DNA of 41,512 bases from Clostridia bacterium (GTDB lineage: Bacteria > Bacillota > Clostridia > Oscillospirales > CAG-272): contig JAFVXI010000002.1 in NCBI GenBank assembly GCA_017501245.1, forward strand, positions 1 to 41,512, given 5' to 3'. This document shows positions 1 to 41,512 of the stretch, one piece after another. Positions within the stretch are counted from its first letter, which is position 1. Each line of letters starts with the position of its first letter. Below the pieces are notes generated by a model. The model was given only the letters and a program-made list of their open reading frames with translations, did no database searches and was not told where the DNA came from. The translations under genes and the position numbers were made by a program.

Positions 1-91
1 AAAGTCGAAATTCAAAGGATTTCGACCGCAAATCTTTGATTTGCAAGCAAATTTCAAAGATGAAATTTGTTGATTTCTGTTGAAATGATTG
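1..91. repeat. cluster of three small hairpins
   Basis: Three successive inverted repeats are visible: GTCGAAAT/ATTTCGAC, GCAAATC/GATTTGC and CAAATTTC/GAAATTTG, each with a short loop containing AAAG or TTT. They sit end to end with almost no spacer. No ORF is supported here. It belongs to the general style of hairpin arrays seen elsewhere in the window. The left end is cut by the window edge. Confidence 0.6.
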
Positions 92-97
92 TAGTGC

Positions 98-119
98 AAA
101 AAGCCAATATAGGCTTTTT
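98..119 (+). terminator. short terminator-like hairpin
   Basis: Perfect 8-bp stem AAAAAGCC/GGCTTTTT around a 6-nt loop. The stem supplies its own T-run, so it could act on either strand. Two more small palindromes follow at 124-140 (CGGCTG/CAGCCG) and 141-155 (CTATAAT/ATTATAG). The gene it would terminate lies left of the window. Confidence 0.45.
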
Positions 120-157
120 ATACGGCTGAATTACCAGCCGCTATAATCATTATAGAG

Positions 158-197
158 AAAGGACAGAAGGCAATACGGCGCTTTTCTGTCCTTTTTT
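158..197 (+). terminator. rho-independent terminator
   Basis: Eleven-base-pair stem AAAGGACAGAA/TTCTGTCCTTT with a 15-nt loop, running into a T6 tract. It lies upstream of the first gene, so it most likely ends a transcript entering from the left of the window. Confidence 0.75.
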
Positions 198-270
198 AGT
201 AATGAATGATAGAGGAAGCCTCGCCGATGCGACATATGCCGACGGCGCCGCCCTCGGGAGAGGAGAGCCG

Positions 271-963
271 ATGAAAAACAAAATAAAGCCGATAGCGGCG
301 ATAGCCTTCGTCACAGTTGAGGCGATCCTCGGCGTTATCATCTGGGTGACGGAGCTGAACGTTTTGCCCGCTTATCTTGCCGTCGTCCTTGCCGCACTCT
401 TCGTCGCCCTCTTCTCCGAGCGCAGCCAAGCCTATTTTCTCACACAGGTGGCGCTCCTTTTCACCCTCGCCGCCGACTATTATCTGCTCGTCATCGACGA
501 TAAGTACGAGATAGGTATGCTGTGGTTTATCCTGGCGCAGCTATGCTATTTTGCGAGGATATATCTCTCCGAGGAGCGTAAGAGCGTGCGCATCGCCCAT
601 CTTGTTTCGAGGTGCGGAGGCATCCTCCTTTCGCTGCTCCTTCCTTTTCTCATCCTTGGCGACGGGGTTGATCTTCTCAGCGTCGTTTCGGTCGTCTATT
701 TCGTAAACATACTGCTTAACGCCATCTTCGCCTTTATATCCTTTAAGCGCTCGCCTATGCTTGCGCTGGGGCTTTTGCTCTTCGTCGCCTGCGATATATT
801 CGTCGCACTTGCAAACCTCGGCGGCTATATCAAGCTTGGCGGCGAATTGTATCTCGCCTTAAAGAGCGTGGGCTTCAACAGGATAGCCTGGCTCTTCTAT
901 GTCCCCTCCCAAACGCTTATAGCCCTCTCCGGCGTGATGCTCAAAGAGCATCCACGCAGTTAA
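271..963 (+). CDS. multipass membrane protein, possibly YhhN/TMEM86-like
   Basis: Predicted 230-residue, very hydrophobic protein with roughly seven to eight membrane segments. The start at 271 is chosen because GGAGAGGAG lies a few bases upstream; an in-frame ATG at 202 sits just after a terminator T-tract and lacks a ribosome binding site. A segment around residues 70-100 has a charged pair (ADYYLLVIDDK) then FILAQLCYFARIY, which loosely recalls the YhhN (lysoplasmalogenase-like) family, but I would not assign the enzyme activity. It stands alone: a terminator precedes it and a gene-free hairpin region follows. The reading frame is clearly coding by composition; the function is uncertain. 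Confidence 0.75.
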   Translation: MKNKIKPIAAIAFVTVEAILGVIIWVTELNVLPAYLAVVLAALFVALFSERSQAYFLTQVALLFTLAADYYLLVIDDKYEIGMLWFILAQLCYFARIYLSEERKSVRIAHLVSRCGGILLSLLLPFLILGDGVDLLSVVSVVYFVNILLNAIFAFISFKRSPMLALGLLLFVACDIFVALANLGGYIKLGGELYLALKSVGFNRIAWLFYVPSQTLIALSGVMLKEHPRS

Positions 964-1014
964 ATCCGTCTTTTAGTTTTTTTAATCCTACGGTTATGCC
1001 GCTCCCATTCGACG

Positions 1015-1072
1015 GATGAAATCCACCTTTGGTGGATGAAATCGCTATCGCGATGATATCCTGCTCCGCAGG
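1015..1072. repeat. hairpin array, linker GATGAAATC type
   Basis: The linker GATGAAATC or GATGATATC alternates with small stems: CCACC/GGTGG, CGC/GCG and CCTGC/GCAGG. Each stem has different bases but remains self-complementary. This lies in the gene-free stretch between the first gene and the EamA transporter. Confidence 0.6.
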
Positions 1073-1207
1073 GTTATAGTTAGATCGGTTATGAGATGCT
1101 GCGCATCGTTATGGTGTGCCGGCGCACAGTTATGGAGTTATGAGCTCGCAGAGCGAGCGTTATGAGATGCTGCTCATCGTTATGATTGGGCTGCGCCCAA
1201 GTTATAG
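1073..1207. repeat. hairpin array, linker GTTATG type
   Basis: At least six units begin with GTTAT(G/A) and continue with a private mini-hairpin: GATGC/GCATC, TGTGC/GCACA, GCTCGC/GCGAGC, GATG/CATC and TTGGGC/GCCCAA, mostly around a TGC or AGA loop. Linkers are nearly identical while stems are unrelated in sequence. This is structure conservation without sequence conservation, not a simple tandem duplication. Confidence 0.7.
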
Positions 1208-1297
1208 GTTAGCCTGCGGCAAATTTCACCGCAGCTCTGCCTCCCCGAGGGACCCCGAAACAAGCGAGCCTTGAAAATTGAAAGTTAAAAATCCAGC

Positions 1298-1432
1298 CTT
1301 CACTTTTGCCTAGGGCAAAAACTTCACTTTGCCTTCGTCGAAACTTCACTTACGTAGTAAACTTCACTTGCCGCCCTCGGCAAACTTCACCGTGGCTCTG
1401 CTGCCCTTTGCGGCAAATTTCACCGCGGCGTG
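1298..1432. repeat. hairpin array, linker AAACTTCACTT type
   Basis: The linker AAACTTCACTT recurs about every 20-25 bases and alternates with varied stems such as TTTTGCC/GGGCAAAA, TTAC/GTAA and TTGCCG/CGGCAA. The same linker in reverse complement (AGTGAAGTT) appears at the right end of the window from 41451, so the two arrays belong to one family in opposite orientations. Confidence 0.7.
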
Positions 1433-1858
1433 TGCGCTCGCACCGCCGCTAAACTTTCCACATCAATCGTAAATTTCGTGAAAAAATTCCACCTATGTGA
1501 GAATTTTCCGCTAAAGAGATTTTGCGTCGTGCGAGAGGAAACGGTGTTAAGCAATCGAAAACGGTTTACGAAAAAAAGAATTATTCGTTTGAAAAATGGA
1601 AATTTTATATTATTTAATATCAATATATAAAAATACATAAAAATATAATAAAATACTTTATAGCGCACGCGCGCGAGAAAACAGATTGAAATTAAATAAA
1701 AAGAACGAAAGATAAGCCCGAGCCGCATCATCCTTTGACTGAGCAGTGACTTATCTCTCGTTTTTCTTTTTTATTGTGTCGGGTCGGCTCCTCGGGCGTC
1801 CTTCCGCATACAGATGAGCCTCAGCATTCCACTTTTTTAATCATGCTTTCTGCATTTT
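1433..1858. other. gene-free AT-rich stretch
   Basis: About 425 bases with no supportable gene. The middle is strongly AT-rich (A and T runs near 1600-1650). Short open frames on both strands lack ribosome binding sites and have no family features. A weak inverted repeat AGATAAG/CTTATCT spans about 1709-1756 and is followed by a T-rich tract, but its loop is long. I see nothing I can name. Confidence 0.5.
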
Positions 1859-2767
1859 TCATTTTGCGTTTTCGGGTTTTTTAAACTCTATCTGTGAGAG
1901 GATGACGGCGGCGAGAACTATCGCACATCCGACGTACTCACGAGGCTCGAGTATAGCTCCGAGGGCTACGGCAGTTCCAATCACGCCGAAAACCGATTCA
2001 AGCGACATGATGATCGAGGCCACGGCAGGGTCGGGTCCGTTCTGACCGAGGATCTGGAGCGTGTAGGCTATGCCGCTCGAGCCGATGCCGAGGAAGATGA
2101 GGGGCAGGATGTTTGCGCCGATGACCCCGAAGTCTATCGCAGGCGCCTCAAAAAGGGCGATTACAGCCTCGATGACGAAGCAGGCGATAAACTGTACGAG
2201 CGACATCCTCACGCCGTCGCACTTAGGCGAGAAATGATCTATAACTAATATATGGAAGGGGAAGACCAAAGCCCCGCCGATGACGAATAGGTCGGAGGGA
2301 GAGATTCCCGTTCCCTCCTTCACGCACATGAGGTAGAAGCCGACCGCCGCTATCACGACGGCAAGCCAGACGTTGACGGGTGCTCGCTTTTTCAGCGCAA
2401 GGGCGTATATAGGCACCAGCACGACGTAAAGCGAGGTGATAAACGCAGCCTTTCCTCCGTCCGTCCCCGCCTGAATCCCCAGCTGCTGGAGGCTGGAGGC
2501 TATCGCAAGCACGGCGCCGCATATGACACCTCCGACAAGCTCCGTCCTCGTGACGTCAACGCCCCGCCGGGAGATGAGTCTGCGCCCGTTTTTCCTAAGC
2601 TTGTCGAGCATCATAACGACGAATATAAGAAATATAGAAGCTATAAGGCTCCTGACGGCAACGACCAGAGAGGCGCTCATCCCCACGATCACGTCCTGCG
2701 CAACGAAGGCAAAGCCCCATATAGCCGCCGCTCCCAAGAGCATAAGATGCGGTATGTACTTTTTCAT
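1859..2767 (-). CDS. EamA/DMT-family transporter
   Basis: A 302-residue integral membrane protein with ten predicted transmembrane helices in two homologous five-helix halves, the EamA (drug/metabolite transporter) layout. The first helix carries the typical LGAAAIWGFAFVAQD stretch, and the second half repeats the pattern with GIGSSGIAYTLQILGQ and a SLESVFGVIGTAVALGE-like region around residue 260. Family members export small metabolites or amino acids; the substrate cannot be read from sequence. The start is supported by GGAG 7 bases before the ATG and by a TTGACA/TAAAAT promoter. It is monocistronic and divergent from nrdD. Confidence 0.9.
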   Translation of the reverse strand: MKKYIPHLMLLGAAAIWGFAFVAQDVIVGMSASLVVAVRSLIASIFLIFVVMMLDKLRKNGRRLISRRGVDVTRTELVGGVICGAVLAIASSLQQLGIQAGTDGGKAAFITSLYVVLVPIYALALKKRAPVNVWLAVVIAAVGFYLMCVKEGTGISPSDLFVIGGALVFPFHILVIDHFSPKCDGVRMSLVQFIACFVIEAVIALFEAPAIDFGVIGANILPLIFLGIGSSGIAYTLQILGQNGPDPAVASIIMSLESVFGVIGTAVALGAILEPREYVGCAIVLAAVILSQIEFKKPENAK

Positions 2768-2807
2768 AAAATCTCCGTTAAATTGACACGCCTGTGTCGA
2801 TATCCGT

Positions 2808-2837
2808 ATTTTACCACTCGCCGAGCCCCCTTGTCAA
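2808..2837 (-). promoter_or_regulatory. promoter of the EamA transporter
   Basis: On the minus strand TTGACA is followed by an 18-base spacer and TAAAAT, about 40 bases upstream of the EamA start codon. The spacer is one base longer than ideal. Confidence 0.6.
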
Positions 2838-3055
2838 GGGGTGGGTGTTTTCTTTTCCCAAAAAGAAAATAATAGAAAAATACGGGGAAAAATTGTTGAA
2901 TATGCCGAAGCAAAAAAGCCCCCTTTTCTCCCATCTGTGCGCTCTGCCCCAAATTATGTGACCTTGTGGGTTTGTCAAGTGTCTAATATGACGAATTTTG
3001 CATTCTTTTTTTGTCTAAGAGTGTACTTTTTGTTTTTTATTTAACAAGGGTAAAA

Positions 3056-3102
3056 ACACAAGATATAGTTTTTCTTGCTTGACAAAACACTAGATATGGT
3101 AT
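3056..3102 (+). promoter_or_regulatory. tandem NrdR boxes upstream of nrdD
   Basis: Two near-identical 16-bp boxes, ACACAAGATATAGTTT (3056-3071) and ACACTAGATATGGTAT (3087-3102), match the NrdR consensus acaCwAtATaTwGtgt. Their starts are 31 bases apart, the three-helical-turn spacing typical of NrdR-controlled promoters. The second box lies inside the spacer of the nrdD promoter, consistent with repression when dATP/ATP-bound NrdR occupies both. No nrdR gene is in the window. Confidence 0.9.
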
Positions 3103-3107
3103 ATAAT
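3079..3107 (+). promoter_or_regulatory. nrdD promoter
   Basis: Perfect TTGACA (3079-3084), 17-base spacer and TATAAT (3102-3107). The downstream NrdR box overlaps the spacer and the first base of the -10 element. The leader to the nrdD start is about 110 bases. Confidence 0.9.
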
Positions 3108-3223
3108 GTGAAGGCACCGCTTCTCCGAGGAGAGGCGGTAATACTGTCCTTTAAGGGAAATGCGCGCCCCCTGACACACCCGTGGCAGAGCACGTGGCGC
3201 TAAGAAATATAAGGAGAAAAGCT

Positions 3224-5398
3224 ATGAAACTTATCAAGAGAAACGGCTCCGAAGTTATCTTTGACAAGGCTAAGATAGCTGCCGCCGTAACCAAGGCAAA
3301 TCTCGCCATAGACGAGAAGGAAAGAATCAGCGAAGAGGATATAATAAACGTAACCAACGCAGTCGAGAAGATATGCAAGAAGATGCATCGCTCGGTAGGC
3401 GTCGAGGAGGTCCAGGATCTCGTAGAGGACGAGATCATGAAGCTCGGTGCCTTCGTGCTCGCTAAGGCGTATATCACCTATCGCTATAAGAGAGAGCTTG
3501 TCCGCCGCTCTAACACCACCGATGAAAAGATCATCTCGCTCATCGAGTGCAACAACGAGGAGGTCAAGCAGGAAAACGCTAATAAGAACCCCACCGTAAA
3601 CTCCGTCCAGCGTGACTATATGGCAGGCGAGGTGTCCAAGGATATCACCCGCCGCATCCTCCTCCCCGAGGAGATCGTAAAGGCGCACGACGAGGGCATC
3701 ATCCATTTCCACGATGCCGACTATTTCGCTCAGCATATGCACAACTGCGATCTCGTCAACCTCGAGGACATGCTCCAGAACGGCACCGTCATCAGCGGCA
3801 CCATGATCGAGAAGCCCCATAGCTTCTCCACCGCCTGCAATATCGCAACGCAGATCATAGCTCAGGTCGCATCCAACCAGTATGGCGGTCAGTCCATCAG
3901 CTTGACTCACCTTGCCCCCTTCGTCGACGTCAGCCGTCAGAAGCTGCGTGCCACCGTCACCGAGGAGCTTGCCTCCGTTGGCGTGACCGATGAGGAGGCA
4001 ATCAAGTCCCTCACCGAAAAGAGGCTCCGCGAGGAGATCCGCAAGGGCGTTCAGTGCATTCAGTATCAGGTTGTGACCCTCCTCACCACCAACGGTCAGG
4101 CTCCCTTCATCACCGTCTTTATGTACCTCGGAGAGGCAAAGAACGAGCAGGAGAAGGCAGACCTCGCCGTCATCATCGAGGAGACCCTCCTCCAGAGATA
4201 TCAGGGCGTCAAGAACGAGTCCGGCGTCTGGATCACCCCCGCCTTCCCCAAGCTCATCTACGTCCTCGAGGAGGACAACATCCATCCCGACTCCCCCTAC
4301 TACTACCTCACCGAGCTTTCCGCTAAATGTACGGCAAAGCGCATGGTTCCCGACTACATCTCCGAAAAGGTCATGCTCAAGAACAAGGTGGACAAAAACG
4401 GCGACGGCCAGTGCTACACCTGTATGGGCTGCCGCTCCTTCCTCACTCCTTACGTCGACGAGGACGGAAAGCCTAAGTATTACGGCCGCTTCAATCAGGG
4501 CGTCGTAACCGTAAACCTCGCAGACATCGGACTCTCCGCAGGCGGCTCTATGGACAAGTTCTGGGAGGTGTTTGAGGAGCGTATGGAGCTCTGCCACAGG
4601 GCTCTGCAGTGTCGCCACGAGCGCCTGACGGGAACTCTCTCGGATGCCGCACCCATCCTCTGGCAGCACGGCGCACTCACCAGGCTCCCCAAGGGTGAGC
4701 CCATCGACAAGTATCTCCACGGCGGCTATTCCACCCTCTCGCTCGGCTATGCAGGCCTCTGGGAGTGTGTATACGCCTTAAACGGCAAAAAGCTCACCGA
4801 GCCCGAGGGCGAGGAGCTTGGCCTCGAGATAATGAAAAAGCTCAACGAGTACACCGCAAAGTGGAAGAAGGCGGAAAACATCGACTACTCCCTCTACGGA
4901 ACTCCCCTTGAGTCCACCACCTACAAGTTCGCTAAATGCCTGCAGAACCGCTTCGGCATCGTCAAGGGCGTCTCCGACAGGAATTATATCACCAACTCCT
5001 ACCACGTCCACGTAACCGAGGAGATCGACGCCTTCGCAAAGCTTGCCCTCGAGGCAAAGTTCCAGGCCCTCTCTCCCGGCGGCGCTATCTCCTACGTTGA
5101 GGTCCCCGACATGCAGAACAACATTGAGGCAGTCCTCGGCGTTATGCAGTTCATCTACGACAACATTATGTACGCCGAGCTGAACACCAAGAGCGACTTC
5201 TGCCAGCAGTGCGGCTACGACGGCGAAATAGAGATAGTAGAGGATTCCGACGGCAAGCTCGTCTGGGAATGCCCCAACTGCAAAAACAGAGATCAGTCCA
5301 AAATGAACGTAGCCAGAAGAACCTGCGGCTACATCGGTACTCAGTACTGGAATCAGGGAAGGACTGAGGAGATCAAGGACCGTGTACTTCATCTTTGA
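3224..5398 (+). CDS. nrdD: anaerobic ribonucleoside-triphosphate reductase (class III)
   Basis: Reduces ribonucleoside triphosphates to deoxyribonucleotides under anaerobic conditions using a glycyl radical. The 724-residue protein begins with an ATP-cone (about residues 1-95, starting MKLIKRNGSEVIFDKAKI), followed by the large catalytic barrel. The C-terminus has the zinc site C660-x2-C663 and C683-x2-C686, then RTCGYIG with the radical glycine at about 702. The start at 3224 is supported by AAGGAG eight bases upstream; an upstream in-frame ATG at 3182 has no such site. Codon use is strongly biased to C-ending codons, as expected for high expression. The activase gene nrdG normally adjoins nrdD but is absent here, so activation must come from elsewhere. 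Regulation by NrdR is visible in the promoter. Confidence 0.97.
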   Translation: MKLIKRNGSEVIFDKAKIAAAVTKANLAIDEKERISEEDIINVTNAVEKICKKMHRSVGVEEVQDLVEDEIMKLGAFVLAKAYITYRYKRELVRRSNTTDEKIISLIECNNEEVKQENANKNPTVNSVQRDYMAGEVSKDITRRILLPEEIVKAHDEGIIHFHDADYFAQHMHNCDLVNLEDMLQNGTVISGTMIEKPHSFSTACNIATQIIAQVASNQYGGQSISLTHLAPFVDVSRQKLRATVTEELASVGVTDEEAIKSLTEKRLREEIRKGVQCIQYQVVTLLTTNGQAPFITVFMYLGEAKNEQEKADLAVIIEETLLQRYQGVKNESGVWITPAFPKLIYVLEEDNIHPDSPYYYLTELSAKCTAKRMVPDYISEKVMLKNKVDKNGDGQCYTCMGCRSFLTPYVDEDGKPKYYGRFNQGVVTVNLADIGLSAGGSMDKFWEVFEERMELCHRALQCRHERLTGTLSDAAPILWQHGALTRLPKGEPIDKYLHGGYSTLSLGYAGLWECVYALNGKKLTEPEGEELGLEIMKKLNEYTAKWKKAENIDYSLYGTPLESTTYKFAKCLQNRFGIVKGVSDRNYITNSYHVHVTEEIDAFAKLALEAKFQALSPGGAISYVEVPDMQNNIEAVLGVMQFIYDNIMYAELNTKSDFCQQCGYDGEIEIVEDSDGKLVWECPNCKNRDQSKMNVARRTCGYIGTQYWNQGRTEEIKDRVLHL

Positions 5399-5400
5399 TC

Positions 5401-5780
5401 GGTAAATTTTGCGCATATGGTGTGTGACCGTCACCTCTCGCCGTAGGTCACTTTGATCGGTAAATTTTGCGCACATTGTGTGATCGTCACCTCTCGCCGT
5501 AGGTCACTACGGCTTCGGGCTCCGATCCCGCAATCTGCATCAAAATTTCCTCGATCAAACTAACCTTGTTACTTCTGTAAATTTGCGCACATCGTGTGAC
5601 CGACACATCTCGCAGTAGCTTTCCACAGCTTCGGGCTCCGATCCCGCAATCTGCATCAAAATTTCCTCGATCAAACTAACCTTGTTACTTCGGTAAATTT
5701 GCGCACATTGTGTGATCGTCACCTCTTGCAGTAGCCTTCCACGGCTTCGGGCTCCGATCCCGCAATCTGCATCAAAATAA
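5401..5780. repeat. 116-bp tandem repeat after nrdD
   Basis: Copies begin at 5401 (58-bp partial), 5459 (117 bp), 5576 (116 bp) and 5692 (about 89 bp, partial). Each opens with GGTAAATTT(T)GCGCA and contains GTGTGA-CGTCACCTC, then CTTCGGGCTCCGATCCCGCA and ATCTGCATCAAAAT. The first copy starts three bases after the nrdD stop codon, and the preceding bases CTTTGATC are duplicated before the second copy. No reading frame runs through all copies, and the full copies differ by only a few substitutions, suggesting recent amplification. The transcript would carry it in the 3' UTR before the terminator. Confidence 0.85.
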
Positions 5781-5791
5781 CAAAAAACAGA

Positions 5792-5834
5792 GCGAAGATA
5801 CCTTAAAAGCTCCCGGTATCTTCGCCCTTTTTTT
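5792..5834 (+). terminator. nrdD terminator
   Basis: Stem GCGAAGATACC/GGTATCTTCGC with a 12-nt loop, followed by CC and T7. An A6 tract lies just before the stem, so it may also serve the convergent MATE gene from the other side. Confidence 0.9.
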
Positions 5835-5873
5835 ATTCTTTTATCGATCAACCCTGATAATTTATCGGATAGA

Positions 5874-7319
5874 TCAAGCCCTTGCCGGCTCCTTTTCCTT
5901 CTCCTTCTCCTCGCCTGCTTCCTTTTTCAGCTGCTTTTCAAGCCTTATGAAGGCGATAACGCAGAGGATGCCGATAAAGAGGGCGGTTGCGCCCCAGGAG
6001 ATGGGATACATATACGCCAGCTGCTTAAACTCGGGGATGCCCCTCTCGGGCAGGTTGAAGAAGTAGCCGTAGATCCAGACCAGCCTTGCGCCGACGGTGC
6101 CGAGGAGATTGAGGATGAGCGGCAGGATGGAGTAGCCGAGGCCTCGCACGACACCGGTCGCGGCGTTCAGCATGCCTGCTAAGAAGTGAGTAGAGAGCAT
6201 AACGCTGCACCAAGCCTCGACGGCGAGGATCTTCTGCTCTATGTTGGGGTCGCTCGCCTCGATAAACAGCGTTGCTATCTCTCCGGAGAATATGCGTAGC
6301 ATATTTGCGACGAAGCCGACAATTACGAAGGACTGAATGAGCGAGTAGAGGAATATCCTCTTGATGCGGTCCGGGCGCTTGGCTCCGAAGTTTTGTCCCG
6401 TGGCGCTGAGCGTTGCGGGGAGGAAGGCTCCCGCGATGGCGGAGGAGAAGTGGTCGATGTCGGTGCCTATCGAGCGTGCGGAGATAAACACCGTACCCTC
6501 AAAGGAGTTGATGGCGGCGGTGCTGGCGAGGTTTGCCAGCGAGAAGCAGGAGGACTGCACGCCCGTCGGGATGCCAAGCCTGAGCATACGGAGTATAAGC
6601 CCCCTGTGCGGTATCAGCTTCTTGAAGGAGAAGGCGTAGCTCTCGCCCTTTCTGCGGTATAGCTCGTAGACGACGGCAAATGCGGAATAGTACTTGGAGA
6701 TTACCGTAGCAATAGCAACGCCCTCAACCGACATTCCGCACACGATGACGAAGAAGAGGTTTAGTACGACGTTGATAACTCCGGATATCATACCTATCGT
6801 CAAGGACGTGGTGGAGTCGCCGATAGCACGCAAGACAGCCGTGCCGACGTTATATATCGCCGTTGCAAAAATGCTCGTGTAAAGTATCCTGAGGTAAAGG
6901 AGTGCGGAGTCAAACAGCTCCTCCTTCGTGTCGAGCAGCTCAAGCAGCGGGACAGCCGTCGCATATGCGATAACCGTCATAACGGCGGAAAGCAAGAAGC
7001 TTAAGATAAATGCGTTGTGCGTCGATCTTGAAACCTCGTCGCTCCTCTTGGCGCCGAACGCCTGAGCGACCACGACGCCCGCACCTGCGCCGACGCCTAT
7101 CATAAAGTTTATTACAAGACCCGAGATAAAGGTGGTCGAGCCTATTGCGCCGAGTGCGTTCGGGTCGCCCGAAAACTGACCGACAACCATCTTGTCAGCC
7201 GTGTCGTATAGAACCTGCAAGAGGTTTGTCAAAACTATCGGCAGCATAAAGAGCAGCAGCCGCCAGAAGATGGGACCCTCTGTAAAGTCTATCTTTCTTC
7301 TTTTGAAGACGTTAAGCAA
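5874..7319 (-). CDS. MATE-family efflux transporter (1 of 4)
   Basis: A 481-residue polytopic protein with the twelve-helix MATE (NorM/DinF) architecture, exchanging Na+ or H+ for cationic compounds or lipid-linked substrates. The N-terminus has the conserved TEGPIFWRLL segment, then LLQVLYDTADKMVVGQFSGD and GAGAGVVVAQAFGAKR in the first lobe; the second lobe repeats GTDIDHFSSAIAGAF and GQNFGAKRPDRI. The start is a TTG at 7317-7319, preceded by AAGGAG eight bases upstream. The C-terminus is a charged Lys/Glu tail. It is the last of four tandem paralogues and ends next to the nrdD terminator. The substrate is unknown. Confidence 0.93.
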   Translation of the reverse strand: MLNVFKRRKIDFTEGPIFWRLLLFMLPIVLTNLLQVLYDTADKMVVGQFSGDPNALGAIGSTTFISGLVINFMIGVGAGAGVVVAQAFGAKRSDEVSRSTHNAFILSFLLSAVMTVIAYATAVPLLELLDTKEELFDSALLYLRILYTSIFATAIYNVGTAVLRAIGDSTTSLTIGMISGVINVVLNLFFVIVCGMSVEGVAIATVISKYYSAFAVVYELYRRKGESYAFSFKKLIPHRGLILRMLRLGIPTGVQSSCFSLANLASTAAINSFEGTVFISARSIGTDIDHFSSAIAGAFLPATLSATGQNFGAKRPDRIKRIFLYSLIQSFVIVGFVANMLRIFSGEIATLFIEASDPNIEQKILAVEAWCSVMLSTHFLAGMLNAATGVVRGLGYSILPLILNLLGTVGARLVWIYGYFFNLPERGIPEFKQLAYMYPISWGATALFIGILCVIAFIRLEKQLKKEAGEEKEKEKEPARA

Positions 7320-7417
7320 TTCCTTATCTCCTTGTAGGTTTTTCGTTTATGCGGTGTTTTTTTACTTTTGCGTTTTTTTCTTGACGTAGCCCCTACGTGC
7401 TTGCGGTGGCCCTGCCG

Positions 7418-8857
7418 TCAGGCTTTCTGCGGGGGTCTTTCTGCGCTTGCTCCCGAGGCTGCACTCTCCTTCGCCTTTATCTCGCTCTCAAGCTTTGCGA
7501 GGCGGCGGAACGCCACCACCGTGATTATAGCAAGAAGCAGCGCCGACGAAGCCCAGGAAACGGGGTAGAGCAGAGCCAGACCCGAGAAGGTGTGGAAGGG
7601 CTCGAGAGGGAAAATTAAGAACACCCATACAGACCTCGTCACGCAGGTGCCGACAATGTTTAATATCAGCGGAGCCATAGAGTAGCCGAGGCCTCTGACC
7701 GTGCCGAGCACGGCGTTCATAGCGCCTTGGAGGAAGTAGGTTGCGAGCATTATGCCCGTCCATTCCGAGACGGCGGCGATAATGGTGTCGTAGCCGGGGG
7801 TCGACGCCTCAACGAAGATCGAGGCGATCTCCGCACGGAAGAAGCGGAGGGTGTGTGCGACGATAAGCATTATCGACATCGACTGTATCAGGGAGTAGTA
7901 GAACACCTTTTTGATCCTGTCGGGCTTCATAGCTCCGAGGTTCTGCCCCGACGCCGTCATGGCAGACTGACAGAATGAGCCTGCGATAACGTCGAGCATA
8001 CCGTCGATATTACCCGACACCGAATGCGCGGTGACATACTCGGGCGGGAAGGTATTGACGGCGGAGGTGGTTATCATATTCGTTATGGAAAAGCAGGTTG
8101 ACTGCAAGCCCGTCGGCACGCCGATGCGCAGTATGCGCAGAAGAAAGCGCCTGTCACATCTGAGCTTCTTGAACGAGAATGCGTAGCACTCGCCACGCCT
8201 CTTAGCAAGGATGGCTATTGCAGCCGCCGCAGAAAAATACTGCGAGATGACCGTCGCAAGCGCAACGCCGTCGACCGACATATGGAAGGCGATAACGAAG
8301 AAGACGTTTAATACGACGTTCATAATTCCTGCGACGGAGCCGATAACGAGCGGCGAGCGTGAGTCGCCGACTGCCCTGAGTATGGAGGCCGAAACGTTAT
8401 ATAACGAGGTCGCCAGGATGCCGGAATAGGTCATGCGCAGATAGAGTAAGGCTCCGTCCATAAAGGCGTCCTGCGTGCCGAGCAGATGGAGCAGGGGCTC
8501 CGCCGTGGTGTATGCCACGACGCTCATTATCACGCTGATGCCGACCGACATTATAAGCGAGGTATGCACGGCGCGTGAGGTCTCGTTTTCTCTTTTCGCA
8601 CCGTAGAGCTGGGCGACTATAACGCCCGCACCCGAGCCGAGGCCTGCCATAAAGTTGATGATCAGACCCGAGATGAAGGTGGTCGAGCCTATTGCGCCGA
8701 GGGCGTTCGGATCACCGGAGAACTGACCGACGACGATCTTATCCGCCGCATTGTAGAGCATCTGGAGTATGCCCGTCGCCATAATAGGCAGGGCAAACAG
8801 TATCAGCCGCCAGAAGAGCGGCCCCTCGGTAAAGGATATCCTTTGTTTAGCCTTCAT
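7418..8857 (-). CDS. MATE-family efflux transporter (2 of 4)
   Basis: A 479-residue, twelve-helix MATE protein. It has the same opening (FTEGPLFWRLILFALPIM) and the LYNAADKIVVGQFSGDPNAL motif, with ASGQNLGAMKPDRI in the second lobe. It is closest in appearance to the neighbouring copy at 5874 (both carry GSTTFISGLIINFM-like text), suggesting a local duplication. The ATG at 8857 has AGAGGTG upstream. It has its own promoter, and just upstream of the -35 is the operator-like element shared with the MFS/AraC intergenic region, so this copy is the one most likely under AraC-type control. The substrate is unknown. Confidence 0.93.
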   Translation of the reverse strand: MKAKQRISFTEGPLFWRLILFALPIMATGILQMLYNAADKIVVGQFSGDPNALGAIGSTTFISGLIINFMAGLGSGAGVIVAQLYGAKRENETSRAVHTSLIMSVGISVIMSVVAYTTAEPLLHLLGTQDAFMDGALLYLRMTYSGILATSLYNVSASILRAVGDSRSPLVIGSVAGIMNVVLNVFFVIAFHMSVDGVALATVISQYFSAAAAIAILAKRRGECYAFSFKKLRCDRRFLLRILRIGVPTGLQSTCFSITNMITTSAVNTFPPEYVTAHSVSGNIDGMLDVIAGSFCQSAMTASGQNLGAMKPDRIKKVFYYSLIQSMSIMLIVAHTLRFFRAEIASIFVEASTPGYDTIIAAVSEWTGIMLATYFLQGAMNAVLGTVRGLGYSMAPLILNIVGTCVTRSVWVFLIFPLEPFHTFSGLALLYPVSWASSALLLAIITVVAFRRLAKLESEIKAKESAASGASAERPPQKA

Positions 8858-8881
8858 AATTCACACCTCTGTGCTGATGCC

Positions 8882-8910
8882 ATTGTAGCATCAAGGCACG
8901 TGAAAGTAAA
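8882..8910 (-). promoter_or_regulatory. promoter of MATE gene 2
   Basis: On the minus strand TTTACT (8905-8910), a 17-base spacer and TACAAT (8882-8887). The -35 is poor and overlaps the shared operator-like element, the arrangement expected of an activator-dependent promoter. Confidence 0.65.
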
Positions 8911-8945
8911 TGGAAATAATATGTCGGTATGGAAAAAAACGAACA
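8906..8945 (-). promoter_or_regulatory. operator-like element, copy A
   Basis: About 40 bases here match 23881-23920 with only six or so differences, although the surrounding DNA is unrelated. On the minus strand it holds an exact direct repeat TTTCCAT with starts 19 bases apart (about two helical turns), as in bipartite AraC-family sites, and ends in TTTAC that forms the -35 of MATE gene 2. The regulator is inferred to be the AraC protein at 24020. Confidence 0.6.
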
Positions 8946-9084
8946 GTCGTGCGCACCACCTATGGGCGGGATGGGCTTATCTCTTTCCGCATCCACACGG
9001 CTTTGGAGCCTCGTACGGTGAGAGGAGCGAGCACGTCGTCGAAGGTCACTTGAGCCTCCGTCTTTGCCTGCGAGCCATCAGCCG

Positions 9085-10494
9085 TCATTCGGAGAGCACT
9101 TGTGCCTCATGGCTTACCGTCTCGCCAAGCCGTGAGACGCGCCTGTAAGCGGGCACTACCAAAAGCAGCATAAGCAGGCTCGTCAGCGCCCAGGAGATGG
9201 GGAAGCAGACGATCAGGGATTCAAGCTCGTGGGGTAAATTTGGGAACACGAGTGTCACCCAGATTATCCTCGTTAAGCAGATGCCGACGAGCGACACTAT
9301 CATTGGCAGGGCGGAGTAGCCGAGCCCGCGGAGGAAGCCCGATAGCACCTCTGAGATGCCGCAAAGCACGTAAAGGAAGATGATAAAGCCGACCCAGCGC
9401 ACCGCCGCAGCGACGACCTCGCCGTAAAGGGGGTCGGAGCCGTCGATAAAGAGCTTGACGATAGGCTCTCTCAGGATATAGCACAGCGTGCTGACCGAGA
9501 GACCGACTACGGAGACCTGAATAAGCGAATAAAACAGCGATTTCTTGACTCTTTTCGTTTTTCCCGCACCCCAGTTCTGCCCTGTGAAGGTCATGCCCGC
9601 CTGCATAAAGCAGTTCATACAGACGTAGACGAGACCGTCTATCGACGAGGCAACGGCGTTTGCCGAGATGACGGGGCGGGGGAAGGTGTTTACGCCGCCG
9701 ACAACGACCATATTTGCGACGTTATAAGCCGCAGACTGAAGCCCCGCGGGGATGCCGAGGGCGAGCATACGAAGGAGTATTCCGCGCTCGATGGTGAGCT
9801 TCTTTATATCCAAGGAGAAGCATTCTCCCTTAGCTCTCATCATCACGATGACGACGGCCGCAGCCGATGCGTACTGCGAGATTATCGTAGCGAGCGCAAC
9901 GCCGACTATCGATAGGTGAAAGAGAATGACGAAAAGGAGGTTTAAAGCCACGTTTAAAAGCCCCGAGAGCGAGAGGATATACAGCGGCGTCTTCGAGTCG
10001 CCGGTCGAGCGCAGGATGCTTGCGCCGAAGTTGTATACCGACGTTGCGGGGATTCCGAACGAGATCACGAGGACGTAGGCTGCCGCCTTATCAAGGAGGC
10101 TCGCCTCTGTGACGAGTAGGGAGAGGGCAGGGCGGTGGACGGCGAGGGCGATCAGCATAAACAAAACACCGCCGATAATCGACGTCAGCATCGCCGTGTG
10201 CGTCACCCTCGACACGTCTCTATGCCTGCCTGCGCCGTAGTGTTGAGCCACGATAACGCCCGCACCAGAGGAAACGCCGATCAGAAGGTTTATAAACAGG
10301 TTTGTCAATGCGCCCGTGCAGCCGACTGCCGCCAGCGCCTCGGGGTCGCCCGAGAACTGACCGACGACGATGTTGTCCGCCGAGTTGTAGAGTATCTGCA
10401 AGACGCTCGTCGCCAGAATCGGCAGAGCGAAGAATATCATTTTAAAGAAGAGCGAGCCCTCGGTGAAGCTCTTTTTTTCATTTAAGGCGGTCAT
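9085..10494 (-). CDS. MATE-family efflux transporter (3 of 4)
   Basis: A 469-residue MATE protein. The ATG at 10494 is chosen because it places FTEGSLFFKMIFFALPIL at the same distance from the N-terminus as in its neighbours; a TTG-initiated extension to 10551 is open but adds a non-conserved tail. It shows LYNSADNIVVGQFSGDPEAL and, in the second lobe, FTGQNWGAGKTKRV. It has an N in NSADNIV where copies 1 and 2 have K, and pairs with copy 4 on this and other features, so the cluster looks like two pairs. It follows copy 4 after 92 bases and may be co-transcribed with it. Confidence 0.92.
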   Translation of the reverse strand: MTALNEKKSFTEGSLFFKMIFFALPILATSVLQILYNSADNIVVGQFSGDPEALAAVGCTGALTNLFINLLIGVSSGAGVIVAQHYGAGRHRDVSRVTHTAMLTSIIGGVLFMLIALAVHRPALSLLVTEASLLDKAAAYVLVISFGIPATSVYNFGASILRSTGDSKTPLYILSLSGLLNVALNLLFVILFHLSIVGVALATIISQYASAAAVVIVMMRAKGECFSLDIKKLTIERGILLRMLALGIPAGLQSAAYNVANMVVVGGVNTFPRPVISANAVASSIDGLVYVCMNCFMQAGMTFTGQNWGAGKTKRVKKSLFYSLIQVSVVGLSVSTLCYILREPIVKLFIDGSDPLYGEVVAAAVRWVGFIIFLYVLCGISEVLSGFLRGLGYSALPMIVSLVGICLTRIIWVTLVFPNLPHELESLIVCFPISWALTSLLMLLLVVPAYRRVSRLGETVSHEAQVLSE

Positions 10495-10586
10495 ATGCCG
10501 GTCTGCCTTTCTCGCCTCGGCGGCGTTTTGAAAAAAGAGCCCAAGACACAACCCGTAAGGGGGCTGTGCCTTAAGCTCGATGGATC

Positions 10587-11996
10587 TTATTCAGCTTTTA
10601 TAAGCTCGGCCTGCGCCTCTCCCTCGGCAAAGAGCTTTTTCAAGCGCCTCGCCTCGAAGAGGATCAGAACGACGTTGCATAAGACGGTCGCAATCCACGT
10701 GATGGGGTAGGAGACGTTCAGCCAGGCGATGCTCTCGGGATTCATAGGGAAGAAAACGAATATCCACACGATCCTGACGATAAGCACGCAGGAGACGGCG
10801 GTTATCATCGGGCCGGTCGAGTTTCCGACACCTCTGAGGAAGCCTGCGAGAACGCTCATAACTCCGCAAAGGAAGTACCAGTTCAGTATAGAGTTCATAA
10901 CGACTATCGCCTGCTCGATGACCTTAGCTCGGTTGACTACGTCGCTTCCGACGAAAAGCGAGGCGATAGGCTCGGCAAACAGCAGCTCAAGCTGCGCAAC
11001 GCCGATGCCAACGATAAGCACCTGGATGGTGGAATACCACAACACCTTCCAGACTCTTTCCTTCTTCATCGCTCCGTAGTTCTGTCCCGCAAAGGTCATG
11101 ACCGAGGAGGTGAAGCTGTTCATACAGGTGTAGGTTATGCCGTCTAGGTTCGAGGCGATGGTGTTGCCCGAGATGGTCTCGACGGGGAAGGTCGAAACGG
11201 CTGAGGTGAGCAGCATATTAGAAAGCGAGAAGATAGAGGACTGAATGCTTGCGGGCACGCCGCAAACGAGTATGCGTGAGAGCATACCTCTGTCGAGCAT
11301 CAGTTTTTTTGGGGAATATCTCGTGGAGTCGTCGCTCTGTCTCATCATAAGGAAGATGACGGCTGCGGCAGACGCATACTGCGAGGTCACCGTAGCGAGC
11401 GCAACGCCTGCGACGGACATATGGAAAACGATGACGAAAACGAGGTTTAACAGTACGTTAAGCAGGCCGGAGAGCGCAAGGATAACGAGCGGCGTTTTCG
11501 AGTCGCCGAGCGAGCGCACTATCGAAGAGCCGAAGTTGTAGACCGACATAGCGGGGTAGCCTGCCGCAATTATAAGCATATAGAGCGTGGACTTGTCGAG
11601 CAGCTCGGGCTTAACGATCAAGGAAAGCACGGGGCGCAGGACGACCAGCCCCACGACGAAAAGTCCGACACCGACGATAAAGGACAGCGTCATCGCCGTA
11701 TGTATACATCTTGACAGCTCACGCTTCTGCCCCGCTCCGAAGAGCTGAGCGACCACGACGCCCGCACCTGCCGAAAGGCCTATAAAAAGGTTTACCATAA
11801 AGGCGTTGGTGCTGGAGGTCTGACCGACCGCCGCAAGCGCCTGCTCGTCGCCCGAGAACTGACCGACGACGACGTTATCCGCCATGTTATATAAAACCTG
11901 CAAAAGGCCGGTCAATATGATCGGCAAAGTAAAGGCAAACAGCCTCCAGAATATCGGGCCCTCGGTAAAGTTGGGTCTTCCTTTTCTAACAACCAT
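10587..11996 (-). CDS. MATE-family efflux transporter (4 of 4)
   Basis: A 469-residue MATE protein beginning MVVRKGRPNFTEGPIFWRLF. The start at 11996 is supported by GAGGT six bases upstream; the frame is open for 23 further codons without a ribosome binding site. It carries LYNMADNVVVGQFSGDEQAL in the first lobe and FAGQNYGAMKKERV in the second. As the first gene of the minus-strand series it has a strong TTGACA/TATAAT promoter whose spacer contains a run of eight C (plus strand). The substrate is unknown. Confidence 0.93.
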   Translation of the reverse strand: MVVRKGRPNFTEGPIFWRLFAFTLPIILTGLLQVLYNMADNVVVGQFSGDEQALAAVGQTSSTNAFMVNLFIGLSAGAGVVVAQLFGAGQKRELSRCIHTAMTLSFIVGVGLFVVGLVVLRPVLSLIVKPELLDKSTLYMLIIAAGYPAMSVYNFGSSIVRSLGDSKTPLVILALSGLLNVLLNLVFVIVFHMSVAGVALATVTSQYASAAAVIFLMMRQSDDSTRYSPKKLMLDRGMLSRILVCGVPASIQSSIFSLSNMLLTSAVSTFPVETISGNTIASNLDGITYTCMNSFTSSVMTFAGQNYGAMKKERVWKVLWYSTIQVLIVGIGVAQLELLFAEPIASLFVGSDVVNRAKVIEQAIVVMNSILNWYFLCGVMSVLAGFLRGVGNSTGPMITAVSCVLIVRIVWIFVFFPMNPESIAWLNVSYPITWIATVLCNVVLILFEARRLKKLFAEGEAQAELIKAE

Positions 11997-12128
11997 TGTC
12001 TGAACCTCAAAAAATCGGGGCGGGATGGGGAAGAGTGGCGTGGATATGCGCCCGATCTCCCTCAAAAAGGATCGAGCCAGCAGCGCTGTCGGAGTGCGAT
12101 AGCGAGGCGTCGGATCCTCGTCGGATGG

Positions 12129-12182
12129 CAGGGCTTTCAGCCCTGTCTAATCATTATAGCCCCACCCCCCCCGATTTGTCAA
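12129..12182 (-). promoter_or_regulatory. promoter and leader hairpin of MATE gene 4
   Basis: On the minus strand TTGACA (12177-12182), an 18-base spacer and TATAAT (12153-12158). The spacer is almost pure G on that strand: the plus strand reads C4, A, then C8. A 7-bp hairpin CAGGGCT/AGCCCTG with a 3-nt loop lies at 12129-12145, at the start of the transcript. Loss of one base in the C run would give the ideal 17-base spacer. Confidence 0.75.
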
Positions 12183-12225
12183 GTAAAAAAGGCAATAAAT
12201 ATTTAGGATAACGAGAGAAGTGTGT

Positions 12226-12275
12226 ACACGGCAGAGCCGTGATGAGATATAGAGGCGGCTGAGGCTGATGAGAGG
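12226..12275. repeat. short hairpin array, GATGAGATA linker
   Basis: CACGGC/GCCGTG with an AGA loop is followed by GATGAGATATA and a second GGC-rich unit ending GATGAGAGG. The same stem and linker recur at 41203-41221 at the other end of the window. Confidence 0.5.
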
Positions 12276-12304
12276 TTGACAAGTCGATTAGAATAGGATA
12301 TAAT
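12276..12304 (+). promoter_or_regulatory. promoter of the dus operon
   Basis: Perfect TTGACA (12276-12281), 17-base spacer and TATAAT (12299-12304), about 33 bases before the dus start codon. Confidence 0.85.
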
Positions 12305-12337
12305 GGGGTAGTAAAAAGTAAGAAGGGAGGGCGGAGG

Positions 12338-13327
12338 ATGAGCCTTAGGATAGCGGGCGAGAGCCTTGAGTACGGGCTGATGCTGGCGCCGATGGCAGGC
12401 TTTTCGGACAGGGCGATGCGTGTCGTTTGTCACGAGGCGGGCGCAGAGCTTTCGGTCACGGAGATGGTCAGCGCAAAGGCTACCGTATACGGCGACAAAA
12501 AGACCGCACTACTCTCGAGGATATATCCCGACGAGGGCAGGGTCGCGCTCCAGATCTTCGGCAGCGAGCCCGAGGTTATGGCAAGGGCGGCAGAGATCCT
12601 ATCGCAGCCTATGGGCGAGGGTGCCGGGCGCCCCTTTATGATCGATATAAATATGGGCTGCCCCGTCAAAAAGATCTTCTCAAACGGCGAGGGCTCAGCT
12701 CTGATGAAGGATCCCGAGCTTATATACAGGATCACAGCCGCCGTTGTAGGCGCAACACCCCTACCCGTGTCGGTTAAGCTGCGCGCAGGAGTAGATAAAA
12801 GGCATATCAACGCCACCGAGTGCGCCCTCGCCGCCGAAAGTGCGGGTGCAAGCATGATAACTATTCACGGCAGAACGAGGGAGGATATGTATTCGGGCAC
12901 GGTTGACCGTGAAATTATCAAAGATGTCAAGTCTTGTTTACATATACCCGTCATAGCAAACGGAGATATAGCCTCAGGTGCCGACGCTCTCGAGATGCTA
13001 AGCTATACGGGGGCTGACGGAATTGCGATAGGCAGAGGCGCCGTTGGCAATCCCTTTATCTTCTCCGAGGTGAGGGCGGCACTCATGGGCGAGAGCTATA
13101 CTGCGCCAACGCTCGAGGAGCGTATAGTGTGCGCCTTAAGACAGCTTAAGCTCGCCTCGCTTGACAAGGGCGAGGCTATCGCCGTCCCCGAGGCGAGAAA
13201 GCAGATCGCCTCCTACCTCAAGGGCTTCAGAGGGGCGGCGGAGCTGCGTGCGAGGATAAACCTGATGCGCAGCTATTCCGAGGTTGAGGCTATTCTTATG
13301 GAGGCGCTAAGCGCTGATGATGAGTAG
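12338..13327 (+). CDS. dus: tRNA-dihydrouridine synthase (DusB-type)
   Basis: Flavin-dependent reduction of uridine to dihydrouridine in tRNA. The 329-residue protein shows the FMN-binding TIM barrel in order: APMAGFSDRAMR (about 17-28), QIFGSEP, DINMGCPVKKIFSNGEGSALM with the catalytic cysteine near residue 108, VKLRAGVD, TIHGRTREDMYSG, IPVIANGDI and ADGIAIGRGAVGNPFIF. The C-terminal helical tRNA-binding region ends at full family length. GGAGG lies just upstream of the ATG. It is the first gene after a strong promoter; the flavin-reductase-like gene follows after about 145 bases. Confidence 0.95.
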   Translation: MSLRIAGESLEYGLMLAPMAGFSDRAMRVVCHEAGAELSVTEMVSAKATVYGDKKTALLSRIYPDEGRVALQIFGSEPEVMARAAEILSQPMGEGAGRPFMIDINMGCPVKKIFSNGEGSALMKDPELIYRITAAVVGATPLPVSVKLRAGVDKRHINATECALAAESAGASMITIHGRTREDMYSGTVDREIIKDVKSCLHIPVIANGDIASGADALEMLSYTGADGIAIGRGAVGNPFIFSEVRAALMGESYTAPTLEERIVCALRQLKLASLDKGEAIAVPEARKQIASYLKGFRGAAELRARINLMRSYSEVEAILMEALSADDE

Positions 13328-13472
13328 CGACCGGCTCGCAGGTCCGTAGCGAGGGCTTTCCGGTGGGGGACAGACCTTCGTAATTTATATCCTATCGCTA
13401 GATATCGTGAGCGGTGAGGACGGTAGAAAAATGAAAAAAAACCGCCGAGATGCGGTAGCTTTGGAGATAATA

Positions 13473-14243
13473 ATGGCAAGAAAAGAGCTTAAGCCGGGTG
13501 CGCTCGTTGCGCCCGTTCCGCCCGCCATCGTCACGGTTGGCGACAGCGAAAAATACAATATGCTTACCGTCGCCTGGTGCGGAATTCTGGCGACGCATCC
13601 CGCACGCACCTACGTTTCGGTCAGACCCTCGAGATTTTCGCATCCGATGCTGATGCGCTCAAAGGAGTTCGTCATCAATCTCCCGAGGGCGTCTATGGCA
13701 AGGGAGGTCGACTATATAGGCATCTACACAGGCGCAAAGGTCGATAAGTTTGAGCGGACGGGGCTGCACCCGATCCCCTCCACGGTCGTTTCGGTGCCAT
13801 CGGTTCTTGAGTGCCCCGTAGCTATCGAATGCCGTGTCGTTGAGGTCATCCCGATGGGAACTCACGACGTCTTTATCGCCGATATAGTCGGCGTCAGCTG
13901 CGACGAGGCTATAATGGATGAAAAGGGTAGGATGTGCTTTGACCGAGCCGATCTGCTTGCTTATGCACACGGGGAATACTACGCCCTTGGCGAGAGGCTC
14001 GGCGAGTTTGGCTTCTCGACAAAAAAATCCACCCCCAAATCCGGCAAGCCCACGGCAAAGGGAGGCAAAAAAGAAAGCGCCTCTACCGTGGTGAGCGGTG
14101 CTGCTAAAGCGCCGAAGAGTGAAAAGGTTAAGGGAGATAGCAGAGGAGGCAAGAGCCACCCCGTGTCGGAAAATGAGGACAAAGAGGGCGAAAAAAGGCC
14201 CTTCTATCTCGATGCTCCCGGCTATAAAAGGAGGAGAAAATGA
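13473..14243 (+). CDS. flavin reductase-like FMN-binding protein with a basic tail
   Basis: A 256-residue protein. Residues 1-180 look like the flavin-reductase-like split-barrel family (flavoredoxin type): TVGDSEKYNMLTVAWCGILA, then YVSVRPSRFSHPMLMRSKEFVINLPRA and HDVFIADIVGVSCDE. The ATG at 13473 has GGAG seven bases upstream; the open frame extends to 13407 without support. The last 75 residues are low-complexity and rich in Lys, Ser and Gly, ending FYLDAPGYKRRRK; this is not part of the family core and resembles a disordered nucleic-acid-binding tail. The stop overlaps the start of the HTH gene by four bases (ATGA), indicating translational coupling. The substrate is unknown. Confidence 0.85.
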   Translation: MARKELKPGALVAPVPPAIVTVGDSEKYNMLTVAWCGILATHPARTYVSVRPSRFSHPMLMRSKEFVINLPRASMAREVDYIGIYTGAKVDKFERTGLHPIPSTVVSVPSVLECPVAIECRVVEVIPMGTHDVFIADIVGVSCDEAIMDEKGRMCFDRADLLAYAHGEYYALGERLGEFGFSTKKSTPKSGKPTAKGGKKESASTVVSGAAKAPKSEKVKGDSRGGKSHPVSENEDKEGEKRPFYLDAPGYKRRRK

Positions 14244-14662
14244 CTAAAAACGAAAACACCGAGGCAGTCCGTGCAAGGATCCTCGCCTTGATCGAATCCG
14301 AATACGAGTCCGACGCCGCCTTCGAGCGTGCGATAGGCCTCCCCGACAAAACCGTAAACAACTGGCGCAGGGCAAGGAGCGCCTCCTTTATGAGGATGCT
14401 GCCGAGGCTCGGCGAGGCTTTTCGTGTGAGCCTCAGCCAGCTGATGGACGTTCCGCTCTCGGAGGATAACCGTGACCTCTCCGATGACGAGATACATCTT
14501 TTACGCCTCTATCGCAGAACACGCCCGATGCCCACGGCTATGCGTAAGGCGCTCGCCGAAACGCTTGAATCCACCGTAAAGCTCTATCTCGACGCCTACG
14601 TAGAGATAAAGAAGGAGGAAAAGAAGCCGAGAGTCGGCAGAAAGGCACCGGGTCGCCAATAA
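14240..14662 (+). CDS. HTH (XRE-like) DNA-binding protein
   Basis: A 140-residue protein with an N-terminal helix-turn-helix at about residues 8-65: the segment DAAFERAIGLPDKTVNNWRR reads as scaffold plus recognition helix, and FRVSLSQLMD is the typical closing helix of Cro/C1-type domains. Residues 72-120 are predicted helical and the C-terminus is basic. It overlaps the flavin-reductase-like gene by ATGA and is followed by a terminator, so it closes the dus operon. Its targets are unknown; the fixed linkage to the flavoprotein suggests a joint role or autoregulation. Confidence 0.8.
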   Translation: MTKNENTEAVRARILALIESEYESDAAFERAIGLPDKTVNNWRRARSASFMRMLPRLGEAFRVSLSQLMDVPLSEDNRDLSDDEIHLLRLYRRTRPMPTAMRKALAETLESTVKLYLDAYVEIKKEEKKPRVGRKAPGRQ

Positions 14663-14728
14663 GCTTGGCTCTGCCGTCAGCCCCCACTGCCGTGCGGGGC
14701 GTGATCGACCTTAGCAGTATATAGAATA

Positions 14729-14773
14729 AGAGAGGACGCCCCCGGTTATATGCCGATACGCCCTCTCTTTTTT
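14729..14773 (+). terminator. terminator of the dus operon
   Basis: Stem AGAGAGGACG/CGCCCTCTCT with one A-C mismatch, ending in a T-rich tract of about seven. Confidence 0.85.
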
Positions 14774-14861
14774 TGCTAAAAAAGCAGAAATATGTAAATT
14801 ATAGTTGTCTTATTTTGCGCCGCTTAGCATATTTGGTGAGATATGCTTGCCGCTTTTGTCA

Positions 14862-14913
14862 TCGACCGTGATAGACGAAACGCTCGCAGCTCCTCGACGT
14901 CGACCGTGATAGA
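14862..14913. repeat. 14-bp direct repeat in intergenic DNA
   Basis: TCGACCGTGATAGA occurs at 14862-14875 and again at 14900-14913, 38 bases apart, between the dus terminator and the end of the DeoR gene. No gene is visible in 14774-14962. Confidence 0.6.
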
Positions 14914-14962
14914 TGCGGTTCTCAAAAGCGCTCTCCGTCCGCCCCTTTCTGGCCTGACGTAA

Positions 14963-15712
14963 TTACTCCGTGTCGCTCTCGATGATCCTTGCCTTAGTCT
15001 TAAGGGTGGGGAAGGGCTGATCGAAAACGGCGTAGTCTATTTCATCAAGCGTGGCGAGCCTATGGAGGCACACCGAGCCAAACTTCGCGCCATCGCAGAG
15101 AAAGACGCTCTTTTTCGCCTTGGCTATCATCAGCTTGCGCAGATGGTTTTCCTCCTCCGTGGGGTCGGTGATAAGTCCATCCTCGGATAGCCCCCTCGAG
15201 GAGAAGAAGAGCAGGTCGGGCGTGAGAGAGGCTATCGCACTCTCGGTGATAGAGCCCCCCAGCGCAACCGAGCCGCCTATCGACGAGCCGCCTAAGCAAT
15301 ATGCGTTAAGCCCGTGGTTGATGGCGCTCATCGCCGTTGCCATATTATTTGTAAAGACTGTAACGTCCTTTATCCTCGCTAAGTGCGGCACGAGGTAGCT
15401 CGAGGTGCTTGAGGCGTCCAGCATAACCGACATTCCCTCCTTGACGAGTGCTGCCGCACGCCTTGCTATTATTCTTTTTGCGCCGACGCTCTCCTGCATT
15501 CTGTTGGGCAGGCTGGGTGCCCTTCCGAGCATATGGGGCAGGGTGGCTCCGCCGTGCGTCCTCTTTACGTAGCCCATCTGCTCAAGCCGCCCAAGGTCAC
15601 GGCGGATGCTCGAGGGCGAGATGTAGGTCAGCTCGGCGAGCCTCGCGACGCTGAGCGAGCCCTCTCTGCCAAGCAGCTCTATAATCTCGTTTTGCCTCTC
15701 TGTTATGCTCAT
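14963..15712 (-). CDS. DeoR-family transcriptional regulator
   Basis: A 249-residue protein with the DeoR layout: N-terminal winged HTH (about 1-58; MSITERQNEIIELL, then SVARLAELTYISPSSIRRDL and a wing ending KRTHGGA), followed by the DeoRC sugar-phosphate sensor domain (DASSTSSYLVPHL, TVFTNNMATAMSAINH, LCDGAKFG). The ATG at 15712 is preferred because DeoR proteins begin this close to the HTH; upstream in-frame starts lack a well-placed ribosome site. It is divergent from the aldolase operon, and an effector such as a sugar phosphate from that pathway is likely. The 155-base intergenic region would hold its operator. Confidence 0.92.
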   Translation of the reverse strand: MSITERQNEIIELLGREGSLSVARLAELTYISPSSIRRDLGRLEQMGYVKRTHGGATLPHMLGRAPSLPNRMQESVGAKRIIARRAAALVKEGMSVMLDASSTSSYLVPHLARIKDVTVFTNNMATAMSAINHGLNAYCLGGSSIGGSVALGGSITESAIASLTPDLLFFSSRGLSEDGLITDPTEEENHLRKLMIAKAKKSVFLCDGAKFGSVCLHRLATLDEIDYAVFDQPFPTLKTKARIIESDTE

Positions 15713-15803
15713 ATGAACGCCCATCCTTTCGCTATCTTGCGCAAATATGCTCACTTTCCAAATGTAACGCCACAACTTGCGCAGAAAATGATCATCTTAT
15801 ATA

Positions 15804-15832
15804 ATTGTAGCATAGAGATATAAATAAGTCAA
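15804..15832 (-). promoter_or_regulatory. promoter of the DeoR gene
   Basis: On the minus strand TTGACT (15827-15832), a 17-base spacer and TACAAT (15804-15809). A TATAAT on the plus strand at 15840-15845 is the likely -10 of the divergent aldolase operon, though its -35 is poor. The two promoters lie back to back, so one operator could govern both. Confidence 0.7.
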
Positions 15833-15867
15833 TAAGAGATATAATTTAGTCCATAGCGGAGGTGGAT

Positions 15868-16560
15868 ATGTATTCAGCGTTAAAGCACAGAGTATATCTT
15901 GCAAATATAGCGCTCACAAAGCACGGGCTCATAACCCTCACCTGGGGCAACGCCTCGGAAATAGACAGAGAGGCGGGCGTCGTCGCCATAAAGCCCTCGG
16001 GAGTAAAATACGAGGAGCTATCCGAGGATGATATAGTCGTTCTGGACCTCTCGGGCAGGGTGGTCGAGGGCTCGCTGCGCCCCTCTTCGGATGCGCCGAC
16101 GCACCTTGAAATCTACCGCTCCTTCCCCGAGATCGGAGGCATCGTGCATACGCATTCGAGGTTTGCCACCGTTTTCAGCCAGGCCGTGAGGGCTATACCA
16201 CCGATGGGGACGACGCACGCCGACGCCTTTTTGGGCGCCGTTGAATGCACGAGGCGCTTGACGCCCGAGGAGGTTGAGGCCGACTACGAAGAGAACACGG
16301 GCAGGGTCATCGCCGAGACGGTCGGCTCACGCCCGGTTATGGACGTGCCTGCGGTGCTCGTCAGCGAGCACGGCCCCTTTACCTGGGGTGCGGATGCCGC
16401 CGAGGCACTCAAAAACGCCGTCATCCTCGAGGAGGTCGCCGCTATGGCGTGGCACACGGCGATGCTCGGCAAGGAGCGTGAGATCTCCCCACACCTGATG
16501 AAAAAGCACTATGAAAGAAAGCACGGAAAGGACGCCTACTACGGCCAGGAAAAGAGATGA
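15868..16560 (+). CDS. class II aldolase / L-ribulose-5-phosphate 4-epimerase-like
   Basis: A 230-residue zinc-dependent aldolase/epimerase of the AraD/FucA family. Visible features are LTWGNASEID and IKPSGVKYEEL (phosphate binding), SDAPTHLEIY, zinc ligands H94 and H96 in IVHTHSRFATVFSQ, and H168 in SEHGPFTWG. The combination with THADAFLGAVECTRRL favours AraD-like epimerase, but a dihydroxyacetone-phosphate-yielding aldolase cannot be excluded. The ATG at 15868 is chosen because GGAGG ends five bases before it; a GTG at 15862 overlaps that site. It overlaps the next gene by ATGA. It heads an operon with glycerol-1-phosphate dehydrogenase and a phosphodiesterase, divergent from DeoR. Confidence 0.9.
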   Translation: MYSALKHRVYLANIALTKHGLITLTWGNASEIDREAGVVAIKPSGVKYEELSEDDIVVLDLSGRVVEGSLRPSSDAPTHLEIYRSFPEIGGIVHTHSRFATVFSQAVRAIPPMGTTHADAFLGAVECTRRLTPEEVEADYEENTGRVIAETVGSRPVMDVPAVLVSEHGPFTWGADAAEALKNAVILEEVAAMAWHTAMLGKEREISPHLMKKHYERKHGKDAYYGQEKR

Positions 16561-17804
16561 TCAGAATAGACGCAAATGCATATAGCGGCTCTTGCAGCTG
16601 CGGCAAAGAGCATAAAATGACAACTAAGCTTTGCATAATCGAGCCCGGAGCGCTCCTCAAGCTGGATGGCTACCTCGCCGAGTGCGGCCTGTCGGGTATA
16701 TCGGTGGCAATCTACGACGAGAACACACGTGCAGCCGTCGGCGATAGAGCGCCGAGGGTAGACTACGAGATAGTTCTCCCCGCAGAGAGACTGCACGCAG
16801 ACGACGAGGCGGTCGCTATGCTCGCCGAGATGCTCCCCGTGGAGATGGACTATCTTATCGCCCTAGGTGCAGGCAGTATACACGATATAACGAGATACAC
16901 GGCATACGAGAGGGGCATCCCCTTCGTCTCCTGCCCGACTGCTGCAAGCGTCGACGGCTTCTGCTCCTCGGTTGCGGCTATGACCTGGCACGGCTTTAAG
17001 AAAACGCTCACGGCGGTTCCGCCCACGCTCGTCGTAGCGGATACTGACGTCATAAAGGCGGCGCCCATGCGCCTCTCGGCTTCGGGGTTTTCGGATATGA
17101 TAGGAAAATATATCTGCCTCGCCGATTGGAGGATAGGAAACGCCCTCACGGGTGAATACCTTTGCGAGCGCATCCTCGGCATTACCGCTAAGGCAACCGA
17201 GGAGACCCTGAACGCCGCGACAGGCGTCAGCAGGGGTGACGCCGACGCATATGAGAGGCTGACCTACGGTCTATTAATGTCGGGTCTCGCTATGCAGATG
17301 CTCGGCAACTCAAGATGCGCATCGGGTGCGGAGCATCATATCTCTCATCTTATAGAGATGCACCCAGAGGGCCTCGGCGTATGCTCGGATGCTCTCCACG
17401 GCGAGAAGGTCGGCGTCGGAACGCTGATGGCGTCGAGGATATACCACGGGCTGAGAAATAGCACACCCACCTTCGGCGACTATAAGAGAGCCGAGAGGGC
17501 TTACATAGAGGCGATGTTTGGCAGGACGCTCGCCCCGGATATCATCGCCGAGTGCGAGTCTGACGTTGCCGAGGGCATAGGAGCCGAGGCGGTTGCCGCC
17601 GCTTGGGACAGGATCTCTGATATTATTTCGGATATCCCAACTCCCGAGAGCCTTTCGGCTATCTACGCCGAGCTTGGCGCGCCGATGACGCTCGGGGATA
17701 TCGGTGTCAGTGCCGACTGTGAGGATGCGCTGCTTGAATATTCTCCCCTAGTCAGAAACAGGCTGACGCTGATGCGCCTGCGCAGAGGAGGTGCGGTATC
17801 TTGA
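16557..17804 (+). CDS. egsA: sn-glycerol-1-phosphate dehydrogenase (AraM/EgsA type)
   Basis: Interconverts dihydroxyacetone phosphate and sn-glycerol-1-phosphate with NAD(P)H. The 415-residue protein begins with the short cysteine-containing segment SGSCSCGKEHKMTT, then the Rossmann-like half with GAGSIHDITRYTAY and CPTAASVDGFCSSVAAM. The metal-binding half follows: ASGFSDMIGKYICLADW (Asp ligand), ASGAEHHISHLIEMH (His) and ALHGEKVGVGTLM (His). All three positions expected in this iron-alcohol-dehydrogenase-like family are present. The start overlaps the aldolase stop (ATGA) and the end overlaps the phosphodiesterase start (TGATG), so the three are translationally coupled. An araD-araM pairing is known from Bacillus subtilis; the added phosphodiesterase is notable. 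Confidence 0.93.
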   Translation: MIRIDANAYSGSCSCGKEHKMTTKLCIIEPGALLKLDGYLAECGLSGISVAIYDENTRAAVGDRAPRVDYEIVLPAERLHADDEAVAMLAEMLPVEMDYLIALGAGSIHDITRYTAYERGIPFVSCPTAASVDGFCSSVAAMTWHGFKKTLTAVPPTLVVADTDVIKAAPMRLSASGFSDMIGKYICLADWRIGNALTGEYLCERILGITAKATEETLNAATGVSRGDADAYERLTYGLLMSGLAMQMLGNSRCASGAEHHISHLIEMHPEGLGVCSDALHGEKVGVGTLMASRIYHGLRNSTPTFGDYKRAERAYIEAMFGRTLAPDIIAECESDVAEGIGAEAVAAAWDRISDIISDIPTPESLSAIYAELGAPMTLGDIGVSADCEDALLEYSPLVRNRLTLMRLRRGGAVS

Positions 17805-18598
17805 TGATGGACGGCTCAAAAATTATACTTGCGGCGCACAGAGGCGACAGGGCTTCCTTCCCCGAAAACACTATGCCCGCCTTCCGCTCAGCGCTGGATT
17901 TTGGCGCTGATATGATAGAAACCGACGTCAGGGAAACGAAGGACGGCGAGCTCGTGCTGATACACGACAGGAGCGCACTGCGCACTGCGGGCGTTGACGT
18001 AAACGTGGACGGGCTGACGCTCGAGGAGCTAAGACGGCTTGACGCCTCGTTCGGCTTCGGCGAGGAGCATCGCGGCACGCCTATCCCTACTGTGCGTGAG
18101 CTGATGGAGCTTATCGCCCCCACCGATATGACGGTAAACTGGGAGATCAAGGTCTACCCGAAGGATTTTGGCGCCGAGGCGACCTTCGCTCTCGTTGACA
18201 AGCTCGTTTCTCTTATTGACGATTACGGACTTTCCGAGCGCTCGATGATAAACTCCTTCTCGGATCTGACCCTTGAATACTTTAAGAATAAATACGGCGA
18301 CCTCTATCCCATCCACGGCCAGGGAATTGACGCCTGCCGTCGCTCCAACGACGTGGCCGAGATGCCCAGGGAGGAGCTGTACGATTGGTGCTGTCTTTAC
18401 CCCGAGGTCAAGGGCGAAAGGGTGCTTGACTATCCCGGAGGCTTCGACTATTGCCGTAAGCACGGCATTATCCCCTGCGTATGCATAAAGGATGACGAGG
18501 AGGACTATGGGCGTGCTATCGAGCTTGGCTGCCGTATGTTCACCACCAACGATATGAGGGAATGCGCAAGGATCCTTAAAGCGCTCGGGCATAGATAA
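17804..18598 (+). CDS. glycerophosphodiester phosphodiesterase
   Basis: Cleaves glycerophosphodiesters to a glycerol phosphate plus an alcohol. The 264-residue protein has the GDPD TIM-barrel signature: AAHRGDRASFPENTMPAF, then DMIETDVRETKDGELVLIHD with the two acidic metal ligands and the catalytic histidine, and VNWEIKVYP. There is no signal peptide, so it acts in the cytoplasm. AGGAGGTG (17786-17793) is ten bases before the ATG at 17804; the overlapping stop reads TGATG. With glycerol-1-phosphate dehydrogenase upstream, its product may be the substrate of that enzyme. It ends the operon. Confidence 0.92.
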   Translation: MMDGSKIILAAHRGDRASFPENTMPAFRSALDFGADMIETDVRETKDGELVLIHDRSALRTAGVDVNVDGLTLEELRRLDASFGFGEEHRGTPIPTVRELMELIAPTDMTVNWEIKVYPKDFGAEATFALVDKLVSLIDDYGLSERSMINSFSDLTLEYFKNKYGDLYPIHGQGIDACRRSNDVAEMPREELYDWCCLYPEVKGERVLDYPGGFDYCRKHGIIPCVCIKDDEEDYGRAIELGCRMFTTNDMRECARILKALGHR

Positions 18599-18692
18599 CG
18601 AAGGAATACGAGAAAAGAAAAAAGTCGGCACAGACGGTCCGGGGTAATGCGCTTATTCTGATCGGTAGCCGAGGGGCGCCCGCAGGGATAAA

Positions 18693-18746
18693 ATAAAAGC
18701 TATCCGCCGAGCCGATAAGATAAAAGCTATCCGCCGAGCCGACAAA
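18693..18746. repeat. 27-bp direct repeat, two copies
   Basis: Two adjacent 27-base copies share ATAAAAGCTATCCGCCGAGC and differ only near the 3' end. They lie between the phosphodiesterase and its probable terminator, in non-coding DNA. Confidence 0.75.
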
Positions 18747-18755
18747 ACGAAAAGA

Positions 18756-18791
18756 GGCACTCGTGGCAAAATGGCCATAAGTGCCTTTTTT
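18756..18791 (+). terminator. terminator of the aldolase operon
   Basis: Two-part stem GGCACT/AGTGCC and TGGC/GCCA with a small internal bulge, followed by T6. It is about 160 bases after the last gene. Confidence 0.8.
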
Positions 18792-18868
18792 ATATGGAGT
18801 AGAAAAACGACGTATACGCCAAGCCGCACTCAGCGATCGCCGCAGCAAGCGAGGATAGTCAAGCGAGG

Positions 18869-18952
18869 GCATTGGTTGTCAAGCCGCAAGCATTGGTTGT
18901 CGAGCCGCAAGCATTGGTTGTCGAGCCGCAAGCATTGGTTGTCAAGCTTGAG
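18869..18952. repeat. 21-bp tandem repeat, four copies
   Basis: Four consecutive copies of GCATTGGTTGTC(A/G)AGCCGCAA start at 18869, 18890, 18911 and 18932; the last diverges at its end. The period is a multiple of three, and in one frame it would read KHWLSSR repeated. However, the only start codon is inside the preceding terminator and lacks a ribosome site, so I treat it as non-coding. Confidence 0.85.
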
Positions 18953-19008
18953 ATCTGTGAGAGACAAGCCAGTGGGCGGCGCCGTCAGAGTGCTTTGCCC
19001 GGGGGCGC

Positions 19009-19245
19009 TCAGTCCTCCTCCGGCTCGTTGAAATAATCCCTGTCAAAGAACTCGGACAGGGTTATCCCCGCTCCCTCGCAGAAACGCTTTACCGTAACTA
19101 CCTTTGAGCATTTAGTCCTGCCCTTAAGGAGGTCGTAGATAGCCGAGGGCGACATTCCGCCGCTTAAGGAGATATCGCAGACGTTGCTCGAGCGCTCGTC
19201 GCAGATCTCCTCAATTCTTTTGATAATCTTTTCATTAAGCTTCAT
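19009..19245 (-). CDS. small HTH (XRE/Cro-type) repressor
   Basis: A 78-residue protein, almost entirely a helix-turn-helix domain: MKLNEKIIKRIEEICDERS, then ISLSGGMSPSAIYDLLKGR as the scaffold and recognition helices, and GAGITLSEFFDRD as the closing helix, with an acidic C-terminus. The ATG at 19245 is chosen because the upstream open frame runs back through the operator region and is not protein-like; TAGGT lies upstream. It is divergent from the SLOG-like gene. Three matching palindromes lie between the two, one of them at its own promoter (TATAAT on the minus strand at 19280-19285), so autoregulation is likely. Confidence 0.85.
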   Translation of the reverse strand: MKLNEKIIKRIEEICDERSSNVCDISLSGGMSPSAIYDLLKGRTKCSKVVTVKRFCEGAGITLSEFFDRDYFNEPEED

Positions 19246-19261
19246 AGCACAACCTACCGTT

Positions 19262-19381
19262 TTGTGGAATTCCACAATAATTATAGGAAAATGCCTCAAA
19301 TTATTCTCGTGGAGTTCCACGATATTGACAAGCTTTCTCACGAAACGTATAATAAAAACAGTAAATCGTGGTTTTCCACGA
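19262..19381. promoter_or_regulatory. three palindromic operators of the HTH/SLOG pair
   Basis: Three 16-bp palindromes share the core GTGGANTTCCAC: TTGTGGAATTCCACAA (19262-19277), TCGTGGAGTTCCACGA (19307-19322) and TCGTGGTTTTCCACGA (19366-19381). The first lies between the HTH gene and its -10. The second ends just before the -35 of the SLOG-like gene (19325). The third lies just after its -10 and ends two bases before the ribosome site. Their positions flank both promoters, as expected for a dimeric repressor acting on both genes. Confidence 0.85.
19325..19353 (+). promoter_or_regulatory. promoter of the SLOG-like gene
   Basis: Perfect TTGACA (19325-19330), 17-base spacer and TATAAT (19348-19353), bracketed by palindromic operators on both sides. 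Confidence 0.85.
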
Positions 19382-19394
19382 AACGGAGGATAAT

Positions 19395-19853
19395 ATGACG
19401 GTTGCGTTTGTGGGTCATTCATTTTTACAGGGGAAAAATCAGATAAAGGAGCTTGTAAAAAATGAGATACGAAGGATTATATCATCGACAGGCTCGGCAA
19501 CCTTTTATTTTGGTGGCTGCGGTGATTTTGATTATCTTTGCGCACGGGCCTGCAAGGAGTTAAAGGGAGAGCTTGATGGCATAGAGGTTCGTTATGTATC
19601 TCCGTATTTAAGCTTGACTGAGCAAAGGAAAATTAATGAAATTCAAGAGATGGGGCTATCCGATGCATCGATATATCCACCGATCGAGGAAATACCCGAA
19701 AGGCTGGCGATAATCAAGAGGAATGAATGGATGATATCGAGATCAGATCTTGTAATAGCTTGGGTTGACCACAGCTTCGGTGGCGCATACAAAACGCTCA
19801 GCTTTGCAAAAGCAAAGAAAAAAAGGATAATTAATTTAGCCCTCTTGAAGTGA
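19395..19853 (+). CDS. SLOG/YpsA-like Rossmannoid protein
   Basis: A 152-residue protein. It opens TVAFVGHSFL and carries FYFGGCGDFDYLCARACKEL at about residues 37-56, then VRYVSPYLSLTEQR, YPPIEEIPERLAIIKRNEWM and a C-terminal DLVIAWVDHSFGGAYKTLSF segment. The G-rich loop after strand 1 and the GG-x-GxD motif fit the SLOG/DUF1273 (YpsA-like) Rossmannoid group, predicted to bind nucleotide-type ligands; no catalytic role is established. GGAGG sits five bases before the ATG at 19395; an in-frame start at 19368 would lie inside an operator. The gene is visibly more AT-rich than its neighbours, suggesting transfer. It is controlled by the divergent HTH protein. Confidence 0.82.
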   Translation: MTVAFVGHSFLQGKNQIKELVKNEIRRIISSTGSATFYFGGCGDFDYLCARACKELKGELDGIEVRYVSPYLSLTEQRKINEIQEMGLSDASIYPPIEEIPERLAIIKRNEWMISRSDLVIAWVDHSFGGAYKTLSFAKAKKKRIINLALLK

Positions 19854-19944
19854 AGCGCAGTTGTTTTTTAGAATGCTTATGTTAGCTCATAGCGGCGTTT
19901 TATTATATTTCATATTCTATATGCATAGATCTTGCGCCGGTTTA

Positions 19945-19973
19945 TTGACAGGGGTTTATACCTATGGTATAAT
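19945..19973 (+). promoter_or_regulatory. promoter of the lipoprotein gene
   Basis: Perfect TTGACA (19945-19950), 17-base spacer and TATAAT (19968-19973), 33 bases before the start codon. Confidence 0.85.
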
Positions 19974-20005
19974 TATTATAGAATAAATAGAAAAGGAGGA
20001 CGGAT

Positions 20006-20998
20006 ATGATTACGACGAAAAAAAGACTTACGTCGCTCGCCCTCGTGCTTGCGCTTTTGCTGCTTTCTGTGGCGGGGCTCTCGGGCTGCTACTTTATCGA
20101 CAGCGGCAGGATGGATGAGATCGAGGGAACATACGAGCTGACGCACTATTCCACCGACGAAAACGAGATCGAAAAGCAGGGTATTACCCTCTATATGACC
20201 CTTCGTGCGGACGGCACGGGCTACTACGCCTACCGTGATAACGACACGGCGCTACACTATTCTGCCCTCAGATGCAGATACACTCAGGACACCGAAAACG
20301 CAGGCCACTACTCCTACGTTGAGGTCGACTTTAAGGGCGACGGCGACTACCATAAGCTCGGCATTAACGCAAGGGGCAAAACGCTCAACTCAAGGCAGGT
20401 AAAGTATAAGGGAAATCTCTTTGAGGGAACCCTCACCACCGACTACTACATCGACGTTGACTTCAAAAAAATTAACAGGGCTACCGACCTATCCTTCATC
20501 AAGGCTAAGCTCGGCGAGGCTCCCTTCATCCCCCATGCGGCGCTCCCCATCAGCGGCTACTACTATCACTCAGGTGTTGACAGCGACGAGACCCCCGACT
20601 GGGAGACGCACGACCCCTTCGTCTATCTGTATCTCAAATTCGATCTGATAGACGGCACCGGCAAGGCGTGGTATATGCTGAAGGCTGACGAGGTCGAGAG
20701 GACGGAAAGCTTCTCGGTCGGCATCTCATCCGAGGTCGGCGAGGGCGACGGTGCGGGCGGCACCGGCAGGACCTACACTCTTGGCTTCGGCTCCACATCC
20801 GTCAAGGCTTATGTATCCGGCTATTACGTAAGGGAGCTTCGCATACCCTACACCTTTACGATGGGCGGCGTGGAATATGACGGCTACATCGTGGAATACC
20901 GCTCTGGCGCCGAGGACAAAACCGAGGCTGAGATCCTCGCAGATATCGATAGCGTCATCCTCTCTTATGAGAGACAGAAGGATCAGGCGAGCGAATAA
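20006..20998 (+). CDS. putative lipoprotein, function unknown
   Basis: A 330-residue secreted lipoprotein. The N-terminus has Lys-Lys-Arg, a hydrophobic stretch LALVLALLLLSVAG and the lipobox LSGC with the acylated cysteine at residue 28. The mature part is rich in Tyr, Asp and Thr and looks beta-rich. It opens with IEGTYELTHYSTDEN followed by MTLRADGTGYYAY, a pattern common in lipocalin-like or META-type surface proteins of Firmicutes, but I recognise no named family. AAGGAGG precedes the ATG and a strong promoter lies upstream. It appears monocistronic. Confidence 0.85.
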   Translation: MITTKKRLTSLALVLALLLLSVAGLSGCYFIDSGRMDEIEGTYELTHYSTDENEIEKQGITLYMTLRADGTGYYAYRDNDTALHYSALRCRYTQDTENAGHYSYVEVDFKGDGDYHKLGINARGKTLNSRQVKYKGNLFEGTLTTDYYIDVDFKKINRATDLSFIKAKLGEAPFIPHAALPISGYYYHSGVDSDETPDWETHDPFVYLYLKFDLIDGTGKAWYMLKADEVERTESFSVGISSEVGEGDGAGGTGRTYTLGFGSTSVKAYVSGYYVRELRIPYTFTMGGVEYDGYIVEYRSGAEDKTEAEILADIDSVILSYERQKDQASE

Positions 20999-21041
20999 TA
21001 TAAACTATTATTGTCATTCTGATAGAAAAACGTCATAAAAC

Positions 21042-21076
21042 ATCCCCTCGCACGGCCTCACATCCTGCGAGGGGAT
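21042..21076. other. 11-bp hairpin between lipoprotein and GDSL gene
   Basis: A perfect stem ATCCCCTCGCA/TGCGAGGGGAT with a 13-nt loop, but no T-run on either side. It could be a transcript-stabilising structure or a weak terminator after the lipoprotein gene. Confidence 0.5.
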
Positions 21077-21126
21077 AAATAATAAATCGCACGGCAGAAC
21101 GCATCCCGCATGCGGAGGAGAAGAGA

Positions 21127-21771
21127 ATGAAGATCTTATTTTTCGGCGACAGCATCACCGATATGGGCAGAAACAGAACAGACAACACCCCGAGCCACAT
21201 CTTTGCCTACGGCAGCGGCTACCCGATGTTTGTTGCGGGTGAGCTATACTCAAAGGACCCGACTAGATACGAGGTGATAAACAGGGGCATCAGCGGCAAC
21301 AAGACGGTAGACCTCTACGCAAGGCTTAAGGCAGACGTATGGAACCTCGAGCCCGACGTACTGTCCATTCTCATCGGCGTAAACGACCTATGGCACGAGC
21401 TTGACTACGGCATCGGCGTTGAGCCTGCGAGGTTCGAGAAGGTCTATTCCGCAATAATCGAGGAAACGCAGGAGCGTCTCCCCGGGGTTAAGATCGTCCT
21501 TATGGAGCCCTTTATCCTCCCCGGCAAGGTGACGGCTGAGAGGCTCTCTCGGTTTGAAGAGATATACGACTATGCTCGGGTCGTCAAGCGCCTTGCGGAA
21601 AAATACTCGCTCGAATTCCTCCCCCTGCAATCTGTATTGAACGAGGCGGCGGCAAAGCACGGCGCCGAGCACTATCTCTACGACGGCATCCATCCGATGG
21701 TGGCAGGCGCCGCCCTCATCGCCCGTGAATGGACTAAGCTCTTCTATGAGAGCATAGAGATGAAAAGGTAA
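21127..21771 (+). CDS. SGNH/GDSL-family hydrolase
   Basis: A 214-residue cytoplasmic esterase-like protein. Block I is FFGDSITDMG with the nucleophilic Ser at residue 9, block II is NRGISGNKT, block III is LIGVNDLWH and block V is DGIHPMVAG with the catalytic Asp and His. This is the compact SGNH fold used for deacetylation or ester cleavage on carbohydrates; the substrate is not evident. GGAGGAG precedes the ATG. It is preceded by a 130-base gap with a hairpin and followed at distance by a terminator. Confidence 0.93.
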   Translation: MKILFFGDSITDMGRNRTDNTPSHIFAYGSGYPMFVAGELYSKDPTRYEVINRGISGNKTVDLYARLKADVWNLEPDVLSILIGVNDLWHELDYGIGVEPARFEKVYSAIIEETQERLPGVKIVLMEPFILPGKVTAERLSRFEEIYDYARVVKRLAEKYSLEFLPLQSVLNEAAAKHGAEHYLYDGIHPMVAGAALIAREWTKLFYESIEMKR

Positions 21772-21940
21772 TGATATATCGTCTGAAATTGGATTATTAA
21801 AAGTATTTGATTTCACAAGTCGTCAACGCCCTCGAAATACGTCGTTGAGCAGGCGAAGAGCGTCTGTGTCAAAACAGAGAACCGAGAGCCTGTTCGCCGC
21901 ACGGCTTGGGATCCATAGGATGAAGCCTCCAAAGAAAAGA

Positions 21941-21974
21941 AAAAACGGCATCCCGGATGGGATACCGTTTTTCT
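21941..21974 (+). terminator. rho-independent terminator
   Basis: Stem ACGGCATCCC/GGGATACCGT with one mismatch and a 4-nt loop, preceded by an A-run and followed by T5. It is about 170 bases after the GDSL hydrolase gene and may work in both directions. Confidence 0.8.
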
Positions 21975-22040
21975 TTGTATAAAGGCTAGAAAAAGATATT
22001 TTTTGCATTCTTTAATAAGGTTTCGAACTCAAACGAAAAA

Positions 22041-22232
22041 TCACGCCGAAGGCGTGTATATCATCAAGGCGAAGCATTGTATATCATCCGCAACTTGTTG
22101 CGGTATATCATCAAGCCGCAGGAAATACACGCCGGCGCGTGATGAGATCCACCACGCTTCGCGCGGTTATGTAAGGAGCGAAGCGACGGAATAGCGAGCC
22201 TGCGAGCGTCTATACCAAGCCTGCGGCTTGGA
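22041..22232. repeat. hairpin array, linker TATATCATC type
   Basis: The linker (T)GTATATCATC or TGATGAGATC alternates with self-complementary inserts: ACGCC/GGCGT, CGCAAC/GTTGCG, CGCCGGCG, CGC/GCG and, last, CCAAGC/GCTTGG. The array fills the gap between the GDSL gene terminator and the tRNA terminator. No coding frame is supported. Confidence 0.65.
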
Positions 22233-22237
22233 TAAAC

Positions 22238-22274
22238 AAAAAGAGAACTTTCGGTAGACAAAAGTTCTCTTTTT
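22238..22274 (-). terminator. terminator of the tRNA-Cys gene
   Basis: Stem AAAAAGAGAACTTT/AAAGTTCTCTTTTT with a 9-nt loop, starting three bases past the tRNA 3' end. T5 within the stem makes it usable on both strands. Confidence 0.9.
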
Positions 22275-22276
22275 GT

Positions 22277-22351
22277 TGGAGGCGTCACCCGGATTTGAAC
22301 CGGGGGATAGAGGTGTTGCAGACCTTTGCCTTACCACTTGGCTATGACGCC
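22277..22351 (-). tRNA. trnC: tRNA-Cys (GCA)
   Basis: On the minus strand a 75-base cloverleaf begins GGCGTCATAGCC and ends GACGCC-T-CCA. The 7-bp acceptor stem pairs, the anticodon loop reads CTGCAAC with anticodon GCA, and the T arm has GGTTCAAATCC between CCCGG and CCGGG. The discriminator base is U, the identity element of tRNA-Cys, and CCA is encoded. It stands alone with its own promoter and terminator. Confidence 0.97.
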
Positions 22352-22370
22352 GCACTTATTATGCTATAAC

Positions 22371-22399
22371 ATTATAGCAAAGGTTTTGGCGTTTGTCAA
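22371..22399 (-). promoter_or_regulatory. promoter of tRNA-Cys
   Basis: On the minus strand TTGACA (22394-22399), a 17-base spacer and TATAAT (22371-22376), twenty bases before the mature 5' end. Confidence 0.9.
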
Positions 22400-22508
22400 G
22401 TCTATTTCTTAAACAATAGCAAAAAAGTTTAGAGAGGATGTGCTTTGAGGAGCAAAGTCGAGCATACCGAGTGCTTCACGGCAGCGGCAGCTTGCCACGG
22501 TTTCCGCA

Positions 22509-23825
22509 TCATATCGCCGCAGGCGATGCATCGTTTATTGCTGTCTCGGCTTCCTTTGCTTCCTCGGCGGCGAGGATAACGGCTCTGTCACGGTTGGCAG
22601 AGCGGAGGACGAACTGCATCGTCACGGTTACGAACACCATCATTACCGCAAAGACGATGAAGGGGACGTTGTAGTCGCCGAAGGTGTCATAGCAGAGGTT
22701 TGCAAAGGGGGAGCCGATGGCAAAGCCCGCCGTGCTTGCGGCGTAGAACAAGCCCACGATCCTGTCAAAGTCCTTGTTTCCGAACAGCTCGCTAGCATAA
22801 AGAGGGAGCATGACCGTTTCGAGCGGGAGAGCAATTGCCGCAAAGATAACTCTGACGAAGGCTATCACCTGTCCTATCGGCGTGTTTGACACGAGGACGA
22901 GAGCAAGGAGGGAGACGAAGGAGCTTGATAGGCAGACGTTCATCGTGATCTTCATTCCGACCTTGTCGTACATAAAGCCGACGAGAAACTTGCTCAAGAG
23001 CAGGCAGAGGCTGCTGACCGTCATAAGCGTCGCAACGAAAGCCTTGTCCATTCCGATGTCGTACATATGCGGAGTAGAGATGCCGCCGAGACCCTGTAAG
23101 GACATTCCCGTCAGCATCATACAGACGAGCGCGAGATAGAAGTAGGGCTTTTTCTTCGCTTTGTCGTATTCCATACCGACCCAGCCCGTGCCGCGCGCCT
23201 TGCGCTTTTTCTTTTCGGAGATGGGCTCGGCCTTCTCGCCCTTGGGCACGTCCTTGAAGAAGATGACGATAAGCAGGAGGACGACGGCAAGGAGAATTGC
23301 GACCAGCCTGTAAGAATTACGGTAGCCGAAGGCATTTCCCTCCTCGAAGATGATGGGCGAGAGGATCTGAACCGACACGGCGCCGCCAAGTCCGTTTGCC
23401 GCAAGGATAGCACCCGTGATGGCGCCCTTATTCTTCTTGCACCACCTGTTGATGACGACGCTGACCATCGTCGTGCCCGTCCAGGAGAGACCTACGCCGA
23501 GCAGTATGCCGGCGATATAAAAGACGATAAGATGCTCTGCGACGGAGTTTAAGATCGCAAAGCCGATAAGGCAGAGAAAGCCTGCGCACATCAGCTTTTT
23601 CGTTCCGAATTTATTGACCAGGCGACCGAAGAAAAGGCTCATCACAGTCGTCGTAACGTAGCGGAAGGTGTCGTTTAAGGAAAAGGCGCTCCTCGGTATG
23701 CCGAGTGCATCGGTTATCGCCGTGAGATACATTGTCCTGCCGCTCGAGCAGAAGCCAAGGCTGATGCAAACCGACAGGAAGCAGAGCGCAATTATCACCC
23801 ATGAGTAGTCAAATCTTTTTTTCAT
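22509..23825 (-). CDS. MFS transporter
   Basis: A 438-residue major facilitator with twelve predicted helices. The loop between helices 2 and 3 carries GRLVNKFGTKKLM, an MFS signature A-type motif, and the second half repeats it as GFMYDKVGMKITM. The central cytoplasmic loop is basic (EKKKRKARGTG). The overall style, with SWTGTTMVSVVINRWCKKNKG in helix 4, resembles the oxalate/formate and monocarboxylate-type groups, but the substrate is not defined. AAAGGAC lies ten bases before the ATG. It is divergent from the AraC gene, with the shared operator-like element between them. Confidence 0.92.
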   Translation of the reverse strand: MKKRFDYSWVIIALCFLSVCISLGFCSSGRTMYLTAITDALGIPRSAFSLNDTFRYVTTTVMSLFFGRLVNKFGTKKLMCAGFLCLIGFAILNSVAEHLIVFYIAGILLGVGLSWTGTTMVSVVINRWCKKNKGAITGAILAANGLGGAVSVQILSPIIFEEGNAFGYRNSYRLVAILLAVVLLLIVIFFKDVPKGEKAEPISEKKKRKARGTGWVGMEYDKAKKKPYFYLALVCMMLTGMSLQGLGGISTPHMYDIGMDKAFVATLMTVSSLCLLLSKFLVGFMYDKVGMKITMNVCLSSSFVSLLALVLVSNTPIGQVIAFVRVIFAAIALPLETVMLPLYASELFGNKDFDRIVGLFYAASTAGFAIGSPFANLCYDTFGDYNVPFIVFAVMMVFVTVTMQFVLRSANRDRAVILAAEEAKEAETAINDASPAAI

Positions 23826-23855
23826 TCTTCGGTGTCCTTTCGTTTATCTGACGGT

Positions 23856-23885
23856 ATTATAATCCCGAGCGCATATATATGTAAA
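23856..23885 (-). promoter_or_regulatory. promoter of the MFS transporter
   Basis: On the minus strand TTTACA (23880-23885), an 18-base spacer and TATAAT (23856-23861). The -35 lies at the edge of the shared operator-like element, as in the MATE gene 2 promoter. Confidence 0.65.
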
Positions 23886-23920
23886 TAGAAATAATATAAC
23901 AATATGGAAAAAATCGAACA
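23881..23920 (-). promoter_or_regulatory. operator-like element, copy B
   Basis: Matches 8906-8945 with about six differences over 40 bases. On the minus strand it holds TTTCCAT and TTTCTAT with starts 19 bases apart. It overlaps the MFS -35 on one side and ends four bases before the AraC -35 on the other, so one bound protein could act on both promoters. The inferred ligand is the AraC protein encoded next to it. Confidence 0.65.
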
Positions 23921-23924
23921 CCAC

Positions 23925-23953
23925 TTGAAAATTTCCTGAGCATAGTATATAAT
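23925..23953 (+). promoter_or_regulatory. promoter of the AraC gene at 24020
   Basis: TTGAAA (23925-23930), 17-base spacer and TATAAT (23948-23953), immediately beside the operator-like element. Confidence 0.75.
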
Positions 23954-24019
23954 AGGATCATCTACAAAAATCGGCGATAGCGCCATCAAGTCGGGCGCAA
24001 ATATAGAGAGGTGAGAGGC

Positions 24020-24781
24020 GTGAGAGAATTCAGGGACGACTTAAGGATAATATCATCCTCGAGGCATGCGAGCAAGCCGTATGGAAAAATTCAAAGCAGG
24101 GCGACCCACGGCTTCATCATCAAGCTGGGCGGTGAAGCTGACTATGATTTTTCGGGCGAGCGCATCCACGTGAAAAAGGGCGAGATGATCCTCTTGCCGA
24201 AGGGCTCCTCCTACGAATACCGGACCTGGGGAGAGGACAACCTCTACACGTCGATAAACTTTCTCGGCGAGCTTGATTGCCCCGAGGTGAGGGTCTTTGA
24301 TGTCGAGGGCTTCCATCGGCTCGGCTTTATCTCGGAGAGCTTTTCAGAGCTTTGGCGCTTCGGTGCGGCAGAGGAGAGGTATGAGTGCTTAGCCGCCTTT
24401 TACGATCTCGTCGCCTTCGTCATAAAGCTTGAGGCGGCTGACGGAGCGGAGAAGGGCAGATTTGCTCTTATCGAGCCTGCGGTCGAGTATATGAGAAAGC
24501 ATATTTACGAGTGCTCCTTCCGTGTGGATAAGCTGCACTCTCGCATCGGCATCTCCGACACCTATTTCAGGAGGCTCTTCAAGCAAAGGTTTGGCCGTGC
24601 TCCAAAGGAGTACGTCACCTCGGAGCGGCTCTCGCACGCAAGGTCCATCATCGAGAGCGGCGACTGGGGCTCGATCGCCGAGGTTGCGCTGACGGTCGGC
24701 TATTCCGATCCTCTGTATTTCAGCAAGGCGTTTAAGCGTGCGTTTGGCAAAGCGCCCAGCGACGTCGGCAGAGGTATATAA
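24020..24781 (+). CDS. AraC-family transcriptional regulator
   Basis: A 253-residue regulator. Residues 20-130 form a cupin-type sensor domain (THGFIIKLGGEADYDF, then KKGEMILLPKGSSYEYR), and about 155-253 carry the two HTH motifs of the AraC DNA-binding domain: FRVDKLHSRIGISDTYFRRL and SIAEVALTVGYSDPLYFSKA, ending FKRAFGKAPSDV. The GTG at 24020 is chosen because GAGAGGTG lies six bases upstream; an earlier GTG at 24011 overlaps that site. It is divergent from the MFS transporter and followed closely by a HAD phosphatase. The ligand is probably a sugar or related compound. Confidence 0.93.
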   Translation: MREFRDDLRIISSSRHASKPYGKIQSRATHGFIIKLGGEADYDFSGERIHVKKGEMILLPKGSSYEYRTWGEDNLYTSINFLGELDCPEVRVFDVEGFHRLGFISESFSELWRFGAAEERYECLAAFYDLVAFVIKLEAADGAEKGRFALIEPAVEYMRKHIYECSFRVDKLHSRIGISDTYFRRLFKQRFGRAPKEYVTSERLSHARSIIESGDWGSIAEVALTVGYSDPLYFSKAFKRAFGKAPSDVGRGI

Positions 24782-24829
24782 TAGCGAGGAGAATTCCTGC
24801 ACATAATAACAGAAAAAAGAGGCTTACAA

Positions 24830-25675
24830 ATGGGAAAATTTTCAGGGCTTCTCGTCTTGACGGATCTTGACGGAACCCTTTTTCGGAGCGATAAAACCAT
24901 CTCGGAGGAAAACCGTCTGGCGATAGATTATTTTAAGTCCGAGGGTGGGCTCTTCAGCTTCGTTACGGGCAGGATGCCCTATTATTCGAGGGCGGCGTAC
25001 GACGCCGTTATGCCAAATGCGCCCTTCGGCTGCATCAACGGCGGAGGCGTCTACGACGGCGAGGCGGGGAGGTATATCTGGTCCTGCTCGCTCCCGCCCG
25101 AGGCGATTGAGCTGGTCGAATGCATTGACGAGGGCTTCCCCGAGGTTGGAATTCAGATCGTCTGCCACCACAAGACCTACTTCGCCAAGGACAACGACGT
25201 CGGCGTAAAATTCAGGCAGCTGACAGGCCTGCCACACCTCACCTGCGACTACCGCAGCCTAGACGAGCCTATCGCAAAGGTAATTTTTGAGAGCGACAGC
25301 GAGGACGAGATGCAGAAAATTGCGAGGACTCTTAAGGAGCATCCGCAATCGTCGGGCTTTGAGCTTATCCGCTCGGAGCGCACCCTCTTTGAGATCCTGC
25401 CAAAGGGCGTCAACAAGGGCAACGCCGTGAGACGGCTCGCCGAGCATCTCGGCATCCCGATAGAGCGCACGGTAGCCATCGGCGACTACGACAACGACGT
25501 CGGAATGCTCCGTGCGGCGGGCATAGGCATCGCCGTTGCAAACGCAAGCCCCTCGGCACTTGCAGCGGCAGATCTCGTCACCGTAACCAACGAGCAGCAC
25601 GCCGTCGCACGCATCATCTACGACATCCGCGACGGGCTTATCAGGCTGCCGGGCAAGGCTTCGCCGATGAATTGA
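24830..25675 (+). CDS. HAD-superfamily phosphatase, Cof type
   Basis: A 281-residue cytoplasmic phosphatase of the Cof/IIB HAD group acting on sugar phosphates or nucleotides. Motif I is LTDLDGTLF with the nucleophile Asp12 and Asp14; motif II is FVTGRM; the large cap domain spans about residues 85-190; motif III is the Lys in GVNKGNAV; motif IV is AIGDYDNDVGM near residue 222. Length and layout are typical. It follows the AraC gene by 48 bases and may be co-transcribed with it. A terminator lies some 200 bases downstream. Confidence 0.93.
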   Translation: MGKFSGLLVLTDLDGTLFRSDKTISEENRLAIDYFKSEGGLFSFVTGRMPYYSRAAYDAVMPNAPFGCINGGGVYDGEAGRYIWSCSLPPEAIELVECIDEGFPEVGIQIVCHHKTYFAKDNDVGVKFRQLTGLPHLTCDYRSLDEPIAKVIFESDSEDEMQKIARTLKEHPQSSGFELIRSERTLFEILPKGVNKGNAVRRLAEHLGIPIERTVAIGDYDNDVGMLRAAGIGIAVANASPSALAAADLVTVTNEQHAVARIIYDIRDGLIRLPGKASPMN

Positions 25676-25775
25676 TAAAAGAGCTTTCTTGAATTGCAGC
25701 TGTCCTGCATAGATTGACTGCGCCATGAATTGACACTAGGTGTCCTGAATTGCCGTTTTGGCACAAGAAGGCTTC
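25665..25775. repeat. hairpin array, linker GAATTG type
   Basis: The linker GAATT recurs five times or so from the end of the phosphatase gene: after it come small stems GCAG/CTGC, GACAC/GTGTC and GCC/GGC. The first unit overlaps the last codons of the gene. The rest of 25776-26160 holds one terminator, an extended -10 (GGTATAAT ending 26068) for the next gene, and no other feature I can support. Confidence 0.5.
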
Positions 25776-25869
25776 GCCGATGTATTTTTTAGACCGAAAT
25801 ATCGGTAAGAAAAAGCCTGTCAAGTTGCGTTTTTCATAGATCGGGATCTATCTTACGAAAATACGAAGG

Positions 25870-25901
25870 GGAGTGCGGACGTCTGTCCACGCTCCTTTTT
25901 T
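25870..25901 (+). terminator. rho-independent terminator
   Basis: Stem GGAGTGCGGAC/GTCCACGCTCC with one mismatch and one wobble pair around a 4-nt loop, followed by T6. Likely ends the AraC/phosphatase transcript. Confidence 0.85.
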
Positions 25902-26160
25902 CATGCCAGACCGTCTGCTTTTCGGCGTCTATTGCCTAAGTCAGGCTTTGCTACGGTGAGGCATTCGGCGTTTTTTCCGAAAATGAAATATCCCTCGGTT
26001 TCATCCTTCTTACCGAAACGGCATTTTAACAAAGCTAAAACAAATTCTTAATATTCGTGTGGTATAATATATCAAGATTGCATCCGTCGGACGGCTCTGC
26101 TTAAGGGGTGCTTTTAGCTCCGAGGCCATGACAGTTCTATATAAGAAAGGAAGATAAAAA

Positions 26161-26997
26161 ATGTCGTTTAAAGGCTTGGTTAAGTATATGGGAAAGAGGC
26201 TAAAGGAGCCCGCCTTTCTCGTGATATCGATAATATTCGTGGCGTTCTGCCTGTTTTCGTCGGTGTGGTGGATAGTGAATTTCCGTGCGAGCTATCTCGC
26301 TATGTCGGCGCTCTTTATCCTCTTTATCCCCGCTATATGTATAGCCGAATATCTCATCGGGATGAGGATGGGTGTCGGGCTTATACTGCTCGTGCTTTCG
26401 GTTGCGGCGGGCGGCATCCTCGGCTCGCCCTTTAATTTCTATACGCTGTTTCCTCATTTTGACACGCTACTGCACGGCATCTCGGGCGTTATCTTCGCCG
26501 CCCTCGGCTATATGCTCGCAGAAAGGCTCTTCGGCAGGATAAACACGAGGACGAGGTTTGTCGGCGCTATCGTTATGGCGCTCTCCTTCAGCCTTGCCAT
26601 TGCCGTCGTCTGGGAGATACACGAATATAATTGCACGCTTCTTTTAGGTATGGAAACGATGGACGACACACTCGTCGACTACATAAAGTCCTTCGTCCTC
26701 TCGGGCACTCGCTCCGAGCCGACAATACTAGAGGGCATAACGCACACCGTCATCTACTACGGAGAGGGAAAGAGCTTTGTTATCGAGGGGGGATATCTTG
26801 ATATCGGCATCATCGACACCGTGTCGGATATGATCATCTGCACCGTCGGCGCCGTAGTGTTCTCGATCCTTGCAATTATCGCAAGACGCCTACCCGTGTT
26901 AAATAAGCTGCTTATCCCGAGCGTCACACGCTATGAGAGTGACGAGGAGAGCGTCTTGGCTGACGAGGCGGCTGTATCTATGCAGACAGCGGAATAA
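26161..26997 (+). CDS. DUF2238/YjdF-like membrane protein
   Basis: A 278-residue integral membrane protein with about six to seven helices. It contains FDTLLHGISGVIFAALGYM and, after a helix, AIAVVWEIHEYN, and later DIGIIDTVSDMIICTVGAV; the order His-Gly, WE-x-x-E and D-T-x-x-D matches the pattern of the YjdF/DUF2238 membrane family. Its function is unknown. It has an insertion of about 55 residues between the WE motif and the DT motif compared with what I expect for the family. AAAGGAAG precedes the ATG. It is monocistronic and convergent with the next gene. Confidence 0.8.
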   Translation: MSFKGLVKYMGKRLKEPAFLVISIIFVAFCLFSSVWWIVNFRASYLAMSALFILFIPAICIAEYLIGMRMGVGLILLVLSVAAGGILGSPFNFYTLFPHFDTLLHGISGVIFAALGYMLAERLFGRINTRTRFVGAIVMALSFSLAIAVVWEIHEYNCTLLLGMETMDDTLVDYIKSFVLSGTRSEPTILEGITHTVIYYGEGKSFVIEGGYLDIGIIDTVSDMIICTVGAVVFSILAIIARRLPVLNKLLIPSVTRYESDEESVLADEAAVSMQTAE

Positions 26998-27027
26998 AGC
27001 GAACGTATTTTTATCATATAGCAATAG

Positions 27028-27075
27028 AAAAAGCACCAATTATGCAAACTTAAGTAGTCATAATCGGTGCTTTTT
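27028..27075. terminator. bidirectional terminator
   Basis: Long stem AAAAAGCACCAATTATG/CATAATCGGTGCTTTTT with one mismatch around a 14-nt loop. Each arm provides a T-run in its own direction, so it ends both convergent genes. Confidence 0.92.
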
Positions 27076-27112
27076 GTTTTTTGGTCGCCCATTTAGATGT
27101 GTGAGCTCGTCA

Positions 27113-27661
27113 TCAGCCGTGGAAGGGCTTGCCCTTGATGTCGTGCGCCCTATCGCAGAAGGAGGTGAGGAGGGTTGCGAGCCTTGCGGTCGCCTCGATG
27201 ATGGCGGCGGATCTTTCGCCCCTCTCCTCGAAGATGATGTATATGCGCTTATCCGAGGTGGGCGACTCGGAATAGTCGTAGATCCTCTTGACATCGGCGA
27301 GCTGGTGCGCACCCTCGTAGACGGAGATGTCGAGCGCATCCTTGATATGTATCGAGAGCTTCGGGCTCTTTCTTCTGCCGTTTTTGTTTACCTTGATCTT
27401 TCCTATCTCGAGGCTTCCCTTCGAGAACTCCCAATAGCAATCAAACTTAACCAGCCGCCAGGTGCAAAGGAAGATGATATAAAGCGTGAGCGGTCCGATC
27501 GCAAAGAGCATAAGCAGCTTCGTCGCCATACAGAAGATAAAGAAGGCGAGTAGATATACGACGTAGCCGACGATCATCAGCGTGCGCTTAAGCTTTACCT
27601 TGCCCTCGTTCTTTTGCTCGTAGGCGTATTCGGTGTTGGTTAATGAGCCGTAGTCAGACAT
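27113..27661 (-). CDS. membrane protein, possibly DUF6106-like
   Basis: A 182-residue protein with two predicted transmembrane helices close together (about residues 28-48 and 50-70), a soluble beta-rich part with KGSLEIGKIKVNKNGRRK, and DVKRIYDYSESPTSDKRIYI. This plan, two helices then a PH-like soluble part with a Y-D-Y motif, resembles DUF6106 proteins of Clostridia. No function is known. AAGGAG lies immediately upstream of the ATG. It is convergent with the YjdF-like gene and divergent from the serine dehydratase region. Confidence 0.75.
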   Translation of the reverse strand: MSDYGSLTNTEYAYEQKNEGKVKLKRTLMIVGYVVYLLAFFIFCMATKLLMLFAIGPLTLYIIFLCTWRLVKFDCYWEFSKGSLEIGKIKVNKNGRRKSPKLSIHIKDALDISVYEGAHQLADVKRIYDYSESPTSDKRIYIIFEERGERSAAIIEATARLATLLTSFCDRAHDIKGKPFHG

Positions 27662-27750
27662 TTTCTTCTCCTTGTTAATAACGGGGCGCCAAGCCCTATT
27701 CGTTCCGTGATATTATAGCATAGTTCTTTGCGAATTGCAAGAGGAAGAAG

Positions 27751-27790
27751 AATGCAGAATGATGAATGATGAATGAGGAATGAGGAATGT
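27751..27790. repeat. GAATGA microsatellite
   Basis: Tandem 7-base units (GAATGAT, then GAATGAG) in the gap between the membrane protein and the HTH-serine dehydratase gene. Small hairpins CAACC/GGTTG and TTCC/GGAA lie near 27860-27880; otherwise this 308-base gap holds only a promoter. Confidence 0.6.
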
Positions 27791-27896
27791 GCGGGTAGAG
27801 GTAGGCGGGGATGCTTGGGAGGGAGGAGCTGAGACCACTGTGCGGGGCGCTCTCAACCTGCGGTTGATTTTTCCTGCGGAAATTTTCAAAAACCCC

Positions 27897-27925
27897 TTTA
27901 ATATTTGCGTGCGTTAGTGTATAAT
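27897..27925 (+). promoter_or_regulatory. promoter of the HTH-serine dehydratase gene
   Basis: TTTAAT (27897-27902), 17-base spacer and TATAAT (27920-27925), about 45 bases upstream of the start codon. The weak -35 leaves room for regulation. Confidence 0.6.
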
Positions 27926-27969
27926 ATAGTCGATCTTTTAAAAAAGCAGTCCGAAAGGGTTTTTATTAT

Positions 27970-29400
27970 ATGCTCGAATTCAGAACCGAAAAAATCAAGG
28001 AATTAAGACAGTCGAGGAGGATATCACAGAGGGCGCTCGGCGATATGCTCGGCATCAGCGACAGAGCCGTTTCAAAGTGGGAGACGGGGCTCGCACGCCC
28101 CACGGCTGAAAATATGATAAGGCTGGCAAAGATCTTTGAGGTGCCGCTTGAATACTTCCTCAGGACGGATATAGAGGCTGAGGCGGCAAAGACGCCCGTC
28201 GGGATGGAGTCGATAAAAGAGCTTTACAAGATAGGCAGAGGCCCCTCAAGCTCTCACACTATGGGCCCCGAGAGAGCCTCGCTCGCCTTCAGGGAAAAGA
28301 ACAAGGGCGCCGACAGCTTCCGTGCCGTCCTCCACGGCTCGCTCGCCAAGACGGGCATAGGACACGGCACCGACGTCGTCATCAAAAAGACCTTCGAGCC
28401 CTATCCCTGCGAGGTTCAGCTCGATATGATCGAGGTCGACCTCCCACATCCAAACACGATGGATCTCTACGCCTATAAGGACGGCAGTGAGATAGACCGT
28501 GCGAGGGTGCAGAGCGTGGGCGGCGGCAGTATAGTTTTTGATGATTCGACGGAAGAGCCCCCCGCAAGGATATATAAGGAGACGACCTTCGAGGCGATAG
28601 CCGAATGCTGCAGAAGGGAGCATATCCGCATCTGGGAATACGCCGTGCGTGTCGAGGGCGAGGGCTTCCTTGAATATATGCAGGGAATCTGGTCGGCTAT
28701 GAAGGCGGCGATCCACAGAGGCCTCGAGGACGAGGGCATTCTCCCCGGCGGACTTGACGTCCATAAAAAGGCGAAGTCTCTCTTCGACAGCCAGCACATT
28801 GACGAAACCGCCGAAACGAGGGAAAACCGTATGGTCTGCGCCTACGCATTTGCCGTCAGCGAGCAGAACGCATCTGGCGAGCGTATCGTCACCGCCCCCA
28901 CCTGCGGAGCATCGGGCGTTCTCCCCGCCGTGCTTTACTACCAGCAGAAAAAGCGCCGTCTCTCCGACGAGGCGATAATCGAGGCGCTGATAACTGCCGG
29001 CGTCATCGGAAATCTCATAAAAACCAACGCATCTATCTCGGGTGCCGAATGCGGCTGCCAGGCTGAGATAGGCTCGGCGTGCGCTATGGCGTCTGCCGCA
29101 CTTGCGGAGCTGTTCGGCCTCAATCTCGAAAAGATAGAGTATGCCGCGGAGATAGCGATAGAGCATCACCTCGGCCTCACCTGCGACCCCATCTGCGGCC
29201 TCGTCCAGATCCCTTGCATCGAGCGAAACGCCGTTGCGGCAATGCGTGCGATAAACGCCGTAAACCTCGCAAACTTCCTCTGGGATACGAGAAAGATCTC
29301 GCTCGACAGAGTAATCGAAACTATGAAGGAAACCGGCCACGACCTCCACACCTCCTACAAGGAGACCTCGGAGGCAGGCCTCGCAAAGATCGAGCTTTAA
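27970..29400 (+). CDS. HTH domain fused to Fe-S L-serine dehydratase
   Basis: A 476-residue fusion. Residues 6-65 are a Cro/C1 HTH (IKELRQSRRISQRALGDMLG, then ISDRAVSKWETGLARPTAEN). From about residue 80 the protein is a single-chain L-serine dehydratase, converting L-serine to pyruvate and ammonia: the beta-like part has GPSSSHTMGPERASLAF, the alpha part has TAPTCGASGVLPA (C312), GAECGCQAEIGSACAM (C361, C363, C371) and CDPICGLVQIPC (C405, C409, C416); ligands for the [4Fe-4S] cluster lie among these. The frame is continuous with no sign of a frameshift, and the HTH is followed directly by the enzyme. A DNA-binding domain on this enzyme is not part of its usual architecture. Confidence 0.92.
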   Translation: MLEFRTEKIKELRQSRRISQRALGDMLGISDRAVSKWETGLARPTAENMIRLAKIFEVPLEYFLRTDIEAEAAKTPVGMESIKELYKIGRGPSSSHTMGPERASLAFREKNKGADSFRAVLHGSLAKTGIGHGTDVVIKKTFEPYPCEVQLDMIEVDLPHPNTMDLYAYKDGSEIDRARVQSVGGGSIVFDDSTEEPPARIYKETTFEAIAECCRREHIRIWEYAVRVEGEGFLEYMQGIWSAMKAAIHRGLEDEGILPGGLDVHKKAKSLFDSQHIDETAETRENRMVCAYAFAVSEQNASGERIVTAPTCGASGVLPAVLYYQQKKRRLSDEAIIEALITAGVIGNLIKTNASISGAECGCQAEIGSACAMASAALAELFGLNLEKIEYAAEIAIEHHLGLTCDPICGLVQIPCIERNAVAAMRAINAVNLANFLWDTRKISLDRVIETMKETGHDLHTSYKETSEAGLAKIEL

Positions 29401-29459
29401 TGCCGAAAATGTAAACTATAATTAGAAATATTCCAAATCGCACGGAGAAAATACAGATA

Positions 29460-30614
29460 ATGAACATTACGAAGGATATCAGATATATAGGAGTAAACGA
29501 TAACGAGATCGACCTCTTCGAGGGCCAGTATAGGGTGCCTCACGGCATCAGCTACAACTCCTACGTTATCATCGACGAGAGGGTGTGCGTCTTTGACACG
29601 GTGGACAGGCGCTTCGGCGGTGAGTGGCTCTCCTCACTCGAGGCCGAGCTTTCGGGCAGAGCGCCCGACTACCTCGTGGTGACTCATATGGAGCCCGACC
29701 ACTCGGCAAACATCGCCGTCTTCTTAGAGAAGTACCCCGAGGCGACGGTCGTTGCAACGGCTAAGGCTTTTAAGATGATGGGCGCATTCTTTGGCGAGGA
29801 GTATGCCGACCGTCGCATCGTCGTCTCCGACGGCACGACCCTCTCGCTCGGCTCGCACGAGCTGACATTCGTCACCGCACCGATGGTGCATTGGCCCGAG
29901 GTCGCCGTCTGCTACGACAAGACCGACAGGGTACTGTTCTCGGCGGATGCCTTCGGCAAGTTTGGCGCTATCGGCACCGAGGATAACTGGGTAGACGAGG
30001 CGAGAAGATATTATATCGGCATCGTCGGAAAATACGGCGCTCAGGTGCTTTCCTTACTCAAAAAGGCGGCGGCGCTTGACGTCGCCAGGATCTGCCCCCT
30101 CCACGGTCCCGTGCTTTCGGGCGACCTCTCACTCTATCTCAACCTCTACACCAAGTGGGCGTCCTATACGCCCGAGGAGGATGGCGTGACGATCGCCTAC
30201 ACATCCATCTACGGCAACACGGCAGCTGCCGCTAAGCTGCTCCTTGACGAGCTTGGGGCGAGGGGCGTCAAGGCTGAGCTATTCGACCTCGCACGCTGTG
30301 ACAAGGCGGAGGCTATTGCCTCGGCGTTCAAGTATTCCAAGCTCGTTCTCGCCTCCTCGACCTACAACGCGGGCGTTTTCCCTCCTATGCGTGAGTTTAT
30401 CGCAGGGCTCGTCGAGCGCAACTTCTCCTCGAGGACGGTCGGCTTTATCGAAAACGGAAGCTGGGCGCCCACGGCGGCAAAGGTTATGAGAGCCTCTCTC
30501 GAGATGGCTAAGAGCATTAAGTTTATAGACAAGACCGTCACGGTCAATTCTGCGCTGAACGCTTCGTCAGAGGCAGGCATAAGAGCGCTTGCGGCAGAGC
30601 TTAAGGAGGTGTGA
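29460..30614 (+). CDS. fprA: flavodiiron protein (A-type flavoprotein)
   Basis: Reduces O2 to water, or NO to N2O, protecting anaerobic enzymes. The 384-residue protein has an N-terminal metallo-beta-lactamase-like diiron domain with THMEPDHSAN (His76, Glu78, Asp80, His81), then MVHWPEV and PLHGPV with further ligands, and a C-terminal flavodoxin domain from about 245 (YTSIYGNTAAAAKLL as the FMN phosphate loop, SSTYNAGVFPPM). It lacks the rubredoxin and reductase extensions, so the electron donor is separate. GGAG lies 12 bases before the ATG. The next gene begins three bases after the stop. Confidence 0.95.
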   Translation: MNITKDIRYIGVNDNEIDLFEGQYRVPHGISYNSYVIIDERVCVFDTVDRRFGGEWLSSLEAELSGRAPDYLVVTHMEPDHSANIAVFLEKYPEATVVATAKAFKMMGAFFGEEYADRRIVVSDGTTLSLGSHELTFVTAPMVHWPEVAVCYDKTDRVLFSADAFGKFGAIGTEDNWVDEARRYYIGIVGKYGAQVLSLLKKAAALDVARICPLHGPVLSGDLSLYLNLYTKWASYTPEEDGVTIAYTSIYGNTAAAAKLLLDELGARGVKAELFDLARCDKAEAIASAFKYSKLVLASSTYNAGVFPPMREFIAGLVERNFSSRTVGFIENGSWAPTAAKVMRASLEMAKSIKFIDKTVTVNSALNASSEAGIRALAAELKEV

Positions 30615-30617
30615 CGA

Positions 30618-31673
30618 ATGGCAGACCACGTTGATAAGAGGCTGAACGTCCCCTCCACCATCAAGGAGGAGGATCTCGATTTTCATAACGTTCGTGAGGC
30701 GCCCTTCTCCATCCACGGCATCTTTTACGAGGGCGGCGCCTTTCGCCGTATGCCCAAGGAGGTTGCAGCTACCGTCAGTAAAAACGTCCTCGCCCTCCAC
30801 GCAAACACGTCGGGCGGCAGGATACGCTTCAGGACGGATAGCCCCGCAATAGCCATAAAGGCAAAATACGGCTCGGTCTACCGTGCGTCGCATTTCTCCA
30901 TCTGCGGCTCTGCCGGCTTCGATCTTTATCTATCCGAGGGCGGCGTGCCGCACTTCTACGGTGCCTTCGTGCCGCCCGGTGATGCGACCGAGGGCTATGC
31001 GTCGAGGCATGACATCGGCGAGGGCGGCGTCCGTGAGATAACTATACATACACCGCTTTACAGCGACCTGACCGATATGGAGATAGGCTTAGCTAAGGGG
31101 GCTTCGATCCTCCCGCCCGAGCCCTATCCCGACGAGCCTCCGATAGTCTATTACGGCTCCTCGATAACTCAGGGTGCCTGCGTCTCAAGGGCGGGCTGTG
31201 CATTTGCGGCGATAGCCTCCGAGGCCGTGGGCAGGGACTTCGTCAACCTCGGCTTCTCCGGCTCGGCAAAGGCTGAGATAGAGATCGCTGAGTATATCGC
31301 AGGGCTTAAAATGAAAATATTTGTTTACGATTATGACCATAATGCCCCGAGTGCGGCATATCTTGCCGAAACGCACGAGCGCATGTTTAAGATCGTAAGA
31401 GAGAAAAATCCCACCCTCCCCGTCGTAATGCTCTCGCGCACCTCGCTGCCGAGGATCGTGGGCGAGAGAGATCTGAGGCGCGACATCATCAAGGCGACCT
31501 ACGATAGGGCAAGGGAGGCAGGCGACGAAAACGTCTACTTTATCGACGGCTCAGGGATCTACGGCGACGCCGTGGACTATGCAACCGTTGAGGGCTGCCA
31601 CCCGAACGACCTCGGCCACTACCTGACAGCACAGGCGCTGATACCCGTCCTCCGTGAGATCCTCGGAGAGTAG
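30618..31673 (+). CDS. SGNH/GDSL hydrolase with N-terminal GxDLY domain
   Basis: A 351-residue protein with two parts: an N-terminal beta-sandwich containing AGFDLYLSEGG (GxDLY type, about residues 96-106), and from about residue 175 an SGNH hydrolase with YYGSSITQG (catalytic Ser at 181 or 182), NLGFSGSAK, YDYDHNAPS and GCHPNDLGH (catalytic His). Relatives act on acylated carbohydrates. There is no signal peptide. AAGGAGGTG precedes the ATG, which is three bases after the fprA stop, so it is co-transcribed with fprA although no functional link is evident. Confidence 0.93.
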   Translation: MADHVDKRLNVPSTIKEEDLDFHNVREAPFSIHGIFYEGGAFRRMPKEVAATVSKNVLALHANTSGGRIRFRTDSPAIAIKAKYGSVYRASHFSICGSAGFDLYLSEGGVPHFYGAFVPPGDATEGYASRHDIGEGGVREITIHTPLYSDLTDMEIGLAKGASILPPEPYPDEPPIVYYGSSITQGACVSRAGCAFAAIASEAVGRDFVNLGFSGSAKAEIEIAEYIAGLKMKIFVYDYDHNAPSAAYLAETHERMFKIVREKNPTLPVVMLSRTSLPRIVGERDLRRDIIKATYDRAREAGDENVYFIDGSGIYGDAVDYATVEGCHPNDLGHYLTAQALIPVLREILGE

Positions 31674-31728
31674 GCGGAAGCGTTATTTTATAAAAATTCG
31701 ATCCTTTCTTTGTTAAGGAGAAAAAATT

Positions 31729-32604
31729 ATGAAGCTTTCAGAAATTTTAGCCGGCAACAAGCTCTCGCTTTCCTTCGAGGTGTTTCCGCCAAAGACGGAC
31801 AGCTCGTTTGAGTCCGTGCGTGAGGCGGCGGAGCGTATTGCTCAGCTCTCGCCCTCCTTTATGAGCGTTACCTACGGCGCAGGGGGCGGCACAAGCAGAT
31901 ATACCCTCGATATCGCAAAGAGTATAAAGGACAGATGGGGAGTTCCTACTCTTGCACATCTGACCTGCGTTTCCTCAACACGGGCTATGGTCAAGGAGCG
32001 CATCGGGGATATGATCGAGGCAGGGATAGAGAACGTCATGGCGCTCAGAGGCGACGTGCCGAAGGAGCTTGCCGACGCCGATCGCTCGAGCTGGGACTAC
32101 ACCCATGCGATAGAGCTGGTAAGAGAATTGAAGGAGTCGGGCGCAGACTTCTGCATCGGCGGAGCCTGCTACCCCGAGATCCATCCCGAGAGCCGTGACC
32201 GTGCCGAGGACATCGGCTATCTTAAAGAGAAGGTCGATGCGGGTCTTTCCTTCCTCACCACGCAGATGTTCTTTGACAACAATCTGCTTTACAGCTTTCT
32301 ATACAAGATCCGCGAGAGGGGCATAACCGTGCCCGTCATCCCCGGCATTATGCCGATCACGAACGGAAATCAGGTCGAGAGGGCGATAAAGCTCTCCGGC
32401 TCCTACATACCCGAGAGGTTTAAGTCTTTAGTCGATAGGTTTGGCCGTGACCCCGCCGCTATGAAGCAGGCAGGCATAGCCTACGCTACCGATCAGATCA
32501 TAGACCTCTTTGCAAACGGAATAAATAACGTACACGTCTATTCGATGAACAAGCCTGAGGTCGCAGAGGCGATAATGCACAATCTCTCGGATATTTTAGG
32601 TTAA
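31729..32604 (+). CDS. metF: methylenetetrahydrofolate reductase
   Basis: Reduces 5,10-methylene-THF to 5-methyl-THF, the methyl donor for MetH. The 291-residue FAD-dependent TIM barrel begins LSFEVFPPKTDSSFESV, and has FMSVTYGAGGGTSRYTL, AHLTCVSSTRAMV, NVMALRGDVP and FLTTQMFFDNNLLY, all family signatures. AAGGAG lies upstream of the ATG. One base separates it from the stand-alone MetH activation domain, so the met genes form an operon. No riboswitch (S-box, T-box or cobalamin) is visible in the 55-base leader, so control may come from upstream. Confidence 0.95.
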   Translation: MKLSEILAGNKLSLSFEVFPPKTDSSFESVREAAERIAQLSPSFMSVTYGAGGGTSRYTLDIAKSIKDRWGVPTLAHLTCVSSTRAMVKERIGDMIEAGIENVMALRGDVPKELADADRSSWDYTHAIELVRELKESGADFCIGGACYPEIHPESRDRAEDIGYLKEKVDAGLSFLTTQMFFDNNLLYSFLYKIRERGITVPVIPGIMPITNGNQVERAIKLSGSYIPERFKSLVDRFGRDPAAMKQAGIAYATDQIIDLFANGINNVHVYSMNKPEVAEAIMHNLSDILG

Positions 32605-32605
32605 T

Positions 32606-33175
32606 ATGGCAAGTATAGTTTACAAAAAGAGCTACAAAGCACCCCCCATAGATAAAATGGAAGCGCTGAGGTATGCGGGTGTCAGAGGCTCTGACAGGAT
32701 GGCTGAGGCTATCCTCGACGAGTGTATAGACCTGTCGGCGATGAGACTATCATATAAGCTCGCCTACCGCATACTTGATAAGACCGAGCTGCCGAAGTCG
32801 GTGACTGAGAGCAGTACGGGGGCGGGCTTTCTTGGTGAGAGCCGCTCGGCTATCTTAGTCATGGCTTCGATCGGAATGGAGCTTGACCGCCTTATAGCAA
32901 GATACGAGCGCATCTCCTCGCCTCACGCCCTTATGCTCTCGGCTCTCGGCTCGGAGAGGGTAGAGGCTCTCGTCGATCTCTTTGAGGAGGATATATCCTC
33001 CGAGGTCGGTGAGCTTGGGCGGCGCTTCAGTCCCGGCTACGGAGATATTCCGCTCTCGGCACAGACAGAGCTTTTTAGGCTTATCGAGCCACACAGATAT
33101 ATCGGACTTTCGCTTTCGGAGAGCCTTCTTATGTCACCGTCAAAATCCGTCAGCGCAATCATTCCCATAAAGTAG
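32606..33175 (+). CDS. stand-alone MetH reactivation domain protein
   Basis: A 189-residue protein corresponding to the C-terminal AdoMet-binding activation domain of B12-dependent methionine synthase. The signature RRFSPGYGDIPLSAQTELF with RYIGLSLSESLLMSPSKSV is present near residues 140-180. It would dock on MetH and reductively methylate oxidised cob(II)alamin. It starts one base after the metF stop, with only a weak AGG site, and metH follows after 15 bases. In many bacteria this domain is fused to MetH; here the enzyme is split. Confidence 0.9.
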   Translation: MASIVYKKSYKAPPIDKMEALRYAGVRGSDRMAEAILDECIDLSAMRLSYKLAYRILDKTELPKSVTESSTGAGFLGESRSAILVMASIGMELDRLIARYERISSPHALMLSALGSERVEALVDLFEEDISSEVGELGRRFSPGYGDIPLSAQTELFRLIEPHRYIGLSLSESLLMSPSKSVSAIIPIK

Positions 33176-33190
33176 AGGAGGTAGGGAGAA

Positions 33191-35656
33191 ATGAATATAA
33201 TCAAATATATGAAGGATCATCTCCTCTTCCTCGACGGAGGAATGGGAACGCTCTTGCAGGAGAGGGGGATGAAGCCGGGCGAGCTACCCGAGCGCCGCTC
33301 TCTATCGCACCCCGAGGACGTCAGGGCTATCCACGCCGCCTACTTTGAGGCGGGCAGTAATCTCGTCAACACCAACACCTTCGGCGCAAACTCTTTAAAG
33401 TATTCCGAGGAGGAGCTTGAGGAGATAATCGCCGCCTCGATAGCCTGCGCAAGGGATGCCGCTGCCGGGGCGGAGCATAGATGGGTCGCACTTGATATAG
33501 GCCCGACGGGAAGGGTCTTGAAGCCCTACGGCGACCTTGACTTTGAGGATGCCGTCGCACTCTATCGCCGAGTCGCTTCGCTCGGTGCGGCGCACGGCGC
33601 AGACCTCATTTATATCGAAACGATGACCGACCTATACGAATTAAAGGCGGCTATGCTCGGCGTTAAGGAGGCATGCTCCTTGCCCTTCTTCGCCTCCTTG
33701 GCATTCGGGGAGGACGGCAGACTTATGACGGGTGCTGACCCGCTTGCTGCTCTCGCTTTAGCCGAGGGGATGGGTGCCTCTGCCGTGGGCGTAAATTGCT
33801 CGCTCGGCCCGAGGGCGCTCTACCCCGTGTTAAATAAACTGACTGAAAACGCATCTATACCCGTGCTATTCAAGCCGAATGCCGGTCTGCCGCATATGAA
33901 GGATGGCAGGGCGGTGTTTGACCTCTCGTGTGAGGAATTTGCCACCGAGGTCGAGGCGGCGATAGCTATGGGCGTATCCGCCGTCGGCGGCTGTTGCGGA
34001 ACGACTCCCGACTATATAAGGGCTCTATACGAGAGGCTCGGGGAGTGTAAGCCTCAAAGAAAAGAGGTAAGGAAGCAGACCGTCGTAGCCTCGGGCAGAG
34101 GCTCGGTCGCCTTTGCCGAGCGCCCGATACTTATCGGCGAGCGCATCAACCCGACGGGCAAGCGCCGCTTCAAGGAGGCGCTGTTAAATAACGACATCTC
34201 GTATATCCTCGCTGAGGGCATCAGGGAGGAGGAGTGCGGTGCGGATATCCTAGACGTAAACGTCGGGCTCCCCGGCATCGACGAGCCCTCTATGCTAAAG
34301 CGAGTGACAGAGGAGCTTCAGGCGGTGGTTGACACACCCCTCGAGCTTGACACCTCGAGCCCCGAGGCTATGGAGGCGGCGCTCAGGACGTATAACGGAA
34401 AGGCGCTCATAAACTCCGTAAACGGAAAGAGGGAGAGCCTCGACGCTATCCTCCCGTTATGTAAGAAATACGGCGGCGTGCTGATCGCTCTGACGCTCGA
34501 CGAGGAGGGCATCCCCGAGAGTGCCGAGGGCAGGCTTGCCATAGCCGAAAGGATACTCGCCGAGGCGGAGAAATACGGCATCGGCAAGGAGGATATCATT
34601 TTCGATCCCCTCGCACTCACCGTCAGCGCAGATAAGAATGCAGCAAGAGAAACGCTGAGGGCGGTAAGGCTCATCCGTGAGCGCCTCGGCTGCCACACCT
34701 CGCTAGGCATCTCAAACGTCTCCTTCGGGCTGCCCGCAAGAGATGCGCTGAACTCAACCTTCTTTATCTCTGCACTGAGAGAGGGGCTGTCTGCGGCGAT
34801 AGTAAATCCATTTTCGGATGCGCTCATGGGCGCCTATCACGCATATCTTGCGCTCTTAGGTATGGATGAAAACTTCAGAGGCTATATCGCATACAGCGAG
34901 GCTCACCAGGTGTCCGAGAGCGAGAAAAACGCTATAAAACCCGACACGGGTGCCACCGAGGCGCAAAGCGTGGGCAAATCATCCGACCCCGCTACGGATA
35001 GAGGCAAGGCATCAGTTGCGGGGGGCTGTGAGAGCGAGCTTGAGCGAGCTATCGTCAAGGGGCTGAGGCAGGACGCCGCAAGGCTCACGGAGGAGGAGCT
35101 AAAGAGCTTATCCCCGCTTGACGTCGTCAGCGAAAGGATCGTCCCGGCACTTAATAGCGTAGGCTCGGCTTACGAGGCGGGCAGGGTATATCTTCCGGGC
35201 CTATTGATGAGCGCCGAGGCGGCAAAGGCTGCATTTGAGGTCGTTTCCTCGGCTATGCCAAAGGGTGACGGCAGAGGGCGTATGCCGATAGTTATCGCAA
35301 CCGTCAAGGGCGATATTCACGATATAGGCAAGAATATCGTCAAGGTGCTATGCGAAAACTACGGCTTCCGTGTCAGCGACCTCGGCAAGGACGTTTGCCC
35401 CGAGGCTATCCTCGAGGAGGCAAGGCGCACCTCAGCACCCCTCGTCGCACTCAGCGCACTTATGACCACCACCGTTCCCGCTATGGAAAAGACGGTAAGC
35501 CTCATCCATAAGGAGCTTCCCGGTGTCAGGGTCATCGTCGGAGGCGCGGTAATGACCGAGGAGCACGCCAAAATGATCGGAGCAGACGCCTACTCCAAGG
35601 ATGCTATGGGCGCTGTAAGATACGCCGAGTGGCTTGAAAAAGAGCTCGGAATGTAA
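33191..35656 (+). CDS. metH: B12-dependent methionine synthase, lacking the activation domain
   Basis: Transfers the methyl group of 5-methyl-THF to homocysteine via cobalamin. The 821-residue protein has four modules in order: homocysteine-binding barrel (about 1-290; zinc ligands C203 and C268-C269 in VGGCCGTTP), pterin-binding barrel (about 305-555; ERINPTGKRRFKEAL, DVNVGLPGIDE), a Ser/Ala-rich linker near 585-615, a helical cap (about 615-690) and the cobalamin domain with GDIHDIGKN (lower ligand His710). The usual fifth, activation, module is absent and is encoded by the preceding gene. GGAGG lies just upstream of the ATG. Confidence 0.96.
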   Translation: MNIIKYMKDHLLFLDGGMGTLLQERGMKPGELPERRSLSHPEDVRAIHAAYFEAGSNLVNTNTFGANSLKYSEEELEEIIAASIACARDAAAGAEHRWVALDIGPTGRVLKPYGDLDFEDAVALYRRVASLGAAHGADLIYIETMTDLYELKAAMLGVKEACSLPFFASLAFGEDGRLMTGADPLAALALAEGMGASAVGVNCSLGPRALYPVLNKLTENASIPVLFKPNAGLPHMKDGRAVFDLSCEEFATEVEAAIAMGVSAVGGCCGTTPDYIRALYERLGECKPQRKEVRKQTVVASGRGSVAFAERPILIGERINPTGKRRFKEALLNNDISYILAEGIREEECGADILDVNVGLPGIDEPSMLKRVTEELQAVVDTPLELDTSSPEAMEAALRTYNGKALINSVNGKRESLDAILPLCKKYGGVLIALTLDEEGIPESAEGRLAIAERILAEAEKYGIGKEDIIFDPLALTVSADKNAARETLRAVRLIRERLGCHTSLGISNVSFGLPARDALNSTFFISALREGLSAAIVNPFSDALMGAYHAYLALLGMDENFRGYIAYSEAHQVSESEKNAIKPDTGATEAQSVGKSSDPATDRGKASVAGGCESELERAIVKGLRQDAARLTEEELKSLSPLDVVSERIVPALNSVGSAYEAGRVYLPGLLMSAEAAKAAFEVVSSAMPKGDGRGRMPIVIATVKGDIHDIGKNIVKVLCENYGFRVSDLGKDVCPEAILEEARRTSAPLVALSALMTTTVPAMEKTVSLIHKELPGVRVIVGGAVMTEEHAKMIGADAYSKDAMGAVRYAEWLEKELGM

Positions 35657-35683
35657 ATAACTGTTATCATTTATTTGTTTTTT

Positions 35684-35726
35684 AGGATGCAGAGAGAGGT
35701 CATGTCTCTTTGCATCCTTCTTTTTT
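35684..35726 (+). terminator. metH operon terminator
   Basis: Stem AGGATGCAGAGAGA/TCTCTTTGCATCCT with one wobble pair and a 7-nt loop, followed by a T-rich tract. The 257 bases from here to the superoxide reductase hold no gene I can support. Confidence 0.9.
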
Positions 35727-35983
35727 ATCGAGGCTCTTTGCCTTTTACGTTTTCTCTCTTTATCGGGCTTTCTTCTCTTTGAGTCTTTTCTTGTATCCGG
35801 CTTCTTAATTATACCGCCGGCTCTGTATATGGCTTTTGTGGGCTTCATTTTTTTAAACGTTTCAAATCTCGCTTGCATATTTTATCAATTGGCGGTAAAG
35901 GATAGGATATAGCTTAAAGAAAAAAAGGCTCTCTGGCGCTACTAAAAAAGCGACGATCAGCTTAAATAAAGGAGAAAAAACAA

Positions 35984-36367
35984 ATGAAGCACTGCGTATG
36001 TAAAAGCTGCGGCAACCTCGTAGCTATGATAAACGACACCGGCAGACGCATCGGCTGTTGCGGCAAAAATATGGACGAGCTTACCCCTAACGTCGTCGAT
36101 GCATCACCCGAAAAGCACACCCCCGAGATCAGGCAGTCGGGCGAGGTTGTAACCGTGTCTGTCGGAAACGCCGACAACCGCCATCCTATGCTCCCCGAGC
36201 ACGCCGTGGCTTGGATCTGTCTCATCACCACGGGCGGCAGCCAAAGAAAGATGCTCACACCCGATGGCGAGGCTGTGGCAAAATTCTATCTCGCACCGGG
36301 CGAGAAGGTGGTCAAGGCATTCGCCTACTGCAACCTCCACGGGCTTTGGGTCGCCGAAGCTAAGTAA
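35984..36367 (+). CDS. superoxide reductase, desulfoferrodoxin type
   Basis: Reduces superoxide to hydrogen peroxide at a non-haem iron. The 127-residue protein has an N-terminal desulforedoxin-like iron site with C6-x2-C9 and C25-C26, then the catalytic domain: EKHTPE (ligand His45), RHPMLPEHAVAWI (two ligand histidines) and YCNLHGLW (ligand Cys and His). All expected ligands are present. AAGGAG precedes the ATG. It is monocistronic; together with fprA it forms the oxygen-defence set of this anaerobe. Confidence 0.94.
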   Translation: MKHCVCKSCGNLVAMINDTGRRIGCCGKNMDELTPNVVDASPEKHTPEIRQSGEVVTVSVGNADNRHPMLPEHAVAWICLITTGGSQRKMLTPDGEAVAKFYLAPGEKVVKAFAYCNLHGLWVAEAK

Positions 36368-36398
36368 GGCGGCATCCGTCGTCGGAAGCCTCAGCTAC

Positions 36399-36514
36399 CG
36401 AAGCCAAGTGGAAGCACTGAACTATGTGTAGTATATCTCCTTCGTCGAAGTCAAGTGATGCGACAAACCACGCATAGTATGGCTCTCTCACCGAAGTCAA
36501 GTGATGCGACAAAC
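36399..36514. repeat. 46/47-bp tandem repeat, three copies
   Basis: Copies start at 36399, 36446 and 36492. The last two are identical over CGAAGTCAAGTGATGCGACA plus three more bases; the first is diverged (CGAAGCCAAGTGGAAGCACT). Between copies lie TATGTGTAGTATA or CACGCATAGTATG. They are not coding. Confidence 0.75.
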
Positions 36515-36535
36515 TATTAAAATATAAAACAGCAA

Positions 36536-36566
36536 GGCACCTGCGGCTAGTATTACCGCAGGTGCC
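36536..36566. terminator. perfect 11-bp hairpin, probable terminator
   Basis: GGCACCTGCGG/CCGCAGGTGCC with a 9-nt loop. The following ATTTCG is a poor T-run, so termination is plausible but not certain. It lies between the superoxide reductase and the convergent esterase. Confidence 0.6.
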
Positions 36567-36661
36567 ATTTCGTGATGCTGACCGCCGTGAGAAGCTATAT
36601 GCCTTCTCGACGATATAATCTAATTTTTATCTCATTTATGCGTGGATATGCTAACTATAAT

Positions 36662-37423
36662 TTACTTTATCTCGCCACAGCGCTCGATAAAGCTGTATAT
36701 CATCTTGCCGAAGGTGCTTTCGCCGTCATCGTCTATGCGACCGACGTAAGCGCAGTGTCTACCCTCCATAACGACGTGGTCTACGCCCTCGATGCCGAAG
36801 TGATCCATGGTCGAGAGCGTAAGCATCGTCTGCTCATATCTGTTTTTCATATCATTGTCGGAGACGATAAAGCGCATGGGAGGGTAGCTCTCCTCAGTGC
36901 CGATGAAGTAAAGCGGAGAATATTCGTCTACGATAACTCTCTTAGAGTCTATCCCCCTCTCCGCAAGCACGCGGAAGTGTGCCGTCGGCTGACCCGCATC
37001 GTGGAAATAGCCTGCGATGGCGGAGCTTTCGAGTCCGACCTCGGCGAGATATCTCTTGTCGAAGCAGAGCATCATAGAGAGGTAGCCGCCCGCAGAGCTT
37101 CCGCCGACGTAGATCGGCAGCTCCTTGCCAAAGAGGCTTACCGACTCACTCTTGACGTAGGCTATCGCAGCCGCACCGTCACGGATATAGTCGGGGAAGT
37201 GCGCATCGGGGTACATACGGTAGTCGATAGTAACGTAGGCTATGCCCCTCGCCGTGAGGTAGCCGGCTATCGCCTCCGAGTTTCTTTTACGTGAGCCGTG
37301 GTCAAGTCCGCCGCCGTGCATATAGAGAAAGACTGCACGGGTCTCACCCTCTGGCAGATATACGTCGAGCATCTGCGCCTCGCTCTTATCGGGTGTATAA
37401 TATATATCCTTAATTTCTTTCAT
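36662..37423 (-). CDS. alpha/beta hydrolase (esterase/lipase type)
   Basis: A 253-residue cytoplasmic hydrolase. It has the oxyanion-hole motif YMHGGGLDHG (about 34-43), the nucleophile elbow VGGSSAGGYLS (about 106-116), an acidic residue in VSDNDMKN and the catalytic His in MEGRHCAYV. This is the HSL/BD-FAE-like carbohydrate esterase plan. AAGGAG lies seven bases upstream of the ATG. It follows the Gfo/Idh oxidoreductase gene on the same strand after 46 bases, so it is likely the last gene of the carbohydrate operon and may remove acyl groups from the sugar substrate. Confidence 0.92.
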   Translation of the reverse strand: MKEIKDIYYTPDKSEAQMLDVYLPEGETRAVFLYMHGGGLDHGSRKRNSEAIAGYLTARGIAYVTIDYRMYPDAHFPDYIRDGAAAIAYVKSESVSLFGKELPIYVGGSSAGGYLSMMLCFDKRYLAEVGLESSAIAGYFHDAGQPTAHFRVLAERGIDSKRVIVDEYSPLYFIGTEESYPPMRFIVSDNDMKNRYEQTMLTLSTMDHFGIEGVDHVVMEGRHCAYVGRIDDDGESTFGKMIYSFIERCGEIK

Positions 37424-37469
37424 CCTTTTTCTCCTTTATACCTAGTCTTAACGTATATGTCTCTTTATC

Positions 37470-38636
37470 TCAGTAGCTGCCCTCGGTGCAGGTGGGGCCG
37501 ACCGCCCTTACAGTCTTTGCACGTGAGGTCGCACGCTTTTCGCTAAGCAGTGCGAGATATCTCTCGCCGTCGATAGGCAGGGTAACTCTCTCGCCGCCAA
37601 GCCAGCCCGAAAGCTCGATCGCATTCATCAGCTCGACGCCTCTTACGCCCTCTTCTCCGGGGGCGACCAGCTCCTCCTTGCCAAGGATCCTTGCGATAAA
37701 GTTGTTGATTATGGCTGCGTGCATATTTTCACACGCCTCGCATTCGACCTCGATGCGCTCGGTCTCGGGCTTGCCGAAGAGCTTATCCGTCGTGCGCAGA
37801 AATTCCATGCCGTCGATCTTGTTTTTGGTGTAGATCAGCTTGCCGCCCTCGGCGAGCAGCTTTCCTCCCGAGCCGGAGATCTCAAGGCGGTTGGTGCCGG
37901 GGGTCTCGCCCGTAGTCGTGATAAACACGCCGTCGGCTCCGCACTTATATTCAAAATAAGCCGTAACCTCGTCCTCTATCTCAACGTCGTGCCACTTGCC
38001 GTACTTGCAAAAGCCCCTGACCGCCTCCGGCATCTCTCCGACGATCCAGCTGACGAGGTCGAGCTGATGCGGGCATTGATTGATCAGGACTCCGCCGCCC
38101 TCGCCGTCCCAGGTCGCACGCCAGCTGCCGCTATCGTAGTAGAACTGAGTTCTGAACCAGTCGGTTATTATCCAGTTTACCCTCTGCAATTCGCCGATGG
38201 CGCCCTCGGCTATCATCTCTCGCATCCTCTTATACACGCCGTTCATTCGCTGGTTGAACATAATTCCGAAAACGGCACTGGAGCGCCTTGCCGCCTCGTT
38301 CATCTCTTCGACCTGCTTCGTATAAACTCCCGCAGGCTTGTCGCAGAGCGTGTGTATGCCCCGCCCGAGCGCCTCTATCGCTATATCCGGGTGTATGTAG
38401 TGCGGCGTTTCGATCATCACGGCGTCGATGAGCCCCGAGGCGAGCATCTCGTGATAGTCGCTGAAATACGCGATGCTATCGCCGAGCTTCTCCCTCACGC
38501 CATCAAGCCTCGAGGGATCTATGTCGCACACGGCGCTAACACGCCCGCCCTGGACCTGCCCCTCGCCAAACGTCTTATACAGGTAGGTCGAGCCCATGTT
38601 TCCGATGCCGATTATACCAAATCTGACCTCATCCAT
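37470..38636 (-). CDS. Gfo/Idh/MocA-family oxidoreductase
   Basis: A 388-residue NAD(P)-dependent dehydrogenase of sugars or cyclitols. The N-terminal Rossmann fold has FGIIGIGNMGSTYLY (about 6-20) and an acidic residue at the end of strand 2 (SAVCDIDPSR); CDKPAGVYTKQVEEM carries the catalytic Lys, and GGGVLINQCPHQLDLVSWI the conserved Asp/His pair of the active site. The start overlaps the stop of the preceding isomerase gene by one base. It likely oxidises the product of the adjacent isomerases or acts on a glycoside at C3. Confidence 0.94.
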   Translation of the reverse strand: MDEVRFGIIGIGNMGSTYLYKTFGEGQVQGGRVSAVCDIDPSRLDGVREKLGDSIAYFSDYHEMLASGLIDAVMIETPHYIHPDIAIEALGRGIHTLCDKPAGVYTKQVEEMNEAARRSSAVFGIMFNQRMNGVYKRMREMIAEGAIGELQRVNWIITDWFRTQFYYDSGSWRATWDGEGGGVLINQCPHQLDLVSWIVGEMPEAVRGFCKYGKWHDVEIEDEVTAYFEYKCGADGVFITTTGETPGTNRLEISGSGGKLLAEGGKLIYTKNKIDGMEFLRTTDKLFGKPETERIEVECEACENMHAAIINNFIARILGKEELVAPGEEGVRGVELMNAIELSGWLGGERVTLPIDGERYLALLSEKRATSRAKTVRAVGPTCTEGSY

Positions 38637-39418
38637 CAGCCGAAATTCCTCCTTATATAGTTTATGCTGCGCCTCACCTCGTCAAGCGGATCGGGGAAGC
38701 TGACGGCGTTGTCCTGCTCGACGAGATAATGCTCGACGCCCGCCGCCCTCATCAGGGGGTAATAGGAGGCAAAATCGAGATTTCCCTCGCCGACGGGAGC
38801 ATAGGTCGGAGCGTAGGTGTAGCTGCCGTTTTCGTTTTTGGTCGCCAGGATCTTGTAGTCCTTCAGATGCACGAAGGCTATCCTGCCCGATAGCTTTTTT
38901 ATGTAGTCGGTGACGGACAGACCGCCAAACTGCAGCCAGTAGGTGTCAAGCGTGAAGTGCAGGGCAGGGCAGGTCCTTATCATATAGTCAAGGAGGGTCT
39001 CGCCGCCGTGCTTGTAGCAGTCCTGATGGTGGTTGTGGAAGTAGAGGCGGAAGCCGGACGCCTCCATCCTCTCTGCGGCTCCTCCGAGCCTCTCGACGAG
39101 GTGCTTTATCTTAGCCTCGTCGGGGATGACGTCACGGGGCAGCGAGCCGAGCCCGATCGCCCTCGCACCGAAGGAGGCGTGCTCCTCCATAAGCCATTCG
39201 GTGCGCTCGAGGATGTCGTCGAGCGGCACGTGCGTCAACAGGATGGGAACTCCCGAGCGCTCCGACGCCCTTTTGATAACTGCGGCGTCAAACGGCGCAC
39301 CCGAAAACTGCGCACAGCTGTAGCCCATCTCGCCGAGGGCTGTGAGCGTTTCCGCAAGACCCTCTTCGGTCTTTATCAGCGTTCTTAAGGAAAAGAGATT
39401 TACTCCTACGCTCTTCAT
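38636..39418 (-). CDS. sugar phosphate isomerase/epimerase (xylose isomerase-like TIM barrel)
   Basis: A 260-residue TIM barrel of the AP-endonuclease-2/xylose isomerase-like family. It shows SVGVNLFSLRTLIK at the N-terminus, YFHNHHQDCYK, HFTLDTYWLQFGG and AFVHLKDYK, with metal-binding Glu/Asp/His positions as in IolE-like enzymes. The ATG at 39418 is supported by GGAGG nine bases upstream. Its start overlaps the previous gene by four bases (ATGA). The substrate is unknown. Confidence 0.9.
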   Translation of the reverse strand: MKSVGVNLFSLRTLIKTEEGLAETLTALGEMGYSCAQFSGAPFDAAVIKRASERSGVPILLTHVPLDDILERTEWLMEEHASFGARAIGLGSLPRDVIPDEAKIKHLVERLGGAAERMEASGFRLYFHNHHQDCYKHGGETLLDYMIRTCPALHFTLDTYWLQFGGLSVTDYIKKLSGRIAFVHLKDYKILATKNENGSYTYAPTYAPVGEGNLDFASYYPLMRAAGVEHYLVEQDNAVSFPDPLDEVRRSINYIRRNFG

Positions 39419-40266
39419 GGCATATATCCTCCGTCGCATTTTTTGTAGCCTGCCGCAATAAGCAGTCCTTTGAGCGCATCTGCCGCCGCACGGAAGGCCT
39501 CGGCGTTTGTCGAATAGACAAACCTATCCTGCATCTTGGTCGAGTCAAGCTCGGTATAGCCCTGAAACACCATAAGGTGCGGCTCAAGCGAGAGGGTTAT
39601 ATCCCTGTCACCTATCCTGTCTATCAGCTCGGCTATCCGCCCGTCGCCATAGCCCGCAGGCACAACGCAGCGCTCGTCGAGTAGCGCATCCTTTATATGA
39701 AAATAGGATATGCTGTCGAATAGGAGCGGCAGCGTAACCTCGGGCGCCTCGCCGCACTCGATAAAGTTCGCAGGGTCGTAGACGAAGCGCAGCCCCTCGA
39801 CGTTTTCCTTTATCTTCATCACTCGCTCTGCCGTGTCGCCCCAGATGCCCTTCTCGTTTTCGTGGTAGAGGCAGACGCCGTATTCCTCAGCGATCCCTAC
39901 CATAGTCCGAAGGGCGGAGAACACCTCCTCGTCACGCCCGTATGCCTCGTAGAAGGAAAAGACCCTTATCCTCTCTGTGCCAAAGATGTTTGCGAGGCGG
40001 CAGATATGACGCAGAAGCCCGAAATGCTCCTCCATCCCCTCGCCGAGCTTTATCTTTCCTATCGGCGAGCCTATCGAAAACACCTCGATGCCGCCCTCGT
40101 CAAGCTGCTTTTTGTATTCGTGTGCCTCTTTTTCGGAGATGGCGCTGACGTTTTTGCCGTTTATACCTCTAAGCTCAATATACGGGATGTCCGAGGCTTG
40201 GAGCGCCTCTATCTGCTCGCATAGCGAGGCGGACGCCTCGTCGGCAAAAGCGGATAATCTTATCAT
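39415..40266 (-). CDS. sugar phosphate isomerase/epimerase (xylose isomerase-like), second copy
   Basis: A 283-residue TIM-barrel protein of the same superfamily as the next gene, but only distantly similar. It has MIRLSAFADEASASL at the start, IPYIELRGINGKN, LYHENEKGIWG, FVYDPANFIECGE and FHIKDALLD. GGAGG is six bases before the ATG at 40266; longer starts are not supported. First gene of the operon; the inverted repeat at 40284-40321 lies just upstream. Confidence 0.9.
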   Translation of the reverse strand: MIRLSAFADEASASLCEQIEALQASDIPYIELRGINGKNVSAISEKEAHEYKKQLDEGGIEVFSIGSPIGKIKLGEGMEEHFGLLRHICRLANIFGTERIRVFSFYEAYGRDEEVFSALRTMVGIAEEYGVCLYHENEKGIWGDTAERVMKIKENVEGLRFVYDPANFIECGEAPEVTLPLLFDSISYFHIKDALLDERCVVPAGYGDGRIAELIDRIGDRDITLSLEPHLMVFQGYTELDSTKMQDRFVYSTNAEAFRAAADALKGLLIAAGYKKCDGGYMP

Positions 40267-40277
40267 AGCTATCCTCC

Positions 40278-40321
40278 TTGACAGGCGGCTCACTCTTGTG
40301 CTATTATGTAGCTGAGCCGCT
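40278..40321. promoter_or_regulatory. inverted repeat and promoter in the AraC/isomerase gap
   Basis: On the plus strand TTGACA (40278-40283), an 18-base spacer and TATTAT (40302-40307). An inverted repeat GGCGGCTCA (40284-40292) and TGAGCCGCT (40313-40321) brackets the spacer and -10. It is placed between the divergent isomerase operon and AraC genes, so it may be an operator; alternatively it is an RNA hairpin in a leader. Confidence 0.5.
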
Positions 40322-40405
40322 CTTACGCTTATAGTTTAGCACATTTCGCATCGGAAATAAATGCATAATCTGAATTTATAGAGAGGAAATTAGCAGGATC
40401 TTAAT

Positions 40406-41146
40406 ATGAATGATATAGTTCTTACCTATTACGCCCATCATAGGCGCAAGCCCGGTGCGATGCACCCTGCCAGGCTCTCCTCGCACGAATTGACGATCGT
40501 TATCAAGGGGGAGATGACCTACGTGGTCGATGGAGTGAGGCACACGCTGACCGAAAAGAACGCCGTTTTCATCCCTGCCGAGACAGAGAGGGAGCGCTTG
40601 TCCGACGCCTCGGAATGCGACTACGTCAGCTTTAACTTTTCGGGCAGAGCGCCGAGCCTGCCCACCTTTATCGAAAACGCCTGCCACAGCGAGATGATCC
40701 TGATGATATCGGCGATAGACCGCATAGCCACGAAGCCACAGCTTTCGCTATACGAGCGTGGCGCACAGCTCCTTGCCGCACTCCTCTCCCTCCTCGAGGA
40801 ATACGAGAGGGAGGGCAAGATGACGCCTCTTACCGTCAAGATCCTCAAATATCTGCACCGAAACTATAATAGCCATATCTCGCTCTCGGATATCTCGGAT
40901 GCCTTTTTCTTCTCGGAGGGCTATTGCGAGGCCGTTTTTTCGGCGGATATGGGCAGATCCATCATTGACTACGCCCTTGATCTTCGCATAACCGAGGCAC
41001 AGCGAATGCTCCTCGAGGGCTCGGCGCCTCTCGGATATATTGCCGAGGCTGTCGGCTTCTCCGACTATAACTACTTCTCTCGCACCTTCAAGCGCCGCAC
41101 CGGCTATACCCCAACGGCTTATAGGAGAGAGCGTATGCACGACTGA
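40406..41146 (+). CDS. AraC-family transcriptional regulator
   Basis: A 246-residue regulator with an N-terminal cupin sensor (HELTIVIKGEMTYVVDGVRHT, then EKNAVFIPAETERERL) and a C-terminal AraC DNA-binding domain from about residue 145, with HISLSDISDAFFFSEGYCEA and PLGYIAEAVGFSDYNYFSRT and the closing FKRRTGYTPTAYR. AGGA precedes the ATG by eight bases. It is divergent from the isomerase/oxidoreductase/esterase operon, which it most likely controls in response to the pathway sugar. Confidence 0.93.
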   Translation: MNDIVLTYYAHHRRKPGAMHPARLSSHELTIVIKGEMTYVVDGVRHTLTEKNAVFIPAETERERLSDASECDYVSFNFSGRAPSLPTFIENACHSEMILMISAIDRIATKPQLSLYERGAQLLAALLSLLEEYEREGKMTPLTVKILKYLHRNYNSHISLSDISDAFFFSEGYCEAVFSADMGRSIIDYALDLRITEAQRMLLEGSAPLGYIAEAVGFSDYNYFSRTFKRRTGYTPTAYRRERMHD

Positions 41147-41162
41147 GCGCAGTATATACAGC

Positions 41163-41221
41163 CCGCTGGGTTGATGAGATACAACACTGCGTGTTGATGA
41201 GATACACGGCAGAGCCGTGAT
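41163..41221. repeat. hairpin array, linker GATGAGATAC type
   Basis: The linker TTGATGAGATAC alternates with AACAC/GTGTT (TGC loop) and CACGGC/GCCGTG (AGA loop). The second hairpin and its linker are repeated at 12226 on. No gene is supported between 41147 and 41398. Confidence 0.6.
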
Positions 41222-41398
41222 AGTAAAAAAAAGAAAAGAAGATCGCAAGATAGGGTGAAGTCCTTAGCGTATACTTTTCGCTTTAATAAAAATGCAAGCA
41301 TCGCATTTGACTGGTCAAACGCAAATGGGCTAAGCCAAACCCATATACGTGAACCCCCAAAGCTCATTCTTCGCTTCGGGGAACCCCTATACAAGCAG

Positions 41399-41445
41399 AA
41401 AGAGCACACACGCAAGACGAAAAATCTTGTATGTATGCTCTTTTT
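41399..41445. terminator. long bidirectional terminator
   Basis: A stem of about 17 bp, AGAGCACACACGCAAGA/TCTTGTATGTATGCTCT, with a few wobble or mismatched pairs and a 7-nt loop, flanked by A and T runs. Confidence 0.8.
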
Positions 41446-41450
41446 CTGTT

Positions 41451-41512
41451 AGTGAAGTTTTTGCTGTCGCAAAAGTGAAGTTGTGTTATACACAGTGAAG
41501 TTGCTCGCAAAA
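41451..41512. repeat. hairpin array, linker AGTGAAGTT type, cut by window end
   Basis: Three copies of AGTGAAGTT are each followed by a different stem: TTTGC/GCAAA, GTGT/ACAC and the beginning of another. The linker is the reverse complement of the AACTTCACT linker at 1298-1432. The array continues beyond the window. Confidence 0.65.

Follow-up and report, generated by a model that had tools for sequence, protein, structure and literature searches.

An operator-like element before MATE and MFS transporter genes and its probable AraC-family regulator in a Clostridia genome

AraC, RhaS and XylS are class II activators of the AraC/XylS family, and MarA, SoxS, Rob and RamA bind single sites. For CphR of Rhodococcus, operator repeats are reported at -35 to -49 and -55 to -69 (PMC6205950). 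A comparable arrangement occurs twice in the window, that is, the whole stretch of 41,512 nucleotides from a Clostridia bacterium (contig JAFVXI010000002.1) analysed here: one copy precedes a MATE transporter gene and the other an MFS gene with a divergent AraC-family gene beside it. Judging from the sequence, one AraC regulator very probably controls both transporters.

Two copies of the element and the genes beside them

The features of the locus are collected in Table 1. MATE2 belongs to a cluster of four minus-strand MATE genes (5874-12065, TIGR00797 198-206 bits apiece), which has an anaerobic ribonucleotide reductase gene on one side and a dihydrouridine synthase gene on the other, and the MATE2 product matches solved structures of MATE efflux proteins. 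MATE1 is possibly the second gene of the MATE2 transcript, because no terminator-like site is listed in the 98-bp gap between the two. The MFS and AraC genes are divergent and copy B lies between them, just as the sequence-only reading that preceded this analysis had placed it next to the AraC gene. The open reading frame of the latter spans 24011-24781, with a probable start at 24020, and its N-terminal part matches the sensor domain PF02311 (AraC_binding/cupin) below the cut-off (19.7 bits against 21.1).

Table 1. Genes, copies of the element and predicted promoters in the window
Feature	Position	Strand	Details
MATE1	5874..7319	-	98 bp downstream of MATE2, same strand
MATE2, MATE-family transporter, presumed target	7418..8857	-	TIGR00797 206.4 bits, cut-off 147.4
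MATE2 promoter (predicted)	8882..8910	-	-35 TTTACT 8910-8905, 17-bp spacer, -10 TACAAT 8887-8882
Copy A	8906..8945	-	half-sites TTTCCAT 8935-8929 and TTTCCAT 8916-8910, 19 bp apart
MFS transporter, divergent target	22509..23825	-	PF07690 137.8 bits, cut-off 33.4
MFS promoter (predicted)	23856..23885	-	-35 TTTACA, 18-bp spacer, -10 TATAAT
Copy B	23881..23920	-	half-sites TTTCCAT 23910-23904 and TTTCTAT 23891-23885, 19 bp apart
Probable AraC gene promoter (predicted)	23925..23953	+	TTGAAA-17-TATAAT, 4 bp past copy B
AraC-family regulator, candidate reader of both sites	24020..24781	+	HTH_18 70.1 bits, cut-off 33.6

The best NCBIfam matches of the MFS protein are oxalate/formate, lactate and bile-salt carriers, all of them below cut-off (TIGR00890 105.8 against 374.85, NF049980 114 against 320, NF038246 125.9 against 400 bits); it falls short of the OFA family (TIGR00890) and is classed as MFS only. 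The nearest solved structure is MCT2 (E 2e-7), and the MFS relatives that adjoin an AraC gene in two other genomes are 83% (G058) and 60% (G075) identical. As the resemblance to carboxylate-type carriers stays below all cut-offs, calling this protein an exporter is a guess.

Further features were recorded in the window. A second AraC-family gene (40406-41146), with HTH_18 and a below-cut-off match to Cupin_2, is a weak match to the lineage of the AraC protein at 24020. A tandem array between the anaerobic ribonucleotide reductase gene and MATE1 (5393-5778) has units of 56 bp x 2.0 and 116 bp x 2.8 with 90-93% matches, and short tandem repeats (27 bp x 2.3 and 21 bp x 3.8) occupy 18687-18947. 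A tRNA was the only match of the Rfam search.

Copies A and B, separated by 15 kb, are identical at 34 of 40 bases, in agreement with the roughly six differences that had been claimed; when copy B was shuffled 300 times with its dinucleotides preserved, the best match to the window averaged 24.4 and reached at most 28 of 40. The 45-base flanks of the two copies have no clear similarity, as expected from the claim of unrelated flanking DNA, and the two TTTCCAT-like half-sites described there are indeed present in both, as TTTCCAT followed by TTTCYAT at a distance of 19 bp. Read on the minus strand, both copies consist of TGTTCG, a T-run, TCCATA and a TCYATTTAC block, followed by the -10; in most relatives an A-run takes the position of the T-run of copy A. 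A pattern of 33 nt drawn from the shared core matches the window exactly twice, at A and B (expected 0.00), and no third copy with up to 3 mismatches was found in the assembly (1,937,592 bases, 37 contigs, 73% complete), the reversed-pattern control giving 0. A looser 28-nt pattern (up to 2 mismatches) was not specific, with 2 matches of 1 mismatch each in G000 vs 3 of the reversed control.

The promoters in Table 1 are sigma-70-like predictions, and a separate consensus scan gives the same three positions. At both copies the proximal half-site reaches the -35 of a predicted promoter with correct spacing, so the overlap with the -35 of the minus-strand MATE2 and MFS genes was read correctly from the outset. 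In the MATE2 promoter the first base of the -35 is also the final one of the proximal half-site of copy A, and TG precedes the -10. Autoregulation of the AraC gene is plausible, since its predicted promoter starts only 4 bp past copy B. Between MATE4 and the dihydrouridine synthase gene (12153-12304) there are two perfect sigma-70 consensus promoters (12/12) on opposite strands, which contrast with the regulated-looking promoter of MATE2.

The element along the AraC lineage

Twenty AraC loci were aligned: the window, G058, G075, the 12 other closest of 77 loci (L047-L058, 37-44% identical) and L124-L128 from a family search, in which 7 of 295 genomes, the own one among them, match at E <= 1e-35 (L123 and L058 are one locus). 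The sites were initially recognised by visual inspection of the upstream regions, and all 20 loci, the window's own included, carry the element at the same place before the divergent gene. Divergent AraC/MFS pairs with the element occur in G058 of the same genus, where the AraC protein is 58% identical, and in G075, a member of another family, where it is 38% identical. The alignment contains 11 invariant columns, several of them outside the -35 and -10, and yields the consensus TGTTTCAAAAAATCCATATTGTTTTnTTATTTCTATTTACA. The half-sites are offset by 17-20 bp, a range that takes in L124, and a -10 that matches at 5 or 6 of its 6 positions stands at promoter spacing in 17 of the 20 loci; it is weaker in L054, L126 and L127, and the elements of the last two deviate most in the set.

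One would argue that the 40-mer is nothing but a convergent AT-rich region upstream of promoters, as both copies are AT-rich in a window of 54% GC. However, the limit of 28 of 40 reached by the shuffles and the invariant columns beyond the promoter boxes leave this explanation with next to no credibility. It is just as hard to see in the 40-mer a dispersed repeat or a scar of recombination with no regulatory role, for which the high identity between A and B is the sole argument. Both copies hold the same promoter position, and the element is conserved before the same kinds of genes across genera and families while the upstream DNA differs. The dispersed repeat, which the sequence-only reading had itself named as the contrary outcome, was rejected on the copy number of two in the assembly (up to 3 mismatches).

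The divergent gene at the 20 loci encodes an MFS protein in 9 cases, a MATE protein in 5 (at L057 recognised only distantly, 21%), an AEC protein in 5 (Pfam PF03547 having been run on 4 of these) and, in the remaining one, a protein with a sub-threshold beta-helix match. In the AraC tree, a quick tree of 57 rows with open forks (L020, L024, L028 and most distant loci were left out), the lineage forms a group of 23 rows (SH-aLRT 98), which also contains L216 and the two further lineage members of G058, L213 and L225. Four changes between MFS, MATE and AEC were counted on this tree, their order being left open by the forks, and MATE alone is not clustered on it beyond shuffles (161/500).

In an HTH alignment the 23-row group has one residue more in front of HTH2; no weight is given to it here, as L014, L218 and L032 have similar sites and do not have the residue. 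In another AraC lineage (L223 in the own genome, L226 in G058) the AraC gene is preceded by GTTNCGAAAAA and then by a different half-site-like sequence, which suggests operators with the GTTNCGAAAAA block in common and with half-sites that differ.

Sites found with a model of the element

Short patterns proved unspecific. The first genus-wide pattern (69 genomes, up to 3 mismatches) gave 10 matches in 8 genomes. Two of them are those of the window and one is in G058; the other 7 were taken as chance against 5 in the reversed control, and the one inspected of these, in G103, has no TTTAC. An exact gapped pattern gave 24 matches in 22 of 395 genomes vs 22 in the reversed control, many of them in long open frames without a good -10. 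Therefore, full-layout sites and then a sequence-only model, R1, were used. R1 was built from the 20 AraC-adjacent sites, while copy A, the MATE2 site of G058 and all non-adjacent sites were left out for testing; the top rank of the AraC-adjacent site in all 21 searched sets (20 genomes; G149 = G492) is a matter of construction. In the own genome copy B scores 33.4 bits, a match to the promoter half only 17.6, and copy A, third in rank, a weak 15.9 (E 0.019).

The model was run over 394 genomes sampled from the larger order (Infernal, stricter filters, E <= 1e-5) and gave 12 hits in 11 of them. All but one lie between a lineage-type AraC gene (about 31-44% identical, or the window's own) and an MFS (4), MATE (5) or AEC (2) gene. 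Five of these 11 were new to the model (L271-L275; four MATE, one AEC), and therefore a lineage AraC, a MATE gene and the same operator occur together in several species independently of the window. The twelfth hit (G075 contig 1, 35.5 bits) precedes a secreted-protein-like gene, with no AraC within the 6 kb examined.

The MATE2 site itself has a counterpart in G058. There, a site with 1 mismatch to the looser 28-nt pattern ends 47 bases before a MATE gene that is 75-77% identical to MATE2 and takes the same place in the same four-MATE cluster (pairwise best identities: MATE4 74, MATE3 61, MATE2 75, MATE1 68%), which is on a different contig from the AraC gene. The half-sites, T-run and -35 are conserved between the two MATE2 sites; the spacer and the upstream DNA differ. 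In the 19-kb stretch of G058, R1 (E <= 0.5) finds the site of the MATE2 counterpart alone (15.2 bits), so the restriction of the site to a single one of the four tandem MATE genes extends to a second genome. The control set of R1 comprised 39 loci, namely 30 MATE loci (28 of 69 congeners) and 9 MFS loci (8 of 246 family genomes). Its matches were the window MFS (33.4), the window MATE2 (15.9) and the G058 MATE2 (15.2 bits) sites; two matches of 9-10 bits, at L246 and L241, cover the model only partially and were taken as chance. In 26 further congeners no site was found at the best MATE2 homologue, with an upstream region of 310 bases or more in every case; as these homologues are 39-48% identical, they are not strict orthologues and serve as a control on MATE promoters generally. 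MFS homologues away from a lineage AraC have no site in 6 of 6 testable cases (a seventh locus, L264, has only 39 bases upstream and was not counted), and neither has the MFS paralogue of the own genome.

Similar sites also occur beyond these transporters. Sites that do not adjoin the regulator gene precede MATE2 in two congeners, an AEC gene in G484 (25.2 bits) and the citrate lyase genes citD-citE-citF in G485 (L209 2831-5778, contig 2; 40.7 bits), where CitD and CitF are above and CitE is below the NCBIfam cut-offs; the latter genome also has an AraC-MFS pair. In G486 a 27-bit site lies between a second lineage AraC (L216) and a gene with a Cu_amine_oxidN1 domain. Sites of 26-35 bits adjoin distant AraC genes in G185, G381 and on contig 68 of G485, the last (34.8 bits) at a secreted-protein-like gene; G270 has a 21-bit site at a locus that appears to correspond to the one in G185. 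Of two sites in G161 (21-23 bits), the 23.1-bit one stands before a gene that we take to be tsaE-like. Thus, the expectation that all hits stand before transporters holds for the window but not in every other genome, with citDEF, secreted-protein-like and tsaE-like genes among the neighbours. At the G381 locus (L218 759-3920) the AraC gene, about 30% identical, is transcribed divergently from a gene for a pyruvate-formate-lyase-like glycyl radical enzyme, and the locus has a copy of the operator of 29.3 bits.

Among 91 more distant AraC loci, R1 matches were found just upstream of six other AraC genes (L014 33.6, L032 22.6, L011 20.8, L007 18.9, L008 14.4 and L022 13.7 bits), and L013 has a 23.9-bit match elsewhere in the locus; in the 64 loci L059-L122 of this set the best match reaches 13.2 bits (L092, just upstream of its AraC). 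Therefore, this operator type is common to a wider circle of AraC proteins, and another AraC could read such sites. It could accordingly be proposed that the MATE2 site is read by a different paralogue and that the window AraC acts on the MFS gene only, the more so as the incomplete assembly (73%) contains 16 AraC-like matches (E <= 1e-10). However, the nearest own-genome paralogues, L223 and L224, fall outside the 23-row group and have no R1 match upstream, two other lineage members have the window AraC as their closest match in the own genome, and A and B are the sole places in the assembly within 3 mismatches of the shared pattern. We consider a second reader quite improbable.

The proposed regulon and known systems

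We hold it to be highly probable, from the sequence comparisons above, that A and B are operators of the AraC protein encoded at 24020-24781, which, bound to its ligand as a dimer, most likely activates the MFS gene, MATE2 and perhaps MATE1. The dimer would bind the direct-repeat half-sites TCCAT and TCYAT, whose distance of 19 bp is about two helical turns, and the proximal half-site, running into the -35 box, would place it in a class II position. With its ligand, perhaps an organic acid, it would recruit RNA polymerase to the divergent MFS gene and, at a distance of 15 kb, to MATE2 and perhaps MATE1 as well. The idea of one AraC protein controlling two exporters is therefore kept as to the regulon, given the element at 20 of 20 AraC loci and at MATE2 of G058, and is a guess as to the exporter role of the MFS protein.

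The sign of the control deserves attention. The core promoter at copy B is nearly consensus (11/12, with a good -35 of 5/6), and for this reason repression is a serious alternative: the AraC protein would sit over the -35 and block polymerase until the ligand arrives, giving the same regulon with the opposite sign. Many relatives also have near-consensus core promoters, 12 of 19 tabulated promoters having a -35 of 5/6 (TTTACA), and class II targets of MarA, SoxS and RamA are described as usually having no recognisable -35 (PMC10268841). However, the -35 of copy A and of both G058 promoters has only 4 of 6 matches, and a layout of direct repeats with their end in the -35 is that of AraC/XylS-type activators, as in CphR (PMC6205950). 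Dimer binding and activation are favoured because the repeats, 19 bp apart, resemble such class II sites, which is also the geometry that had been claimed for them. Thus activation appears likelier than repression, which we regard as unlikely.

In this AraC lineage the element stands beside MATE as well as MFS genes. Tentatively, and with considerable doubt, it could be that the operator stays fixed in the lineage and the gene behind it is swapped among the three unrelated transporter superfamilies MFS, MATE and AEC, with non-adjacent sites in addition; the regulator would then sense one class of metabolite, perhaps carboxylates, for which the transporters are interchangeable. The sites before the citrate lyase genes and the AEC gene are a hint of organic acids, and the citDEF site in G485 is a lead to the ligand. 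With the same operator before MFS, MATE and AEC genes, a single ligand would suggest the substrate of transporters labelled only 'multidrug', and uncharacterised MATE proteins would gain a testable physiological substrate. Uncultured gut Clostridia thereby gain an operator of defined sequence with its candidate regulator and two presumed targets. The circuit appears to be undescribed so far; in the literature searched (at abstract level, with few subscription journals) there was no apparent description of the AraC lineage or the motif.

The MFS protein is like the OFA, monocarboxylate and bile-salt carriers over most of its length, and unlike them it scores far below their curated cut-offs. 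The site is like those of MarA, SoxS, Rob and RamA, which act on stress and efflux genes, in that an AraC-type protein has a class II site over the -35 (PMC10268841). It differs in its paired half-sites, in a longer protein with an N-terminal domain and in having two targets in the assembly. The closest likeness is to the AraC/XylS class II activators including CphR, where the regulator is likewise divergent from its target and where, in CphR, two direct-repeat half-sites lie about 20 bp apart with the proximal one overlapping the -35 (PMC6205950). In contrast to these activators, the half-site here is TCCAT/TCYAT and not TGCA-N6-GGNTA, the offset varies between 17 and 20 bp in the set, and the targets, of which one is non-adjacent, are transporters from unrelated superfamilies. 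The mechanism therefore looks ordinary, and a fixed operator with exchangeable transporters looks less so.
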